A stretch of 64,000 bases of DNA from Candidatus Thermoflexus tengchongensis (GTDB lineage: Bacteria > Chloroflexota > Anaerolineae > Thermoflexales > Thermoflexaceae): the NCBI GenBank assembly GCA_016842085.1, contig JAEVEX010000061.1:27289-91288 (forward strand), in the 5' to 3' direction. The notes below the pieces were generated by a model that saw only the letters and a list, made by a program, of their open reading frames with translations, had not been told where the DNA came from and ran no database searches. Of the stretch, positions 1-64,000 are shown piece after piece; within the stretch, counting starts at the first letter, position 1, and every line of letters starts with the position of its first letter. The position numbers and the translations under genes were made by a program.

Positions 1-62
1 CGAATATCCTGGAGGCCAGCCGTCTCGCCCTGCAGGACAGCCTGGAGTTCGGGATCGGATAG
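1..62 (+). CDS. 3' end of a citramalate/2-isopropylmalate synthase-family gene
   Basis: Only the last 19 codons are in the window, in frame 3, ending [19 protein letters not shown] and a TAG at 60-62. Citramalate synthases (CimA group) and related alpha-isopropylmalate synthases commonly end in a segment like NIIEASWxALxDSxxY, part of the regulatory LeuA dimer domain. The next gene is leuB, which takes over the 3-isopropylmalate-type intermediate, so an acyl-CoA condensing enzyme of leucine or isoleucine synthesis fits. Too little is visible to choose between CimA and LeuA. Confidence 0.6.
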
Positions 63-100
63 GCACCCGGTGGATCAATGGCGCAGGGCTCATCACCGGA

Positions 101-137
101 CCTGGCGGGCCGCCCTCAGCGGTCCGCCAGGCTTTTT
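101..137 (+). terminator. GC-rich hairpin plus T-run between the synthase gene and leuB
   Basis: Arms 101-113 and 119-131 pair over 13 positions with one G-T wobble around a 5-base loop, and a TTTTT run follows at 133-137. This is a textbook intrinsic terminator. It lies 38 bases after the upstream stop and 32 bases before the leuB ATG. It may end the upstream transcript or act as a readthrough attenuator for leuB. No leader peptide rich in Leu, Ile or Val codons is seen. Confidence 0.75.
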
Positions 138-168
138 CCGAATCTTCAGGGAGGAGAGGGAACACGCT

Positions 169-1251
169 ATGGGGCGCTTCGTCATCACCGTGCTGCCTGG
201 GGATGGGATCGGGCCGGAGGTGACCGCTGAGGCTGTGCGGGTTCTGGAAGCCGTGGGGCAGCGGTTCGGGCATCGCTTTGAATTCCACGAGGCGCTCATC
301 GGCGGGGCCGCCATCGATGCAACGGGTTCGCCGCTTCCCCCCGAGACGCTGGAGCGCTGCCGTCGCTCGGACGCGATCCTCCTGGGAGCGGTCGGCGGGC
401 CGAAGTGGGACGATCCCACCGCCCCGGTGCGGCCGGAGCAGGGTCTGCTGGGCCTGCGCAAAGCCTTCGACCTGTTCGCCAACCTCCGTCCGGTCCGCGT
501 GTTCCCCGCCCTGGTCCATGCGACCCCTCTCAAGGAGGGGATTGTGCGAGGGGTGGATATCCTGTTCGTCCGGGAGCTCACCGGGGGCCTCTATTTCGGC
601 CCCCGTCAGGAGGCCGGGCCGGATGGGGAGGAAGCTTATGATACCATGCGCTACACCCGGCCGGAGATCGAGCGGGTGGTGCGGCTGGCCGCCCGCCTCG
701 CCCGGGACCGCCGGAAGAAACTGACCTCCGTGGACAAGGCCAACGTGCTGGCGGCCTCCCGCCTCTGGCGACGGGTGACCGAAGCGGTGGTCCGGCAGGA
801 ATTCCCGGATCTCGCCCTGGAGCACATCCTGGTGGACGCTTTCACCATGCACCTGATCCGGCGTCCGGCGGTCTTCGATGTCGTGGTCACAGAAAACATG
901 TTCGGAGACATCCTGACCGATGAGGCGGCGGTGCTGGCGGGATCCATGGGGATGCTTCCTTCCGCCTCGCTGGGGGAAGCGCCGCCCGGCCTCTTCGAGC
1001 CGGTGCATGGTTCCGCCCCGGACATCGCCGGACGCAACCTGGCCAACCCGATCGGGGCGATCCTGAGCGGCGCCTTGATGCTGCGCTACAGCTTCGGCCT
1101 GGAGGCGGAAGCCCGGGCGATCGAGCAGGCGGTGGAAGCAGCCCTGGAAGCGGGCTACCGCACCCGGGATATCGCGGATGGCGAGACCTGTATCGTCGGG
1201 ACGCGAGAGATGGGCGAGGCCATCGCCCGATATATCCTGGACGGCGCATGA
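169..1251 (+). CDS. leuB: 3-isopropylmalate dehydrogenase
   Basis: Oxidises and decarboxylates 3-isopropylmalate with NAD+ in leucine synthesis; cytoplasmic. The 360-residue product opens [14 protein letters not shown], the family N-terminus. It carries the substrate-binding arginines in [13 protein letters not shown] and [10 protein letters not shown], the catalytic Lys in [12 protein letters not shown], the metal-binding Asp in [15 protein letters not shown] and the NAD loop in [22 protein letters not shown] chose ATG 169 because GGGAGGAGAGGG precedes it and homology starts there; an in-frame ATG at 70 would lie before the hairpin at 101-137. It probably belongs to a branched-chain operon with the upstream synthase gene and ilvD. 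Confidence 0.96.
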
Positions 1252-1382
1252 CCGGCCGGCTGCCTCCTTCAGGATAATCGGGGTTAGGGGGGAAGCGCCT
1301 TCGGGGCCCGGCGCAGCCCTAAATCCACTGGATGAAATCAGCTGCACCGCTTCTACTCCAATTCGGATCCGGAGGTTTCGCA

Positions 1383-3068
1383 ATGCACACTCCCTCGGAT
1401 GGCCGCAAGCATCGCAGTGCCCAGGTGACGGAGGGCCTGGAGCGAGCTCCGCATCGGGCGATGCTCCGGGCTATCGGATTCCGGGACGAGGACTTCCGCC
1501 GGCCTTTCATTGGCGTCGCCAACACCTGGTTCGAAGCGCAGCCCTGCAACCATCATCTTCATCGCCTCGCCGAGCTCGTCAAACAGGGGATCCGGGACGC
1601 CGGCGGAACGCCCATTGAATTCAACGCCGTCCCGGCCAACGACGCCCTCGGAATGGGCCATGAGGGCATGAGGGCTTCCCTGGTCAGCCGGGAGCTGATC
1701 GCGGATTCCATCGAGCTGGCCGCCATCGCCTATCAGCTGGATGCCCTGGTGACCATTGGGGGCTGCGATAAGACGCAGCCGGCCTGTGTGATGGCCATGG
1801 CCCGCCTGAACCTGCCCGCCATCTACCTGTATGGAGGAAGCGTTCCCCCGGGGAACTGGCGCGGGCGGGCCGTGACCATTCAGGATGTCTTTGAGGCGGT
1901 GGGAGCAGTGAGCCGCGGGCGGATGAGCGTCGAGGAATTGAGGGAGCTGGAGGAAGCCGCGGTGCCCACCTATGGTGCCTGCGGGGGGATGTTCACCGCT
2001 AACACGATGGCCTCCGCCTTCGAGGCAATGGGGTTGACCCTTCCCAACGGGGCCGCACCGGTCGCCCCCAGCCGGGCCCGAGAGGAGCTGGCCTATGAGA
2101 CCGGCCGGGCGATCGTCCGCATTCTGGAAGCCGGCATCCGGCCCCGGGATGTCATGACCCGCGAAGCCTTCGAAAACGCCATCGCCGTGGCCGCGGCGAT
2201 GGGTGGGTCCACCAACCTCATCCTGCACCTGCTGGCCATCGCCCACGAGGCCGGAGTTCCCCTCACCCTGGAGGACTTCGAGCGGGTCAGCGAGCGAACG
2301 CCCCATCTGGCGGACCTGAAACCGGCGGGCCGTTATGTGATGGCCGATGTGGATCGCATTGGCGGCGTGCCGGTGGTGATGAAGGCGCTGCTGGATGCCG
2401 GGTTGCTGCACGGGGAATGTCGCACCGTCACCGGCGAGACCATCGCCGAGCGCCTGGCCGGGGTGGTCTTCCCGGAGGATCAGGATGTCGTTCGGCCGGT
2501 CAGCCGTCCGCTGCACCCGACCGGCGGCTATGTCATCCTGCGCGGCAACCTGGCCCCGGAGGGCGGCGTTCTGAAGATCACGGGGACCACCAAGCGCTAT
2601 CACCGCGGCCCGGCGCGCGTTTTCGATCGGGAAGAGGATGCCTTCCAGGCGGTCAACACCGGCCAGATCCGGCCGGGGGATGTCGTCGTGGTGCGTTACG
2701 AAGGTCCCAAAGGCGGGCCGGGGATGCGGGAAATGCTGGTGGTCACCGCGGCCCTGGTGGGCCAGGGCCTGAAAGATGAGGTGGCCCTCCTGACGGACGG
2801 TCGGTTCTCCGGAGCCACCCACGGGCTGATGATCGGCCATATCTCCCCGGAGGCCGCGGTGGGAGGCCCGCTGGCGCTGCTCCAGGACGGTGACATCATC
2901 GAGATCGATGTGGATCGCCGGGCGGTGAATGTGGAGCTTTCCGAAGAGGAGCTGGCCCGGCGTCGGGCGGCCTGGACACCGCCGCCGCCGCGGTATCCTC
3001 GGGGGCTCTTCGCCAAATATGCTCGTCTGGTCTCCTCCGCCGCCCGTGGGGCCATTTGTGAAGGGTAA
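1383..3068 (+). CDS. ilvD: dihydroxy-acid dehydratase
   Basis: Dehydrates 2,3-dihydroxy-isovalerate and -methylvalerate to the 2-keto acids of Val, Leu and Ile; cytoplasmic iron-sulfur enzyme. The 561-residue protein has the three Fe-S cysteine sites ([28 protein letters not shown]), [14 protein letters not shown] and, near the C-terminus, GRFSGATHG with [12 protein letters not shown]. Length and motif order match IlvD/Edd, and the leuB neighbour favours IlvD over 6-phosphogluconate dehydratase. ATG 1383 has GGAGG just upstream; an earlier in-frame ATG at 1332 lacks a ribosome site and adds non-conserved residues. Confidence 0.96.
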
Positions 3069-3124
3069 GAACTGGACTCCGGACCAGGCCGCTCTATGGC
3101 GCGGGGAGAGGAAAGAGATATTTT

Positions 3125-3163
3125 TGGGCGGGTGGATACGCCGAGGGCGTGTCCGCCCGCCCA
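3125..3163. repeat. 18-bp inverted repeat between ilvD and asd
   Basis: Arms 3125-3142 and 3146-3163 pair with only two G-T wobbles and a 3-base loop. There is no T-run after the hairpin on either strand; the only T-run, 3119-3125, precedes it on the plus strand. It is therefore not a classic intrinsic terminator. It may be a processing or mRNA-stability element between two genes read in the same direction. Confidence 0.6.
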
Positions 3164-3195
3164 GGAAAGCATAAGTCCTCTGGGAGCAGAACCGG

Positions 3196-4251
3196 ATGAG
3201 CGCGAAATCCTCTTTTCGGGTCGCGGTGCTGGGCGCAACGGGGATGGTGGGCCAGTGGCTGGTGCACCTGCTGGACCGTCATCCATGGTTTCGGGTGGTC
3301 GCACTGACGGGGTCCGATCGCTCGGTGGGCCGTCCCTATGGCGAGGCATGTCGCTGGCTGCTGAGCGCCCCCATGCCGGAGTGGGCCGCCCGCATGGTCG
3401 TGCAGCCGACAGAACCGGGATTCGACGCGGAGATCGTGATCTCCGCCCTCCCATCCGACATCGCCCGGGAGGTGGAGCCCCGGTTCGCCGCCGCGGGCTA
3501 TCTGGTGGCCAGCAACGCCTCCGCCTACCGGATGGCCACGGATGTGCCGCTGGTGATGCCGGATGTCAACTTCGACCACCTGGGGTTGCTCTCGCACCAG
3601 CGCGAAAGCCGGGGCTGGTCCGGTGCCCTGGTCACCAACCCCAACTGCACCACCACCGCGGCGGTCCTTCCCCTCAAAGCCCTGCTGCCCTATGGCGTCC
3701 GGCGGGTGCATCTCGTGAGCCTGCAAGCCCTCTCCGGCGCCGGCTATCCCGGTGTCTCCGCTGTCGAGATCGCGGACAACGTCCTCCCGTATATCCCGGG
3801 GGAAGAAGAAAAACTGGAAACCGAACCCCGCAAGCTGCTGGGGCGGTTACAGGACGGGAAAGTGGAGGAAGCGCCGGTGCGCCTGAGCGCGCAGACGAAT
3901 CGGGTTCCTACCCTGGATGGACATCTCGTATGCCTTTCCGTGGAGCTGGAGGAATCCATCGGCCCGGAGGAAGCGATCAGGGCGATGACGGGTTACCGTC
4001 CACCGGAGGAAGTGGCGGATCTTCCCAGCGCGGCGGCCCAGCCGATGGTGGTGCGGATGGAGCCGGATCGACCCCAGCCTCGCCTGGACCGCATGACAGG
4101 CAATGGGATGAGCGTGGTGGTGGGGCGGGTGCAGCGATGCCCGGTCTTCACCTTGAAGTTCGTGGCCCTCACCCACAACACCATCCGGGGCGCCGCCGGC
4201 GCCGCCCTCTTCAACGCCGAAGCCGTCCTGCGGTGGATGGGACGGGTGTAG
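3196..4251 (+). CDS. asd: aspartate-semialdehyde dehydrogenase
   Basis: Reduces aspartyl phosphate to aspartate semialdehyde with NADPH, the branch point to Lys, Met, Thr and diaminopimelate. The 351-residue product opens with the Rossmann motif VAVLGATGMVGQ, then NPNCTTTAAV with the nucleophilic Cys, SLQALSGAGYPG, and the catalytic-His region RVPTLDGHLVCL. The layout resembles the archaeal/fungal subclass more than the E. coli type. The ATG lies 127 bp after ilvD, so cotranscription is possible. Confidence 0.93.
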   Translation: MSAKSSFRVAVLGATGMVGQWLVHLLDRHPWFRVVALTGSDRSVGRPYGEACRWLLSAPMPEWAARMVVQPTEPGFDAEIVISALPSDIAREVEPRFAAAGYLVASNASAYRMATDVPLVMPDVNFDHLGLLSHQRESRGWSGALVTNPNCTTTAAVLPLKALLPYGVRRVHLVSLQALSGAGYPGVSAVEIADNVLPYIPGEEEKLETEPRKLLGRLQDGKVEEAPVRLSAQTNRVPTLDGHLVCLSVELEESIGPEEAIRAMTGYRPPEEVADLPSAAAQPMVVRMEPDRPQPRLDRMTGNGMSVVVGRVQRCPVFTLKFVALTHNTIRGAAGAALFNAEAVLRWMGRV

Positions 4252-4262
4252 ACGTATTGTTC

Positions 4263-4300
4263 TCCCCCCTCTCCATGGCCTTTCGCATGGGGAGGGGGGA
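4263..4300. terminator. C/G-tract hairpin downstream of asd
   Basis: Arms 4263-4277 and 4286-4300 pair with a single mismatch around an 8-base loop, starting 12 bases after the asd stop. It lacks a T-tract, so it is at best an atypical terminator or a 3'-end stabiliser. Confidence 0.5.
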
Positions 4301-4397
4301 TCGAGCAAAAGGATCCTCATGATCCCTCAGAGCGGCCACCCGGGATCCCTTCTCCCCCGCAATGGGAAGCCTTCAGGCCAGGAAACCGCCGCGGCCG

Positions 4398-4496
4398 TTA
4401 CGTGGTTGGGCGGATCTCCGAGAGATCCAGGCCTGTGGTTTTGGTTAGCCCTTCGAGGGTGTTATAACAGGCTCGTGCGGCTTTAAGGGCTTCCAT
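4398..4496 (-). pseudogene. short unidentified reading frame, probably a gene relic
   Basis: Thirty-two codons from an ATG at 4496 encode MEALKAARACYNTLEGLTK, then TTGLDLSEIRPTT and a stop. The frame stays open upstream to about 4551 (ESGGARLSGRGKGIPQ) before an in-frame stop. The composition looks protein-like rather than random. No ribosome site is seen. It may be the 3' end of a decayed gene, perhaps mobile-element derived. I do not recognise the family. Confidence 0.25.
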
Positions 4497-4674
4497 CTGT
4501 GGAATACCCTTTCCCCGACCGGACAGGCGTGCTCCCCCAGATTCGCGGTGGATTCACGGGAATCTCTCTGGAGAGCACGACAGGGATGAAGGGGGATCCA
4601 CGGCGACTTATCGGAAGCGCCTGTTGAGAGCTCCCGATCTATGATAGGGACATCGAATTCTGACCGAGGGTCTC

Positions 4675-5541
4675 ATGGGAAGGATGCGTGTCGGAGATGT
4701 CTTCACATTGCTCATGCTGGGGGCGATCTGGGGTGCCTCCTATCTGTTTTTCGCCCTGGGGGTGCGGACGATCCCGCCCCTGACGTTCGTGACGGGGCGG
4801 CTGCTGATCGCCGCCGCTCTCCTCGGGTTGTTCCGGCGGATCCGTCCCGGTGCCCGAGTGGATCCACCGTGGGGCGCTTACCTGGCGATGGGGCTGTTCA
4901 ACGCTGCGCTGCCCCATACGCTGATCGCCTGGAGCGAGCAGACCATCCCCAGCGGGCTGGCAGGGGTGCTGGTGGCCACGATGCCGCTCTGGGCAGCAGG
5001 ATTCACAGCCATCGGGATTCGAGAGGAACGACCATCCCGACGGCAGCTGGCCGGGCTGCTCCTCGGCTTTCTGGGGATCCTGATCCTGCTGTTCCCGGAT
5101 CTCCGGCGGGCGGCCCATGGACATCTGATCGGCGAAGGGGCTGTGGTAGTGGCCGCCCTCTCTTACGCTGCGGCCACGGTCTATGCCCGACGGGCCCTGC
5201 GAGGGGTTCCCCCGGTGGACGCGGCGATCGGTCAGCTCGGGTGGGGCGGGATGCTGCTGCTGCCTTTCAGCCTGTTCCTCGATCGGCCGTGGACGCTCTC
5301 CCCGGCACCGGAGTCCCTCGCCGCCCTGATCCTCCTAACGGTCCTGGGCACCGCGATCGCCTATGTGATGTATTACGGGCTGCTCCAGCGGGTGGGAGTG
5401 GTGGGGGTCTCCCTGGTGGTGTATCTCAACCCGATCTTCGCGGTGCTCTGGGGGGCGGTCTGGCTCGGGGAACCCCTTTCCGGATGGCTTCTCGGGGGCA
5501 TGGCGCTCATCCTGGCCGGGGTGTTTTTAGCCGGGCGGTGA
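4675..5541 (+). CDS. EamA-family (DMT) transporter
   Basis: A 288-residue inner-membrane protein with about ten hydrophobic helices in two EamA repeats. The first starts with LLMLGAIWGASYLFFALGV and the second near AHGHLIGEGAVVVAALSYAA. Family members export amino acids, purines or other metabolites; the substrate cannot be read from sequence. Typical repeat endings (GEPLSGWLLGGMALILAGV) are present. A second ATG at 4684 is possible. A second EamA protein is encoded at 13153-14085, but the two are not adjacent. Confidence 0.85.
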   Translation: MGRMRVGDVFTLLMLGAIWGASYLFFALGVRTIPPLTFVTGRLLIAAALLGLFRRIRPGARVDPPWGAYLAMGLFNAALPHTLIAWSEQTIPSGLAGVLVATMPLWAAGFTAIGIREERPSRRQLAGLLLGFLGILILLFPDLRRAAHGHLIGEGAVVVAALSYAAATVYARRALRGVPPVDAAIGQLGWGGMLLLPFSLFLDRPWTLSPAPESLAALILLTVLGTAIAYVMYYGLLQRVGVVGVSLVVYLNPIFAVLWGAVWLGEPLSGWLLGGMALILAGVFLAGR

Positions 5542-5554
5542 GGGATTGGGGGGT

Positions 5555-6102
5555 GTCGAATGAATTCGACCTTATCGGCCTGCGGCCGGTGGCCGGCCTT
5601 AGGGCGTCGAATGAATTCGACCTCAAAAGGCCTTCGGCCATCGGCCGGCCTCCGCCGGCCGAAAAGCATCTTCGCGTCAGCGAAGGCCGACGCCCGGCGC
5701 AAAGCGCCTCACCAGGCCGATTTCAATCGGCGTGGGGGTCATCGGCCGGCCTTAGGACGTCGAATGAATTCGACCTCGAGAGGCCTCCGGCCGATCGGCC
5801 GGCCTTCGCCGGCCGGAAGGTTTTTCGCGTCGGCGGAGGCCGACGCTTGGCGCGTAGCGCCTCGGGAGGCCGATTTCAATCGGCGCAAAAGGCCTCCGGC
5901 CAGCGGCCGGCCTCCGCCGGCCGAAAAGCATCTTCGCGTCGGCGAAGGCCGACGTTCGGCGCGAAGCGCCTCACCAGGCCGATTTCAATCGGCGCAAAAG
6001 GCCTCCGGCCAGCGGCCGGCCTCCGCCGGCCGAAAAGCATCTTCGCGTCGGCGAAGGCCGACGTTCGGCGCGAAGCGCCTCACCAGGCCGATTTCAATCG
6101 GC
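5555..6102. repeat. array of nested palindromic repeats, 109-bp unit
   Basis: Four successive units end in the palindrome GCCGATTTCAATCGGC at 5716-5731, 5869-5884, 5978-5993 and 6087-6102. The last two units are exactly 109 bp apart and look identical; the second is longer (153 bp). Each unit strings together about five small inverted repeats: AGGCCTCCGGCC, a GGCCGGCC-type palindrome, CTTCGCGTCGGCGAAG, GGCGCGAAGCGCC and the terminal one. A sixth type, GTCGAATGAATTCGAC, occurs three times (5555-5570, 5606-5621, 5759-5774). Reading frames through the block are by-products of the repeat. The array runs into the 3' end of the minus-strand glycosyltransferase gene. Confidence 0.9.
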
Positions 6103-7305
6103 GCAATGCGCCCACCCCATCAACCAGACTGCTGCTTCCTCCACGCCGCCGGCGGCCTCCATGCGTTGCGCCCAGTCCTGCGCTCGCTCTCGAAAGACAG
6201 GTTCCTGGAGCAGGGCGGCAATGTGTTCCCGCCATCGACGGGGCGTGGCCTCAGAAGGCCACAGCGTCATGCCCACCCCCGCCGCCACCACCCGACGGGC
6301 CTGCAGGTGCTGTTCCCCCGCATGCGGAACCACCAGCTGAGGGACACCATAGACCAGCGCGGTATGGGTAGTTCCCATCCCCCCGTGATGGATCACCAGA
6401 TCCAGTTGCGGGAACAGGGTTGGGTAATCCACCCAATCCCGAACCGGGAGATCTGGAAGCGCCCGCGCCACAGCCTCCCGGAGCCCGGGGGCGAAGGGGC
6501 TCCTCCCCAGGACCAGGAGGGGCTCGCCGCCCAGGCTCTGCACAGCGCGAGCCGCTCCGATGAAGAAGGCGGGATCCCCGGTGAAGGTGCTTCCCAGAGT
6601 GATCAGGACGCGAGGACGCGAGCGCGGCGGGGGTGGAACAATCGATGCCTTCCGACGTCCCCCGAAGAACCGGTTCTGGGGATCCAGACGCTCCAGATCG
6701 ATGAACCAGCCGGCGGGAAAGAAGACGATGTGCGCGTATGGAGAGGTGATCTGAGGGAAAGGATCCACCCGCCAGAAGCGTCCGGTCAGCCTGAGGCGTG
6801 CGGCGATCTCCATCAGCCGGGCCCGGGCAGCTTCCACCTCGGCCTGGGCCTCCAGAGTGGAGGGGGCAGGCCAGCGCCCGGCGGGAAATCCCACCACGAT
6901 CAGGGGAAGGTCATACCGCTCCGCCGCCCAGGCCGCGACGCCGGCGAAAGGCTCCGCCACGATCCAGTCCGGGCGCCAGACTTCGATCAGGGAGCCCAGG
7001 GCGCGCAGCGCCCGGGCATGCTCCTCCGGATGGAGCCAGGCTTCCAGGGCCCGCTCCCGCCGCCATCGCGCCCGCTCCGCGGGGGGAACATCCGGTGGGA
7101 GCGGAGGCAGCCATCGCCAGCCCACCGAGGGCAGCGGGGTAAAGGGAAGGCCCCGGCGGACCACTGCCTCCTGCACCAGGGATCCGCTGGCCCAGAGCAC
7201 CTGATGGCCCCGCCGAGCCAGCGCGACCGCCAGATCCATGTAGCCCCCATAGTCCAGGTGGCCCCATAAAGGAACCGAGAGGAAGAGCCAGCGTCGTGGC
7301 TTCAT
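6094..7305 (-). CDS. GT1-family (UGT/MGT-like) glycosyltransferase
   Basis: A 403-residue GT-B fold enzyme likely transferring a sugar from a nucleotide-sugar to a lipid or small acceptor. The N-terminal half opens LFLSVPLWGHLDYGGYMDLA and has WIVAEPFAGVAAWAA. The C-terminal half has VLITLGSTF and the donor-site signature DLVIHHGGMGTTHTALVYGVP followed by EQHLQARRV. The ATG overlaps the TGA of the cytochrome gene (ATGA, 7302-7305), so they are translationally coupled. The last residues and the stop lie inside the terminal palindrome of the repeat array, so the native 3' end may have been replaced. The acceptor is unknown. Confidence 0.85.
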   Translation of the reverse strand: MKPRRWLFLSVPLWGHLDYGGYMDLAVALARRGHQVLWASGSLVQEAVVRRGLPFTPLPSVGWRWLPPLPPDVPPAERARWRRERALEAWLHPEEHARALRALGSLIEVWRPDWIVAEPFAGVAAWAAERYDLPLIVVGFPAGRWPAPSTLEAQAEVEAARARLMEIAARLRLTGRFWRVDPFPQITSPYAHIVFFPAGWFIDLERLDPQNRFFGGRRKASIVPPPPRSRPRVLITLGSTFTGDPAFFIGAARAVQSLGGEPLLVLGRSPFAPGLREAVARALPDLPVRDWVDYPTLFPQLDLVIHHGGMGTTHTALVYGVPQLVVPHAGEQHLQARRVVAAGVGMTLWPSEATPRRWREHIAALLQEPVFRERAQDWAQRMEAAGGVEEAAVWLMGWAHCAD

Positions 7306-7925
7306 GGCCCCATTCGAACGGGCCCCCGGCCGACCTCCCGATGGCAGCGCTCGCAGGCCGGGATCACCACTTCCCGGATCGTGAAGAAGGGCTCCAGGCT
7401 CTCCATATGGGAAGGATGGCAATCCACACAGCCCACCGACGTCCGAAGGTCCGGCCGGAGCAGGTCCGTGTGGAAGTGATTCTCGAAGATCGGAACAGTC
7501 ACCGGGTTCGGTTCTCCCCGGGGCACGCCCCCGCGTTCCGGCTCGCGGATGTGGCAGAGCCGGCATCCGGCCTCTGGAAGGGAAACTAGGCGGACCGGAT
7601 GGCGAGGCGTATCCGGGGAAATGAACGGCGTGCGGGCGGTGTTCCATGCGCCCAGGGCGAGGGCAACGGCGCGGTGGGGCAGGGATTGATCGCCCCGATG
7701 GCATCCCACACATGAGATCCCGGCGGCCGCATGGGCGGCGGCGAGATCCACAGGCTGCCCCTCCTGGGCCGCCATCGCCCGCCCGACGTAGGTGGTCTCC
7801 GGGCGCAGATGGCAGCTTGCGCAGAAAGGATCGCGCTCCTCCGCCCGCGAAACCCAGAGCGCCGCACCGAGAACGGCGACCAGGGCGCCGCTCAGGACCA
7901 GCCCCACCTCTTTCCAGGAGATCAT
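7302..7925 (-). CDS. membrane-anchored pentaheme c-type cytochrome (NapC/NirT-like)
   Basis: The 207-residue protein has one N-terminal membrane helix (LVLSGALVAVLGAALWV) and five CXXCH heme sites: CASCH, CVGCH, CRLCH, CVDCH, CERCH. This fits small quinol-oxidising or electron-shuttling cytochromes facing outside the membrane, but NapC/NrfH proteins usually have four hemes. Start ATG 7925 follows AAAGAGGATCT. It sits in a minus-strand operon 50 bp after the ClC gene and overlaps the glycosyltransferase gene. No partner reductase or heme-attachment gene is seen here, so its electron acceptor is unknown. Confidence 0.85.
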   Translation of the reverse strand: MISWKEVGLVLSGALVAVLGAALWVSRAEERDPFCASCHLRPETTYVGRAMAAQEGQPVDLAAAHAAAGISCVGCHRGDQSLPHRAVALALGAWNTARTPFISPDTPRHPVRLVSLPEAGCRLCHIREPERGGVPRGEPNPVTVPIFENHFHTDLLRPDLRTSVGCVDCHPSHMESLEPFFTIREVVIPACERCHREVGRGPVRMGP

Positions 7926-7975
7926 AGATCCTCTTTCCGCCACCCGACTCCAAAGCAGGATCCGCTGGCCCGGAT

Positions 7976-9979
7976 TCACCCTGATGAGCTGGAGGACAGC
8001 AGCCGTTGGGCCTCCTTCAGCGCCTCCGGCTCCCCGATCAGAACCGCCTGGTCTCCAGGTTGAAGGATCAGACGACCGTTTGGGATCAGAGAGAAGGACT
8101 TCCGCCGGACCACAGCGATCCGGCATCCGGATGGCCATGGGATTTCGCCCAGCGGCCGTCCGACGGCCGGCGAATCCGCTTCCACGGGGACTTCGATGAT
8201 CTCCACGCCGCTCAAGGCGCGCAACCGGATCTGGTCCAGGCGATGCTGCAGCAGGCGCTTCCGGGCCAGGGCCAGATCATACGCCCGCACCACTTCCTCC
8301 CGCCGCACGATCCCGATCACCCGCTGAGGATCTTCCCGGCTTACCACAGGAACCTGCCCGATATCCCATGCGCCCATCCGCCGGACAGCCTCCGCCATGC
8401 TTTCATCGGGGAACACCGTAATCACAGGGCGCCTGGCGATCCGATCCACCAGCTCCTCAGACCGCCCATCCATCAAGGCCGTTTCCAGTTCCCGCAGGGT
8501 CACGATCCCCCACAGCTGCCCCTCGGGGGTTTCCACGATGGCCGTTCGCCGCCGATGCTGGGTGAGGACCTCCAGCGCTGCCTCCACAGTCATCTCCCGA
8601 GGGATCCGAACGACGCTGGGGTTCATGACCTCTTCCACCCGGATTCCCTCCATGACATCCACATCGCGTCCCCGGGAGAGACGAAGGCCCCGTCGGCGCA
8701 GGGCCTCGGTATACAGGCTGCCCGGCTGCAATGGTTCGCTCAGGATTGTGCTGAGGCCCACGGCGGCCATCAGTGGAAGGATGATCCGGTAGTCCCGGGT
8801 CATCTCAAAAAGTAGCAGGGTGGCGGTGAATGGAGCGCGCACCGCTCCCGCCAGCACCGCCGCCATCGCGACCATGGCATAGGCCGAGGGAGGGGCGACC
8901 CAGGCCGGGATCAGGTCATTCAGGAACGCTCCATATCCGTATCCCAGCATCGCCCCGATGAACAGGGCTGGGGCGAACACGCCGCCCACAAATCCGGCGG
9001 CCAGCGAGAACGGCGTCAGGATCATCTTGAGGAACATCAGCGTCAGGGCCAGCTCCGGGCGCCAGGGCTCCCCCTGCAACACGGCTTCGATGGTGGAATA
9101 GCCGACCCCCAGCGCCTGGGGCGCAACCAGCCCGATCAGGCCCAGGATGAACCCGGCGACAGGCGTTTGGATCCAGTCCGGGAAAGGCAGGCGGCCTGCG
9201 GCTTCCCGCATCCCATAAAGCAACCGGATGTAAACCACAGCGATCAGCCCGGCCGCCAGACCGAGGATCAGATACAGCGGAAGCTCGAGGGGATGACGGA
9301 ATGTGTAGGCCGGCACGTCGAAAGCCGGATGAGGCCCCAGGAAAATCTGGGCAATCAGAGCGGCGGCCACTGCGGCCAGAACCAGGGCCGTGATCGGGGC
9401 GGCAGCGAATTCCCCCAGCAGGATCTCCGTGGCGAAGAGAACCCCTGCGATCGGCGCGTTGAAAGCGGCGGCGATCCCCCCGGCCGCGCCAGCAGCCACC
9501 AGCAGGCGCATGGAATCCTCGGAAATCCGCAATCGCTGACCCAGAGCCGATCCCAGGTTCGCCCCGATCTGGACGCTGGGATCCTCCGGCCCGACGGAGG
9601 CTCCCACGCTGATGGAGAGGATGGCCGCCAGGATCCTCCCGGGGATTTTCCAGTAAGGAAGACGCCCGCCCGCGGTGGCGATGGCCAGGATCAGGCTGGC
9701 AACTCCGGGCATCTCCTCCCGCTCCCGGGATATGCGGAGGATGGCCACAACGGCAAGCCCGCCGAACATGGGGATAAGAGCCTGGATCCATCCCCCGGAT
9801 GGCCAGAGGGAGGCAAGGGCGTAGAGTTCCTGAGATAACCCCTCCACCGCGCGGCGGAAGAGGACCACGCCGATCCCGGCCCCGAGGCCGATGGCGGAGG
9901 CCAGGATCAGGGTGAAGGCATTTTCGGAGAGATGGATTCGGAGACGATGCCAGCGAAGCCATCCCATCATATCCTTCAC
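7976..9979 (-). CDS. ClC-family chloride channel/transporter with CBS pair and TrkA-C domain
   Basis: The 667-residue membrane protein has a ClC core (about residues 15-420), a CBS pair (about 440-555) and a C-terminal TrkA_C/RCK_C-like domain (about 580-660). The gating-Glu region reads SVGPEDPSVQIGANLGS in place of the usual GREGP, and the first selectivity motif (GSGIP) seems replaced by EMPGVASL. FNAPIAGVLFATEILLGEF matches the core. CBS and TrkA-C parts suggest nucleotide control. ATG 9979 overlaps the lgt stop (ATGA). It may be an H+/Cl- antiporter or fluoride/anion channel variant. Confidence 0.88.
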   Translation of the reverse strand: MKDMMGWLRWHRLRIHLSENAFTLILASAIGLGAGIGVVLFRRAVEGLSQELYALASLWPSGGWIQALIPMFGGLAVVAILRISREREEMPGVASLILAIATAGGRLPYWKIPGRILAAILSISVGASVGPEDPSVQIGANLGSALGQRLRISEDSMRLLVAAGAAGGIAAAFNAPIAGVLFATEILLGEFAAAPITALVLAAVAAALIAQIFLGPHPAFDVPAYTFRHPLELPLYLILGLAAGLIAVVYIRLLYGMREAAGRLPFPDWIQTPVAGFILGLIGLVAPQALGVGYSTIEAVLQGEPWRPELALTLMFLKMILTPFSLAAGFVGGVFAPALFIGAMLGYGYGAFLNDLIPAWVAPPSAYAMVAMAAVLAGAVRAPFTATLLLFEMTRDYRIILPLMAAVGLSTILSEPLQPGSLYTEALRRRGLRLSRGRDVDVMEGIRVEEVMNPSVVRIPREMTVEAALEVLTQHRRRTAIVETPEGQLWGIVTLRELETALMDGRSEELVDRIARRPVITVFPDESMAEAVRRMGAWDIGQVPVVSREDPQRVIGIVRREEVVRAYDLALARKRLLQHRLDQIRLRALSGVEIIEVPVEADSPAVGRPLGEIPWPSGCRIAVVRRKSFSLIPNGRLILQPGDQAVLIGEPEALKEAQRLLSSSSSG

Positions 9980-10878
9980 GCCTTTGGGCTCCCCGCCTGG
10001 GATTCCGACCAGCCGATCTCCGCTTCGGGGCCGCCCCCTGCTTTCCGGAGACGGGCAGAGAGGCGGTTCCGGATCAGGATCGCCAGCCCGGCCGCCAGGG
10101 CGATCAGGGAGAAGACCTGGGCGGCAGCGATGTTCCCCAGTTTCCAGGCATCCGGTCGCAGGGTCTCAATCCAGAGACGTCCCACCGGATACCAGATCAG
10201 ATAAAGGGCGAAGAGATCGCCCTCCCGCAATCGATGGCCGAGCCGCCGGCTTACGTTGAACAGGATCAGGAACCCGATGGTGTTCCACAGCGACTCATAC
10301 AGGAACACCGGATGGAAGCGCGTCTCCGGCGGCAGCGTCAGATGCTGAGGCAATCGATGCTCCAGGGCGATGGGGATCCCCCAGGGCAGCGTGGTGGGCG
10401 GGCCGTAAAGCTCCTGATTGAAGAAATTCCCCCAGCGGCCGATGGCCTGGCCCACCAGGATCGAGGGCGCCGTGATGTCCAGCCAGCGCCAGATGGCGAG
10501 GCGGTGCCGGTAGGCATACAGGAAGAAGCCCGCCAGCCCGCCGATCAGGGCACCGTAGATGGCCAGCCCCCCCTCCCAGATGTAAAGGATCTTGATGGGG
10601 TTCTCCCGGTAATAGGACCATCCGACGGCGCCCTCGGGGTTGGAAAACACCTCGGGGTTGGAAAACACATGGTAAAGACGGGCGCCGATCAGACCCAAGA
10701 TGAAGACAACCAGCAGGCCGTCCCACACGTGATCGGGGTTCTCCCCACGCCGGCGAGCCTCCGCGGCGGCCAGCCAGGCACCGAGCAGGATCCCGATCAT
10801 CAACAGAAGGCCATAGGCCCGGATGGCGAAGTTGCCCACACACAGGATCGCTCCCGTCGTTCCCGGCGGACAGAACAT
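9976..10878 (-). CDS. lgt: prolipoprotein diacylglyceryl transferase
   Basis: Transfers a diacylglyceryl group from phosphatidylglycerol to the lipobox Cys of prolipoproteins in the cytoplasmic membrane. The 300-residue product has about seven membrane helices, the signature GRWGNFFNQELYG, the catalytic-region GGLAIYGALIGG and FHPVFLYES. A VFSNPE motif is duplicated in tandem in an exposed loop, caused by an 18-bp DNA duplication at 10633-10668. ATG 10878 follows GGGAGGTCTCT. It is the first gene of the lgt - ClC - cytochrome - glycosyltransferase operon. Predicted lipoproteins encoded nearby (M28 peptidase, 37553 gene) are possible substrates. Confidence 0.95.
   Translation of the reverse strand: MFCPPGTTGAILCVGNFAIRAYGLLLMIGILLGAWLAAAEARRRGENPDHVWDGLLVVFILGLIGARLYHVFSNPEVFSNPEGAVGWSYYRENPIKILYIWEGGLAIYGALIGGLAGFFLYAYRHRLAIWRWLDITAPSILVGQAIGRWGNFFNQELYGPPTTLPWGIPIALEHRLPQHLTLPPETRFHPVFLYESLWNTIGFLILFNVSRRLGHRLREGDLFALYLIWYPVGRLWIETLRPDAWKLGNIAAAQVFSLIALAAGLAILIRNRLSARLRKAGGGPEAEIGWSESQAGSPKA
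10633..10668. repeat. 18-bp perfect tandem duplication inside lgt
   Basis: The unit CTCGGGGTTGGAAAACAC occurs twice back to back and encodes the repeated VFSNPE hexapeptide on the minus strand. It keeps the frame, so the gene should remain functional. Confidence 0.9.
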
Positions 10879-10919
10879 AGAGACCTCCCGACAGGGATCA
10901 GATCGACTGCATCTTCCCC

Positions 10920-10925
10920 ATTATA
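10920..10925 (-). promoter_or_regulatory. -10 box of the lgt operon
   Basis: The minus strand reads GAACTATAATGGGG with a perfect TATAAT 42 bases before the lgt ATG. The -35 region 17 bases upstream (GGTCAT) is weak; a TTGAGG lies 21 bases upstream. Either a weak -35 or activator help is likely. Confidence 0.5.
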
Positions 10926-11163
10926 GTTCATGGCCTCACGGGATGACCTCAAGGGCCACCATCAGTCCGCCGACCAGGGCGGGCAGGCCGTTACTGTTCA
11001 GGCTAAAATAGGTAAGACATCCGCCGCTTGCTTTCCTGATCCAGGCCCGGCGGCGGACATGCTGAGAACCATGGAACGGGCATAAATCCCAGCGGGATTT
11101 ACAGCACGCCTGGCACCCACGGAGATCAGAACCATCGCGCTTCTGGATCCTCAGGAGGCATCC

Positions 11164-11658
11164 ATGCTTCGCACCCGATGTCCCTATTGTGGCCGGCCCT
11201 TCTCCATTTCCCGGGAGGAGGCCGGGACGATCCTGGCCCACGCGCTGGCGGCGAATGCCCGCTATGGCGTCCGCGAGTGCCCCTTCTGCCGCCGGATCGT
11301 CAAGATCGGGCTGGCGGAGCTCCGTCGGGCAGCCCCAGTTCTGATCGAAGCTCCTGCCCGGGCGGAGACGGAGGCAGAAGCCCTGGGCGCACCTGCCACT
11401 TCCCTGGAGCCGACACCCGCTTCCGAGGAGAAAGCAGCTGGGGAAACCGCAGCTCCAGAACCGCCCGTTCCCTCGATCGCGGAACCCTCCTCGCTGGAGC
11501 AATCCACCGAACCCCCTCCCCGGCGGCGCGGAAAGCGGGCGAAAGCGGAAGAGGCTACGCCATCCGCACCCCGGCGGACCCGGGCGCGCCCCGCGGCGAC
11601 TTCCTCGGAGGAGGGAAAATCCGAACGTCCCCGGCGATCCAGGAAGCAGAAAGAGTGA
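11164..11658 (+). CDS. small zinc-ribbon protein with disordered tail
   Basis: A 164-residue protein. The first 55 residues hold two CxxC pairs (CPYCGRPF and CPFCRRIV) that should form a zinc ribbon. The rest (about 60-164) is Ala/Pro/Glu-rich, then Arg/Lys-rich (PPPRRRGKRAK, RPRRSRKQKE), likely disordered and able to bind nucleic acid or anionic surfaces. AGGAGG precedes ATG 11164. The aldolase gene follows after 24 bp, so they are probably one transcript. Function unknown. Confidence 0.75.
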   Translation: MLRTRCPYCGRPFSISREEAGTILAHALAANARYGVRECPFCRRIVKIGLAELRRAAPVLIEAPARAETEAEALGAPATSLEPTPASEEKAAGETAAPEPPVPSIAEPSSLEQSTEPPPRRRGKRAKAEEATPSAPRRTRARPAATSSEEGKSERPRRSRKQKE

Positions 11659-11682
11659 TCACAACCCGAAGGAGGCAATCGC

Positions 11683-13095
11683 ATGAGCGAGGGGCGAAGT
11701 CTTCTCCAGCACCCGAAGTGGAGCAAAGCCATGACCCTGAAGGACAACCGGGTGGAGGTGCGGGATCTCGCCTGGATCCGGCAGGAAGGGATCGATACGC
11801 TGGTCCGCCAGGCGGTCTTCGGGAGCCCGGCGGAGAAAGCGGAGGCCCGCGGATGGATCTTCCGCATCGGCGAGGCCCTGGGGATTATGCCGGCATCCAT
11901 CCATGAGCTCTACGCCGCGCGGGGTCGGGGCGAGATCCCCCCTACCTTTACCGTGCCCGCCATGAACCTGCGGGGGATGACCTACGAGATGGCCCGGGCG
12001 GCTTTCCGGGCCGCCCTTCGCCTGGATGCCGGCGCGATCGTTTTCGAGATCGCCCGCAGCGAGATCGGTTACACCGATCAGCGGCCGGAGGAATACGCCG
12101 CGGTGATCACCGCCGCGGCGATCAAGGAGGGGTTCCGCGGGCCGCTCTTCCTCCAGGGCGATCACTTCCAGGTCTCCGCCAAGGCCTACGCCAAAGACCC
12201 CGAGCGCGAACTCCAGGCCGTGCGGGATCTCACCGCCGAGGCCGTCGCGGCCGGCTTCCTCAACATTGATATCGACACCTCCACCCTGGTGGACCTCTCA
12301 AAGCCCACCCTGGACGAACAGCAGCGGCTGAATTACACCCTGTGCGCCGAGCTGACCCGCTACATCCGCTCCATCGAGCCGCCCGGCGTCACGATCTCCG
12401 TGGGCGGGGAGATCGGGGAAGTGGGCGGGAAGAACAGCACGGTGGAAGAGCTGCGGGCCTTCATGGATGGCTACCGCCGACATCTGGGCGATGCGGTGGG
12501 GATCAGCAAGATCAGCGTGCAGACCGGCACCACCCACGGCGGGGTGGTGCTGCCGGATGGGCGGCTGGCCCAGGTGGCCATCGACTTCGATACCCTCCGG
12601 GCTCTTTCCCGGGCGGCGCGCCTGGAATACGGCCTGGCGGGCGCGGTGCAGCATGGGGCCAGCACCCTGCCGGAGGAGGCTTTCAACAAGTTCGTGGAAT
12701 GCGAGGCCTGCGAAGTCCACCTGGCGACCGGCTTCCAGAACCTGGTCTTCGATATGCTGCCCGCGGCCTTCCGGGAGGAGATCTACGCCTACCTGCGGGC
12801 GCACCACGCGGATGAGTGGAAGCCCGGGGAGACCGAGGAGCAGTTCTACTATAAGGCCCGCAAGCGGGCGTGGGGACCGTTCAAGCAGGCGTTCTGGGAA
12901 TTGCCCGAGGAGGTCCGGGGCCCGATCCGCGAGGCGCTCGAAGCCCGCTTCGCGTTGCTTTTTGAGCGGCTTGCGGTGGCCGGCACGCGGGAGCTGGTCG
13001 CCCAATGGGTGCGGCCGATCCCCTTCCCCCGTGCAGCGCCAGCAGCCCCGGAGCCCCGCCCCTCTCAGGAAGAGGTGGAGGGCCTGGCGGATTGA
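11683..13095 (+). CDS. class II fructose-bisphosphate aldolase-family protein
   Basis: A 470-residue cytoplasmic protein, longer than typical Fba (about 300). Recognisable blocks: VPAMNLRGMTYEMARAAFRA, the metal/substrate region FLQGDHFQ (Asp160, His161 by my count), NIDIDTSTLVD, the zinc-ligand region GGEIGEVGGK, and TGTTHGG for phosphate binding. Near the end, QHGASTLPEEAF resembles the conserved HG(A/G)S segment. A long N-terminal helical segment (1-85) and a C-terminal helical tail are extra. It could be a true glycolytic aldolase of a divergent subgroup or a tagatose-bisphosphate-like enzyme. The ATG has AAGGAGG upstream. Confidence 0.8.
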   Translation: MSEGRSLLQHPKWSKAMTLKDNRVEVRDLAWIRQEGIDTLVRQAVFGSPAEKAEARGWIFRIGEALGIMPASIHELYAARGRGEIPPTFTVPAMNLRGMTYEMARAAFRAALRLDAGAIVFEIARSEIGYTDQRPEEYAAVITAAAIKEGFRGPLFLQGDHFQVSAKAYAKDPERELQAVRDLTAEAVAAGFLNIDIDTSTLVDLSKPTLDEQQRLNYTLCAELTRYIRSIEPPGVTISVGGEIGEVGGKNSTVEELRAFMDGYRRHLGDAVGISKISVQTGTTHGGVVLPDGRLAQVAIDFDTLRALSRAARLEYGLAGAVQHGASTLPEEAFNKFVECEACEVHLATGFQNLVFDMLPAAFREEIYAYLRAHHADEWKPGETEEQFYYKARKRAWGPFKQAFWELPEEVRGPIREALEARFALLFERLAVAGTRELVAQWVRPIPFPRAAPAAPEPRPSQEEVEGLAD

Positions 13096-13105
13096 TGGGG
13101 TTTCC

Positions 13106-13146
13106 GGGTTGTGGGATGGGCAGCAACGCCACCCATCCCACAACCC
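13106..13146. terminator. 15-bp perfect hairpin between convergent genes
   Basis: Arms 13106-13120 and 13132-13146 pair perfectly with an 11-base loop, 10 bases after the aldolase stop and 7 bases before the minus-strand EamA stop. The position suits a two-way terminator, though T-tracts are poor. Confidence 0.7.
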
Positions 13147-13152
13147 CCTTCC

Positions 13153-14085
13153 TCAGCGACCGGCGCGGGCGGCCCAGAGGCCGGCACCGATGATCAAAGC
13201 CCCTCCGATGAAGTGCGAGAGGCCCAGGGATTCCCCCAGCAGGAAGTGCCCTAACAGCGCCCCATAGATCGGCAGGGTATTGTAGAACATCATGGCACCC
13301 CCGGGGCCCAGCCGGCGCACGCCCTCGTTCCAGGCGAGAAAGCCCAGCACCGTCGGGGCGACCCCGATGTAGAGCACGGCCAGCGCGACCTCCGGACGCC
13401 AGCGGGGTGGAAGGGAGAGCTGCTCCACCAGCGCGGCGGGGATCAACAGCGGCAGGGCCAGGGCCATCGACAGGGCCGTGGTGGAGATCGCAGAGCGCCG
13501 GGCCATCACCTTCCGCCCCAGAACCGAGTAGATCCCCCACAGCGTGAGCGCCATCAGCACCAGCAGATCCCCGAGATTGCCGTGGAAGGTTTCCCGGAAC
13601 GTCCTTTCGCCGTTGGAGATCACCAGGATCACCCCGAGGAGCCCCAGGAGGGCAGCGGTCAGCTGGCGGGAAGTCAGGGGTTCCCGGATCATAAGGGCGG
13701 CGAGCAGGCCGGTGATCAGCGGCCCCAGGCCGTTGATCAGGGTGGCGTTCACCGCAGTGGTGTAACGCAGGCCCCAGTAGAGCGTGGGGGCGAAGAGCGC
13801 CACGCCAGCCAGGGCCATCGCGAGGAGAAACGGCATATCGGCTCCTGGACGCCGCTCCTCGGGAGGCCGGGACCGGAGCAGCCATCCGAAGCAGAGCGTG
13901 GCGATGAGAAACCGGAGGGCCGACAATGTCAGCGGGCCGATGCTATCGCGCAGCCACCGCCCCAGCGTCATATTCGTGGCCCAGGTGAAGGTGGCCAGAT
14001 TGACCAGGAGCATCCCGATCCAGATCGATTCTCCGGCGCCCAGCATCCACAGCTTCCGGGAGATCCCTGCTTTCGCTGGCTCCAT
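13153..14085 (-). CDS. EamA-family (DMT) transporter
   Basis: A 310-residue inner-membrane protein with about ten helices in two EamA repeats (VNLATFTWATNMTLGRWL at the start of repeat one, LGDLLVLMALTLWGIYSVLG at repeat two). The substrate is unknown. The chosen ATG 14085 is preceded by GGAGGAGGCGGAG; an ATG 21 codons upstream lacks a site. It runs convergently with the aldolase gene and downstream of a two-component system on the same strand, with a 217-bp gap. Confidence 0.85.
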   Translation of the reverse strand: MEPAKAGISRKLWMLGAGESIWIGMLLVNLATFTWATNMTLGRWLRDSIGPLTLSALRFLIATLCFGWLLRSRPPEERRPGADMPFLLAMALAGVALFAPTLYWGLRYTTAVNATLINGLGPLITGLLAALMIREPLTSRQLTAALLGLLGVILVISNGERTFRETFHGNLGDLLVLMALTLWGIYSVLGRKVMARRSAISTTALSMALALPLLIPAALVEQLSLPPRWRPEVALAVLYIGVAPTVLGFLAWNEGVRRLGPGGAMMFYNTLPIYGALLGHFLLGESLGLSHFIGGALIIGAGLWAARAGR

Positions 14086-14302
14086 CTCCGCCTCCTCCCT
14101 GCTGGATCGTTTCCACCCGGGGGCCGGATGGGATGCTTTCGGCGTCATGCCCAGCCCTCAGACGCTCCGTTTTCCCTCATTCCGGCCCTTCGAGCTATGG
14201 CGAGAGACCATCCCGCTCCCCGGACGGAAGACGAACGGCGCATGCCCTGAGAACATGGATAAAGATCCAGCTCCTACCCTGGGGGGAAGCCGCCGGAATA
14301 TT

Positions 14303-15409
14303 TCACCCCTCCTCCGAAACCGCGGGCAGGGTGAACACGAAGCGGGCGCCCCGCCCGGGCTCGCTGAAGGCCTGAATGCGGCCGCCGTGGGCCTCCACCG
14401 CATGGCGGGCGATGGCCAGCCCGAGGCCACTGCCACCGCCTCCCCGGTGGCGATCCCGGCGATAGAAACGTTCAAAGATCCGGGGGAGATCCTCCGGCGG
14501 GATCCCGGGCCCGGTGTCAGACACCTCGATCGCCACCCATTCTCCCTCCGACCAGGCCCGCACCCGTACCTCACCGCGGGGCGGCGTGAACCGGATGGCA
14601 TTGTCCAGAAGGTTCCCCAGCGCGCGTCCGGCCCACTCCGGATCCGCCCACACCCGAAGGCCTTCGGGAAGATCCAGCTGAACGGTTAAGCCCCTGGCCT
14701 GCCACAGGGGAGCGAACCGCTCGACCCAGCTCTGAACCCAGGGGCGGACCTCCAGGGCTTCATAAGCCAGGGGCCATTCCCCGGCCTCCAGACGGGCCAG
14801 ATCCAGCAATGTGTTGACCAGCCGGATCAGCCGATCCAGCTCCCCGGTCAGGCGCTCCCAGGAGGCTGGAAGAGGCTCCGCCGGTTTCAACTCGTCCAGC
14901 AACAGACGGATGGTGGTCAGCGGCGTCCGCAGGTCATGGGCGACGTTGGCCGTGAGCTCCCGCCGTGCCCGCTCGGCTTCCCGCTGACGGGTGATATCCA
15001 TCAGCGCCAGCCCCCAGCCGCCGGACCACACCCAGCTGGTGCCCAGCCACCAGCGATCCCTCCACCGGATCTCGGCCGTCCCCGTCGTGTTCAGGAGCGC
15101 CTCCAGTTCGGGGGAAGGGATCGCCTCCAGCAGGGCACGGCCTGGCCGGGCGTTCAGCTGCTCCACCGCCGGACGGTTCGCCCACAGGATCCGCTGATCC
15201 CGGTCGAGCAGAAGAAGCGCTTCCACCCCGCCCGGCTTCAATCCCTCCAGCCAGGCCGCCATGCGATCGCGCTCGGCTTCCAGCTCCCGGTGCGCTCGCC
15301 GCGCTTCCCGCAGCGCTTCCTCCAGCCGGCGTCGCTGACGCTCGAGGAAGACCAGACCGGCCAGCGCCCCAAGCAGAAGGATCCCCAGGACAGGCGTTAA
15401 CCATGACAT
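14303..15409 (-). CDS. sensor histidine kinase (PhoR-like)
   Basis: A 368-residue kinase: one N-terminal membrane helix (PVLGILLLGALAGLVFL), a short coiled coil, a PAS-like domain (about 60-145, LLLDRDQRILWANRP), the HisKA dimer helix with the phospho-accepting His in NVAHDLRTPL, and an HATPase_c domain with N-box NLLDNAIRF, G1 DTGPGIP, F-box FERFYR and G2 GSGLGLAI. With no extracytoplasmic loop it probably senses through PAS or the membrane. It pairs with the response regulator 118 bp upstream on the same strand. The signal is unknown; PhoR-type layout suggests phosphate or envelope stress. Confidence 0.92.
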   Translation of the reverse strand: MSWLTPVLGILLLGALAGLVFLERQRRRLEEALREARRAHRELEAERDRMAAWLEGLKPGGVEALLLLDRDQRILWANRPAVEQLNARPGRALLEAIPSPELEALLNTTGTAEIRWRDRWWLGTSWVWSGGWGLALMDITRQREAERARRELTANVAHDLRTPLTTIRLLLDELKPAEPLPASWERLTGELDRLIRLVNTLLDLARLEAGEWPLAYEALEVRPWVQSWVERFAPLWQARGLTVQLDLPEGLRVWADPEWAGRALGNLLDNAIRFTPPRGEVRVRAWSEGEWVAIEVSDTGPGIPPEDLPRIFERFYRRDRHRGGGGSGLGLAIARHAVEAHGGRIQAFSEPGRGARFVFTLPAVSEEG

Positions 15410-15527
15410 ATCCCTTCACCGTCGCCGGATCGCAAACAGGAGGCCCCGAGACGGCAGGTGAGAGACAAAATCATCCACCCCCCACCCATCCCCTCCCGGC
15501 ACCGCTCCACGGCCCGAGGATGCATGG

Positions 15528-16196
15528 TTAACCCTCAAAGCGATAACCGATCCCCCGCACCGTGACGATCCGCCGGGGGTGCGCGGGATCCTCCTCGATT
15601 TTCTCTCGAAGCCAGCGGATATGGGTGTCCACGGTCCGGGTATCCACGGGATGTTCCACCCCCCAGACCCGTTCGAGGAGGAAGGCGCGGCTCAGGACAC
15701 GGCCGCGGTTCTGGATCAGGGTGGCCAGGAGGTCGAATTCCTTGAGCGTGAGGCGAAGCTCCTGGCCGCCCTTATACGCCTTGCGGGCCAGCAGATCCAG
15801 GGTTAGATCCCCGGCGGTCAGCGTCGTCGCGGGGCGACCCCGGACCCGACGGAGGAGGGCCCGGACGCGGGCGATCAGCTCCCCGACGTGGAAGGGTTTC
15901 ACCACATAATCGTCGGCTCCCACCTCCAGCCCGATAATCCGATCCACCGGCCCGCTGCGAGCCGTGAGCATCAGGATGGGGACATCGCTTTCCTTGCGGA
16001 GGATCCGGCAGACCGAAAGGCCATCCAGTGTGGGCAGCATGATATCGAGAATGATCAGATCAGGCTGGATCGCACGGGCCAGCTCCAGCGCCTCCCCTCC
16101 GTCCCCTGCGGTGATCACCTCAAAACCCTCCCGTCGAAGCTGATCCGCCAGGGTCTCCCGCAACGACGGATCGTCCTCTACCAGCAACAGACGCAT
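15528..16196 (-). CDS. OmpR/PhoB-family response regulator
   Basis: A 222-residue DNA-binding regulator. The receiver domain (1-120) has acidic pocket EDD near the start, the phospho-acceptor Asp in [12 protein letters not shown], Thr in MLTAR and Lys in VVKPF. The C-terminal winged helix (about 130-220) has [20 protein letters not shown] and [14 protein letters not shown]. Partner of the kinase that follows it. Targets are unknown; the adjacent ABC permease gene is a plausible one. Confidence 0.94.
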
Positions 16197-16289
16197 CGTT
16201 CACCTCGCTACCAGCATGTGCACGCTCCGCAAGCTTCCAGGAGCAATCAGGACCGAAGCAGCAACCGGAGTTGGAACGGAAACCCCTCC

Positions 16290-16395
16290 CATAGATACCC
16301 GTTAGGGCTGTCGAAGCAGTCGGCAGAAGCTACCTGCAGGAGCCGCTTGAGCGGCGGCTTTAGTAGCGATGGCTCCAAGAGCCCCAGGAAGAGGT
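16290..16395. repeat. REP-like palindromic segment
   Basis: The 222-bp gap between the response regulator and the ABC permease gene has no gene. It holds overlapping inverted repeats, including GGAGCCGCTTGAGCGGC and GGCTCCAAGAGCC. The text CAGGAGCCGC...GCGATGG resembles REP elements of the GTAGGAGCGGCTTnAGCCGCGATGG kind. Only one degraded copy is visible in the window. Confidence 0.35.
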
Positions 16396-16418
16396 CAGCT
16401 ACGCAAATCCTGATGGAA

Positions 16419-18137
<1,719 letters not shown>

Positions 18138-18395
18138 CGATCAGGCTCCCTACCGTAAATAGGGTCCGGGCGAAGCGCCTTCCGCACCCCGTCCTGATCC
18201 TCCTGGGGATCTCCCCTTTCCTGCAGCCCGGCAGCCAAACTGCACAGGAGGGGATTCCCCGCGGCCACCGGGCCTTATCATGCCTCCCTCAGGGTGATCC
18301 CTCCAGCAGGCAAACCCGAATCATTTTAGCTCAGGGGAGCATTCCTCGTTACGGGGGGTGATCGATCGAAACGCCCCGTCGCAGACCGGGAACGC
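18138..18395. other. intergenic region upstream of the ABC permease and secD
   Basis: Divergent-gene spacer with no coding signal. A minus-strand TAAAAT (18323-18328) could be a -10 for the permease gene but would leave a leader of about 180 bases, and its -35 is weak. The secD promoter starts at 18396. Confidence 0.4.
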
Positions 18396-18424
18396 TTGCC
18401 TTTCACCCTGTCGCTTCCTATAAT
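18396..18424 (+). promoter_or_regulatory. sigma-70-type promoter of secDF
   Basis: TTGCCT at 18396-18401, a 17-base spacer and a perfect TATAAT at 18419-18424. The predicted transcript start (about 18431) leaves a leader of about 35 bases before the secD ATG at 18466 and excludes an earlier in-frame ATG at 18433 as the main start. Confidence 0.8.
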
Positions 18425-18465
18425 CAAACCGCTTGCTCAGATCCATCTTTGAGGATGAGAGGCCC

Positions 18466-19884
18466 ATGCGGAATCGGAATCTCTGGCTGGCCATCATCGG
18501 CCTTCTGACGGTTTTCGCCCTCTGGGTGGATTTCTCGGAAACACAAATTGCGATCGATTTCCTGGGCATCCGCCGGGAGATCCGCACCGTGCTCGGGCTG
18601 GATCTTCAGGGAGGGATTCAGATCCTCCTGGAAGCCGATGTCCCGCCCAACCAGCCGGTGGATCGCGGGAACCTGGAGGACACCCGGCGCATCATTGAGA
18701 ACCGGGTCAACGCCCTGGGCGTGAGCGAGCCAGTGGTGCAGATCGCTGGAACCCGACGGATCGTGGTGGAGCTCCCCGGGGTCACAAACCTGGAGCAGGC
18801 GGTGAACACCATCAAGCAAACCGGCCTGCTGGAGTTCGTGGATGCCGGGGCTGCCCCAATCCCGGAGGGCACCATCATCCGCACCACCCTGGATGTCTCC
18901 CCCACAGAGACCGTCCCCCTGACGGGGACACCGACGCTGACCCCCACCCCGGTGCTGACGGAGACCGCGCCGATCACCGGAACCACCCCGGTGAGCCCGA
19001 CCGAGCGGGTGTACCAGACCATCATGACGGGCCGGAATCTGCGCAGCGCCCGGCCTCAGCTGGACCAGTTCCGTCAGCCGGAAGTGGCCTTCACCCTGGA
19101 CGCCGAGGGCACGCGGCTCTTCGCGGAATATACGTCCCGGAACGTGGGGCGTTATCTCTGCATCGTGCTCGACAAGAAGGTGATCTCCTGTCCGGTGATC
19201 CAGGAGCCGATCACGCAGGGGCAGGGAGTGATCCGCATGGGCTCGGGGAGCACCCTGGCGGACGCCGAGGCTCTGGCGGTGACCCTCCGCTATGGTGCCC
19301 TGCCGGTGCCGTTAAAGATCGTGGATACTCGGAACATCGGGCCGACCCTGGGCCGGGAATCGATCCACCGCAGCCTGATCGCTGGGATTGTGGGATTCGC
19401 CACCGTCGCCCTTTTTATGATCCTTTATTATCGGGTGCCGGGGATCCTGGCCGTTCTCGCCCTCAGCCTTTACACCGCCCTGGTGTTCGCGATCTTCAAG
19501 CTGCTCCCGGTTACCTTAACCCTGCCTGGGATCGCCGGGTTTGTGCTCTCGATTGGGATGGCCGTGGACGCCAACATCCTGATCTTCGAGCGGTTGAAGG
19601 AGGAGCTCCGCGCCGGCCGTGCCCTGGCCCTGGCCATCGATTATGGCTTCGAGCGCGCCTGGCCTTCGATCCGGGATTCCAACATCTCCACCCTGATCAC
19701 CTGCGCCATCCTGTATGTGTTCGGCCTGAACTTCGGGGCGAGCATGGTGCGGGGGTTCGCCCTCACCCTGGCGATCGGGGTGGCCGCCAGCCTGTTCACC
19801 GGCATCTGGGTCACGAGGGCCTTCCTGCACGTCTTGCTGGATCGCCTCAGTGCTCAGGCCCACGGGCGCTGGTTTGGAATCTGA
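18466..19884 (+). CDS. secD: protein translocase subunit SecD
   Basis: A 472-residue membrane component that uses the proton-motive force to help Sec substrates leave the channel. One N-terminal helix is followed by the head domain with LGLDLQGGIQILLEAD and ENRVNALGVSEPVVQ, then an Ala/Gly-rich region and five C-terminal helices with LALSLYTALVFAIF, GIAGFVLSIGMAVDANILIF and EELRAGRALALAIDYGF. The head domain carries an unusual Thr/Pro-rich stretch (TGTPTLTPTPVLTETAP and neighbours). Start chosen by promoter position and GAGAGG. secF follows after 58 bp. Confidence 0.95.
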   Translation: MRNRNLWLAIIGLLTVFALWVDFSETQIAIDFLGIRREIRTVLGLDLQGGIQILLEADVPPNQPVDRGNLEDTRRIIENRVNALGVSEPVVQIAGTRRIVVELPGVTNLEQAVNTIKQTGLLEFVDAGAAPIPEGTIIRTTLDVSPTETVPLTGTPTLTPTPVLTETAPITGTTPVSPTERVYQTIMTGRNLRSARPQLDQFRQPEVAFTLDAEGTRLFAEYTSRNVGRYLCIVLDKKVISCPVIQEPITQGQGVIRMGSGSTLADAEALAVTLRYGALPVPLKIVDTRNIGPTLGRESIHRSLIAGIVGFATVALFMILYYRVPGILAVLALSLYTALVFAIFKLLPVTLTLPGIAGFVLSIGMAVDANILIFERLKEELRAGRALALAIDYGFERAWPSIRDSNISTLITCAILYVFGLNFGASMVRGFALTLAIGVAASLFTGIWVTRAFLHVLLDRLSAQAHGRWFGI

Positions 19885-19942
19885 AGGGCCCGCTGAACAC
19901 TTTCGCTTTTCATTGAGGGGACAAGATTCAGGGAGGAAAGGG

Positions 19943-20872
19943 ATGATCGATATCATCGGCAAGCGCTACTGGTATTTCGCCCTTTCGCTTCTGGTGATCA
20001 TTCCGGGCCTGATCGCTCTGGCCCTTTACGGGTTGCCCCTGGCCATCGATTACACGGGCGGCTCGCTGATGGAGATCCGGCTCCCGCCGGGCGTTGCCGC
20101 CTCCAGCGAGGAGGTCATCGGGGTGGTCGGGCAGATCACCGGGTTTAACGTCGCCGATATCCGGGTCCAGCCATCCCTCCAGGGCACCCTGATCATCCGC
20201 ACCCGGGAAATCGATGCGCCGACCAAGACCCGCCTGGAGGAGGCCCTGCGCTCCCGTTATGGGGAGATCATCCTGGAGCGTTTCGAATCGGTGGGGCCCA
20301 CGGTAGGCGCTGAGGTGACCCGGGGCGCCCTGGTGGCCGTGGCCATGGCCTCCCTGGCGATCATGCTTTACCTCACTTTCGCTTTCCGACATGTTCCCCA
20401 CGCCTTTCGCTACGGCGTCGCTGCCGTCATAGCTCTGCTGCACGACGTGGCCGTGGTGGTGGGGACCGCCTCGATTTTCGGCAAGGCCTTCGGCTGGGAG
20501 GTGGATGCCCTTTTCCTCACCGCCGTGCTGACGGTGATCGGGTTCTCCGTCCATGACTCCATTGTGGTGTTCGACCGCATCCGTGAGAACCTTCTCCGCT
20601 ATCGCGGCGAGCCTTACGAGCGGATCGTCAACCACAGCATCCTGCAGACCCTGGATCGCTCGATCAACACCCAGCTCACGCTGATCTTCACCCTGGTCGC
20701 TCTGCTCCTCTTCGGGGGGACGACCATCCGCCAGTTCGTCGCGACGCTGCTGATCGGGATGATCAGCGGAACCTATTCCTCCATCTTCAACGCGGCGCCC
20801 ATCCTGGTGGTCTGGGAGAAGCGAGAATGGCGGACCTGGTTCCGCCGGCCGGCCGAGCAGCCCGTTCATTGA
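19943..20872 (+). CDS. secF: protein translocase subunit SecF
   Basis: A 309-residue six-helix partner of SecD. It has the conserved IDYTGGSLMEIRLP after helix one, FESVGPTVGAEVTRGALVAVAMAS compressed into the usual VGP block, and VIGFSVHDSIVVFDRIREN. ATG 19943 follows GGGAGGAAAGGG. It is co-transcribed with secD and ends before a strong hairpin at 20921-20961. Confidence 0.95.
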   Translation: MIDIIGKRYWYFALSLLVIIPGLIALALYGLPLAIDYTGGSLMEIRLPPGVAASSEEVIGVVGQITGFNVADIRVQPSLQGTLIIRTREIDAPTKTRLEEALRSRYGEIILERFESVGPTVGAEVTRGALVAVAMASLAIMLYLTFAFRHVPHAFRYGVAAVIALLHDVAVVVGTASIFGKAFGWEVDALFLTAVLTVIGFSVHDSIVVFDRIRENLLRYRGEPYERIVNHSILQTLDRSINTQLTLIFTLVALLLFGGTTIRQFVATLLIGMISGTYSSIFNAAPILVVWEKREWRTWFRRPAEQPVH

Positions 20873-20920
20873 AGGGCAAAGCCGCTGACCTTCCGGGGCC
20901 TCTCAACCAGTGAGCCCCTG

Positions 20921-20961
20921 GAGAGAAACGGCGGCGACCCAAAGTCGCCGCCGTTTCTCTC
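20921..20961. terminator. 18-bp perfect hairpin, bidirectional terminator
   Basis: Arms 20921-20938 and 20944-20961 pair without mismatch around CCAAA, with TTTCTCTC on the plus side. It sits 48 bases after the secF stop and overlaps the stop codon of the minus-strand amidase gene, so it probably ends both transcripts. Confidence 0.8.
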
Positions 20962-21754
20962 ATTCACTCCCTTCCAGAAAACACCGCAATCCCTCCACAA
21001 TCCCTTCCACCACACGCTCCTGCCCCCGGGTGAGAAGATCCCGATCCAGGTAAAGGAAACCGGTCTCGATGATCGCGGCGGGGGTCTCCGGGGCGATCTC
21101 CCGGAACGCATGGTAGTCCGTCATATCGTAGGTGATGCTGTCCGCATGGAAACGCAGTCCGGTGCTCCGACCGTAAGCGGAGACCAGACAGGCCACCAGG
21201 CGATCGCTCTGCTCCGGCACCATATCGGCCTGGGCTCGCGCGACCTTGAAGCCGGTCGCCAGCTCATTGATGTATTCGCAGGAATCGGCATGGATCGAGA
21301 GGAGAGCCGCCGCGCGGTATCCATGAAGACGTTCATCAAATTCCTCCAGGACATCTACTGTGTATCCCAGCGCCTCCAGACGACGGGCCACCTCCCGGGC
21401 GATCGCAGTGTTCACCTCCACCTCCGTGAGCCCGTCCGCGCAAACCGCCCCGCTATCGTGCCCCAGATGCCCGGCGACCAGGCCCACCCGGGGAGATCGG
21501 GAAGGGGAGACCGGCTGAGCGGCGATGTAAACCTCATGCCCGGATAGCGCCGTAGAAAGCCTTCGGTAGCCCCCCAGTCCGCTGAGGAGCCCCACCATCA
21601 GCAGTGCGGGAAACAGAAGCAGGAAGAGGACCAGTGGGGACAGCCTCCGGGGTCCCCGGATCTCACCTCCTGTGCGGGGATAAGCCATCGGCGGCCGGGC
21701 CCGCTTTCGGGGCCCCTTTGGGGAATGCGATAAGGTGGCCATCGCTTTACCCAT
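20960..21754 (-). CDS. N-acetylmuramoyl-L-alanine amidase (Amidase_3)
   Basis: Cleaves the amide bond between muramic acid and the stem peptide of peptidoglycan, outside the cytoplasmic membrane. The 264-residue product has a basic N-terminus, one membrane helix (LVLFLLLFPALLMVGLLSGL) and a catalytic domain with the Zn ligands in AGHLGHDSGA, LTEVEVN and SIHADS, and the catalytic Glu in IIETGFLY. The exact start is unsure: ATGs at 21754, 21742 and 21688 are all in frame and none has a clear ribosome site. It lies downstream of the polyamine transporter genes with a 103-bp gap. Confidence 0.87.
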   Translation of the reverse strand: MGKAMATLSHSPKGPRKRARPPMAYPRTGGEIRGPRRLSPLVLFLLLFPALLMVGLLSGLGGYRRLSTALSGHEVYIAAQPVSPSRSPRVGLVAGHLGHDSGAVCADGLTEVEVNTAIAREVARRLEALGYTVDVLEEFDERLHGYRAAALLSIHADSCEYINELATGFKVARAQADMVPEQSDRLVACLVSAYGRSTGLRFHADSITYDMTDYHAFREIAPETPAAIIETGFLYLDRDLLTRGQERVVEGIVEGLRCFLEGSE

Positions 21755-21857
21755 CCGAACCAGTGGCGGATTCGTCGAACGACAGGATCGGATCGCCGGG
21801 ATCAGGATGGGTGTCGGGGTCGAGCTCGAAGCCCGGCGACATGAGTCCTGATGGATG

Positions 21858-23066
21858 TCATCGGCGACGTTGGGCGATCAGGGAAAGCAGCACAAAAGTC
21901 AGGGAGGCCCCGAAAAGCAGCGTGGAAATCGCATTCAGCTCCGGCGTGATCCCCAGCCGGACTTTGGAATACAGCAGCACCGGAAGCGTGGTGGATTTTG
22001 GACCGGTGACGAAGAAGGTGATCACGAAATCATCGATGGAAAGGGTGAAGGCCATCAAAGCGCCCCCCAGGATCCCCGGCATCAGCAAGGGCAGCGTGAT
22101 CCGCCGGAAGGTTTCCCACTCGTTGGCTCCCAGATCCTGAGCGGCCTCCTCCATGGTGCGGTCATAGGTCGACAGCCGGGCACGGACGATGACGTAAACG
22201 AAAGGCACACAGAACGCCACGTGGGCAATCAGGATCGTCCACACGCTCAGGGGTGTCCGCGTCAGGACAAAGAACAGCAGGAGACCCACACCCATCACGA
22301 TCTCCGGGATGATAATGGGAAGATAGAGCAGGCCCTCCAGGAATGTCCGCCCGGGGAACCGATACCGATCCAGTCCCAGAGCCAGCATGGTCCCCAGGAC
22401 GGTGGAGATCACCGTGGCTAAGAAGGCGATGAACAGGCTCCGCTGCGCCGCCGCCAGGACCAGAGCGTCCCGTAAAACTCGCTCATACCACGCGGTGGAA
22501 AAACCCTTCCATACCGTTGCGATGGGGGAGGCATTGAAAGAGAAGGCAATTAAAATGAAGATCGGAACATACAGGAAGAGGAAAGCCAGACCGATCATCC
22601 CGGCGCGCCACTCGGCAGCGAAGCGGAAGGCGGGAACCGGCCAGGGTTCTACTCGCAGGAAACGACCCAGCACATGTTCCCGATGGATATCCAGGAGAAC
22701 CAGTCCGAGGAAAATCAGGGTCAGCGACCCCCAGGTCAGGAGATGTCGCAGGATCCTCCCGGCTCGCCCCGGGCGACGCCAGAGCCAGCCGGCGAGGAGC
22801 AGCGCCCCATAACATGCCAGCAGACCGCTGACCAGCCGGGGCCAGCCCGGCCCCTCCGGACCTGTCCATTGACGGGCGATCTCCAGCAGGTCCCCCAGGA
22901 CGCCCAGGCCGGTTAACCAGGGGATCGCCGTCGCCAAAGCGCCCCCCAGATGCAAGATGATCAGCCCGCCGACCGTCCATTCCAGCCCTTCCACCCCATA
23001 CAACACGATGGGAGGCAGGGCGCGGATCGCTGCCCGCTCAGATTGGGTGACGACCGGGACACTCAT
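21858..23066 (-). CDS. potC: spermidine/putrescine-type ABC permease with N-terminal extension
   Basis: The C-terminal 260 residues are a PotC-like permease with five to six helices and the EAA loop AAQDLGANEWETFRRITLPL. Before it lie about 135 extra residues with three or so more helices (IVLYGVEGLEWTVGGLIIL, LVSGLLACYGALLLAGWLW, LLTWGSLTLIFLGLVLLD). Typical PotC is about 260-280 residues; this one is 402. ATG 23066 overlaps the potB stop (ATGA). It imports polyamines or a related compound with the other pot genes here; no binding protein is seen in the window. Confidence 0.85.
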   Translation of the reverse strand: MSVPVVTQSERAAIRALPPIVLYGVEGLEWTVGGLIILHLGGALATAIPWLTGLGVLGDLLEIARQWTGPEGPGWPRLVSGLLACYGALLLAGWLWRRPGRAGRILRHLLTWGSLTLIFLGLVLLDIHREHVLGRFLRVEPWPVPAFRFAAEWRAGMIGLAFLFLYVPIFILIAFSFNASPIATVWKGFSTAWYERVLRDALVLAAAQRSLFIAFLATVISTVLGTMLALGLDRYRFPGRTFLEGLLYLPIIIPEIVMGVGLLLFFVLTRTPLSVWTILIAHVAFCVPFVYVIVRARLSTYDRTMEEAAQDLGANEWETFRRITLPLLMPGILGGALMAFTLSIDDFVITFFVTGPKSTTLPVLLYSKVRLGITPELNAISTLLFGASLTFVLLSLIAQRRR

Positions 23067-24220
23067 AGCGCACGCTCCCCACCGCCGACACGGAGATAGA
23101 CCATGGTAGCCACCAGCACCATCGCCATCAGGATCAGCGAGAGGGCAGAGCCGAAGGGCCAGTGGCGGACAGTGAGGAATTGATACTGGATCACATTGCC
23201 GATCATGATCGTCTTCGCCCCGCCCAGCAGATCCGGGGTGATAAAGGCACCCACCGAAGGGATGAACACCAGCGTCGATCCTGCGAGGACGCCCGGGAGA
23301 GTGAGGGGCCAGATCACCCGCCGGAAGGCGTGCCATTCATTCGCGCCCAGATCATAGGCTGCTTCCACCAGGGAGAAATCGAAGCGCTCCAGGGTCGCAT
23401 AAAGCGGGAGGATCATGAAGGGGAGCTCACCATACACCAGGCCCAGGATGACCGCGTTCTGGGTGAAGAGCAGCGAGAGGGGCTCCTGAACCAGACCGAG
23501 GGCCATCAGAAGGCCGTTGATCGGGCCGTCCGAGCGCAGCACAAACATCAGCGCCAGGGTCCGAACCAGGAAGTTGGTCCAGAAGGGGATCATCGTGAGG
23601 ATGAGCAGCGTATTGCGCCATCGCGCCGGGGCGCGCGCCATCGCATAGGCGACCGGATAGCCGATGAGGAGACATAGCACGGTGGTCACCAGCGCGATCC
23701 ACAGGGAGATCAGGATAATCTGCACATACAGGGGATCCAGAGCACGTTGATAGTTCTCCAGAACGAACACCCACCGGATCCCTCCATAAGGTCCCCGTTT
23801 CAGAAAGCTGATCACTGCGATGATGCCCACCGCGAAGGCGAAAAAGACCAGCAGATAAAAAGCGCCCGGGAGGATCAGAAGCGCAGGAAGCCGGGCCCGG
23901 GGGAGGGCGGCGATCCCCAGCGCCAGCGCCACGAGGCAAAGACCCAGGCCGACAGCCAGGCCCATGGTGAACATCAGCCCCAGGCCGAGGACAAACCCAA
24001 GGGCCGCCCGGACCAGGATCAGGGCGGGGATCGCCGGAAGCCCGAGGATCCATGTGGCGGCGAGGACCGTATCCAGGAGCCCGATCCCGCCCATGAGAAT
24101 CCGCCAGGGCGGTTCGGCCGTTCTCCCGGCCATCAGAAAGGCCAGAAGGCTGCTGAGCACCAGGATCCCAAAGACCTCCAGGGAACGCCCTTTCCGGCTC
24201 AGGATGCCCATTCCGAACAC
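23063..24220 (-). CDS. potB: spermidine/putrescine-type ABC permease with N-terminal extension
   Basis: A 385-residue membrane protein. The PotB-like core (from about residue 115, LPALLILPGAFYLLVFFAFA) ends with the EAA loop EAAYDLGANEWHAFRRVIWPL. The first 110 residues form about four additional hydrophobic helices (VFGILVLSSLLAFLMAG to LCLVALALGIAAL), absent from usual PotB. It overlaps potC by 4 bases and follows potA after 9 bases. Both permeases share the extension habit, so the extra helices may form a structure together. Confidence 0.85.
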   Translation of the reverse strand: MFGMGILSRKGRSLEVFGILVLSSLLAFLMAGRTAEPPWRILMGGIGLLDTVLAATWILGLPAIPALILVRAALGFVLGLGLMFTMGLAVGLGLCLVALALGIAALPRARLPALLILPGAFYLLVFFAFAVGIIAVISFLKRGPYGGIRWVFVLENYQRALDPLYVQIILISLWIALVTTVLCLLIGYPVAYAMARAPARWRNTLLILTMIPFWTNFLVRTLALMFVLRSDGPINGLLMALGLVQEPLSLLFTQNAVILGLVYGELPFMILPLYATLERFDFSLVEAAYDLGANEWHAFRRVIWPLTLPGVLAGSTLVFIPSVGAFITPDLLGGAKTIMIGNVIQYQFLTVRHWPFGSALSLILMAMVLVATMVYLRVGGGERAL

Positions 24221-24229
24221 GACCCCCTC

Positions 24230-25315
24230 CTATTCGGTGAGAACGCGCGCGCTTTCCGGAAGCCATGCCACCCAGATCACAGCGCCCGGATGATAGCGAT
24301 CCATGGAGGCGCTGCCATCCCGGTTCTGCATGCGCACCCGCAATCCAGGCCACTCACCCACCCGAACCCGAAAGAGCGTATCAGTTCCGATGTAGATGAT
24401 TTCCTCGATCACACCTGGATAGCGATTTGGCGTATCCTCGGGCTCTTCCGCGCACAGATGGATCCGCTCTGGCCGAATGGCCACGGTGACCCTCTGGCCC
24501 CGATGGATCCCCTCTGAGGGCGCGGCGAAAACCGGGAACCCCTCGACCTCCACACGGGCCATCCCTTTCTCCAGATCCACCACCTGCCCTTCCAGGAAGT
24601 TCGTCTCACCGATGAAGTCCGCCACGAAGCGGGTGGCCGGATGCTCATAAATCTCCACAGGAGTTCCGACCTGAAGGACACGCCCCTGGTTCATCACGGC
24701 GATGCGATCCGACATGGTCATCGCCTCTTCCTGATCATGCGTGACATAGATGAAGGTAATGCCGACATGATGCTGCAGCATCTTCAATTCCAGCTGCATC
24801 TCTTTGCGGAGCTTCAGGTCCAGAGCGCCCAGGGGCTCGTCGAGCAACAGCACCGCCGGGCGGTTGACCAGGGCGCGGGCCAGGGCCACCCGTTGCTGCT
24901 GGCCGCCGGAGAGCTGGCGGGGGTAGCGGTTTTCCAGCCCGGTGAGGCGCACCAGGCGCAGGGCTTCTTCCACCCGTCGGCGGATTTCATCCCGGGGGAG
25001 GCGTTTCATCTCCAGGCCGAAGGCCACGTTCTCGAAAACGGTCATATGGGGGAAAAGGGCATAGTGCTGGAACACCGTGTTCACCGGGCGATGGAAAGGG
25101 GGCACATCGTTCATCCGCTCGCCCTTGATGTAGATCTCTCCCTCCGTAGGACGTTCGAAGCCAGCGATCATCCGAAGCGTTGTGGTCTTCCCGCAACCCG
25201 AAGGGCCCAGCAGGGAGAAAAACTCCCCATCCCGGATCTGAAGGCTGATCTGATGAACGGCCTCGACCTCACCGAAATGCTTGCTGACTTTCCTGAGCTC
25301 CACAGCAAACACCAT
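24230..25315 (-). CDS. potA: polyamine-type ABC transporter ATPase
   Basis: A 361-residue ATPase driving the PotB/PotC permeases. The nucleotide-binding domain (1-235) has Walker [10 protein letters not shown], the Q-loop at [13 protein letters not shown], signature [15 protein letters not shown], Walker [13 protein letters not shown] and the switch His in VTHDQEEAM. The C-terminal TOBE domain (about 265-355) contains [13 protein letters not shown] 25315 has AGGAGGGGCAGGAG upstream; an earlier in-frame ATG adds 40 unrelated residues. The agmatinase-family gene upstream supports a polyamine role. Confidence 0.92.
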
Positions 25316-25385
25316 CTCCTGCCCCTCCTGAACAGAATGGTGCTGGCCTTGTAAGGGCGCAGACTGCTGAAAGGGTGTGCGCAAA

Positions 25386-26375
25386 TCAGAGCCCTTCCGG
25401 CCGGGCCCCCAGAGTCGCCACTCGCGGCAGGCCATCCCGCCGGCGGGCAGCCAGAAGGGCCAGCCCCTCGTAAACTACATTGGCGGCCAGCAACGCCGTG
25501 ATCCCGGCCGGATCATAAGCGGGCAGCACTTCCACCACATCCATACCTACCAGGGGCAGGCCCACCAGTCCCCGGAGCAGGGAAAGCCCTTCCCATGATG
25601 TAAACCCCCCCACCTCCGGCGTGCCCGTTCCGGGCGCATAGGCCGGGTCGAAGAAATCGATGTCGAACGAAAGGAAAGCCGGATGATCGCCAACGCGCTG
25701 GAGGATCCGACGGGAGACGCTTTCCAGGCCGATCGCCCGGACCTCCGCGGCAGAAAGGAGCTCCAGGCCCAGGTCCCGCGCAGCCTCCCAATCCCCCGGC
25801 CCATAGATCGGCCCTCGAAGGCCGACCTGAATGGACCGCTCCGGAAGGATCAACCCCTCCTCGACCGCTCGCCGGACCACCGTGCCATGGGTATAGCGAT
25901 GCCCGAAATAGGCATCCCATGTATCGGGATGGCTGTCGAACTGGATGAGAGCGACCGGCCCATAGGCGGCCGCCACCGCCCGCAATTCCCCCAGGAGCAC
26001 CGAGTGATCCCCGCCCAGGCCGATCGGGATCACACCCGCCAGCGTCAGCCGGGACAGAACATCCGCGATCCGCCGAAGGGAGTCCTCGATGAAGCCCGGG
26101 GCAACCGGCGCATCCCCATAATCCACGATGGAAAGATGCTCGAAGAGATTTACGCGGAGAAAGGGATGGTAGGGGCGAAGCAGAGCAGAGGCGCTGCGGA
26201 TGGCTTCAGGGCCAAAGCGAGCCCCTACCCGGAACGTGGCTCCCGTATCGAAGGGGAGCCCGACAATCGCCACATCCACACCCTCCGTGGTCTGGACATG
26301 AGGCAACCGCATGAAGGTGCGGATACCCGTGAAGCGGGGGAATTCCAGGGCATCCGGCGGCCGATAGCGGTCCAT
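25386..26375 (-). CDS. speB: agmatinase/arginase-family ureohydrolase
   Basis: Hydrolyses agmatine or a similar guanidino compound, releasing urea and a polyamine. The 329-residue product has all Mn-ligand motifs: [21 protein letters not shown] and [19 protein letters not shown]. It matches SpeB in length and in [20 protein letters not shown]. The neighbouring potA, potB and potC fit polyamine use. The start is a choice between ATG 26387 and 26375; the second has GGGGGGTGG just ahead. Guanidinobutyrase or another relative cannot be excluded. Confidence 0.85.
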
Positions 26376-26495
26376 TCCACCCCCCATACTGGGATAAGAG
26401 AGACGGGATACCCGCTCCCCATAGCCCTCAGGGCCACGAGAGCAAGGAACCCTCCCATCTTCCAAATCCGGATCCCACGCCCCCGGGTCCAGATC

Positions 26496-26966
26496 TTATG
26501 GATGTTCTCGCGCAGAAACCGGCATCGTGGAAGGCGGGACAGGGGCGCCCAGCGCGACGCCACAATAGGGGCACAGGCTCCACTCCAGGCGCAAGGGCCT
26601 CTGGCAGCGAGGACAGGGTTGCTTTAAACGGGTGTGGCAGTAAGGGCAAACGATGAACTCCGCTTTCACCCGCCGGCCGCAACCCGGGCACTGCTCGATC
26701 TCCTCCAGGCTCTGCAGGATCAGCTCCTCCTCCAGCGCCCGTTCATATGCCTCCGCCAGGGTCTCCCGGGGACGCAGGATCAGATAAATCAGCAATCCTG
26801 GAATGTTGAGCACAGCCACCAGCAACGTCGCCAGGAACTGGGTGGGCAGATCCCGGGTCCGTGACCGGATATCCCGGAAGGTCCAGATCACCATGCTCAG
26901 CCAGAAGGCTGCGACGGTCGCGCCCAGGAACGCAACAGGCAACAGGATCAGATCCATGAGATCCAT
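26496..26966 (-). CDS. membrane protein with C-terminal double zinc ribbon
   Basis: About 156 residues. Two N-terminal helices (LILLPVAFLGATVAAFWLSMV and FLATLLVAVLNIPGLLIYLIL) are followed by a helical stretch and four Cys pairs (CPGC, CPYC, CPRC, CPYC), which should form two zinc ribbons on the cytoplasmic side. Families of this layout are widespread and uncharacterised. ATG 26966 has GAGAGGATCC upstream; an in-frame ATG at 27008 lies right at the likely transcript start. Confidence 0.75.
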   Translation of the reverse strand: MDLMDLILLPVAFLGATVAAFWLSMVIWTFRDIRSRTRDLPTQFLATLLVAVLNIPGLLIYLILRPRETLAEAYERALEEELILQSLEEIEQCPGCGRRVKAEFIVCPYCHTRLKQPCPRCQRPLRLEWSLCPYCGVALGAPVPPSTMPVSAREHP

Positions 26967-27010
26967 GCGTTTTGGATCCTCTCTCAGGATGAGCCATCCG
27001 GTTGCCACAA

Positions 27011-27016
27011 ATTATA
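27011..27016 (-). promoter_or_regulatory. -10 box before the zinc-ribbon membrane protein gene
   Basis: The minus strand has a perfect TATAAT (plus-strand 27011-27016) about 45 bases before the chosen ATG. The hexamer 17 bases upstream (GTGTGG) is a weak -35, so this is a moderate call. Confidence 0.4.
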
Positions 27017-27051
27017 TCCGAATTCCCAGGCCTCCACACCGCGCCGCCGGA

Positions 27052-29256
27052 TCATGGGAGCACCCGAATCGCCCCCAGCTCCACCGCCCGGTGAGGCGGT
27101 CGCGCGCCGCTCGCCTCGATGACCTCGGCACGCTCCCCATCGGGCCGGTAGAGGCCGACGCGCAGACCATAGAGGCCCGGGGGCAGATCCGTCGGGATCC
27201 GAAGCGGATGCGGATCCGCGAAGCGATCGCCGGGCTCCCACCACCCGGCGGGCAGCTCCCCCAGAGCCGGGGGGCCGTCATGCTGGGCCCGGGGCGGACG
27301 ATCGGGATCCCCCAGATGCACGAATACCCTCCAGTCCTCTCCAGAGGCGGCTTCCACCTCCCAGTAAAGCGTCACCGTAATGGTCTCCCCCGCGCGGACC
27401 TCTGCAGGGCGATCCACCCCGATCAGCCGGGCCGGTCCAACCCGCACATCCAGAGGCTCCACCGGGGAAAGGGGCATGGTCCCCCGCAGCTTCCCGGCCT
27501 CCAGGATCACATATGGGATGGGCTGACCATGGCCGTCTCGCGCCGGGGCGACCCAGCCGGTCTTCGCCTCGTAGAGACCGACGTGGATCCGGATCACCGC
27601 AGGGGCTTCGTTCCGCGAACCAACAGGAACCCAGTAAGGATCAGCGAACCGGAAGCCTGGACGACAATCTGTGGTGGAGAACAGGCCCCTCCCCGGGTGG
27701 CGATCGACCTGCCGAACATCGCGGACCCGGGGGGTGAGAACCGGATGGAGAAAGACGCTCCAGGGCTGTTTGGTGGGCTGCAGGCACTCCCAGAACAGAG
27801 TCAGGGCGAGGGAGCCCCCAGGCGCTGCGCGCCCGGGAAGATAGCCCAGCAGGCGCAGATGATCATCGAACACCACTTCCACCTGATGGGCTTCTGGCGG
27901 GAGATCGGCGATCGGGATAGGGCCCGCATACGTGGGCAGGATGTAGCGCACCGGGGCGATCCACGCGATCGCCATCCAGATCACGGCGGGAGCCCAGCGT
28001 CCGACGGTTCGCCCCCAGGGAAGCCATCGTTCCACGAGATGCTCCCAGCCAGCCCAGAGCATCCAGGCGATGGGGCCGATGGCCGGGAACATCAGCCGCC
28101 CCTGGGAGGCAGAGGTCATGGAAGTCCACCGCACCAGCCCGGCGAAGATCAGCCCGGTGTAGCCAACGGAACCGGCCCAGAGCGCCTGGGCCTCGGGGTC
28201 TGGCTTCCCCCATGCCCGGCCCATCGCCAGCATCGCCCCGATGGCCGACAACAGCAGCCAGGCTTCGAGGAAGAGATACACCGGTGGGTCCGCCAGGATG
28301 TTAAACCAGCCCCAGACCGCCCAGAAGGACCAGATGAAGCCCCGGGCCTCCGCGAGGAGCTGCGCGGGAGAGACCGTGCGGCGTCCGAAGATCTCCAGCA
28401 TCACGTTCAGGCCGGTGGGATCTCCATAGAGCATCCAGTTACGAAGGAACCACCACCCGGAGAGGGCAATGGCAAGACCATAGATCAGCCCTCCATATCG
28501 GAGCAGCTCGGGAAGGCGGAGCCGGCCTTTCCTGACGAGAATGAAGAGGACCCCTGCGGCGAAGGCCCAGAGGGCCAGACCGCTCAGCTTGCTCAGCGCC
28601 GCCAGCCCCAGCAGGAGCCCGAGGAGGACGGCACGAGATCTGCTCATCCCGCATCGCCAGAGGCGGGCCAGCTGCCAGAGGGTCACCGCAGACAGGGTGT
28701 TGACGAGCACGTCGTTGTTGATCGCGCCCATAATGAAGGGGAACATCGGGTTCCAGGCGGTCAGTGCGGCGGCCCCCAGGGCCCATCGCGGCCGGCCCGG
28801 GGCCATCGCTCGGATCGCGGCATAGATCGCCCCCACGGTGGCTGCTCCGAGGAGCAGGGAGAGGAACCGCCACACATGGAGTGTACCGACGGCTCCATGC
28901 CAGGGGAATCGTTCCCACGAGCCGTGCAGGACCATGTTCTTATTGTCGGGGAGCTCCGCATTCCCCGGCGCGGCGTGCTGGTTCTCAAGCCGCATCGCCT
29001 CCAGATCGTCCAGGGGCAGCTCAAGCAGACGCGTCATGGCGGCCAGCAGCGCATAATAAAGCGGCGGCTGGCTGCCCTCCTGCCGCCACGGAGTCTCCTC
29101 GCCAGGCCGCTGAACCGGCAGCCCTCCGCCCCGGGCCAGGTGGGCCGCCATCCCAACATGCCAGATCTCATCCGGCGTCTCAAACAGCGGTGTCGCAATC
29201 TGAAAAAGACCCCCGATGATCAGGAAAGAGATCAGCAGCCCATAGACAGGCCGCAT
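27052..29256 (-). CDS. GT-C membrane glycosyltransferase (ArnT/PMT or DUF2142-like)
   Basis: A 734-residue polytopic protein. The first loop carries acidic and aromatic residues typical of polyprenyl-phosphate-sugar users (PLFETPDEIWHVGMA and EGSQPPLYYALL), followed by about ten helices (to about residue 420) and a soluble C-terminal domain (about 430-734) with beta-rich repeats such as PARLIGVDRPAEVRAGETIT. Such enzymes move sugars from lipid carriers to proteins or glycans outside the membrane. It is transcribed away from the plus-strand gene at 29476. The acceptor is unknown. Confidence 0.8.
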   Translation of the reverse strand: MRPVYGLLISFLIIGGLFQIATPLFETPDEIWHVGMAAHLARGGGLPVQRPGEETPWRQEGSQPPLYYALLAAMTRLLELPLDDLEAMRLENQHAAPGNAELPDNKNMVLHGSWERFPWHGAVGTLHVWRFLSLLLGAATVGAIYAAIRAMAPGRPRWALGAAALTAWNPMFPFIMGAINNDVLVNTLSAVTLWQLARLWRCGMSRSRAVLLGLLLGLAALSKLSGLALWAFAAGVLFILVRKGRLRLPELLRYGGLIYGLAIALSGWWFLRNWMLYGDPTGLNVMLEIFGRRTVSPAQLLAEARGFIWSFWAVWGWFNILADPPVYLFLEAWLLLSAIGAMLAMGRAWGKPDPEAQALWAGSVGYTGLIFAGLVRWTSMTSASQGRLMFPAIGPIAWMLWAGWEHLVERWLPWGRTVGRWAPAVIWMAIAWIAPVRYILPTYAGPIPIADLPPEAHQVEVVFDDHLRLLGYLPGRAAPGGSLALTLFWECLQPTKQPWSVFLHPVLTPRVRDVRQVDRHPGRGLFSTTDCRPGFRFADPYWVPVGSRNEAPAVIRIHVGLYEAKTGWVAPARDGHGQPIPYVILEAGKLRGTMPLSPVEPLDVRVGPARLIGVDRPAEVRAGETITVTLYWEVEAASGEDWRVFVHLGDPDRPPRAQHDGPPALGELPAGWWEPGDRFADPHPLRIPTDLPPGLYGLRVGLYRPDGERAEVIEASGARPPHRAVELGAIRVLP

Positions 29257-29475
29257 TGCTCCCAGTCTCCGCTAATAGGATCTGAGGCGCCCACGTTTCA
29301 CTTTGGAAAAGCAAGCCTCTCGGGCAGCTGGATGGGGAAAGTGCCCCACAAACTGATCAGCAAACGAGCCCCATGGGTTCTCTCCAAGCTTATCATACTC
29401 ATGGGAGCGGCCGGAGCGCATGGCCGCCGCCATGCGTCTGTGATAAAATGAGCACAAGCCTGCGAGGAGAGAGAT

Positions 29476-30675
29476 ATGGCGTTCACGGTTCGGGATCTGG
29501 ATGATCTGATCCGCCTGCTGGACAGGCATCCCCAGTGGCTGGAAGCGTTGCGCCAGCGGCTGCTGACGAAGGAGCTCATGCAGTCGCCGAAGACCCTGCG
29601 GCGTGTGTCCACCCGGTTGGGGAAGGTGGAAAAGGCCCTGAACAGCCTGACGGAGACCGTGAAGACCCTTACGGAATCGGTCACCGCTCTCACGGAGGCC
29701 CAGCGGCGAACCGAGGAGTCCCTGACCACCCTCCGCCGGGAGTTCCTGGAACAGCGCGCGGAAACCGAGCGCCGCTTCGCCGAACTGGCCGAAGCCCAGC
29801 GGCGAACGGACGAACGCATGGGACGCCTGGAGGAATCCCTGGCCGCCCTCGCCGAGGCCCAGCGCCGCACCGAGGAGAACCTGGGGCGCCTCAGCGAAGC
29901 CTTCGCCGCCCACCGCCAGGAGTTCCTGGAATACCGCGCGGAAACCGAGCGCCGCTTTGCCGAACTCGCCGAAGCCCAGCGGCGAACCGACGAACGCGTG
30001 GGACGCCTGGAGGAATCCCTGGCCGCCCTCCGCCAGGAGTTCCTGGAGCACCGCGCGGAAACCGAACGCCGCTTCGCCGAACTGGCCGAAGCCCAGCGGC
30101 GAACCGACGAACGCGTGGGACGCCTGGAGGAGGCCGTCGCTGCCCTCGCCGAAGCCCAGCGCCGCACGGAGGAGGCCGTCGCTGCCCTCGCCGAAGCCCA
30201 GCGCCGCACAGAACAGCGCCTGGATCGCCTTGAGGCCGTGGTCCAGGGGCTGGCCGCCCAGGTTGGCCGCCTTACGGAGACAATGGGCGCTACCGCCGAG
30301 GAAGAAGCCCACGATGTCCTCCTGACGGTCCTTCGGGAGCGGGGCATGAAAGCCCTGGCCCGCCCTGCTCCCCTGATCGTGGATGGCTGGGAGATCGATC
30401 TGGCAGCTCCGGTGGAGGATCGGGAGGGCCAGCGGGGATGGGTGCTGGTGGAGGTGAAACTCCGGCTGTCTGCGGATCACGTGTGGGCATGGGCCAGCCG
30501 GGTGGGCTCCGAGGGATTCCGGGAGGCGCTGCGGCGGGCCGGAGTGGAGGGGCCGGTGTGGGTGTATATCTACGGGCTACGGGTGACGCGGGAGGCCGAG
30601 GAGGCCGCCGAGCAGGCTGCAATGGGGCTCCTGTGGCCCCGTGGAGAGCTCCGGGAGCCAGTGAAGATTCTTTGA
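29476..30675 (+). CDS. coiled-coil repeat protein with C-terminal nuclease-like domain
   Basis: A 399-residue soluble protein. Residues about 45-275 are a heptad-rich coiled coil made of imperfect repeats around LAEAQRRTDERVGRLEESLA, visible as DNA repeats through 29,690-30,230. Residues about 280-399 form a compact domain with IDLAAPVEDREG and WVLVEVKLRLS, resembling the D...ExK core of PD-(D/E)XK nuclease folds, as in DUF3782-type proteins. ATG follows GAGGAGAGAGAT. The number of coil repeats probably varies between strains. A DNA-related role is possible, but catalysis is not shown. Confidence 0.7.
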   Translation: MAFTVRDLDDLIRLLDRHPQWLEALRQRLLTKELMQSPKTLRRVSTRLGKVEKALNSLTETVKTLTESVTALTEAQRRTEESLTTLRREFLEQRAETERRFAELAEAQRRTDERMGRLEESLAALAEAQRRTEENLGRLSEAFAAHRQEFLEYRAETERRFAELAEAQRRTDERVGRLEESLAALRQEFLEHRAETERRFAELAEAQRRTDERVGRLEEAVAALAEAQRRTEEAVAALAEAQRRTEQRLDRLEAVVQGLAAQVGRLTETMGATAEEEAHDVLLTVLRERGMKALARPAPLIVDGWEIDLAAPVEDREGQRGWVLVEVKLRLSADHVWAWASRVGSEGFREALRRAGVEGPVWVYIYGLRVTREAEEAAEQAAMGLLWPRGELREPVKIL

Positions 30676-30868
30676 TCCTTAAGTCGCGCGGCCCCAAACA
30701 ATCCAGCGGGGGTCGGGGGAAGCTCTCCCGACCCCTGTCTGGTTTCAGACCCTTAACGCATGGAACCAGGGACCTCCGCTCCCTCTCCTCGTTTGAATCC
30801 TATGGACGCAAGGCGGAGATCTCGTTAAGATGAAGGCGTGAAGATCTATACAGCCCGGAGGTCTTCCC

Positions 30869-31267
30869 ATGCCATGGCTCCGTGCCCGATGGCCGCTCGT
30901 CCTGGCCGGGCTGGCGGCCGGGTTCGGGCTGCTGGGCGGGCTGGTCTGGGGGTTGCGGCCCCGTACCGAAGCGGAGACGGCCGTCCTGGCCCGTCGGGAG
31001 CTCCAGGAGGCGATCCGCCAGCTCGATCGATTCCTGGAAACCTACCCAACCGCTCCCGGTGAGGCCCGGGGGGCCTTGCAGCGGGCTCAGTCGGCCTTCG
31101 ACAAAGCCGCCGGCCATCTGGCCCTCACCCGTCGGGCAGAAGTGCAACGGGGAACAGCGGATTTCCGGCGACTTCAGGCGCTGACGGCCGCCAGCGCCCC
31201 GCCGGAAACGATCCTCCCGCTTGCCCGGCAGCTCCGGGAGCGCATGCGGTCCCTGCTGGAGGAATAA
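30869..31267 (+). CDS. small membrane-anchored hypothetical protein
   Basis: A 132-residue protein with one N-terminal helix (WPLVLAGLAAGFGLLGGLVWGL) and a helical, charged exported or cytoplasmic part (about 30-132). ATG 30869 has CCCGGAGGTCTTCCC upstream. It is read in the same direction as apgM, 93 bp before it. I do not recognise the family. Confidence 0.65.
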   Translation: MPWLRARWPLVLAGLAAGFGLLGGLVWGLRPRTEAETAVLARRELQEAIRQLDRFLETYPTAPGEARGALQRAQSAFDKAAGHLALTRRAEVQRGTADFRRLQALTAASAPPETILPLARQLRERMRSLLEE

Positions 31268-31360
31268 GCCGGGTGCATCATGATCCGTGGGACAGCGGCA
31301 CTTAACGGTCCCATTCCCCTGAATGAATCTCCCTCTCATCCCGGCAACGGAGGAATCCCG

Positions 31361-32572
31361 ATGGCAGATCTCTCCATGATCGCAGAACTTGCCACAGAGG
31401 GCACAACGAAGATCGTGCTGCTGGTGATGGATGGCCTGGGCGGGATGCCCATCGAGCCGGGCGGGCCCACAGAGCTGGAGGCCGCCCGTACGCCGAACAT
31501 GGACCGTCTGGCCGCCGAGGGGACGCTGGGACTGCACATCCCGGTGCGACCCGGGCTGGCTCCCGGTAGCGGCTACGCCCACCTCGCCCTCTTCGGCTAC
31601 GATCCCCTGGTCTACCCCGTGGGCCGGGGCGTGCTGGAGGCCGTTGGGATCGGCTTCCCCCTGGAACCCCACGATGTGGCCGCCCGGGGCAACTTCGTCA
31701 CCGTCGACGCTGAGGGCCGGATCATCGATCGACGGGCGGGCCGTATCCCCACCGAGGTCAACGCCCGCCTGGTGGAGCGCCTGCGATCCATTCGCCTGGA
31801 GGGCGTGGAGGTCTTCGTTGAGCCCGTCAAAGAGCATCGCTTCGTCCTGGTCCTGCGGGGCGAGGGGCTCTCGCCGGCGCTGACAGAGACCGATCCCGGG
31901 AAAACCGGCGTGCCACCCCTCCCGGTCCGTGCCCTCCAGCCCGAGGCGGAGCGCACCGCGACGCTGGTCAACCAGTGGATCGCGCAGGCGCGGGCGCTGC
32001 TCGCCGACGCCCACCCAGCGAATATGGTGACCCTGCGTGGATTCGATCGCCCGCCTCGCCTCCCCGCCTTCTCCGAGGTGTATAAGCTCCGGGCTGCGGC
32101 CATCGCCGCTTATCCCATGTATCGCGGGGTCGCCCGTCTCGTGGGGATGGAGATCCTGGAGGCCCACGGGGACAGTCCGGAGGCCCTCTTCCGGGAGGCC
32201 GTTGCTCACTGGGACCGCTTCGACTTCTTCTTCATCCACATCAAGCCCACCGACAGCCGGGGAGAAGATGGCGACTTCGCCGCTAAGGTCCGCGTGATCG
32301 AGGCCGTGGACGCCGCGCTGCCGATCCTGCTGGAGCGCGCGCCGGACGTTCTGGTGATCACGGGGGATCATTCCACCCCGGCCGCTCTCCGAACCCACAC
32401 CTGGCACCCGGTTCCGGTGCTCCTGTGGGCCCCACGAACGGCGCGGCCGGACGGGGCACCGGGCTTCGGAGAGCGGACGTGCCGGACCGGCGGGCTGGGG
32501 ATCTTCATGGCCACCGATCTGATGCCGCTGATCCTGGCTCACGCGGGGCGTCTGAGCCGCCTGGGCGCGTGA
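31361..32572 (+). CDS. apgM: 2,3-bisphosphoglycerate-independent phosphoglycerate mutase, archaeal type
   Basis: Interconverts 3- and 2-phosphoglycerate in glycolysis; cytoplasmic metalloenzyme of the alkaline phosphatase superfamily. The 403-residue product has KIVLLVMDGLGG with the metal Asp, TPNMDRLAAEG with the region of the nucleophile, PGSGYAHLALFGYDP, FIHIKPTDSRGEDGD and VLVITGDHSTP. This is the ApgM order, distinct from the GpmI type. ATG 31361 follows GGAGGAATCCCG; an ATG 27 codons earlier lacks a site. Confidence 0.93.
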   Translation: MADLSMIAELATEGTTKIVLLVMDGLGGMPIEPGGPTELEAARTPNMDRLAAEGTLGLHIPVRPGLAPGSGYAHLALFGYDPLVYPVGRGVLEAVGIGFPLEPHDVAARGNFVTVDAEGRIIDRRAGRIPTEVNARLVERLRSIRLEGVEVFVEPVKEHRFVLVLRGEGLSPALTETDPGKTGVPPLPVRALQPEAERTATLVNQWIAQARALLADAHPANMVTLRGFDRPPRLPAFSEVYKLRAAAIAAYPMYRGVARLVGMEILEAHGDSPEALFREAVAHWDRFDFFFIHIKPTDSRGEDGDFAAKVRVIEAVDAALPILLERAPDVLVITGDHSTPAALRTHTWHPVPVLLWAPRTARPDGAPGFGERTCRTGGLGIFMATDLMPLILAHAGRLSRLGA

Positions 32573-32613
32573 ATCCCCCCGAGCAGTCTCCAGCCTGTGG
32601 AGGAGGATCCCCG

Positions 32614-33507
32614 ATGGAAACCGGCGCTCCGCTCTCCCCGCGCCCCAAACTCCCTGCCCGGATTCGCCTGTTTCTCATCCCGATCCTGCTCCTCGGCTGC
32701 CATCCGTTATCCCCTTCCATAGAACGACGCTTCGATGGCCGGGAAGCCTTCCGTCACGTGCAGGCCCAGCTGGCAATGGGCCCGCGCTACCCCGGCAGCC
32801 CGGGATGGGAGGCCGTGCAGCGTTACATCCAGGATCACGTGATCCGACAGGGCTGGACCTTCGAGGTCCAGCCCTTCACCGCTTCCGGGATCTCCGGCCG
32901 CAACCTGATCGCCCGGGCCGGGCAGGGGCCGGTGGTCCTGGTGGGGGCGCATTACGACACCCGGCACCGGGCGGATCGGGACCCCGAGCGGCCGCAGGAT
33001 CCGGTGCCCGGGGCCAACGATGGGGCCAGCGGTGTCGCCGTGCTCCTGGAGCTGGCCCGCGTCCTGGATCGCCCGCGCCTGCGCGACGAAGTCTGGCTGG
33101 TCTTCTTCGACGCCGAGGATCAGGGGGAGCTGAATGGGATGCCGTGGATCCTGGGCTCCACCCACTTCGCCGCCGCCATGACCGTGACCCCCACCGCGAT
33201 GATCCTGGTGGATATGGTGGGGGACGTCGATCCCCAGTTCTACTACGAGCGGAACTCCGACCCCGGGCTGCGGGAACGGCTCTGGCGGGTCGCGGCGGAG
33301 CTGGGATACAGCCGCTGGTTCATCCCGGAGCCCCGCTGGGCGCTGATCGACGATCACCTTCCTTTCCTCCAGCGGGGCATCCCCGCTGTGGATATCATCG
33401 ATTTCGATTACCCCGCCTGGCACACCACCACGGACACCCTGGACCGCATCTCCCCCCAGACCCTGGAGGCAGTGGGCCGGGTGCTCGAGCGGTTCCTCGA
33501 GCGCTAA
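32614..33507 (+). CDS. M28-family zinc aminopeptidase/glutaminyl cyclase-like lipoprotein
   Basis: A 297-residue predicted lipoprotein: signal segment RLFLIPILLLGC gives a lipobox with Cys29. The M28 core has Zn ligands in VGAHYDTR, PGANDGASGVAVLLELA, FFDAEDQGE, LVDMVGD and WHTTTDT. Members are exported aminopeptidases or glutaminyl-peptide cyclases; the FDAEDQGE and WHTTxDT pattern is shared with the cyclases, so either activity is possible. GGAGGAGGATCCCCG precedes ATG 32614. It follows apgM by 41 bp and is likely a substrate of the Lgt encoded here. Confidence 0.85.
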   Translation: METGAPLSPRPKLPARIRLFLIPILLLGCHPLSPSIERRFDGREAFRHVQAQLAMGPRYPGSPGWEAVQRYIQDHVIRQGWTFEVQPFTASGISGRNLIARAGQGPVVLVGAHYDTRHRADRDPERPQDPVPGANDGASGVAVLLELARVLDRPRLRDEVWLVFFDAEDQGELNGMPWILGSTHFAAAMTVTPTAMILVDMVGDVDPQFYYERNSDPGLRERLWRVAAELGYSRWFIPEPRWALIDDHLPFLQRGIPAVDIIDFDYPAWHTTTDTLDRISPQTLEAVGRVLERFLER

Positions 33508-33627
33508 GCGGGGAACCCGCGCAAGACCTCGGGCGGCCGGCCCTCGATCATGACAGCATTCCGATGCGCTCGACCTTCGGCGAGCATCGTTCCCCCGCTT
33601 AACTCTCCCCTCCTGTGCCTATCCCCC

Positions 33628-33656
33628 TTGACCCCAGGCACCTGAAAGCCTAAAAT
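33628..33656 (+). promoter_or_regulatory. promoter of the LuxR-like regulator gene
   Basis: TTGACC at 33628-33633, a 17-base spacer and TAAAAT at 33651-33656. The expected transcript start (about 33663) gives a leader of about 27 bases to the GTG start at 33690. Confidence 0.7.
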
Positions 33657-33689
33657 GGGGATCGTCAGCAAATCAGAAAGGCCTAACGG

Positions 33690-34397
33690 GTGGAGGCGAT
33701 CGGACTGTGGGCGCCACCGGTCCTCCGCGCGGCGCTGGCCGCTCGATTCCCGGATTTGCGTCCTCTCTCTGCCGTGGAGGAGCTGAAGGCCTGCTCCTGC
33801 GCGTTTCCCCTTTTGCTGGCCGGCGAGGGGATCTGTCCCTCCGGGTGGCTGCTTGCCGCCTTCCTGCGCGCAGAGGACCCGACCCGCCCCCTGGCCCTGC
33901 TGGAGAGCCGGTGCACCCCCCTGTCGATCTGGGTCGCCGGGGAGATCGGCCTGAACGCGATCCTGGACCTCACCCGAACCCCGGAGGAATGGGCCGAGGC
34001 CCTCGCCTGCCTGGCCCGGGGTCAGATCGCCTGGCCCTCGGACCTCCTGGACCAGGCGGCCGACTTCGAGCGCGGCCTGGGCAGGCGGCTGCGCCGCCTT
34101 TCCCCCCGGGATTGGGCCCGCTGGCGGGATCTGGCCGCCGGGCTTCCCCCCAAGGCCCTGGCGGCCCGCTGGGGCCTCTCCCCCGCCGGCGTGAGCCGTT
34201 ACCTCCGCCGCCTGGCGGATCGCCTGGGGGTCGCAGGCCCGATGGACCTCCTCTGCCTGGGCCTCGCCATCGGGATCTGGGTCGGCCCGCCCGGCGCCCC
34301 CCGGCTCGCCCTACCCCTCCAGGCCTGGCGCCTCCTCCGGGCCGCCGGAGACCCACCCGCTGTCAAAAATTGGAACACACACATGTCAAAAAAATGA
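33690..34397 (+). CDS. LuxR-type helix-turn-helix regulator with degenerate receiver-like domain
   Basis: A 235-residue protein from a GTG start. Residues 1-125 look like a response-regulator-sized alpha/beta domain (ending LNAILDLTRTPEEWAEALACL) without a clear phospho-Asp. Residues about 140-185 form a LuxR-like HTH (LPPKALAARWGLSPAGVSRY and LRRLADRLGV). A hydrophobic tail follows. The final residues, NTHMSKK, come from a pair of short direct repeats at 34361-34401, so the 3' end may have been altered by a mobile element. Target unknown. Confidence 0.6.
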   Translation: MEAIGLWAPPVLRAALAARFPDLRPLSAVEELKACSCAFPLLLAGEGICPSGWLLAAFLRAEDPTRPLALLESRCTPLSIWVAGEIGLNAILDLTRTPEEWAEALACLARGQIAWPSDLLDQAADFERGLGRRLRRLSPRDWARWRDLAAGLPPKALAARWGLSPAGVSRYLRRLADRLGVAGPMDLLCLGLAIGIWVGPPGAPRLALPLQAWRLLRAAGDPPAVKNWNTHMSKK

Positions 34398-34401
34398 ACA
34401 C
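34361..34401. repeat. two 18-bp direct repeats, possible IS21-like element end
   Basis: TGTCAAAAATTGGAACAC (34361-34378) and TGTCAAAAAAATGAACAC (34384-34401) match at 15 of 18 positions. IS21-family ends begin with TG and carry several internal copies of similar A-rich repeats. No istA/istB is present, so at most this is a leftover end. Confidence 0.35.
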
Positions 34402-34614
34402 TCCAGCCTGGACATCGCTGCCGGACCTGCTTACCATCGAGGATGGATCCAGCGGTCCCTCCAGACTCGGCCGCCGGACGGGATCGCCGGATCCACCGGC
34501 TAAGAGCATTGAACCCAGGAGGGAAGCTACGAGTTCAACACGCGCAGATTACAGAAAACCCTTGCAGGGTGATAGGTGGACTACCCCTGGACAATTATCA
34601 AGGAGGGAAAACCC

Positions 34615-35061
34615 ATGTCGAACCGGTGGCTGTTATATGACAGTGGATGTTCCGTGTGCGCCGCCCTGGCCCAGGAGGTGGAGGCCTCCAGCGGCGGGCG
34701 GCTGGGGGTGCGCTCCCTGCGCGATCCCGAGGTCCAGGCGATGCTGAACCGGGCGAAACCGGGCTGGCGCTGGGAGCCGATGCTCCTCGAAATCGAGGGG
34801 GAGCACGTCCGGGTCTTCACGGGTCTCGCGATGCGGATGCGGTTGCTCCAGATCCTGGGCCCCGTGCGAGCCCTGCGGGTGGCCCAGGTCGTGGCCCGCT
34901 TCGGTGAGCCCGTGCTCGGGGTGGATTGGGGAAGGCGCGATTTCCTCCATCGGGCGGGAGGAGCCCTGCTCGGCTTTCTGGCGCTGCAAGGCTTAGGAAC
35001 TCCGCTCTCCGCCGGAGCCACCGAGCCGCCCATCCCTCCCAGGGCTTTCCAGTTTTCATAG
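34615..35061 (+). CDS. DCC-family thiol-disulfide protein with C-terminal twin-arginine tail (copy 1, intact)
   Basis: A 148-residue protein. The N-terminus LLYDSGCSVCAALAQEVE has the DxxCxxC redox motif (Cys12, Cys15) of DCC/DUF393 proteins in a thioredoxin-like fold. After residue 100 comes WGRRDFLHRAGGALLGFLAL, a Tat-signal-like RRxFL followed by a hydrophobic stretch, unusually at the C-terminal side. A short Pro-rich tail ends the protein. AAGGAGGG precedes ATG 34615. Three partial copies lie downstream. The role is unknown; the redox motif suggests disulfide exchange, and the tail suggests export or anchoring by the Tat system. Confidence 0.7.
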   Translation: MSNRWLLYDSGCSVCAALAQEVEASSGGRLGVRSLRDPEVQAMLNRAKPGWRWEPMLLEIEGEHVRVFTGLAMRMRLLQILGPVRALRVAQVVARFGEPVLGVDWGRRDFLHRAGGALLGFLALQGLGTPLSAGATEPPIPPRAFQFS

Positions 35062-35268
35062 CTTTCGGCGGATCAGCGGGCTTAGACCCTGATCATGCCA
35101 GGCGCTTAAGGCCCGGAATCCGTCGACCACGAACCGGTAACCCAGGGCTCTGAGCCGGTTAAGGGCCAGGTTCCGGATCCGACGGAGCCCCGGCCCGATC
35201 TTCCGTCCATGCCGCCGGTCTTCCCTCAAACTCCCATCACGGATCCAGTAGAGCCGGTTCTTGATAGC
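35056..35268 (-). pseudogene. ISAs1-family transposase relic (C-terminal 70 codons)
   Basis: The minus strand encodes AIKNRLYWIRDGSLREDRRH, then RNLALNRLRALGYRFVVDGF and a TGA at 35056-35058. ISAs1 transposases end with a block like ENRLHWVRDVTFxED followed by LRNLAxxLLR. An in-frame stop directly precedes this block at 35269-35271, and no upstream part or ends are found, so it is a dead fragment. It abuts the end of DCC copy 1. Confidence 0.7.
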
Positions 35269-35866
35269 TCAGAAAACCGGAAAGCCCTGCATCCCTCCCC
35301 CATCTCCCCAGCCCTCCCGCCGACGGGTGCAAAATGGAGAACCCCTCTACAGCGCCCTCTTCCAACAGGCCCAGAAACAGTTCCGCTTTGAGCGATGGAA
35401 CGCCGAACCGAACTGGGAGGAGGTGTGGCTATATTCTTTTGAGAGGGGCTCCGCCCTGGTCGCCCCGCTGTCCCCATCCGGCCCATCCCAGCGCTTCCTG
35501 ACCGCCCCCGTGCGCGGGACGGAGATCCTGGCCCTATATGTGGTGGAGATCGAACTGAAGGAAGGTCCTGCTCGCTCCGGACGTGTCCACGTAGTGCGAC
35601 CCGAAGGATTGAGCGTTGTGGAAATCCAACTGGAGGATGGACGCGTTGCTGCCGTGCGTCCGACCTTCACGCGCCGGAACAGTCGTTCTCCGGGGCATCC
35701 CGCTCCTCTCAGGAATGTTTGCTGTGACTGGTTTCGACTGTGGGCTTGCATCTCCGCCGGAACCGTTCCTTGCGAGCTCGGTTTCTTTTGGGACCCCGCG
35801 GCTCTGGCCGCTTGCCTTGCTGCGGTTGTGGCCGGCTGTATGGCCACTTTATGCTGGTTCTGTTAA
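35261..35866 (+). CDS. hypothetical protein, probably truncated at its 5' end
   Basis: An open frame from a TTG at 35261, without a good ribosome site, to 35866. Its first codons run through the transposase relic in the other direction, so the true start is lost or later. The middle (FQQAQKQFRFERWNAEPNWE, LALYVVEIELKEG, VVEIQLEDGRVAAVRP) looks protein-like; the Cys/Trp-rich end is doubtful. It is most likely a broken gene placed between DCC copies. I do not recognise it. Confidence 0.35.
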   Translation: MIAQKTGKPCIPPPSPQPSRRRVQNGEPLYSALFQQAQKQFRFERWNAEPNWEEVWLYSFERGSALVAPLSPSGPSQRFLTAPVRGTEILALYVVEIELKEGPARSGRVHVVRPEGLSVVEIQLEDGRVAAVRPTFTRRNSRSPGHPAPLRNVCCDWFRLWACISAGTVPCELGFFWDPAALAACLAAVVAGCMATLCWFC

Positions 35867-35891
35867 TCCAAAAGAGACAAAGGGGATTCCG

Positions 35892-36236
35892 ATGTTAGAA
35901 CGCGGCTGGCGGTGGTCTCTGATCATCCTGCAGATCGTTTGGATGGCAGTCGCCTTCGGGCTCGCTGTGGGCTCCGGGATATCTTCACTGCCCGTGATGG
36001 CTTTGTTAAGCCCGCTCCTCGGGGCTGCAATCGCTACTTTCACTCCCATCCAGGCCGGGATATGGGTGGGAGGGGGATTCGTGCTCCTGGGATATGGAAG
36101 TCTGCTCATCGCAGGATGGATGAAGCAATTCTATGGCCCCCTGGAGCCAATCGCGGTCATCGCCGTGCAAGTCCTTTGCGCCGGTTGGATATGGGAGCGA
36201 GCCCGGCAGTGGCGCACATCGCAGCCCGGGAGGTGA
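35892..36236 (+). CDS. small integral membrane protein
   Basis: A 114-residue protein with about four hydrophobic segments (LIILQIVWMAVAFGLAVG, VMALLSPLLGAAIATF, IWVGGGFVLLGYGSLLIAGW, IAVIAVQVLCAGWIW). ATG 35892 has AAAGGGG upstream. Its last 10 codons run into the DCC copy 2 fragment in a different frame, so the native C-terminus may have been replaced. No family is recognised. Confidence 0.5.
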   Translation: MLERGWRWSLIILQIVWMAVAFGLAVGSGISSLPVMALLSPLLGAAIATFTPIQAGIWVGGGFVLLGYGSLLIAGWMKQFYGPLEPIAVIAVQVLCAGWIWERARQWRTSQPGR

Positions 36237-36475
36237 AAGCCCGCTGCGCCGGGCGGATGGGGGCACGGAGTTTGCACGATCCCAAGGTTCGGGCCCTGCT
36301 GAACCAGGCCCGCCCCGGCTGGCGCTGGGAGCCGATGCTCCTCGAAATCGAGGGGGAGCACGTCCGGGTCTTCACGGGTCTCGCGATGCGCTGGCGCCTC
36401 ATGCAGATCCTGGATCTCGAAGACCCGCCCCCACTCGGCGAGGATCGGATCGACGAGGGGTTCCTCAAAAAATGA
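36209..36475 (+). pseudogene. DCC-family copy 2, both ends missing
   Basis: The frame reads AAREVKARCAGRMGARSL, LNQARPGWRWEPMLLEIEGE and VFTGLAMRWRLMQILDLED, clearly the middle of the DCC protein. The CxxC start and the RRDFL tail are both absent. A stretch of 74 bases (36317-36390) is identical to copy 1 (34762-34835), showing recent duplication or gene conversion. No start codon with a ribosome site is available. Confidence 0.8.
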
Positions 36476-36511
36476 GGAAGGCCAGACGGCTTTTTCCTCC
36501 AAAAATGAGGA
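36460..36511. repeat. two small A-loop hairpins in tandem
   Basis: TTCCTCAAAAAATGAGGAA (about 36461-36479) and a near copy, TTCCTCCAAAAATGAGGAA (about 36493-36511), each fold into a 6-7-bp stem with an A-rich loop. They separate DCC copies 2 and 3. They may be weak terminators or recombination scars. Confidence 0.5.
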
Positions 36512-36572
36512 AGCGCGAGGAGGGCGAAGGGGATAAGATGAGAAGTGGAACCTCTTCCAGGGAGGCGAGGCC

Positions 36573-37448
36573 ATGATCGAACGATATCTTCTCTTTGACA
36601 GCGGGTGTGCGATGTGCGCGGCCCTGGCGCGGGAGGTGGAGGCCCGGAGCGGCGGGCGGCTGGGGGTGCGCTCGCTGCGGGAGCCCGAGGTGCAGGCCCT
36701 GCTGAACCAGGCCCGCCCTGGCTGGCACTGGGAGCCGATGCTCCTGGAGATCGAGGGGGAGCGCATCCGGGTCTTCACGGGTCTCTCGATGCGCTGGCGC
36801 CTGGTGCAGCTCCTGGGCCCGGTAAGGGCCCTGCGGGTGGCCCGGGCGGTGACCTGTGGCGTTCAGATGGCGAGCCCGTCACGTATGCAACCTCTCCTTC
36901 TTAGCTTTCTGATCCTCCTCACCATGTTGCTCACTTCCCATCACGCATCCGCATATTCGGTGTGTTGCAAGTGGTCCACGAATTACGCCACGTATCGCTA
37001 TGGCTACCTCCCAATGGCCTTCTGGGATCCCACCGATCGTGGCGCATCGGCCTGGACCAGTGTCCCCACCACTAGCTGGCGCTACATCAAATATAGCGGA
37101 TCACTCAATTACATAGAGTGGGGAGGGTGGGATGGGCCAGGAAATGCTCTCGCAGTCACAGTCCTCTCAGGATACGGAAATACGATCCAATCGTTCTGGA
37201 TTCGATATGATAAAGATGAAAACTGGTATACAGGAACGGGAACTCCTGCAAGCAACCAATATGATGCCTGGTCAGTTATCACCCATGAGTTCGGTCACGC
37301 CCTGGGCTTACTTCATACACAGTCCATTTACTGCCCTGGAAATGCTACAGATGCCACAATGTGTGGTCAAATCTTTCGAGGAACTACATGGTTTCGAAGT
37401 TTAGAGGCCGATGACCGAAATGGCGTTTCGTATTTGTATCCGCGGTAA
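36573..37448 (+). CDS. DCC copy 3 fused in frame to a matrixin-like metalloprotease
   Basis: One 291-codon frame. Residues 1-95 are a DCC domain (FDSGCAMCAALAREVE, redox Cys kept) with GGGAGGCGAGGCC before ATG 36573. At about 36855 the sequence leaves the DCC family and enters an exported protease: hydrophobic leader MQPLLLSFLILLTMLLTSHH from residue 105, then a catalytic domain with HEFGHALGLLHT, the HExxHxxGxxH zinc motif, and a possible Met-turn at ATMCG. The protease part is lower in GC. It could also start on its own at ATG 36867 or 36885. The usual RRDFL tail is missing. Fusion, or independent internal start, is undecided. Confidence 0.7.
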   Translation: MIERYLLFDSGCAMCAALAREVEARSGGRLGVRSLREPEVQALLNQARPGWHWEPMLLEIEGERIRVFTGLSMRWRLVQLLGPVRALRVARAVTCGVQMASPSRMQPLLLSFLILLTMLLTSHHASAYSVCCKWSTNYATYRYGYLPMAFWDPTDRGASAWTSVPTTSWRYIKYSGSLNYIEWGGWDGPGNALAVTVLSGYGNTIQSFWIRYDKDENWYTGTGTPASNQYDAWSVITHEFGHALGLLHTQSIYCPGNATDATMCGQIFRGTTWFRSLEADDRNGVSYLYPR

Positions 37449-37552
37449 CGGATCCGTTAAAGGAGCCAGGACCGTTGAAGACAATGCCTCATCCCCCTAA
37501 CCATGGAATTGTCCATAGTGCCTACTACATTTGTGAATCTGGAGGATTTCCT

Positions 37553-38212
37553 ATGTTTTCGCGTATCATTCGGGAAAGTCGAAGGTTCCTTCTCGTGCTG
37601 AGCGTGTTGAGCGGGCTGGGATGCCAGCCGGGTCTTCCCGACACCCCTCCCCCCTCCCCCTTCGTTTCAGCGCATCCGGTATACGCGGCGCTGTCCCGCC
37701 GGGAACGGATTCAGCAGGCGGATGCCATCGTGCGGGCCGAGGTGCAGGCCATCTCCCCTACCCGCTGGAACTCGGACAGCGGCCAGCCCTGGACCCCACT
37801 CCCCCCTGAAATCCCGGAGCGCCCGGTCCCCGTGCCCATCCACACGGTCACCTTGCGGGTGATCCAAACGCTGGCCGCGCGCGAGCCGCTCCCGGATTCG
37901 ATCGAAGTCGTTGTCATAGGGAACAGCCCCCTGGAAGCGCCTCCGGCTCACCAGCGATGGGTGAAAGTGCCTGCGGAGCACCAGCTCCGCGTGGGGGATT
38001 CCATTGTGGCCTTTCTGGGTCGGAGGGATCTGGTCTGGGAGGGGGGCAGGCGATCCGTATGGATGTTTATAGGTCTTCCGGCTGCCTCCTACCTGAAGGC
38101 GCGCCCGGATGGGCGATGGGGCGAGGAGGTCTTCGATGGGCCATCGGAGGAGCGACGGCCGCTACGCTGGGAGGAGCTGGAGGCTCAGATCCGGGCGCTG
38201 CGCTCACCATAA
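37553..38212 (+). CDS. predicted exported lipoprotein, unknown function
   Basis: A 219-residue protein with a basic N-terminus and hydrophobic signal (FLLVLSVLSGLGC), possibly a lipobox at Cys24. The mature part is Pro-rich then beta-rich (VTLRVIQTLAAREPLPD, VGDSIVAFLGRRDLVWEGG). CTGGAGGATTTCCT precedes ATG 37553. It follows the metalloprotease by 104 bp in the same direction and precedes the DCC copy 4 fragment. I do not recognise the family. Confidence 0.65.
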   Translation: MFSRIIRESRRFLLVLSVLSGLGCQPGLPDTPPPSPFVSAHPVYAALSRRERIQQADAIVRAEVQAISPTRWNSDSGQPWTPLPPEIPERPVPVPIHTVTLRVIQTLAAREPLPDSIEVVVIGNSPLEAPPAHQRWVKVPAEHQLRVGDSIVAFLGRRDLVWEGGRRSVWMFIGLPAASYLKARPDGRWGEEVFDGPSEERRPLRWEELEAQIRALRSP

Positions 38213-38312
38213 GACCCTGTGGTCCCCACGGGGGGAAGTCGCGAGGCAAGGCTGGATACTTTCAAGAGGTGCAGAATGCAAGCATCTTCACGCCTGAAAA
38301 ATTTCGTCTGCA

Positions 38313-38582
38313 ATGGAATTGGGAGTTACGCAGTTGGGTGAAGGAGGTAGCGTGGAGGGGGAGCGTGTCCGGGTCTTCACCGGGCTGACGATGCGGGCGC
38401 GCCTGGTGCAGATCCTGGGCCCGGTGCGGGCCCTGCGGGTGGCCCAGGCCGTGGCCCGGCACGGCGGGCCGGTGCTGGGGGTGGATTGGGAGCGGCGCGA
38501 TTTCCTCCGTCGCGCCATAGGCGCCCTGGCCGGATGGATCGCCCTGCGGGGCCTGGGCCGGCCCGTCCCAGTCGGCATCTGA
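38313..38582 (+). pseudogene. DCC-family copy 4, 3' half only
   Basis: Homology starts at about 38351 and reads VRVFTGLTMRARLVQILG, GPVRALRVAQAVARHGG and GVDWERRDFLRRAIGALAGW to a TGA at 38582. It keeps the twin-arginine tail but lacks the CxxC half. A frame from ATG 38313 exists but its first residues are unrelated. About 100 bp overlap with the end of copy 3 (similar, not identical), so copies 3 and 4 are not simply two halves of one interrupted gene. Confidence 0.75.
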
Positions 38583-38584
38583 GG

Positions 38585-38735
38585 AGGGCCTTGTAACCAG
38601 AAGTCCTTTCAAAATTTTGTCCAAGCAGGTGAGGATGAACGCCAGGACGACAAAAGCCCCGTAGACTTCTCCCGGGCGCCCATCGCGCCTCACAAGGCGA
38701 CGAAAACACCCCAGCTCGCTGAAGGTGCCTCGATC
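38585..38735 (-). pseudogene. IS5-like transposase relic (C-terminal piece)
   Basis: The minus strand encodes GTFSELGCFRRLVRRDGRPG and EVYGAFVVLAFILTCLDKIL. IS5-family transposases typically end RTFAWLxRFRRLRxRYERRxD then a hydrophobic segment with LICL. The upstream portion is not recognisable and the natural stop is missing, so this is a fragment next to DCC copy 4. Confidence 0.5.
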
Positions 38736-38896
38736 ACCCCGCGCGAGCGATACGGCGTGAGGTCCGGCTTCCGGCCCCGGCGTCTCCGGTGGGCGCGCCG
38801 CGGCATGCAGGGTCGAATGATTATGATATGATTGGGGTAGGAGGTAAGGGTACGCCACCTAAACGTTCATCGTTACAATGCTACAGATAGTGAACC

Positions 38897-39115
38897 GCAG
38901 TGGAAGTGGATGCCTTCTGGTCGTTTGTCCAAAAAAGCGCCCAGATGCTGGGGACGCCGGACGTGTCGGGTGGGGTTGGCCCGCACTGGGGATGTCTGGG
39001 CCAGGATTGTCCCAGCCGTTTTGTGGTAGCGTGGTCCTTTGCTTGTTCGGAGAATGAAGCGGCACCGGAGGTGGTGGCCAGACACGAACCTGCTCGTCTT
39101 CTTCCCTTTTCCTCG
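38897..39115 (+). pseudogene. IS1-like transposase relic
   Basis: The plus strand reads VEVDAFWSFVQKSAQ, DCPSRFVVAWSFACSENE and AAPEVVARHEPARL. IS1-type transposases contain a LEVDExWSFVxKK block followed by a strand with RxVxxWxxG. The sequence loses the family pattern after about 39100 and has no complete frame or ends. Confidence 0.5.
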
Positions 39116-39118
39116 CTG

Positions 39119-39177
39119 TTTCCTACCGCTTTCCTATTTCCTATTTCCTAATCGCCCTTTGGCGAAGCGGTAGGAAA
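39119..39177. repeat. 13-bp inverted repeat with CCTATTT repeats in the loop
   Basis: TTTCCTACCGCTT (39119-39131) and AAGCGGTAGGAAA (39165-39177) pair perfectly. The loop contains short TTCCTAT repeats. It marks the end of the IS1-like relic and the start of an AT-rich patch. Confidence 0.6.
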
Positions 39178-39247
39178 ACGGTCAAAAGTTCGCTATGCGC
39201 CCAAGGATCGACGATGTAGAGTCTATATTTGAGAAGAGGTTCATATT

Positions 39248-39469
39248 ATGAAGCTTTGGCCTCTTGGTCTTCTCGAAACTGCTGTGATATGTTTTAGTAT
39301 GGTTTTATTTGTTATTTGGATGTGGATAATAGTTCGATCAGTCGCCTTGAAATATAATGACAAGAATTCCATTGTTCTAATTCTCGTTGTAGCTTTAGGT
39401 CCCCTTTTCGGAGTTTTATTTTATATTCTTTATAATGTTATCAATGAAATGAAAAATTTATTTAACTAA
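39248..39469 (+). CDS. small AT-rich membrane protein (PLDc_N-like)
   Basis: A 73-residue protein with two helices (AVICFSMVLFVIWMWIIV and SIVLILVVALGPLFGVLFYI). The layout resembles the two-helix PLDc_N module found as small stand-alone membrane proteins. Its base composition is far more AT-rich than its surroundings (about 39,230-39,480), a sign of recent transfer. GAGAAGAGGTTCATATT precedes the ATG. Function unknown. Confidence 0.5.
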   Translation: MKLWPLGLLETAVICFSMVLFVIWMWIIVRSVALKYNDKNSIVLILVVALGPLFGVLFYILYNVINEMKNLFN

Positions 39470-39585
39470 TAAGATATCAATGATCAGGAAAATTTAATCT
39501 TTATTTGTAATTACCATCGGATGGATTCGTTGTTCACCTGCGAAACACACCTCCTTTCGATCATCCGGCGAAAGCCCCCGGAGGC

Positions 39586-39900
39586 TTGAGGGAGGGCTTC
39601 GTTAAGATCAGCTTCATGGTAGATCCGAAGGCCCGTGAGCCGAACCCGTCAGGCCGCGAGGTCCAGATCACTGGCCTGCTCTGGAGGGAGACCATTGAAT
39701 CTGGAGGGGTCGCAGGGGATCAATCGATCACGCTGGAGACTTCCCACGATGGAATCGTGTTCCGTATCTACGCCTACATCACCGGTACTCAGAACCAGAG
39801 GCCGCTTTTAGAATATCACCTGGGGACATTGCGCCGGATTATTCAGAGCTTTCACTTCGAGACTTCCCCCCTTCCAGAGCAACCCTCAGGATCGCCATAG
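39586..39900 (+). CDS. hypothetical protein, possibly the 3' end of a broken gene
   Basis: A 104-codon frame from a TTG at 39586; ATG 39616 is an alternative. The end (SHDGIVFRIYAYITGTQNQ, LGTLRRIIQSFHFET) looks like the C-terminal part of an exported protein with a beta domain and a final helix. The start is preceded by GGAGGC. It lies between the AT-rich membrane protein and the beta-propeller gene. No family is recognised. Confidence 0.35.
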   Translation: MREGFVKISFMVDPKAREPNPSGREVQITGLLWRETIESGGVAGDQSITLETSHDGIVFRIYAYITGTQNQRPLLEYHLGTLRRIIQSFHFETSPLPEQPSGSP

Positions 39901-39961
39901 GGTCGATCGGGTCCTTATCCGCTTGAATCACCGCTCTGAGATGCAGGATAGGGAGGATCCT

Positions 39962-41185
39962 GTGAGAGGATATCCGGGCCTGCTGCTGAGCGTTATGCTG
40001 ATCTTTGAAGCCTGTATAGCCAGGATGCCCTCCCCGCAAGCCCCCATGGCCACGGCTTCCCTGCCCCCCATGCCCATTTTCTATACGCCAACCCCTATCC
40101 CCACGCTGGGAGGCGAGACAACCTGGCAGGAGCCCCTGGCACAGCGATCGGTGATTCTGGAGCGCCCTTCCCCTTCTGGCGGTATAGATCTATATCGGCT
40201 TTCCCCGGATGGCCGTCCCCCCATCCGCCTCGCCCATCTACCAGAGGAAGTGTTCCAGGCCCAGGCCTCCCCGGATGGCCGATGGCTGGCCGTTCAAACT
40301 CGTCCTCACGAGGGCGTGGGGCGAGACGTTCTCTACCTGCTCTCCCTCCTCGACCTGCGCTTCCACCCGGTTATTCAAAACAGCTGGATCACCTCACTGG
40401 CCTGGGCGCCCTCCGGGGATGCGCTGGCCTTCTCGCAATGGACGGACGGTCCGGTGCAGATTATGCTCTACGATCTGATCCGCCAGCAAACCAGCCTGCT
40501 TGTTGAAAAACGGGACAGCGGGCCATGGTCGGTGGAAGGATGGGTAGGGAAACAGGAACTGGTGCTCTCCCATCTGAGGGGAGGCGGCCTCATGATCGAT
40601 CAGATCGCCCTGCTCGACCTTCAGACCCGAAGGATGGAGATCCTCTACACGGATCCCACCGCCCACACCACCATGGCCTCTGTTTCCCCAGATGGCCGCA
40701 CGATTTTGATAGGACAGGCAGAATCCCTTCCGGCCCTCTCAATTCAGGTCCTGCGCCTGGACCTGGCCGATCGACAACTGACCCCTCTCGTAAAGCGAGA
40801 GGATCCCGAAGCCATGATGCTCACTGTCCCCGTCTGGTCCCCATCTGGGACACGCGTCGCTTTCGTCGCCGCAGCCGGCTATGCGCCAGGGAGCTCCGAA
40901 AAAGGAGGAGGAAAGGAGGTTCCACAGGCCCAGCGGGTCGTGATCCTGGATGTGCAGAATGGCCACACCTCCCGGGTGGTTGAAGTGCCCAGCCCCAACC
41001 CATCAATTCAAGTGTTGGCCTGGCTTTCAGAGGAAGTGTTGTTGATCACAATTCTGGAAGAACAGCTAAATGGTCCCGTGCTCTACTCGATCCGGACCGA
41101 TGGGACAGGCAAGCGACGCATCCTGGATCTGGGAGGAGGCCGCTTCCTCACCGTTTCCCCAATGACCGAAGGCGACACGAGGTAA
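39962..41185 (+). CDS. TolB/PD40-like beta-propeller protein, probably exported
   Basis: About 407 residues from GTG 39962, which has GGGAGGATCCT upstream. A hydrophobic N-terminal segment (LLLSVMLIFEACIA) precedes a Pro-rich linker and six or so propeller blades with the PD40 theme, for example LYRLSPDGRPPIRL, QASPDGRWLAV, ASVSPDGRTILIG and PVWSPSGTRVAFV. Such propellers bind ligands or proteins at the cell surface. It may be a lipoprotein (Cys in FEAC), though the lipobox is imperfect. The gene is followed by a transposase relic. Confidence 0.7.
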   Translation: MRGYPGLLLSVMLIFEACIARMPSPQAPMATASLPPMPIFYTPTPIPTLGGETTWQEPLAQRSVILERPSPSGGIDLYRLSPDGRPPIRLAHLPEEVFQAQASPDGRWLAVQTRPHEGVGRDVLYLLSLLDLRFHPVIQNSWITSLAWAPSGDALAFSQWTDGPVQIMLYDLIRQQTSLLVEKRDSGPWSVEGWVGKQELVLSHLRGGGLMIDQIALLDLQTRRMEILYTDPTAHTTMASVSPDGRTILIGQAESLPALSIQVLRLDLADRQLTPLVKREDPEAMMLTVPVWSPSGTRVAFVAAAGYAPGSSEKGGGKEVPQAQRVVILDVQNGHTSRVVEVPSPNPSIQVLAWLSEEVLLITILEEQLNGPVLYSIRTDGTGKRRILDLGGGRFLTVSPMTEGDTR

Positions 41186-41259
41186 AATCAAAGGGTGCGG
41201 AAATTCTGCTGAAGGCGGTGTATCCTCCCTTCTTAAGAGAGAAAATGTTAACGAAGAAC

Positions 41260-41457
41260 TCATCTCAAAACTCTCCAGGTGAGGAGGAAACAGGCCAGAT
41301 ACACGAAAGCCCGGAAGGTCGCCGGGAGACGCTCATGACGGATCATCCAGCGCCGGAAGCCGCCCTTCCGCCAGGCAAAGAAGCGTTCCACTCTGGAAAT
41401 TCGCAATGCCGATCCTTTCACATGTGCGTCAAGGCCATGGGATTGCAGGGTATATGC
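41260..41457 (-). pseudogene. IS5-like transposase relic (C-terminal 65 codons)
   Basis: The minus strand reads AYTLQSHGLDAHVKGSALRI, SRVERFFAWRKGGFRRWMIR, HERLPATFRAFVYLACFLL and TWRVLR before a TGA. The VERFFAWLKxGFRR...RYERLxxTF...YLACFLIxWRVLR block is the family C-terminus. An in-frame stop at 41458-41460 closes it upstream, so it is inactive. It differs from the relic at 38585-38735. Confidence 0.7.
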
Positions 41458-41504
41458 TCAGGCGAGTTCTTTCTACATCATCTGGCCATAAGTGGAGGTG
41501 TGCG

Positions 41505-42023
41505 ATGAAATTTCGTTCTCTGATTGCGTTATTCCTCTTCCTCTGGATCCCACCTGTTCTTCTATTCGGGTCCAGGGATCCTTCAGGTCCTGTCTATGCG
41601 GTTCAGGAGCTCCCGTTCAGCGTTCCCGGCGAGTCGCTGGAGTCCGCCCTCCGTCAGGTCTCTTTCCCGATCTGGCTCCCCACCTGGCTCCCTTTTACAC
41701 CCGGAACACCCTTCGCCTTTGTGGTCCATCACCCAAACGGGGTTCAAACGATCTATGTGGATTATGTGGATTCCCAAAATCAGGCCTTCGTGGAGATTGC
41801 CATTACAAATCATCCGGTTCAAATGATCTCGGATCGCTATCCGCTGGAGAAAGTAACTGTCGCAGGGAAATACGAAGGAGTTTTCATAGATAATGGGGCA
41901 GCCCAGATGCTGTCCTGGAACCAGGAGGGGCTCTCGATCATGATCACTGCTTCCCGCCCGCATCCGCCCTATCCGGTTTCCACCCTTTTGCAGATTGCTA
42001 CCCATCTGAAACGCGTGAAGTGA
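41505..42023 (+). CDS. exported DUF4367-like protein
   Basis: A 172-residue protein with an N-terminal signal (SLIALFLFLWIPPVLLFG). The mature part has SFPIWLPTWLPFTPGTPFAF, then beta strands with GVQTIYVDYVD and GAAQMLSWNQEGLSIMITAS, similar to DUF4367 domains that often sit on sigma-factor-linked or surface proteins. AGTGGAGGTGTGCG precedes ATG 41505; longer frames run back into the transposase relic. Confidence 0.6.
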   Translation: MKFRSLIALFLFLWIPPVLLFGSRDPSGPVYAVQELPFSVPGESLESALRQVSFPIWLPTWLPFTPGTPFAFVVHHPNGVQTIYVDYVDSQNQAFVEIAITNHPVQMISDRYPLEKVTVAGKYEGVFIDNGAAQMLSWNQEGLSIMITASRPHPPYPVSTLLQIATHLKRVK

Positions 42024-42463
42024 AAGGGGCCCATAACCAGTGGAGATAAGGTCCTGGATTCCCGACACGCTTCAGCCTTAATACGACAACCGCCGATCGT
42101 TGAGCGGAGCCTCTCCGTTCCCCCTAGGGCAACTGCAAGCAGTTGCCCTACTCCCACGCCTCCAGGTGTGGTGGTGGCCCCACTGGAAGGCCAGGTGCGG
42201 CTGTAGTTAAGGAGCTCATGCCTTGCTCAGGGAAATCCTTCGCCTGAGTGGTGCCCATCTTCCCATGGCTTCGCCCGGCTGGGGATGAATCGACCCACGG
42301 GCTGCTGACCGCGCCCTGCCCCGTAGACCAGGAAAGCGATCCATTCATCTCCCCTCTCTTCCTTCGTTCAGGCCCTGAAACGCATATAGGGAGCGGCACC
42401 CATCCCGGCAAACGTCCGGTCTTCCGGTTAAAATGGGGGAAAACATCCCGCACGGAGGCTCCC
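42024..42463. other. 440-bp intergenic region with a REP copy
   Basis: No gene is visible. It holds the palindrome at 42125-42150 and, upstream of the LLM gene, TAAAAT at 42429-42434, 30 bases before the ATG, a likely -10 box with no clear -35. Confidence 0.45.
42125..42150. repeat. REP palindrome, copy 1
   Basis: TAGGGCAACTGC, AA, then its exact reverse complement. The same 26 bases occur at 51434-51459. Text following both copies is also alike (CTCCCACGCCTCCAGGTGTG here, CGCCTTCAGCTGTAG there), so the element may be about 60 bp long. Confidence 0.85.
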
Positions 42464-43459
42464 ATGCCGGAACGCGTCGCGCTTTACCTCCAGGATGCCC
42501 ACGATCTGCGGGAGGCCATGCGCTACGTGCAATACGCGGAACAGCGCGGCTTCGAGGCCGTCTGGCAGGCGGAATCCCGGCTGGTCCGCGACGCCATCGT
42601 CCCTATGGCCGCTTACGCCGCCGTGACCGAACGGATCAAAGTGGCCTCCGGCGTGATCAACAACTGGACCCGCAACCCGGCCCTGATCGCCGCCACGTTC
42701 CTCACCCTGGACGATCTCGCCCCCAATCGCATCATCCTCGGCATCGGTGCATGGTGGGATCCCCTCGCCTCCAAGGTCGGCATCAAACGGGAAAAGCCCC
42801 TCCAGGCCATGCGCGAGGTGGTCACTGTGGTGCGCGACCTCCTGGCCATGAGGCGTGTGACCTTCCACGGGCAGTTCGTGCATCTCACCGATGTGGAGCT
42901 GGACGTGGTGTATGGGCGCCGGGAGCCGCGCAACGTCCCCATCTATATCGGGGCCACCGGCATGCAGATGATGGAGCTGGCCGGCGAGATCGCCGATGGC
43001 GTGCTGCTGAATTACCTGGTCTCGCCGAAGTATAACGAGATGGCGCTTCATCACCTGGAGATCGGCGCGAAGCGGGCCGGCCGCCGCGTCGAGGACATCG
43101 ACCGCCCGCAACTGGTGGTGTGCTCCGTCGACCACGACCGCAGGAAGGCCCTGGACAGCGCCCGCAAGCTGGTGACCCAGTATCTGGGCCAGCAGCCGCA
43201 CATCATGAAGGCCAGTGGCGTCCCGCAGGAGCTCCTGGACGAAATCGGGCGGGTCCTCACCTGGCCGGCGACCCCGGAACAGATCGAGCGGGCCATGGAG
43301 CTCGTGCCCGATGACATCGTTCAGCTGATCACCGCCAGCGGATCCCCCGAGGAGGTCCGCCGCAAGGTGGACGAATACCGCGCCGCCGGATGCACCTGCC
43401 CGGTCCTTTACCCCCTGGGGGATGTCCAGTTGATGATCGATATCTTCGCCCAGGCATGA
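42464..43459 (+). CDS. LLM-class (F420-type) flavin-dependent oxidoreductase
   Basis: A 331-residue TIM-barrel enzyme of the bacterial luciferase family. The start ([20 protein letters not shown]), [50 protein letters not shown] and [11 protein letters not shown] match the F420-dependent MER-like subgroup, which oxidises or reduces small substrates with F420. The substrate is unknown. ATG 42464 follows CACGGAGGCTCCC. The thioesterase gene follows after 9 bases, so they are likely co-transcribed. Confidence 0.88.
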
Positions 43460-43468
43460 GGCGCGAAA

Positions 43469-43936
43469 ATGGAGGGGACACTCCAGCCGAACTCCCGCAT
43501 GTGCTTCATCTGCGGCGTGCAGAACCCGGCCGGCCTGAAGGTCCGCTTCTATGAGGATGGGAAGACCACGGTCCGGGCCGAGGTGGTGATCCCGGAGGTC
43601 TATCAGGGATATCCGGGGGTGGCTCATGGCGGAGTGGTCGCCGCCCTGCTGGACGAGGCAGCCGGACGCGCGGTGATGATCGGAGCCCCGGAGCGCTTCA
43701 TGGTCACCGCCCAGCTGAAGGTCCGGTATCACCATCCGGTTCCCATCGGACAAACCCTTCTCCTGATCGCCCATCCGCTTCGTGTGGGAACGCGCCTGGC
43801 CCGGGCGCGAGCGGAGCTCCGCCGACCGGATGGAACGCTCTGTGCGGAGGCAGAAGCCGTCCTGGTGAACGTCCCCCCCGAGATCCAGGCCGTTTTCGAC
43901 GCGGAACGGCCGTTCTGGCGGGTCTATCCACCGTAA
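43469..43936 (+). CDS. PaaI-like hotdog-fold thioesterase
   Basis: A 155-residue protein with a single hotdog domain. It opens with MCFICGVQNPAGLKVRF, then HGGVVAALLDEAAGRAVM carries the HGG and the acidic residue used in catalysis, and YHHPVPIGQTLLL forms the following strand. Such enzymes hydrolyse acyl-CoA thioesters. It follows the LLM gene directly and precedes the FAD-subunit gene by 57 bp. The acyl substrate is unknown. Confidence 0.85.
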   Translation: MEGTLQPNSRMCFICGVQNPAGLKVRFYEDGKTTVRAEVVIPEVYQGYPGVAHGGVVAALLDEAAGRAVMIGAPERFMVTAQLKVRYHHPVPIGQTLLLIAHPLRVGTRLARARAELRRPDGTLCAEAEAVLVNVPPEIQAVFDAERPFWRVYPP

Positions 43937-43993
43937 GCGAAAGGGCCAGGACTTCTCGATCATGGAATCCGAATCGCGCAGGAGGCCCGTGTC

Positions 43994-44860
43994 ATGTTGC
44001 TGAACCTGCGGGAGTATCACCGTCCGAAAACGCTGACCGAGGCCCTCGCCCTTCTCCGGCGTCCGGATATTCGAACCGTGCCCATCGGCGGAGGCACCCA
44101 GGTCCTGGCGGAGGGGGCGCGAGAGGTGGAGGCCGTGGTGGACCTTCAGGACCTGGGGTTGAATTTCATCCGGCTGGAAGGGAACACCCTTCGGATCGGG
44201 GCGACCACGCCGCTGCAGGCGCTGGTGGAGGCCCCGGAGAGCGCCGCCTATGGAGGAGGCATCCTCGCGGTCGCTGCCCGGGAGACCGCGCCCCTCCCCC
44301 TGCGGAACCAGCGCACGGTGGGCGGGGCGGTGGTCGGCGCCTCCGGCGAACAACCCCTGGCGACTGTGCTGATCGCTCTGGAGGCCGAACTGGTGGTGTT
44401 CACCGAACCGGATTCCCCCCGGGCGCTGCGCCTGGAGGCTTTCTATGATTACCGGGAAGCCCTCCGACGCCAGGGGATGATCGCCACGGAGATCCGCCTG
44501 CCGCTCTCCGCCGCGCCGATGGGAGCATCCTTCCACAAGGTTGCCCGGACGCCTGCCGATGCGCCCATCGTGGGGGTGGCGGTTCGGCTGTTCCGGGGCG
44601 TGGATGGAGCATGTTACGGCGTGCGCATTGCGGTCGGCGGGGTGGCCTCCCGGCCGGTGCGGCTGATCGAGGTCGAGCACATCCTGGAGGGGCGGCCGCC
44701 GGACCCGGAGCGCTTCCTCGCGGCCGCCCGGCAGGCCCGTGAGCAGGTGAATCCCCCCGGGGATTTCCGGGGCTCCCCGGAATACCGCCGCGAGATGGTC
44801 GAGGTCCTGCTCCGGCGGGCGTTAACGGACGCCGCTCAGCAGGCCGGGTTCACCGGGTGA
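43994..44860 (+). CDS. FAD-binding subunit of a xanthine dehydrogenase/CO dehydrogenase-type enzyme
   Basis: A 288-residue CoxM/XdhB-like subunit. FAD motif one is VPIGGGTQVL and motif two RTVGGAVVGASGEQ, with a C-terminal CO_deh_flav_C domain (about 175-288, FHKVARTPADAPIVGVAV). It passes electrons from a molybdenum subunit to its acceptor. No large or iron-sulfur subunit is adjacent; motif two differs from the common TIGGNLAxAxPxSD. AGGAGGCCCGTGTC precedes the ATG. Confidence 0.85.
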   Translation: MLLNLREYHRPKTLTEALALLRRPDIRTVPIGGGTQVLAEGAREVEAVVDLQDLGLNFIRLEGNTLRIGATTPLQALVEAPESAAYGGGILAVAARETAPLPLRNQRTVGGAVVGASGEQPLATVLIALEAELVVFTEPDSPRALRLEAFYDYREALRRQGMIATEIRLPLSAAPMGASFHKVARTPADAPIVGVAVRLFRGVDGACYGVRIAVGGVASRPVRLIEVEHILEGRPPDPERFLAAARQAREQVNPPGDFRGSPEYRREMVEVLLRRALTDAAQQAGFTG

Positions 44861-45164
44861 TGGACCGCTCGGGCCGCTGGCTCCTCTGAACAGAGGCTCC
44901 CCGAAGCCCTCCGGGTCACAGAGAGGAGCCATCCCGCCAGCTAAACGGCGGTTGCCCTGGGCCCATTGGAACTGGACTCCGGACGCGCGGGCTGCATCCA
45001 GGGAACGCGGGTGTCTCTTCGAAGACCTTACCCGGCGCCTTTCCATTGCCCTTGGTGGAGTGGGCAGGCCCCCCATGCGTTGCGGCTCTTCCCGGCTGTC
45101 CAGCGTCCAGTCCGAAAGCCATGGCTGGCCGGAACCGACGGGACAGCCATCGGGCGGGTTGCGC
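44861..45164. other. intergenic region before rel, with a large hairpin
   Basis: No gene. Outer arms 44879-44888 and 44919-44930 (GGCTCCTCTG and CAGAGAGGAGCC) enclose a smaller hairpin (CTCTGAACAGAG), giving about 52 bases of structure, perhaps a terminator of the preceding operon. I compared the region with T-box, SAM and c-di-GMP riboswitch core motifs from memory and saw no match. Confidence 0.45.
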
Positions 45165-45170
45165 TATAAT
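45165..45170 (+). promoter_or_regulatory. -10 box of rel
   Basis: A perfect TATAAT 28 bases before the ATG. GGGACA at 45140-45145 would be a -35 with a long 19-base spacer; the match is partial. Confidence 0.5.
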
Positions 45171-45197
45171 TAAGCAAAGGGGAAAGGCGGTGGCGGC

Positions 45198-47402
45198 ATG
45201 GTGGGCGTGCAGAATCCCACGACCCTGGAGTTCCTCCTGGAACAGATCCGGGACCCTCTGAGCCCTTCCGATCGGGAGCTGATCGAGCGGGCCTATCAGG
45301 TTGCGGAGCGGGCGCATTGCCATCAAACCCGCGCCTCCGGGGAACCCTATCTGTATCACTGCCTGGCCGTGGCTGGCATCCTGGCCGAGCTCCGTATGGA
45401 TCCCCCGGTGATCGCCGCCGGCCTGCTTCACGACGTGGTGGAAGATACCGGCGTAACCCTCGAGGATATCCGGCGGGAGTTCGGGGAGGAAGTCGCCCGC
45501 CTGGTGGATGGGGTCACCAAGCTGAAATACATCGATCGCCTCCGCGCCCAGCCGGAGGATGGGGAAGGCCGGCGCACGGCCCGGGATGAGCAGAGCGCGG
45601 AGAACATCCGCAAGATCTTCTTCGCCATGGTGGAGGATCCGCGGGTGGTGCTGATCAAGCTGGCCGATCGCCTGCACAACATGCGCACGCTGGGCGCCCT
45701 TCCCCCCGAGAAACAGAAGCGCATCGCCCGCGAGACCCTGGAGATCTACGCCCCGCTGGCCAACCGTCTGGGCATCTGGCAGCTGAAGTGGGAGCTGGAG
45801 GATCTGGCCTTCCGTTACCTGGAGCCGGAGAAATACCGGGAGATCGCCCAGGCGATCGATGAGCGGCGGGCGGAGCGGGAGCGCCACATCCAGCAGATCG
45901 TCGAGCGCATTAAGGCCCGCCTCGCGGCGGAAGGAATCCAGGCCGAGGTCACCGGCCGGGCCAAACACATCTACAGCATCTACCGCAAGATGCTCCGTAA
46001 GGGCGTCTCCTTCGACCAGGTCTACGACGTTCGGGCCGTCCGCATCATCGTGAACACCATCCCCGAGTGCTATCAGGTCCTGGGCATCATCCACTCCATG
46101 TGGCGCCCGATCCCCAAAGAGTTCGACGATTACATCGCGAACCCCAAAGACAATTCCTATCGCAGCCTGCACACGGCGGTGATGCTGGAGGACGGCAAGA
46201 CGCTGGAGGTGCAGATCCGCACCTGGGAGATGCACTGGGAGGCGGAATACGGCATCGCCGCCCACTGGATCTACAAAGAACAGGTTTCGAAGCGCGACCT
46301 GGCCTATGAGAAGAAGGTGGCCTGGCTGCGCTCCCTGATGGAGTGGCGCAATGAGGTGACCTCCGCGAAGGAATTCGTGGAGTCCCTCAAGACGGACGTC
46401 TTCGAGGATCGAATTTACGTGTTCACCCCGAAAGGGGATGTCATCGACCTGCCCCGGGGCAGCACCCCCATCGATTTCGCTTATCATATTCACACCGAGC
46501 TGGGGCACCGCTGCCGCGGCGCCCGGGTGAACGGGAAATGGGTCCCCCTCAACTACGTCCTCCAGATGGGCGATCAGGTGGAGATCATCCCGGCCAAGCA
46601 GGGCGGCCCCAGCCGGGACTGGCTGGATCCGGCCAAGGGATACGTGAAGACCTCGCGGGCTCGCCAGAAGATCCGCCAGTGGTTCAAGCAGCAGGGCCGT
46701 GCGGAGAACATCCTCCACGGCCGGGAGATCCTGGCCCAGGAGATCCGGCGCCTGGGCGTGCCGTTCTCCGTGGATGAGGCCGCGCGTCGGTTGCATGGGG
46801 AGTTTGGCTATAAGGAGCCGGAGGATCTGCTGGCCGCCATCGGCTGGGGAGACGTCTCCCCGGAGCAGCTGGCGCCCCGTCTGATCCGGATGGAGGAGGA
46901 GCGGCGCCGGGAGGAGCAGAAGGCCGCCCCGGAGCTCCAGGCTTCCCTCGAACGCTATGACGCCTCGCGGCCGGTGCTGGTGGAGAACAACCCGCAGGGG
47001 CTCCTGATGCAACTGGCCCGCTGCTGCAACCCGGTGCCCGGGGATGAGGTGATCGGCTACATCACCCGCAACCGCGGGATCACCATCCACCGCCGGAACT
47101 GCCCGAACATCCTGAACATCCGCTCCCCGGAGCGTCTGATCGAAGTGCAGTTCCCGGCCGGGGAGAAGGGATACCCGGTTGAGGTGGAGATCGTGGCCAT
47201 CGATCGCGTCGGCCTGCTCCACGAGATCAGCGGCGTCCTGAAGGACGAACAGATCAACATCGCCCGCATCAGCGTGGACACCCGCAACGGATTCGCGGTC
47301 TTCCAGGCCACCCTGGAGGTCCGCTCCGCGGCCCAGCTGCACCGGGCCCTGGCGCGCATCGAACAGATCCCGAATGTCCGTGAGGCCCACCGCCGTCGGT
47401 GA
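45198..47402 (+). CDS. rel: bifunctional (p)ppGpp synthetase/hydrolase
   Basis: A 734-residue RelA/SpoT-type enzyme controlling the stringent response. Domains in order: HD hydrolase (about 45-200, with AGLLHDVVEDTG and KLADRLHNMRTL intact), synthetase (about 250-370, RAKHIYSIYRKM, YDVRAVRIIV and DNSYRSLHTAV), TGS (about 410-470, VFTPKGDVIDLPRGSTPIDF), a zinc-finger/helical region and C-terminal ACT (about 655-730). The intact HD motif argues that it both makes and degrades (p)ppGpp. ATG 45198 follows GGGGAAAGGCGG. Confidence 0.95.
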   Translation: MVGVQNPTTLEFLLEQIRDPLSPSDRELIERAYQVAERAHCHQTRASGEPYLYHCLAVAGILAELRMDPPVIAAGLLHDVVEDTGVTLEDIRREFGEEVARLVDGVTKLKYIDRLRAQPEDGEGRRTARDEQSAENIRKIFFAMVEDPRVVLIKLADRLHNMRTLGALPPEKQKRIARETLEIYAPLANRLGIWQLKWELEDLAFRYLEPEKYREIAQAIDERRAERERHIQQIVERIKARLAAEGIQAEVTGRAKHIYSIYRKMLRKGVSFDQVYDVRAVRIIVNTIPECYQVLGIIHSMWRPIPKEFDDYIANPKDNSYRSLHTAVMLEDGKTLEVQIRTWEMHWEAEYGIAAHWIYKEQVSKRDLAYEKKVAWLRSLMEWRNEVTSAKEFVESLKTDVFEDRIYVFTPKGDVIDLPRGSTPIDFAYHIHTELGHRCRGARVNGKWVPLNYVLQMGDQVEIIPAKQGGPSRDWLDPAKGYVKTSRARQKIRQWFKQQGRAENILHGREILAQEIRRLGVPFSVDEAARRLHGEFGYKEPEDLLAAIGWGDVSPEQLAPRLIRMEEERRREEQKAAPELQASLERYDASRPVLVENNPQGLLMQLARCCNPVPGDEVIGYITRNRGITIHRRNCPNILNIRSPERLIEVQFPAGEKGYPVEVEIVAIDRVGLLHEISGVLKDEQINIARISVDTRNGFAVFQATLEVRSAAQLHRALARIEQIPNVREAHRRR

Positions 47403-47533
47403 GGAGGGCCGCTTCCCGGCCTGCCCTGCCGATCTGGAACCACGGATTTTCTCCAGGATCGCAATCGCCCTGCTCCAGCCGCAGGGCTTTTCGAAGATCT
47501 TACTCATCCAGACATAAGGTGGAGGGAGAAGGT

Positions 47534-47581
47534 GGGGGGACACCCCCCGCAGCCCCCCGGCAGGGGGCAAAAGCCCCCTGC
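47534..47581. terminator. paired GC hairpins between convergent rel and the AmaP-like gene
   Basis: GGGGGG-ACA-CCCCCC at 47534-47548 and GCAGGGGGC-AAAA-GCCCCCTGC at about 47560-47581. They sit in the 276-bp gap between convergent genes. They likely block readthrough or derive from a GC-rich repeat family; T-tracts are lacking. Confidence 0.5.
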
Positions 47582-47678
47582 ACCCCCCTATCTCTCAGAA
47601 CATGGAAAAGCCCTGGCTCCAGCCGAGGGCTTCTTCCTCCCCCTCCTCGAATCCGAGCGCAATCGCCGAATGCTTGCC

Positions 47679-48254
47679 TTAATGGGCCGCCGGCGGGGCG
47701 GGGCGGGCACCCCCCTTCGGGTAAGGTGCGTGGCGGATGCGGACCACCGGCTGACCGTAGAGACGAAGGCCCATCTTGTCTTCCACCACCACCCGGGCCA
47801 TCTGCAGAACCTCCTGGGCCTTGCTGGGGACCTCAATCTCCGGCGTGGTCAGCACATCCAGCTCCACCCGCAGGCCCTCCCGATGAGGGATCACCCGGGG
47901 GTGCACCTCGATCACATCCGCGAGCTGGTCCAGGTGATACTTCAGACGCTCCCGGATGGAGTCCACGGCCACGGCCACGATCGCGCCGCTCACCGCGGGC
48001 ACCCGGACGATCCGGCGTGGAGGCCGCACCTCGAAAAGCAGCCACAGGATGAGCAGGGCATCCAGCACCAGCGCCAGCAGGATCCCCACCCCGTAACGGA
48101 TCTCCGGGCGGATCTGGCTGAGGGCTTCGATCACCGTGTTAGAAGCAGACTGGATCAGGCGGGCGAGCTCCACGGGGGTGATCAACAGCACGTTGCACAG
48201 GGGGATGGCCACCAGGAGCATCAGCACCACGATGATACGGTTCAGCGCGTTCAT
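47679..48254 (-). CDS. AmaP/Asp23-like membrane-anchored envelope protein
   Basis: A 191-residue protein with two N-terminal helices (IIVVLMLLVAIPLCNVLLIT and YGVGILLALVLDALLILWLL) and a cytoplasmic domain of the Asp23/Gls24 type (VSGAIVAVAVDSIRERLKYH to MGLRLYGQPVVRI). AmaP anchors Asp23-type proteins at the membrane of Gram-positive-like bacteria. GGGAGGTTGGG precedes the ATG. It heads a minus-strand stretch behind ribF. Confidence 0.75.
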   Translation of the reverse strand: MNALNRIIVVLMLLVAIPLCNVLLITPVELARLIQSASNTVIEALSQIRPEIRYGVGILLALVLDALLILWLLFEVRPPRRIVRVPAVSGAIVAVAVDSIRERLKYHLDQLADVIEVHPRVIPHREGLRVELDVLTTPEIEVPSKAQEVLQMARVVVEDKMGLRLYGQPVVRIRHAPYPKGGARPAPPAAH

Positions 48255-48434
48255 CCCAACCTCCCGGAGTGGGCTGGTGCAGCAGGTATACGGTTCGTCG
48301 CCTGGTTGCGTTTCGCCATGAATGGCCCAGGATCAGCGGGAAAAGCTTCAGGAAGCTTGTTCCCTTCCCTCTCCTTGTGCCGCGTAGCAGAGGATGGGCG
48401 GGCGCGCCTTCGGAGCCCGCCCATCCAAATTCCC

Positions 48435-49367
48435 CTAAACCGGAAGCGGGGTGGCACCCAGGATCTCGCGGGCCCGAGCGATGTCGCGATCGATCTGGGC
48501 AACCAGTTCGGCGATGGAGGGAAACCGACGCTCCTCTCGAAGCCTTTCCACAAAGTGCAACGTCAGCATCTGTTCATACAGGTCGCCGGTCCAGTCCAGC
48601 AGGTGCGCTTCAACCACCCGCTCGCTGCTCTGATCGAAGGTCGGGCGCACCCCGATGTTCACGACAGCCATATGACGGCGGCCATCCGGGAGCTCCGCCC
48701 AGCAGGCGTAAACCCCATTCGCGGGGAGGGCGTGTTCCGGCCAGATGTTCAGATTGGCCGTGGGGAACCCCAGACGCTGTCCGCGGCCCGCGCCAGCGAC
48801 CACCCTGCCGCTCACCGAGAACGGTCGCCCCAGGCATTCGGCTGCCCCTCGCACATCCCCCTCTCGCAGCGCCTCCCGGATGCGGCTGCTCCGCACCGGG
48901 CGCCCGCCCAGATGGAATTCCATCGCGACATGAAGGGTATAGCCATAACGGCGCCCCAGCTCCTCCAGCACCGGCAGGGTGCCCTCCCGACGGTATCCCA
49001 GCGCGAAGTCCGGCCCGGCCCACAGCGCCCGCATGCCGATTCCAACCAGACGCTCCACGAAATCCGCGGCGCGGATGCGCGCCGTCTCCAGCGTGAAGGG
49101 GATCTGGATCAGCGCATCCACCCCCAGGCGGGCGATGCACGCCCGCTTCTCCTCCGGCGAGGTCAGGTAAAAGGGAGGTTCCCCCCGCAGAACCACCGCG
49201 GGATGGGGGAAGAACGTCACCACCACCGAACGCCAGCCATAAGCGCGCGCCATCGCCACCACCTGCCCGATCAGGGCCTGATGGCCCAGGTGCACGCCGT
49301 CGAAAGCCCCCACGGTCACCACCGAGGGAAAGGGATCGATCTCCTCGAAACGCTGAGTGAACCTCAT
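48435..49367 (-). CDS. ribF: bifunctional riboflavin kinase/FAD synthetase
   Basis: Phosphorylates riboflavin to FMN and adenylates it to FAD; cytoplasmic. The 310-residue protein has the nucleotidyltransferase domain with TVGAFDGVHLGHQALI, FFPHPAVVL and SSRIREALREGDV, then the riboflavin kinase domain with GQRLGFPTANL and NIGVRPTF...VEAHLLDW. It lies in the minus-strand group with truB and era, a common arrangement around translation genes. Confidence 0.95.
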   Translation of the reverse strand: MRFTQRFEEIDPFPSVVTVGAFDGVHLGHQALIGQVVAMARAYGWRSVVVTFFPHPAVVLRGEPPFYLTSPEEKRACIARLGVDALIQIPFTLETARIRAADFVERLVGIGMRALWAGPDFALGYRREGTLPVLEELGRRYGYTLHVAMEFHLGGRPVRSSRIREALREGDVRGAAECLGRPFSVSGRVVAGAGRGQRLGFPTANLNIWPEHALPANGVYACWAELPDGRRHMAVVNIGVRPTFDQSSERVVEAHLLDWTGDLYEQMLTLHFVERLREERRFPSIAELVAQIDRDIARAREILGATPLPV

Positions 49368-49427
49368 CCAGATGCCCCCTGGATTGAAAAATGTTCCGTT
49401 CCCCGGGCTCGCTGCTGGGAGTTACTT

Positions 49428-50318
49428 TTATGGATCTCCCGGAAACACCCGCACCGGCTGCCAGCGCGCCCCCTGGCGCTCCAGCAACGCCAGCAATGTC
49501 CCATCGGGTCGGTGCACCCGGAGCCGGGGGCCAGGATAGGGCAGCGCCTTGACCGGGATAGGCTGCCCGTGCTGAAGCCGGCTCAGGATCTCCGACGATG
49601 GCGTGATCGGCTCCCAATCCGGCAGGGCATCCGCCATCGGTCGGAGATAGCGAAGCCAATTCCCAGCCCGGGCGGCGGCTTCCAGGAGCTCCCATGGGAT
49701 GGCGTCCGCCAAGGTGAAGGGGCCGCTGGCCAGCCGGCGCAGCTCGGTTAGATGAGCGCCACATCCGAGCCGCTCCCCGATATCCCGGGCCAGAGCCCGG
49801 ATGTAGGTCCCGGCGGAACAGGCGACCTCGATGGTCGCCCATGGCGGATTCCATTCCACCAGGCGGAGCTCATGGATCCGCACCCGCCGGGGCGGCGGCG
49901 CCACCGCTTCGCCGCGCCGGGCTTTTTCATACAGACGCTCCCCGCCCTGTCGGATCGCCGAGAAGGCCGGCGGAGTTTGCAGGATTTCCCCCACGAAGGA
50001 ACGCAGCGTTTCCTCGAAAGATTCCCGCGAGACCTGCACGGGTTGCTCGCTCAGGATCCGCCCCTCGGCGTCATCCGTATCCGTTCGGATCCCCAGGCGG
50101 ATCGTGGCCCGGTAGCGTTTATCGTGGCCCAGCAGGAACTCGGCCAGCCGGGTCGCATGGCCCACCAGAAGCACCAGCACCCCGGTGGCCAGGGGATCCA
50201 GCGTCCCTGCATGGCCGATCCGCCGGACGCGGGTGACCTTCCGGGCCCGCTCCACGACATCGTGCGAGGTCCATCCCTTCGGCTTATCCAGCACCAGCAG
50301 CCCGGCAGGCGTCTTCAT
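49428..50318 (-). CDS. truB: tRNA pseudouridine-55 synthase
   Basis: Makes pseudouridine at position 55 of the T-loop. The 296-residue product opens LLVLDKPKGWTSHDVVERAR and has the catalytic Asp in HAGTLDPLATGVLVL, then YRATIRLGIRTDTDDAEG and CSAGTYIRALARDIG. A C-terminal PUA-like domain (about 235-296) is present. It precedes ribF by 60 bp in the transcription direction. Confidence 0.96.
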   Translation of the reverse strand: MKTPAGLLVLDKPKGWTSHDVVERARKVTRVRRIGHAGTLDPLATGVLVLLVGHATRLAEFLLGHDKRYRATIRLGIRTDTDDAEGRILSEQPVQVSRESFEETLRSFVGEILQTPPAFSAIRQGGERLYEKARRGEAVAPPPRRVRIHELRLVEWNPPWATIEVACSAGTYIRALARDIGERLGCGAHLTELRRLASGPFTLADAIPWELLEAAARAGNWLRYLRPMADALPDWEPITPSSEILSRLQHGQPIPVKALPYPGPRLRVHRPDGTLLALLERQGARWQPVRVFPGDP

Positions 50319-50376
50319 GATGAAACTTGTATAGTTGAGTGCAAAAGAGGAAATATGTCCTTCTTTTCAATCCCAT

Positions 50377-51369
50377 TCACCGCCGCCCCTTACGCTCGCG
50401 CGGCAGGGCGTAGCCCAGGCGGCGCAGTTGCTCAGGATCCCGGCGCCAGTTCTTCCGGATCTTCACCCAGAGCTCCAGATACACGGAATGCCCCAGGAGG
50501 GCCTCGATCTCCTGGCGGGCCGCGGCCCCGATGCGCTTCAACATCTGGCCGTTCTCGCCGATCACGATCGGCTTGTGGGTTTCCTTCTCCACATAAATCG
50601 TAGCCGCGATATAGGTCAGGTTTGGATTCCGATCCACCCAATCGGTGATCTCCACGGCGATCCCGTGGGGAACCTCCTCCCGCAGCAGAAGCAGGGCTTT
50701 CTCCCGGATGAGCTCTGCCACGATCATCTGGAGCGGCTGATCCGTGAGCATCTCGGGATCGTAGTATCGAGGCCCTTCCGGAAGATAGGCAATGATGCGC
50801 TCCAGCAGGAGATCCAGGTTGTCGCCCCGAACGGCGGAGATCTGCACCTCCTCCCACGGGAAAGGAGGCTCCGCGTCCGGCGGGGTGGGGGCCAGCGCCC
50901 GGTAGGCCGTCAGGCGGCTCTCCCGGTCGGACCTCAGCAGGTCGATCTTGTTCAGCGCCAGGATCACCGGCTTGTCCGTCGCCTGCTCCTTCAGCAGATC
51001 GGCGATCATGCGATCCTCATCATCCGGCCACTGGGAGACATCGACCATGAAAACGATCACATCCGCGTCCGGTATCGTGCGCCGGGCCACTTCCACCATG
51101 TATTCTCCCAGCTTGTGGAACGGCTGGTGGATGCCCGGCGTATCCATGAAGATCACCTGAGCATCCGGCCGGGTCAGCACACCCAGGATCCGATGCCGGG
51201 TGGTCTGCGGCTTCGGCGAGACAATCGAGATCTTAGTGCCCAGGTAGGCGTTCAACAGCGTGGATTTCCCCACATTGGGCTTGCCGATAATGGCCACGAA
51301 GCCGGAACGATGGCCTGGGGGGACCTCCTCGTATTCCGGGAAAACCAGCGACGGCTCCTGCGCATCCAC
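50377..51369 (-). CDS. era: GTPase Era
   Basis: An essential GTPase that binds 16S rRNA during 30S assembly. The 330-residue protein has G1 GKPNVGKST, G2 KPQTTRHRILG, G3 DTPG, G4 NKID and G5 SAVRGDN, then the C-terminal KH domain (about 230-320, with ETHKPIVIGENGQMLKRIG). I place the start at GTG 51369, preceded by GGGGAGGAAGCCGATCC. The first in-frame ATG (51447) lies inside a REP palindrome, so it is unlikely to be used. Confidence 0.95.
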   Translation of the reverse strand: MDAQEPSLVFPEYEEVPPGHRSGFVAIIGKPNVGKSTLLNAYLGTKISIVSPKPQTTRHRILGVLTRPDAQVIFMDTPGIHQPFHKLGEYMVEVARRTIPDADVIVFMVDVSQWPDDEDRMIADLLKEQATDKPVILALNKIDLLRSDRESRLTAYRALAPTPPDAEPPFPWEEVQISAVRGDNLDLLLERIIAYLPEGPRYYDPEMLTDQPLQMIVAELIREKALLLLREEVPHGIAVEITDWVDRNPNLTYIAATIYVEKETHKPIVIGENGQMLKRIGAAARQEIEALLGHSVYLELWVKIRKNWRRDPEQLRRLGYALPRERKGRR

Positions 51370-51432
51370 GGATCGGCTTCCTCCCCTGGGATTTTTATGG
51401 GCAGCGCCCTGCCCGGTTATATTTTGGCCCAT

Positions 51433-51460
51433 GTAGGGCAACTGCAAGCAGTTGCCCTAC
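51433..51460. repeat. REP palindrome, copy 2
   Basis: GTAGGGCAACTGC, AA, then the reverse complement; identical in its inner 26 bases to 42125-42150. It lies in the leader of era, between era and the DUF2085 gene. Confidence 0.85.
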
Positions 51461-51578
51461 GCCTTCAGCTGTAGTATCAGGGGCCGCCAGGGGGCAACCC
51501 CCAAACACCTTTCCCCCCTCCGCGGCCTTTCGGACCCCATTGGGAGGGGAGGATCCTTCCAGTGCGGGGGGCACCCCT

Positions 51579-52202
51579 TCAGCGCCCCTCCTCCCATGCG
51601 GCCCACTCCAGAAGCCACAGGCGCGAGAAAAACGTCCAGGCGAAGGTGCTCCCAAACAAAGCCCCCGTGAGAACCCGCAGGAACGGCGTGCTTTCCCGGG
51701 GGGTGAAAGGGCCGATCAGGGCCAGGACGTAAGACACGAACTGGGAGCCGCCATCGAGGGCGATAGGGGCCAGGCCGAGGGCGAGGAAAGCCCACAGGGG
51801 CAGAGGACGCCAGGGACGCCTTCGGAGGATCATCGCGGTGGCCGCCAGCGCCATCGCACCGTAAATGGCCAGATCCCGCTGGCAGAGAGCGAGCTTCCAT
51901 CCGATCCGGGGATCACCGGTGAAAGCGCGAGGCCAGGGATAACCGGGCAAGCCCTCCAGGCCCACGCGCTCCCTCAGATCTTCCAGGGAATAAGTGGGAT
52001 GCTCTCCGAACAGAAAAAAGGAGCGCTGAGGAAGTTGATGGCATGTGAAAGAATAGAGGGTATAAAGAATGGACGCGGATCGCTGGAGCCCGGCCTGCAT
52101 CATGACGGGAGGCAGGATCGCCCCCATCACATAGATCCAGAGCCCGAGCGTGAGCCATCGAATGGAGGATGGGATCCCGCGTTCCGCCGTCTTGACACTC
52201 AT
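51579..52202 (-). CDS. DUF2085-family membrane protein
   Basis: A 207-residue protein with about four to five hydrophobic segments. The family marks are present: FTCHQLPQRSFFLFG, LCQRDLAIYGAMAL and LAPIALDGGSQ, with a Cys/His pair that may bind metal. Function unknown. It is transcribed away from the tRNA-Leu gene and ahead of era, separated from it by the REP element. Confidence 0.85.
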   Translation of the reverse strand: MSVKTAERGIPSSIRWLTLGLWIYVMGAILPPVMMQAGLQRSASILYTLYSFTCHQLPQRSFFLFGEHPTYSLEDLRERVGLEGLPGYPWPRAFTGDPRIGWKLALCQRDLAIYGAMALAATAMILRRRPWRPLPLWAFLALGLAPIALDGGSQFVSYVLALIGPFTPRESTPFLRVLTGALFGSTFAWTFFSRLWLLEWAAWEEGR

Positions 52203-52239
52203 CCGAGGCTCCTTTTAGAATGAAGCATGCGGAGAACGC

Positions 52240-52323
52240 GCCGGGGTGGCGGAACAGGAAGACGCGCCTGACTCAAAATCAGGTGGCCGCAAGGCCGTGC
52301 GGGTTCGACTCCCGCCCCCGGCA
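52240..52323 (+). tRNA. tRNA-Leu (anticodon CAA)
   Basis: An 84-base class II tRNA. Acceptor arms GCCGGGG (52240-52246) and CCCCGGC (52316-52322) pair fully, with discriminator A at 52323. The anticodon stem CCTGA/TCAGG encloses CTCAAAA, giving anticodon CAA at 52274-52276. A long variable arm (GGCCGCAAGGCC) and a T-arm with TTCGACT are present. CCA is not encoded. It reads UUG codons. Confidence 0.96.
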
Positions 52324-52558
52324 CTCGCCGCTTATTGTAGCCTCGTCCTCCATCGCCCGGAAAGCCAGGCGGTGAGGGTGCCCTCCCTGCTGTTGCCCTC
52401 CAGCTGTGAGAGGAAGAAGAGGAAATCGAGGATCACGACGGTGAGGAATTGCCGCCGGATTCGAACCGATGCCTCGAATGCATTCCAGGACCAGCGCCGC
52501 CCGCGAGGCCTTCCCAGGACGCTCTGATGAACGCTTCCCTGGCGCCCACTGATACCTT
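52324..52558. other. gap between tRNA-Leu and crtB
   Basis: 235 bases with no gene I can support. A short minus-strand motif (GGTTCGAATCC near 52455-52470) resembles a T-arm but has no matching acceptor. No hairpin terminator was found for crtB. Confidence 0.4.
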
Positions 52559-53512
52559 TCAAGCCATCTTTCCTGTTATCTCGCGGCGCAAGGCCCATCG
52601 TAATCGGATCAGACGCCACAGTCGTTCCCATCCGCGCAGCGCTGCCCGCCGGCGGAACACATCGAAATCATTCCGTTCGATAACTTCCAGGATGCCCTGG
52701 TAGAGATCCGCAGCGGCAGCGATGGCAAACCGGGCTTTGCGTGGAAGCAACGCAATGCCCGACCAGGCCTCCGCATACAGCTGCCGGGCCCGACCGATCT
52801 GAAACCGCATGAAAGCCCTCCAGCGGGAATCCACCCGCCGGGCGCGAAGATCGTCCTCGCTCAGGCCGAAGGCCCGCAGCTCGTGCAACGGCAGATATAG
52901 CCTTCCTATCTCCAGATCCTCTCCCACATCCCGCAGGATATTGGTCAGTTGAAGAGCGATCCCCAGACGCACCGCAAAGGGGATCGCCTCGGGGGAGCCA
53001 CCGATGATCCGCATGCTCATCAGACCCACTGTGGAGGCCACCCCATAGCAATACGCGGCCAGATCCTCAAAGGTCTCCATGCGAACCGGCCTCAGATCCT
53101 GAGCGACACCGTCCATGAACTGTTCCACCAGACCCGTGGGGATGCGATAGCGCGTCCGCACATGCGCCCAGGCCAGTGCCACCGGTTCCTCCGCCGGCGG
53201 ACTCGAAGAGAGGGCCAGCGCGCGCCAGCGCGCCCAGCGCACCTCCCGATTCTTACCCCCCCTATCCACCAGATCGTCGGTCACACGGCAGAACGCATAC
53301 AGCACCCGAATCGCCCGCCGGGTCTCCGCCGGCAGAAGGGCTGAAGCCAGATGGAACGAACGACTATGGACCCGCAGAACAGCCTCGCAAATCCGATAGG
53401 CCCTATCCAGGATCTCGCCGGAAATCCCTTCCGCCTCCGCCACCGGGCTGTTCCACCCCTCCCAGGCTCTCTGCACCAGGACCTCTTCCCAGCTCAGATG
53501 GCCCGCTCCCAT
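52559..53512 (-). CDS. crtB: phytoene synthase
   Basis: Joins two GGPP molecules into phytoene, the first carotenoid step. The 317-residue protein has the Mg-binding aspartate motifs VTDDLVDRGG and NILRDVGEDLEIG, with RLYLPLHELRAFG after the second. ATG 53512 has GAGGGAGGAG ahead. It is transcribed divergently from crtI through a shared palindromic control region. No GGPP synthase gene lies in the window. Confidence 0.95.
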   Translation of the reverse strand: MGAGHLSWEEVLVQRAWEGWNSPVAEAEGISGEILDRAYRICEAVLRVHSRSFHLASALLPAETRRAIRVLYAFCRVTDDLVDRGGKNREVRWARWRALALSSSPPAEEPVALAWAHVRTRYRIPTGLVEQFMDGVAQDLRPVRMETFEDLAAYCYGVASTVGLMSMRIIGGSPEAIPFAVRLGIALQLTNILRDVGEDLEIGRLYLPLHELRAFGLSEDDLRARRVDSRWRAFMRFQIGRARQLYAEAWSGIALLPRKARFAIAAAADLYQGILEVIERNDFDVFRRRAALRGWERLWRLIRLRWALRREITGKMA

Positions 53513-53539
53513 CTCCTCCCTCGCACTCAGGATGGTTTC

Positions 53540-53568
53540 ATGATAACAGGATGTCTATATTTTGTCAA
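53540..53568 (-). promoter_or_regulatory. crtB promoter
   Basis: On the minus strand: TTGACA (plus-strand 53563-53568), a 17-base spacer and TATCAT (53540-53545). The expected transcript starts about 20 bases before the crtB ATG. The -35 is inside the left arm of the operator. Confidence 0.8.
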
Positions 53569-53588
53569 AATAAATCTTGACAAAATAT
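53557..53588. promoter_or_regulatory. 12-bp inverted-repeat operator shared by crtB and crtI
   Basis: ATATTTTGTCAA (53557-53568) and TTGACAAAATAT (53577-53588) are exact reverse complements separated by AATAAATC. Each arm contains the consensus -35 box of one of the two divergent promoters. MerR-type CarH/LitR repressors are known to bind AT-rich sites over -35 boxes of crt promoters. The regulator gene at 55318 is the obvious candidate binder. Confidence 0.85.
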
Positions 53589-53605
53589 GAACAATACGAT
53601 ACAAT
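53577..53605 (+). promoter_or_regulatory. crtI operon promoter
   Basis: TTGACA at 53577-53582, a 17-base spacer and TACAAT at 53600-53605. The transcript should start near 53612, leaving about 113 bases of leader before crtI, with a small hairpin (GGGTGAGT...GCTCACCC) around 53645-53670. Confidence 0.85.
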
Positions 53606-53725
53606 GGAGAAGGTGCAGGAGGAGCATGGGAGGACGGGACAGGGGGTGAGTCAGGGTCCGAGCTCACCCCCGTGCCCGTTCCCGCGGAGGGCCCCTGATG
53701 CCCAATTCCCCGAACGGAGGACAGA

Positions 53726-55273
53726 ATGGCTGCTCACGCGGTGGTGATCGGGGCGGGACTGGGCGGTCTGGCCGCTGCCGCACGGCTGGCCCGTCAGGGA
53801 TGGAAGGTGAGTGTCCTGGAGAAGAACGCGGAACCCGGAGGGCGCTGCGGCCGCCTGATTCGGGAGGGCTATCGCTGGGACACCGGTCCCACCCTGATGC
53901 TGATGTCCCATGTATTCGCCGAGACGTTCGCGGATCTGGGGGAACGGATCGAAGACCACCTGGAGCTCATCCGGGTGGATCCCACATATGCGGTCTCATT
54001 CTGGGACGGATCCCGGATAGTGATGTCCTCGGATCTGGCCCATATGCGCGAGCAGATCGAGGCAATGGAACCAGGGGCCTTTGATGGTTTTCTGCGCTAT
54101 CTCCGAGATGGATATCGCTTCTATCGTCTGGCCCTGGAGCGCTTTGTCGGAAGGAACTTCCGCTCTGCCCTGGAGTATTTCAGTCCACAACAGATCCCGC
54201 TTCTGTTTCGGATGCGCGCCCTGCGCCGGCATTACGACGAAACCCGTCGTTACGTCCGGGATCCCCGGCTGCGGGCAGCGCTGACCTTTCAGGATATGTA
54301 TCTGGGCCTGAGCCCTTACGAGGCCCCAGCTACTTATGCGCTGCTGGCCGCTTCCGAGCTGACAGAAGGAGTCTGGTTCCCCCGGGGCGGCATGTATCGA
54401 ATTGTGGAGGCCCTCGCTGCCCTGGCGGAAGGATTGGGAGTTCGATTGATTTATCAGGCTCCTGTGCGGTGGATCGAGATCGAGGGTGGCCGGGCGACCG
54501 CGGTGCTTCTGGAGGATGGTCACCGGATCTCCGCGGATCTGGTGGTGGTCAACGCCGATCTGCCGTACGCATATCGTCACCTGCTGCCGCCGGGACCTGA
54601 GGCGCAGCGGCTTGAGCGAATGCGCTACAGCTGCGGGGTGATCACCTTCTACTGGGGGCTGGATCGCCAGGTCCCTGCTCTTTATCCCCACCATGTCTTC
54701 CTCGCCGGGGATTACCGGGCCAGCTTCGAGCGGATCTTCCGGTATCATGATCTCCCGGATCCTCCCAGCTTTTACCTGCACGTTCCCTCCCGTCTGGATC
54801 CAACCGCTGCTCCGGCAGGATGCGATGCGGTGATGGCCCTGGTTCCGGTGGGGCATCTTCCACAGGACCGTGCCGATGTCGAAATCGAATGGATCGCCCG
54901 GGCGCGGGAGGCCATCGCAACGCGCCTGGCTCAGACCCTGGGCCTGAACGACTTCATGCGATGGGTCCGCGTGGAGGTCGTTCGCGCGCCAGGGGACTGG
55001 AAGCGATTATACAATCTGGAACGGGGGGCCGCTTTCGGCCTGGGCCATCAATTCTCCCAGGTTGGCTATCTCCGCCCGTCCAATCGTCATCCTCGCTACC
55101 CGAATGTTTATTTCGTGGGGGCGAGCACCCACCCGGGCACCGGGCTCCCCATGGTCCTGCTCTCCGCCAAGCTGGTAGCGGAACGAATCCGGGACGAGTT
55201 CCCAGCGGCCGCATCCCGGCGGATTGTCCTGGGGCCATCCACCTCAACCCACCGCTCCAGCCTCCCTGCCTGA
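53726..55273 (+). CDS. crtI: CrtI-type phytoene desaturase
   Basis: Introduces the double bonds that turn phytoene into lycopene (or neurosporene). The 515-residue FAD enzyme begins AVVIGAGLGGLAAAARLA with the dinucleotide-binding motif, then NAEPGGRCGRL, and ends with NVYFVGASTHPGTGLPMVLL, the CrtI C-terminal signature. ACGGAGGACAGA precedes the ATG. It is first in the plus-strand operon and opposite crtB. Confidence 0.93.
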   Translation: MAAHAVVIGAGLGGLAAAARLARQGWKVSVLEKNAEPGGRCGRLIREGYRWDTGPTLMLMSHVFAETFADLGERIEDHLELIRVDPTYAVSFWDGSRIVMSSDLAHMREQIEAMEPGAFDGFLRYLRDGYRFYRLALERFVGRNFRSALEYFSPQQIPLLFRMRALRRHYDETRRYVRDPRLRAALTFQDMYLGLSPYEAPATYALLAASELTEGVWFPRGGMYRIVEALAALAEGLGVRLIYQAPVRWIEIEGGRATAVLLEDGHRISADLVVVNADLPYAYRHLLPPGPEAQRLERMRYSCGVITFYWGLDRQVPALYPHHVFLAGDYRASFERIFRYHDLPDPPSFYLHVPSRLDPTAAPAGCDAVMALVPVGHLPQDRADVEIEWIARAREAIATRLAQTLGLNDFMRWVRVEVVRAPGDWKRLYNLERGAAFGLGHQFSQVGYLRPSNRHPRYPNVYFVGASTHPGTGLPMVLLSAKLVAERIRDEFPAAASRRIVLGPSTSTHRSSLPA

Positions 55274-55317
55274 AAAGGACCCTTCCTCGCCCTGGCCGCT
55301 GATGGAGAGGAGAAGGG

Positions 55318-56646
55318 ATGAAACCGGAAGCCGGGCAGGAGATTCCAGTGCACAATCTGAAGACCGTGGTCCGTGAGACAGGGATCTCGCCCCACACGCT
55401 CCGGGCATGGGAGCGACGATACGGGCTCCCTCGCCCGGCCCGCACGCCGGGGGGCCATCGGCTGTATTCCCAGCGGGACATTGAGATCATCCGCTGGCTG
55501 ATGGCCCGACAGGCCGAGGGCATGTCCATCGGACGCGCCGTCGCCCTCTGGCGGACCCTGGAGGCGAAGGGGCTGGATCCGCTGCAGCAACACTCCGCCA
55601 GGACAGCGGCTGCTCCCTCTGGGGCTGAGCCCTCGCTGCAGGCCCTCCGGGAGGGCTGGGTGGATGCCTGCATGCGCTTCGATGAGGAGGAAGCCGAAGA
55701 CATTTTGACCCAGGCCTTCGCGATGTATCCCCCGGAGGTGATTGTTCTGCGACTTATACAGCCCGCCCTGGAGGAAATCGGGGAACGCTGGTATCGAGGC
55801 ACGGCCACCGTCCAGCAGGAGCACTTCGCCTCAGCCCTGGCCATCCGTCGGCTTCACGCCCTGATCGCCGCTGCGCCATCCCCGCTTCGATCGGAGCGCC
55901 TCCTGATCGCCTGCCCGCCGGGGGAGATGCACACCCTCCCTGCGCTCTGGGCCTCCTTCCTCCTGCGCCGACGAGGATGGCCAGTCGTGGACCTGGGCGC
56001 GGATGTGCCATTGATCCGCATGAAGGAAGCCCTGACAGCGATCCGCCCCCGGCTGGTGATTATGACCGCCCAGATGCTCAAAACGGCTGCAAGCCTGGCG
56101 GATATGGCCGAACCTGTGCGGGAAATGCAGGTCCCCATGGCCTACGGCGGACGGATTTTTCAGCGAAGGCCTTCCCTCAGGACGCATATCCCCGGCGTTT
56201 ACCTGGAGGGGCAATGGGAGGATCTTCCAAACCTCGTCGAGGCGGTTCTACGCGGGGATCTATCTCCGCATTTTATCCCTCTGCCTGAGATCTACCGGCA
56301 GGCCCTGATCCAGTATCGAGCTGTCCGCGCCTCCCTGGAGGCCTCTTTGCGACTACAGCTTGACCACAAGATCGCAGAGACAGAGCTGGAGATCGGCTTT
56401 CAAGAGCTGGGGAATGTGATTGAGGCCGCCCTGCGATTGGGGGACCCCGGGGCCGTGCGAATCGAAGTGGAGTGGATTATCCATCTCGTCCATCATCGCC
56501 ATCGACCGTTAACAGGGCTATTGCGTTATCTGGAGGCTTACGCGATCGCTCTACGCAACCATCTGCCTGACGATCCGGTGGTGGCCAGCCTGGCAAACCA
56601 TCTGGAGGCATCGATCTCTTCCGCACGGGAGAGCGGTCTCTCATGA
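55318..56646 (+). CDS. CarH/LitR-like MerR regulator with B12-binding domain and extra C-terminal domain
   Basis: The N-terminal MerR HTH (about 10-80) has HTLRAWERRYGLPRP. A helical cap (about 105-185) contains GERWYRG (Trp158) and QQEHFAS (Glu168-His169). The cobalamin domain (about 190-315) has PPGEMHTLPALW, whose His205 would be the lower axial ligand, and AYGG at 276-278. CarH is a light-sensitive B12 repressor of crt genes. Residue 159 is Tyr where the Thermus CarH has His132, by my alignment. The protein is 442 residues; CarH is usually about 290, and residues 320-442 form an extra helical domain. ATG has GAGAGGAGAAGGG. Confidence 0.85.
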   Translation: MKPEAGQEIPVHNLKTVVRETGISPHTLRAWERRYGLPRPARTPGGHRLYSQRDIEIIRWLMARQAEGMSIGRAVALWRTLEAKGLDPLQQHSARTAAAPSGAEPSLQALREGWVDACMRFDEEEAEDILTQAFAMYPPEVIVLRLIQPALEEIGERWYRGTATVQQEHFASALAIRRLHALIAAAPSPLRSERLLIACPPGEMHTLPALWASFLLRRRGWPVVDLGADVPLIRMKEALTAIRPRLVIMTAQMLKTAASLADMAEPVREMQVPMAYGGRIFQRRPSLRTHIPGVYLEGQWEDLPNLVEAVLRGDLSPHFIPLPEIYRQALIQYRAVRASLEASLRLQLDHKIAETELEIGFQELGNVIEAALRLGDPGAVRIEVEWIIHLVHHRHRPLTGLLRYLEAYAIALRNHLPDDPVVASLANHLEASISSARESGLS

Positions 56647-57098
56647 AATTTCGATATTCCTTCGAAGTGCGTGCGCCCATAGAGAGAGTGATGTGCTTTC
56701 ATCAGGATCCGATGACTTTGAGGCGGCTCACGCCGCCTCTACCCGGTATGCGCTGGGAGCAGCAGGAGACCCCCAGGCCCGGCTCCCGGGTCCGGTTCTC
56801 CTTCGGGATAGGCCCCGTGCGGATCCGCTGGACGGCACGCCACGTGGAGGTCTCACCACATGGATTTGTGGACGAGCAGGAGGAGGGGCCGTTCGCCCGA
56901 TGGCGTCACCATCATCGCTTTGAGGCCATCGGGCCGGCGAGCACACGGATCCTCGACGAGATCGAGGCGGATCTGCCGGGGCCCCCACTGCGCCGGGCTG
57001 TGGCGTGGGTGATCTGGATGGGGCTGCCGCTGCTCTTTGCCTATCGAGCCTGGAAAACCCGATGCATGCTGGAAGGAGGAGACCGTTGCGTCCCGTGA
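56643..57098 (+). CDS. SRPBCC-fold protein
   Basis: A 151-residue protein of the START/Bet v1-like superfamily: FRYSFEVRAPIERVMCFH at the start, then a beta sheet (GSRVRFSFGIGPVRIRWTA, FARWRHHHRFEAIG) and a final helix (LPLLFAYRAWKTRCML). Such domains bind hydrophobic ligands; in carotenoid clusters they may hold carotenoid or isoprenoid intermediates. Its ATG overlaps the regulator stop (ATGA), and it overlaps the next gene by 13 bases. Ligand unknown. Confidence 0.8.
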   Translation: MKFRYSFEVRAPIERVMCFHQDPMTLRRLTPPLPGMRWEQQETPRPGSRVRFSFGIGPVRIRWTARHVEVSPHGFVDEQEEGPFARWRHHHRFEAIGPASTRILDEIEADLPGPPLRRAVAWVIWMGLPLLFAYRAWKTRCMLEGGDRCVP

Positions 57099-58627
57099 TC
57101 GTGGTCGGCGCCGGGATCGGCGGGCTGACATCCGCTGCCATCCTCGCCCGTTATGGCGTGCCCGTGATGGTCCTGGAAGCCCAGGCGTATCCCGGGGGAT
57201 GCGCTTCGACATTTTATCGACGCGGCTTCCGATTCGACGCGGGAGCTACCCTGGCCGCCGGGTTCGGGTCAGGTATGCCCCTTCATCGGTTAGGGGAGTT
57301 TCTCGGGCTGGATTGGGGAATCCATCCAGAGCCCATTGCCATGCAGGTGCATTTATCGGACGGGCAGACCATCACCCGCTGGGCGGATCGAGGACGCTGG
57401 CGGGAGGAACGTCTACGAGCCTTGGGGCCAGATGGAGAGCCTTTCTGGATATGGCAGGAGCGCATCGCAACCGTCCTGTGGACGATGGTCCAGAAAGGAT
57501 GGGCCTGGCCACCCCAGCGCCTCCGGGATCTCCTGCGAAATCTCCGGGTACTCCGCGCCATCGGGTTCGCTGTCCTGCAGGAAGGGAGGCTGGGCTGGAT
57601 TCAGGACGCCTTCCGGCCCGTCGCCAGCCGCCTCCCCTCCGGCAATCGAAGGCTTCGCGAGCTCGTCGACGGTCAACTGTGGATCAGCGCCCAGACAACA
57701 GCTGAACGCGCCAACGCGCTCTACGCGGCGGTGGCCTTAGATCTTCCCCACACGGGGGTCGGCTGGCTTACAGGGGGCATCGGAACGATCGCGGCCCGGC
57801 TGGCTGCTGCCATCCTCCAGCGGGGAGGCCAGGTCCGTTACCGCCACGAGGTAGTCGCGGTCCGACTGCAAGGGGACGGCGCGTTTCGGGTGGAGGTTCG
57901 TGGTCGGGGCGAGCTGGAGGCCGAAGGGGTGATCCTGAATATGCCGCCAGCTGCAGCCGCTCAACTGCTGGGGGAGGCCGCGCCTGCCCGATGGCGGCGC
58001 ATGCCGGCTGTTCCCCCGGATGGATGGGGGGCCTTTGTGGTCTATGCGGCCGTGGCTGAAGACGTCATTCCACGCGATCTTCCGCTTCATCACCAGATTC
58101 TGCAGGGAGGGCCTCTGGAAGAAGGAGGGGAAGTGCTCCTCTCCATCAGCCCTGCGGAGGATCCTTCACGGGCACCCCGCGGATTCCGGGCGCTCACTTT
58201 GAGCACCCACACCGATCTCCAGCGCTGGTGGATGCTGTTCCACCAGGATCGAGAGGCATATGCACAACGCAAGAGCGAGATGACAGCGCGCATCCTCAAC
58301 ACGGCGACCCGTGTCCTTCCCCGGCTGCTGGATGGCCTCGTCTGGGCCGAGGCGGCCACCCCCGTCACCTTCCAGCGGTTTACCCAACGACCCATGGGGT
58401 GGGTAGGTGGGTTTCCTCAGATCCGCCTGGGACGCGGATGGAGACCACGGATCTACCCCCGCATGTATCTGGTTGGAGACAGCGTTTTCCCGGGCCAATC
58501 GATCCCTGCCGTAGCCCTTGGGGCCTGGCGGGTCGCTGAGGACATGCGAGAGGAGCTTGCCGACCTGCCCCGCCGGCTCTGGATCATCGATCACCCGATG
58601 AAGACTCTGATGGAGGGAGTCCGATGA
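57086..58627 (+). CDS. second CrtI-like FAD oxidoreductase (CrtO/CrtD/CrtISO group)
   Basis: About 513 residues from TTG 57086, which has GGAGGAG five bases ahead. It starts PVIVVGAGIGGLTSAAILA with the FAD motif, then EAQAYPGGCASTFYRRGF, and ends with RMYLVGDSVFPGQSIPAVAL, the C-terminal flavin motif. Relatives are ketolases (CrtO), extra desaturases (CrtD) or carotene isomerases. The GCASTF region is typical of CrtO/CrtISO types. It likely modifies the product of crtI. An ATG at 57062 is an alternative start. Confidence 0.85.
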   Translation: MRPVIVVGAGIGGLTSAAILARYGVPVMVLEAQAYPGGCASTFYRRGFRFDAGATLAAGFGSGMPLHRLGEFLGLDWGIHPEPIAMQVHLSDGQTITRWADRGRWREERLRALGPDGEPFWIWQERIATVLWTMVQKGWAWPPQRLRDLLRNLRVLRAIGFAVLQEGRLGWIQDAFRPVASRLPSGNRRLRELVDGQLWISAQTTAERANALYAAVALDLPHTGVGWLTGGIGTIAARLAAAILQRGGQVRYRHEVVAVRLQGDGAFRVEVRGRGELEAEGVILNMPPAAAAQLLGEAAPARWRRMPAVPPDGWGAFVVYAAVAEDVIPRDLPLHHQILQGGPLEEGGEVLLSISPAEDPSRAPRGFRALTLSTHTDLQRWWMLFHQDREAYAQRKSEMTARILNTATRVLPRLLDGLVWAEAATPVTFQRFTQRPMGWVGGFPQIRLGRGWRPRIYPRMYLVGDSVFPGQSIPAVALGAWRVAEDMREELADLPRRLWIIDHPMKTLMEGVR

Positions 58628-59208
58628 ATGTCTACGCCTTGACGGCACTGGAGGAGTTCTACCGGCAGGCTATGAGTGCCTACATCCCGCAGGGCGAGGA
58701 TCTGCTTTATCGGGTTCGAAGAGACGATCTGAGCCACCTTTCGTTCCGCTACACGTTCTCCGTCGAGGCAATGACTCACATCAGCCATATCCTGGAAGAT
58801 GCCGCAGCCGCTCAGCGGGGCGAGGCCGATCTTCATGTTTCCTTCCAGCGTCTCTCCCGGCTGCTTTCCCAGATATCTCGTTACCGTCACCTTGCTGGAT
58901 CCCTGCATGGACTCTGGATCTACGGATCATGGGACGTGCCAGACGTAGATACATTTCGCCTGAATAAACGCACCACCCTGATCAATACGGAAGGGACCCC
59001 GCTGGAAGCTTACTGGTTCGTGATCGTCCAGGGCCCGGGGATCGGGATGTGCCTTCTGGCTCGGGAGGTGCCATCCCTGATCCATCAGGGTCGCTACTAT
59101 GAGGGCTTTTACACCTTCGAACGATCCGTGGCCCTGGAGGCGATCGGGATCCTGCATCGGATCTTCCCGGAGCATGTGCCAGATCCGACGGCCGGGGAGA
59201 GGAAATAA
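58624..59208 (+). CDS. DICT-like sensory-domain protein
   Basis: A 194-residue protein without a DNA-binding or catalytic domain. The C-terminal two-thirds (about 70-190) follow the DICT pattern: HGLWIYGSWDVPD, EAYWFVIVQGPGIGMCLLAR and GRYYEGFYTFERSVALEAI. DICT domains occur in light- or redox-linked regulators in haloarchaea and bacteria. ATG overlaps the preceding stop (ATGA) and its own stop touches the photolyase start. A sensor or partner for the CarH-like regulator or photolyase is plausible. Recognition is from memory of the family. Confidence 0.6.
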   Translation: MNVYALTALEEFYRQAMSAYIPQGEDLLYRVRRDDLSHLSFRYTFSVEAMTHISHILEDAAAAQRGEADLHVSFQRLSRLLSQISRYRHLAGSLHGLWIYGSWDVPDVDTFRLNKRTTLINTEGTPLEAYWFVIVQGPGIGMCLLAREVPSLIHQGRYYEGFYTFERSVALEAIGILHRIFPEHVPDPTAGERK

Positions 59209-60591
59209 ATGACGCGCCGGGTCATCTGGTGGATCCGCCGCGATCTCCGCTTAAGGGATAACCATGCCCTTGTCGCGGCCTGGGAGACAGCAGAGGAGGT
59301 GATCCCGGTCTTTGTTCTGGATCCGGGTCTGCGTCATGCCCCCACCCGCCGTCGCGCCTTCCTCCTCTCCGGGCTGCGAGCGCTGGATGAGGAGCTGCGC
59401 GCCCGCGGTGGCTATCTGGTCGTTCGTGAGGGGCCCCCGGTGGAGATCCTGAGCGAGCTGATGAGGGAGACCGGATCCACAGCCGTGTTCGCAGAAGGAG
59501 ATGTCAGCCCTTACGCCCGGCGGCGGGACACCGAGGTTGCCTCCCGGCTTCCCCTCGTTCGCATGGGCTGGCCGACCATCCATCCACCCGATGCCCTGCA
59601 GAAGGAAGACGGAGGCCCTTACCGCGTATTCGGGGCCTTCCGGCGCCGCTGGTGGAGCCTCGCCATTCCGAAGATCCCTCCAGACGAGGCCATCCCCAGC
59701 CGCTGGCGTATGCCGGCCGGAATTCCGACGCTCCCCCTCCCGGAAATAAGGGCCCCTGAAGGGTTCCCGGCTGGAGAGCGGGCGGCCTGGGCACGCCTGC
59801 GATCATTCGTGGAGGGAGAAGAGGCCCCGATCTTCCGCTATCGAGCCATACGGAGGCGGGTCGATGGAGAGGCCGGAGCACGCCTCTCGCCTTATCTGCG
59901 CTTTGGGATGATCTCGCCGCGGCAGGCGCTGCAGGCCGCCCTCGAAGCCGAAAGCCGCGCGCCTGATGCCGAAAGCCGCCGCAGCGTCCGGATGTGGATC
60001 GACGAGCTGATCTGGCGGGATTTCTTCATGGCATTGCTTTATGCCTTTCCGGATCTACGACGGCGAAGCTTACGGCCATCGTGGAAAACCCTTTCCCCAC
60101 CGGGAGACGATCAGGACCTGGAGGCCTGGCGGGGCGGCCGCACCGGCTACCCTCTAATCGACGCCGCGATGCGCCAGCTGGCCCAGGAGGGCTGGGTGCC
60201 CAACCGGGGGCGGATGATAGCCGCCTTCTTCCTGGCTCGACACCTTCACATCGACTGGCGCAAGGGCGAACGCTGGTTCCTGGAGAACCTGATTGATGGC
60301 GATCCGGCAATCAATGCGGGAAACTGGCAATGGGCCACCGGTGCCGGCCTGGATCCCCTTTCCACCCTGCGCTCCTTCGATATGATCCGCCAGGCCCGTC
60401 AGGCTGACCCCCACGGGCGATACATCCGGCGCTATCTCCCGGAGCTGGCCCAGGTTCCTGATGCGTTCATCCACGCCCCGTGGATGATGCCTGAGGATGT
60501 GCAACGGGAAGCAGGATGCCGCATCGGCTGGGACTATCCCCGGCCACGGCTCAAAGCCGCGGAAGGCACAGAGGCTCAAAACCGAGGATGA
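59209..60591 (+). CDS. phr: deoxyribodipyrimidine photolyase
   Basis: Repairs cyclobutane pyrimidine dimers with blue light. The 460-residue protein has the N-terminal antenna domain (about 1-130, VIWWIRRDLRLRDNHALVAA) and the FAD domain with ELIWRDFFMALLYAFP, LIDAAMRQLAQEGWVPNRGR and DGDPAINAGNWQWATGAGLDP. It begins directly after the DICT-like gene stop. Linking photolyase to crtB, P450 and a LitR/CarH regulator is known from Thermus thermophilus. Confidence 0.95.
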   Translation: MTRRVIWWIRRDLRLRDNHALVAAWETAEEVIPVFVLDPGLRHAPTRRRAFLLSGLRALDEELRARGGYLVVREGPPVEILSELMRETGSTAVFAEGDVSPYARRRDTEVASRLPLVRMGWPTIHPPDALQKEDGGPYRVFGAFRRRWWSLAIPKIPPDEAIPSRWRMPAGIPTLPLPEIRAPEGFPAGERAAWARLRSFVEGEEAPIFRYRAIRRRVDGEAGARLSPYLRFGMISPRQALQAALEAESRAPDAESRRSVRMWIDELIWRDFFMALLYAFPDLRRRSLRPSWKTLSPPGDDQDLEAWRGGRTGYPLIDAAMRQLAQEGWVPNRGRMIAAFFLARHLHIDWRKGERWFLENLIDGDPAINAGNWQWATGAGLDPLSTLRSFDMIRQARQADPHGRYIRRYLPELAQVPDAFIHAPWMMPEDVQREAGCRIGWDYPRPRLKAAEGTEAQNRG

Positions 60592-60601
60592 GGGAATCGG
60601 G

Positions 60602-61897
60602 ATGCCCATACGAAGGACCTCTCTGCTTCAGGCTGCATGCCGGATGGTTTGCACCCGATCTCCGCTGGAAGGGCTGATGGCCCTTTCGGAGATTTACGGG
60701 GAAGCATTCTGGCTGACCTGGCCCGGTTTCCGCGCGCTGGTCGCTGCCGGATCACGCGCCGCGCGGACAGTGCTTCTCAAGAAACGGGAGCACTTTCGCT
60801 CCCGCGTTGACGGCGATCCGGTTGCGCAGCTTTTCCGCCGGGGCCTTCTGGTGACTGATGGCCCCCTGCACGAGGCCCTGCGGCGGGAAATGGAGCCGTT
60901 CCTGCGCGGGCCTGAGCTGGCCCGCTGGATCCCGATGATCCTTCGGCGGACCGATGAGCGGATCCATCACTGGGCGTCCCGGAAGCGAGTGGATTTGCTG
61001 GAGGAGTTTCGGCTGTTGACTCTGGGAATCCTGATGGAATCCCTCTTCGGCCTTTCCCTGGAAGACACCGAGCTACAGCTTCTGGCGCAGATGCTGAAGA
61101 TGGCGGTGGCCTACATCTCTCCAGGCATCTGGCTGATATGGAGGAACGGACCCCGCTGCATCGATATATCCGATCTCCATCGTCTGGACATGCAGATCCG
61201 TCAGTGGATCCAGGATCGCCGGAAGGAAAATCGCCATGATGGGGATCTGCTGTCCCACTGGATGCGATGCCGGTGGATGGATGACGAGCTGATCCGGGAC
61301 CAGATGCTGACGCTGATGATCGCCGGGCACGATACGGTGACCGCCTGGCTGGCCTGGACGATGGGCCTGTTGCTGTCTCATCCGGGAGAGATGAAACGGA
61401 TCCAGGCTGAGCTGTGGAGCGTTGCGGGCCATCGACCTCCATGTTTCGAGGACCTGGGGCATCTGCCGTATCTCGAAGCGGCGGCCCGGGAATCCATGCG
61501 CTTATACCCCCCCATTCCTATCGTGAACCGCATGGCCGGTGCGCCAATCGCCGTGGAAGGTTATACCGTTCCCATCGGGACGCGTGTGATGATTCCGATT
61601 TATGTGCTACACCGGCGACCGGAACGATGGGAAGAAGCGAGTCGTTTCCAACCCGAGCGTTTCCTGAGGCCCGGCGGAGTCCCTACAGGTGGCTTTGATT
61701 ATCTTCCCTTTGGTGGAGGTCCTCGATTCTGTGTGGGAGCTTCCTTCGCCTGGATGGAGGGTCGGATCATCCTGATCCGGATTCTTCAACGAGTGCGAAT
61801 GGAACCGGCTTTCGGGAGGCTGACCGCGCGACTGGGAGCGACCCTGGAACCCCGAGGCGGGTTGCCGGTGACGATCCGCGATATTCGTGAGGCGTAG
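60602..61897 (+). CDS. cytochrome P450, probable carotenoid oxygenase (CYP175-like role)
   Basis: A 431-residue soluble P450. It has the I-helix LTLMIAGHDTVTAW, the ExxR region LEAAARESMRLYPPIPI, the PERF-type motif FQPERFL and the heme loop FGGGPRFCVGASFA with the ligand Cys. In Thermus, CYP175A1 hydroxylates beta-carotene in the same kind of cluster, so ring hydroxylation is the likely job. ATG 60602 follows GAGGGAATCGGG. Electron donors are not in the window. Confidence 0.88.
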   Translation: MPIRRTSLLQAACRMVCTRSPLEGLMALSEIYGEAFWLTWPGFRALVAAGSRAARTVLLKKREHFRSRVDGDPVAQLFRRGLLVTDGPLHEALRREMEPFLRGPELARWIPMILRRTDERIHHWASRKRVDLLEEFRLLTLGILMESLFGLSLEDTELQLLAQMLKMAVAYISPGIWLIWRNGPRCIDISDLHRLDMQIRQWIQDRRKENRHDGDLLSHWMRCRWMDDELIRDQMLTLMIAGHDTVTAWLAWTMGLLLSHPGEMKRIQAELWSVAGHRPPCFEDLGHLPYLEAAARESMRLYPPIPIVNRMAGAPIAVEGYTVPIGTRVMIPIYVLHRRPERWEEASRFQPERFLRPGGVPTGGFDYLPFGGGPRFCVGASFAWMEGRIILIRILQRVRMEPAFGRLTARLGATLEPRGGLPVTIRDIREA

Positions 61898-61908
61898 GAG
61901 AAAACAAG

Positions 61909-62997
61909 ATGGATTTCCCATGGATCAACATCGCCGGGGCGGCAATCGCCGGTGGACTATCCGTTCTGGGATACCAGCGAGCTCGCATGCTCCCGGTCCC
62001 ACCGCCCGTCCCATCCGATCGGCCATTGCCCGCCCTATCCATTATTGTGCCTGCGCGGAATGAGGCCGATCAGCTGCCCGATTTGTTGCAGTCCCTGAGG
62101 CAGCTGCAATACCCCGGCCCGCTGGAGATCTGGGTGGTTGATGATGGCTCCACAGATGGGACCGGAGAGATCGCCCAGGCATGGGGCGCACAGGTCATCC
62201 GGGTCGAAGGCCCCCCTGCTGGCTGGCTGGGAAAGCCTTACGCTCTTCACCAGGGGGCGCTACAGGCACGAGGGGAATGGCTGCTGTTCACCGATGCAGA
62301 CACACGCCATGCCCCGGACAGCGCCGCTCGGGTGATGGGGTGGGCGATCGAGCATGGCCTGGACGGCGTTACTCTCTTTCCGGCGTTCGAAGTCCGGAAC
62401 ACCATGGAGGCAGCGGTGATCTCCGTGGCCTTTGCGGGATGGTTCGCCGCGCTCACGGATTTTCAGGGGATCATCAACGGCCAGTACCTGCTGATCCGTC
62501 GCTCGACATACGAAGCAAGTGGCGGGTTCGCGGCTGTACGCGGAGAGCTGCTGGAAGACCTCGCGCTGGGCCGTCGGCTGCAGCGCTCAGGATATCGGGT
62601 GGCTCTTGTCAACGGCCGCCCGCTGGTGCGGGCTCGCATGAGCCGGAGCCTGGGTCATCTCTGGCAAGCGATGGCTCGCTGGAGCGGAGGCGCGCTGGAT
62701 CAGCCCCCAGAACGGCGTCTGCTTGCCGTTCTGCTGGTGGCTGGAATGGCCACGCCGTTGAGGCTTTTATGGCCATCGGGACATCCGGCCGCTTTGATAG
62801 GTTATGGGGCCTCCTGGCTGATCGCTGCCCTGGGGCTGTTGCTGTGGGCCCGTCGTATCGGCTCGCCATCCGCCTCGATCCTCGCTCCCCTGGGGGCAAC
62901 CCTGGTGGCCAGCGCAGGGATCTACGGGTGGCTGAGCACAGGATTGGGATGGGGGCTCAGCTGGAAAGGCCGTCACGTGCGGCGCCAGATGTCATAA
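61909..62997 (+). CDS. GT2-family glycosyltransferase, probable carotenoid glycosyltransferase
   Basis: A 362-residue membrane-associated GT-A enzyme. The N-terminal helix is followed by LSIIVPARNEADQLPDLLQS, VVDDGSTDGTGEIA, LFTDADTRHAPDS and LLEDLALGRRLQRSGYRV, the donor and catalytic sites, then about three C-terminal helices. CruC/CrtQ-type enzymes with this layout glycosylate hydroxylated carotenoids; hopene-associated HpnB is a similar-looking alternative. The position after the P450 favours a hydroxyl-carotenoid acceptor. Confidence 0.8.
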   Translation: MDFPWINIAGAAIAGGLSVLGYQRARMLPVPPPVPSDRPLPALSIIVPARNEADQLPDLLQSLRQLQYPGPLEIWVVDDGSTDGTGEIAQAWGAQVIRVEGPPAGWLGKPYALHQGALQARGEWLLFTDADTRHAPDSAARVMGWAIEHGLDGVTLFPAFEVRNTMEAAVISVAFAGWFAALTDFQGIINGQYLLIRRSTYEASGGFAAVRGELLEDLALGRRLQRSGYRVALVNGRPLVRARMSRSLGHLWQAMARWSGGALDQPPERRLLAVLLVAGMATPLRLLWPSGHPAALIGYGASWLIAALGLLLWARRIGSPSASILAPLGATLVASAGIYGWLSTGLGWGLSWKGRHVRRQMS

Positions 62998-63073
62998 AGC
63001 TTGCTCAAGGCCCGAAGTTGGGGCTGGATGATCCGGACCCTTATCGAAGAAGCGGCAACGCCAGGAGGCTTAT

Positions 63074-63859
63074 ATGAGCTATATCGAGTTTATAGCCCTT
63101 TTTCTGATCGCCCCGATTCTGATCGTAGGCATACAGGTAATCCGACGCACTCAGCGAGGGGAGATCCCATCCCATGTTGCCCGCCGGGGGCTTTATGGAA
63201 CGCTGGCCCTCGCCGGGATCGCCCTTGTGTATACCACGCCATGGGATAACGTCATGGTCGAACGGGGGATCTGGGGATATGATCCCCATCGGGTTCTCGG
63301 CATCATCATCGGCTGGGTGCCTCTGGAGGAATATCTTTTCTTCGTGCTTCAACCGATCCTGATCGGCCTCTGGGGGCTCCTGAGCTGGACCCCGATTCGG
63401 GAAAGCCCTATCGTTCCCTCAGCAGGCCTCCGATGGGGAGCCGGATTGATCATGGTGGGCGCCTGGGCCGTCCTCCTCGCTATGGAAAATCGGTTCGGGC
63501 CACAGTGGGCATACTTCAAGGCTATTCTCGCCTGGGGACTGCCCCCGCTGATCCTGCAAATCGGATTCGGAGCTGATCTTCTGTGGGACAATCGCCGATC
63601 TCTCCTGATTCGATGGATCCCACCCGCGCTCTTTCTGAGCGCGGCGGATCGTCTGGCCATCGCTGAAGGAATCTGGTTCCTGAATCCGGATCTTACCACG
63701 GGCCTGACTGTGCTGAGCCTTCCTGTTGAGGAAGGATTGTTCTTTTTTCTGACCAGCTTGCTGGTTGCAGGAGGATGGACTCTGTGGATGCATCCGGCAG
63801 CGCGGCACCGCCTCCTGATCAGGAAACCCCAGCGTATTGCAGGAAGGACAAGGGCATGA
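63074..63859 (+). CDS. crtYcd: lycopene cyclase of the fused CrtYc/CrtYd (CarR-like) type
   Basis: A 261-residue membrane protein with about seven helices in two halves. Half one has TTPWDNVMVERGIWGY and GWVPLEEYLFF; half two has LPVEEGLFFFLTSLL. The duplicated PxEE(x)FF motifs are the mark of the bacterial/archaeal heterodimeric cyclases, fused in one chain. It makes the ring ends of gamma- or beta-carotene. ATG 63074 follows GGAGGCTTAT. Its stop overlaps the plsY start. Confidence 0.9.
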   Translation: MSYIEFIALFLIAPILIVGIQVIRRTQRGEIPSHVARRGLYGTLALAGIALVYTTPWDNVMVERGIWGYDPHRVLGIIIGWVPLEEYLFFVLQPILIGLWGLLSWTPIRESPIVPSAGLRWGAGLIMVGAWAVLLAMENRFGPQWAYFKAILAWGLPPLILQIGFGADLLWDNRRSLLIRWIPPALFLSAADRLAIAEGIWFLNPDLTTGLTVLSLPVEEGLFFFLTSLLVAGGWTLWMHPAARHRLLIRKPQRIAGRTRA

Positions 63860-64000
63860 CGGATGTTTTGAGTGTGATGCTCTGGACGCTGATCGCGGGC
63901 CTATCGGGCTCGTTGCCGCTGGCCTACTGGATCGGCCTCTGGGCCCTCGGAGTGGATATCCGCCGCTATGGCGATGGGAACCCGGGAGCCATGAACGTGA
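63856..64000 (+). CDS. plsY: glycerol-3-phosphate acyltransferase PlsY, 5' part
   Basis: The first 48 codons are in the window. They encode GLSGSLPLAYWIGLWALGVD and IRRYGDGNPGAMNV, matching the PlsY start (GSxPxxYxxxxxxGxDIRxxGSGNxGAxN). The enzyme transfers an acyl group from acyl phosphate to glycerol 3-phosphate in the membrane. The ATG overlaps the cyclase stop (ATGA), so it is translationally coupled to the carotenoid operon. The gene runs past the window end. Confidence 0.85.
   Translation, partial: MTDVLSVMLWTLIAGLSGSLPLAYWIGLWALGVDIRRYGDGNPGAMNV

Follow-up and report, generated by a model that had tools for sequence, protein, structure and literature searches.

Carotenoid genes and predicted divergent promoters

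The window, by which is meant the whole stretch of 64,000 nucleotides analysed, carries crtB and crtI in divergent orientation, and the CarH-like gene that the initial annotation placed two positions downstream was confirmed as the second gene on the crtI side (Table 1). It is followed on the same strand by genes for an SRPBCC protein, a CrtD-like desaturase, a DICT protein and a photolyase/cryptochrome family protein, and later for a cytochrome P450, a glycosyltransferase and a lycopene cyclase-domain protein; judged by the common strand and the short or overlapping junctions, this crtI-side run is a probable operon. The DICT-domain protein (PF10069; 58624-59208) is a stand-alone protein within the carotenoid/photolyase gene run, and five of the six genus relatives likewise have its gene next to the one for the photolyase, the stretch from the sixth being too short to tell. 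An Rfam scan of 50000-64000 returned only a tRNA above the gathering score.

Direct reading of the intergenic sequence bore out that TTGACA lies within both arms of a perfect 12-bp inverted repeat (ATATTTTGTCAA, 53557-53568, and TTGACAAAATAT, 53577-53588), and a promoter scan placed each TTGACA 17 bases from a -10 box, with a match of 11/12 in either direction: TTGACA-17-TATCAT toward crtB (53568-53540, minus strand) and TTGACA-17-TACAAT toward crtI (53577-53605, plus strand). The annotated arrangement of two divergent predicted carotenoid promoters with their -35 boxes inside one repeat structure thus stood, and between 52400 and 55400 no other promoter-like site was detected (shuffle mean 0.7, sd 0.7). 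The inverted repeat extended to 20-nt arms, 85% complementary, once mismatches were allowed. As a class, the perfect 12-bp inverted repeat is by itself not rare, examples with a 3-20 nt spacer occurring at six distinct places in the window with the present one counted; dinucleotide shuffling produced one in a single case out of 2000 for 53440-53760, and in no case out of 2000 for the 66-bp core.

Table 1. Positions of genes, predicted promoter elements and repeats in the window.
Feature	Position	Strand	Remarks
crtB, phytoene synthase	52559..53512	-	SQS_PSY PF00494, E 2.6e-77
dr3, crtB side, CCTGTTATCAT	53540..53550	-	degenerate, 3/5 consensus positions
Predicted crtB -10, TATCAT	53545-53540	-	last six bases of crtB-side dr3
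DR2, crtB side, AATATAGACAT	53551..53561	-	5/5 positions of nAnnTnnACAn
Palindrome	53557-53588	.	perfect 12-bp arms, 8-nt spacer
DR1, crtB side, TATTTTGACAA	53562..53572	-	5/5 positions
Predicted crtB -35, TTGACA	53568-53563	-	within crtB-side DR1
DR1, crtI side, AATCTTGACAA	53573..53583	+	5/5 positions; abuts crtB-side array at 53572/53573
Predicted crtI -35, TTGACA	53577-53582	+	within crtI-side DR1
DR2, crtI side, AATATGAACAA	53584..53594	+	5/5 positions
dr3, crtI side, TACGATACAAT	53595..53605	+	weak, 2/5 in strict register; ACA one base early
Predicted crtI -10, TACAAT	53600-53605	+	within crtI-side dr3
GC-rich inverted repeat (potential hairpin), predicted crtI leader	53634..53679	+	10-bp stem
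crtI, phytoene desaturase family	53726..55273	+	TIGR02734, 468 bits
CarH-like regulator gene, 442 aa	55318..56646	+	follows crtI
Probable remainder of crtI-side gene run	56643..63859	+	same strand, short/overlapping junctions

The 11-bp repeat at the site and in related genomes

CarH occupies tandem 11-bp direct repeats of the form nnnnTnnACAn or nAnnTnnACAn with one DNA-binding domain per repeat, in contrast to the palindromic sites of typical MerR proteins, and its operators contain three repeats in T. thermophilus and four in B. megaterium (PMC9304148, PMC8156234). The arms of the palindrome are the inner repeats of two such outward direct-repeat arrays. The segment 53540-53605 consists of six abutting 11-mers that run outward from 53572/53573 and extend from one -10 box to the other, the two arrays meeting head to head with zero bases between them and their outer ends coinciding exactly with the -10 boxes; the four inner repeats are complete in all consensus positions and the two outer ones degenerate (Table 1). 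With TTGACA inside DR1 on each side, the repeat overlaps the -35 boxes of both predicted carotenoid promoters. The outward arms of 17 nt, taken from TTGACA to the ACA of DR2, show two differences, both at free bases of DR2 (GA vs AG), as is expected of TnnACA repeats.

Tandem pairs with the full nAnnTnnACAn consensus were confined, within the 64-kb window, to these two arrays. Shuffled 2000 times each, neither 53440-53760 nor the 66-bp core ever yielded 11-bp TnnACA pairs on the two strands together, while a pair on at least one strand appeared in 3 and 26 shuffles, respectively. Given the base composition of these 66 bp, TnnACA would fall at the position needed in both arms with a probability of about 6e-5. 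Three exact tandem repeats were found nowhere in the genome. By its sequence the site is a CarH-type operator, and its recognition unit is probably not the palindrome; no description of a head-to-head form of such an operator was found in the open-licence full texts searched.

For comparison, the 20 best-scoring carH loci of relatives with a carH match were taken, eight of which (six from the genus and two from the class) had divergent crtB and crtI, giving together with the window nine intergenic regions chosen without reference to the motif. Same-strand TnnACA pairs counted over spacings of 6-25 bp comprised 12 at 11 bp, one each at 13, 14, 23 and 25 bp, two at 22 bp, and none at 12 bp or in the range 6-10 bp. 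Each of the nine regions has a pair at 11 bp, although L037 and L039 seem closely similar, as do L040 and L041, which brings the number of independent cases below nine. When the nine regions were shuffled, 11-bp pairs averaged 0.06, with a maximum of 1 in 300 rounds.

The -35 to -35 gap, by contrast with this constant step, was 8 nt in the window, 18 in L036, L037, L039, L040 and L041, 19 in L044, and 30 in L038 and L049 (the values for L036 and L038 being computed by hand from printed positions), and the gap in L040 and L041 would be 7 if taken from a second TTGACA, which lies one repeat closer. Because of this variation (8, 18, 19 and 30) the palindrome is not conserved, and it was ruled out as a conserved unit; what the relatives keep is an 11-bp array.

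A head-to-head junction of 7-8 nt was kept in all seven genus regions, with a partner repeat matching at 3/4 in L036 and L038, and was not kept in the two outgroup regions. The crtB TTGACA falls on the first repeat in the window, on the second in five genus members and on the third in L038, in whose array one step is 12 bp; this displacement is accounted for by TTGACA being at once the -35 consensus and a perfect TnnACA repeat. In the genus relatives the crtB-side array comprises at least two good repeats and comes as close as 7 nt to the crtI -35. On the crtI side, a second unit of at least 3/4 was found within the genus only in the window and L037/L039, and four of the six genus relatives have DR1 alone at that level; since the crtI side is thus mostly a single repeat, the presence of two full arrays does not hold across the genus. 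On the crtI side of L036 and on both sides of L038, the -10 box spaced 17 nt from TTGACA matched at 3/6 and failed the promoter filter.

Twelve further carH loci of the same class, without divergent crtB and crtI, indicated that array and carH tend to travel together: an 11-bp pair lay at most 300 bp upstream of the carH match in seven, where 0.21 such pairs were expected (density 11 pairs per 188,970 bp), and in two of the seven, L045 and L053, it was on the strand opposite to carH. The other five had no exact 11-bp pair within 300 bp of carH, one of them (L047) having three tandem repeats with TATAAT some 830 bp upstream of the gene and the remaining four having none nearby. Spacings in the 330-bp regions upstream of carH were seven at 11 bp and one each at 10, 12 and 18 bp; because pairs at 12 bp (15) outnumber those at 11 bp (11) over the whole of the 12 loci, only this upstream clustering is informative.

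Genome-wide, TTGACAN5TnnACA matched four times in 3.89 Mb, twice at the crtB-crtI site, and ten times in the nine genus genomes, eight of these matches, including all six from the relatives, lying between crtB and crtI; the reversed pattern, used as a control, gave three matches in the same nine genomes. G002 and G007 lack the pattern because the array there reads TGGACAN5TTGACA, and zero matches were obtained from the two genus genomes with neither crtB nor a full-length carH match. A related-locus search of genome contigs with the CarH protein as query confirmed no locus. The two genus genomes that lack crtB, G004 and G008, are also the two in which carH has no full-length match, as though the light-pigment island were lost or gained in one piece.

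The predicted regulator

The product of the gene following crtI combines MerR DNA-binding, B12-binding helical and Rossmann domains (PF13411, PF02607 and PF02310, all over cut-off) with a C-terminal globin-like domain (residues about 320-442) that matched photocobilins in a structure comparison based on one model of the whole protein. The C-terminal extension was present in 31 of 31 aligned sequences, namely that of the window and 30 of 120 listed homologues. The best PDB sequence matches were to T. thermophilus CarH, with a near-identical WERRYG...RTPGGHRLYS stretch, and the protein is 56% identical to one from Thermoflexus hugenholtzii, which makes a Thermoflexus-like member of the Chloroflexota the probable host; its score against the CarH equivalog NF052513 was 161 bits, below the curated cut-off of 400. 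With its additional globin-like domain and the Tyr described below, it is CarH-like rather than a plain CarH.

The adenosylcobalamin (AdoCbl) light signature, given in PMC11796333 as GxxW, EH, GxxH and GxxxP, read as complete in the alignment (GERW, EH, GEMH and GADVP), and the genome contains a corrinoid adenosyltransferase family match over cut-off. The place of T. thermophilus CarH His132 is taken by Tyr (Tyr159 of the regulator), as in 30 of the 31 aligned sequences (the window and 30 of the 120 listed homologues), the remaining one having Phe. This His, which follows the Trp, provides the upper ligand in T. thermophilus CarH once light has acted. The place varies in the published family (PMC11796333), 'many' CarH homologues having His there (PMC9304148). 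In one study, H132A in the T. thermophilus B12 domain left minimal light-driven change, and an earlier report cited with that result has the full-length H132A protein disassembling in light (PMC10442372). CtMerR, with Arg at this place, still monomerises (PMC11796333).

Like the photocobilins SasPcob and AbDPcob (PDB 8j2w, 8j2x and 8j2y), the regulator has its globin-like domain after the B12 domain, but those proteins are described (PMC10979010) without the MerR domain that is present here. Their bilin-holding Asp270 pairs, when aligned by hand, with Glu363 of the regulator, so that Asp270 itself is not kept, and the residue at that place in the T. hugenholtzii protein is not acidic. As heme oxygenase (PF01126) was found in none of the nine genus genomes, that of the window included, red-light sensing is not claimed. 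This photocobilin-shaped MerR-B12 protein is the likely binder of the arrays, and the naming of the CarH-like product as natural binder was favoured by the linkage of array and carH described above.

Proposed operation of the site and alternative explanations

It is considered quite probable that two head-to-head CarH-type arrays cover the predicted crtB and crtI promoters and are bound in the dark, and released in light, by the predicted B12 sensor. In the dark, AdoCbl-bound oligomers would sit on both arrays and block both promoters. With DR1 over the -35 box, DR2 in the spacer and dr3 over the -10 box, each array would cover one promoter core, and one AdoCbl-bound oligomer per array would therefore be likely to exclude RNA polymerase. 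In light, splitting of the Co-C bond would cause the oligomers to fall apart and free both promoters, so that the crtB and crtI gene sets would be switched on together; as carH lies within the crtI gene run, the repressor would probably control its own synthesis by negative feedback. One oligomer per array, hence two per site, is the simpler count and is preferred, binding and oligomer number both being deduced, as are the light response and the transcript starts, which are predicted near 53533 (minus strand) for crtB and near 53612 (plus strand) for crtI. Promoters so close together should also impose mutual exclusion on the polymerases.

The initial annotation had instead assigned both arms to a single repressor dimer or tetramer, which would have to be a symmetric protein reading the 12-bp palindrome in classical MerR or TetR style and blocking both -35 boxes. 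The arms are indeed perfect at the window site, perfect or near-perfect versions occur in L165 and in four Nitrospira/Nitrosospira records (retrieved by a scan whose pattern itself required the 8-nt gap), and the 7-8 nt junction runs through the seven genus regions, the partner repeat matching at 3/4 in two of these. This assignment was not supported and is judged improbable: among the relatives the distance from TTGACA to TTGACA varies and the arms differ while the 11-bp step stays, the 17-nt arms of the window depart from one another only at the two free DR2 positions, and the family structures, as presented in PMC8156234, put one domain on each direct repeat. A somewhat better, though still rather doubtful, account, whose odds overlap with those of the preferred explanation, invokes a single CarH-type oligomer that lies on one array or across the junction and represses both promoters by steric exclusion, the second array being a by-product of a strong -35. 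S. cellulosum offers a precedent (PMC9304148), and the genus fits this account in having crtB-side arrays of at least two good repeats that approach the crtI -35 to within 7 nt, often with one repeat on the crtI side; against it, both window arrays possess two exact repeats, and the crtI-side DR2 falls in the promoter spacer, where RNA polymerase needs no TnnACA.

Two explanations without a CarH-type protein carry much less weight. That the palindrome is simply two back-to-back consensus promoters, served by mutually exclusive divergent RNA polymerases and no regulator, agrees with the 11/12 match of both promoters and with -35 boxes 8 nt apart, at which distance polymerases could hardly bind both promoters simultaneously, but it does not account for the presence of 11-bp repeats in the spacers, for their being conserved in nine of nine regions or for the carH linkage elsewhere, and is very unlikely. 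Regulators of the PpsR/CrtJ type recognise TGT-N12-ACA. Binding of the site by some other carotenoid regulator such as these has next to no likelihood: TGT and ACA are opposed across the centre, but with a spacing of N14 at the window site, and the genome search returned no match over the curated cut-off, the sole match scoring 22 bits vs 275, on which ground PpsR/CrtJ was dropped as the binder.

The preferred reading of two CarH-type arrays shares with the T. thermophilus and B. megaterium CarH operators, as described in PMC9304148 and PMC8156234, the 11-bp step, the consensus, the -35 overlap, the carotenoid targets and a MerR-B12 regulator. It departs from them in that two opposed arrays are joined centrally, each built of one degenerate and two exact repeats, in place of a single array of three or four, and in the extra C-terminal domain of the regulator. 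In S. cellulosum a candidate CarH site likewise lies between divergent carotenoid genes (crtI-carH and crtE-crtD), and PMC9304148 has a proposal that it controls both divergent promoters; there one three-repeat site (exact/degenerate) serves both directions, whereas here there is one array per promoter. The T. thermophilus litR/crtB locus is similar in its divergent carotenoid promoters, shared intergenic region and adjacent CarH/LitR gene, the divergent pair being litR (carH) and crtB rather than crtB and the crtI-carH run (PMC7662524). For M. xanthus CarA, inverted repeats were first proposed, and later authors judge them not to be the recognised element (PMC9304148).

A scan of public genomes with a 42-base head-to-head pattern that required the 8-nt gap matched at least 118 loci. 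A CarH homologue lay beside the site in four of the 118 matches listed (L086, L116, L165 and L181), all from records titled Chloroflexi or Anaerolineales, and L116 and L181 also have divergent crtB and crtI; in the other 114 of the 118 listed, tblastn (E up to 1e-10) found no CarH homologue in the fetched stretch, and most other listed matches are probably due to chance. TTGACA formed both inner hexamers in seven of the matches listed, namely L086, L165, four Nitrospira/Nitrosospira records and L164. In the last of these, which is gammaproteobacterial, the gene for a MerR protein that lacks a Pfam B12 domain (L164:2018-2959) stands between the repeat site and a photolyase gene. L164 was dropped as support for an operator of its MerR gene, the site overlapping the 3' end of that gene and not its start.

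The four Nitrospira/Nitrosospira records (L102, L136, L150 and L160) carry TGTCCATAGTTTGTCAA-N8-TTGACAAACTATGGACA. In L102 a gene of the glutathione peroxidase family (PF00255) follows shortly downstream of the site, and open frames that by eye resemble this gene adjoin the site in the other three. Of the four Nitrospira-type genomes, three encode CarH-like proteins aligning over the MerR and B12 parts (best E at most 1.7e-28), and the fourth gave only a short MerR match. The site in these records is possibly a light/oxidative-stress site for their own CarH-like proteins.

A broader proposal, offered tentatively and held at rather less than even confidence, is that the MerR-B12-globin light sensor of Chloroflexota is a DNA-binding photocobilin that reads CarH-type 11-bp repeats, that the double array is a recurring two-way switch found also in Nitrospira-type genomes, and that promoters, their -35 hexamer being a unit of the repeat, move along the array 11 bp at a time. 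No description of a DNA target for B12 light sensors of this branch, which have the additional globin-like domain, was found in the open-licence full texts searched. For them, the reading as two CarH-type arrays puts a precise operator code in place of a vague palindrome. That reading would also give a simple account of divergent promoters under one light sensor, in which a promoter could move by one repeat without leaving control since the -35 consensus is already a repeat unit, and it suggests a compact two-way light-controlled part from a probably thermophilic source.

The GC-rich inverted repeat of the predicted crtI leader, located 18-41 nt after the -10 box, has a stem of 10 bp in the window and could act as an RNA hairpin or as a DNA palindrome. 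Stems of 15-16 bp, with several different sequences, occur in five of the six genus relatives (L036-L041), and that of L038 is of only 8 bp with one mismatch.
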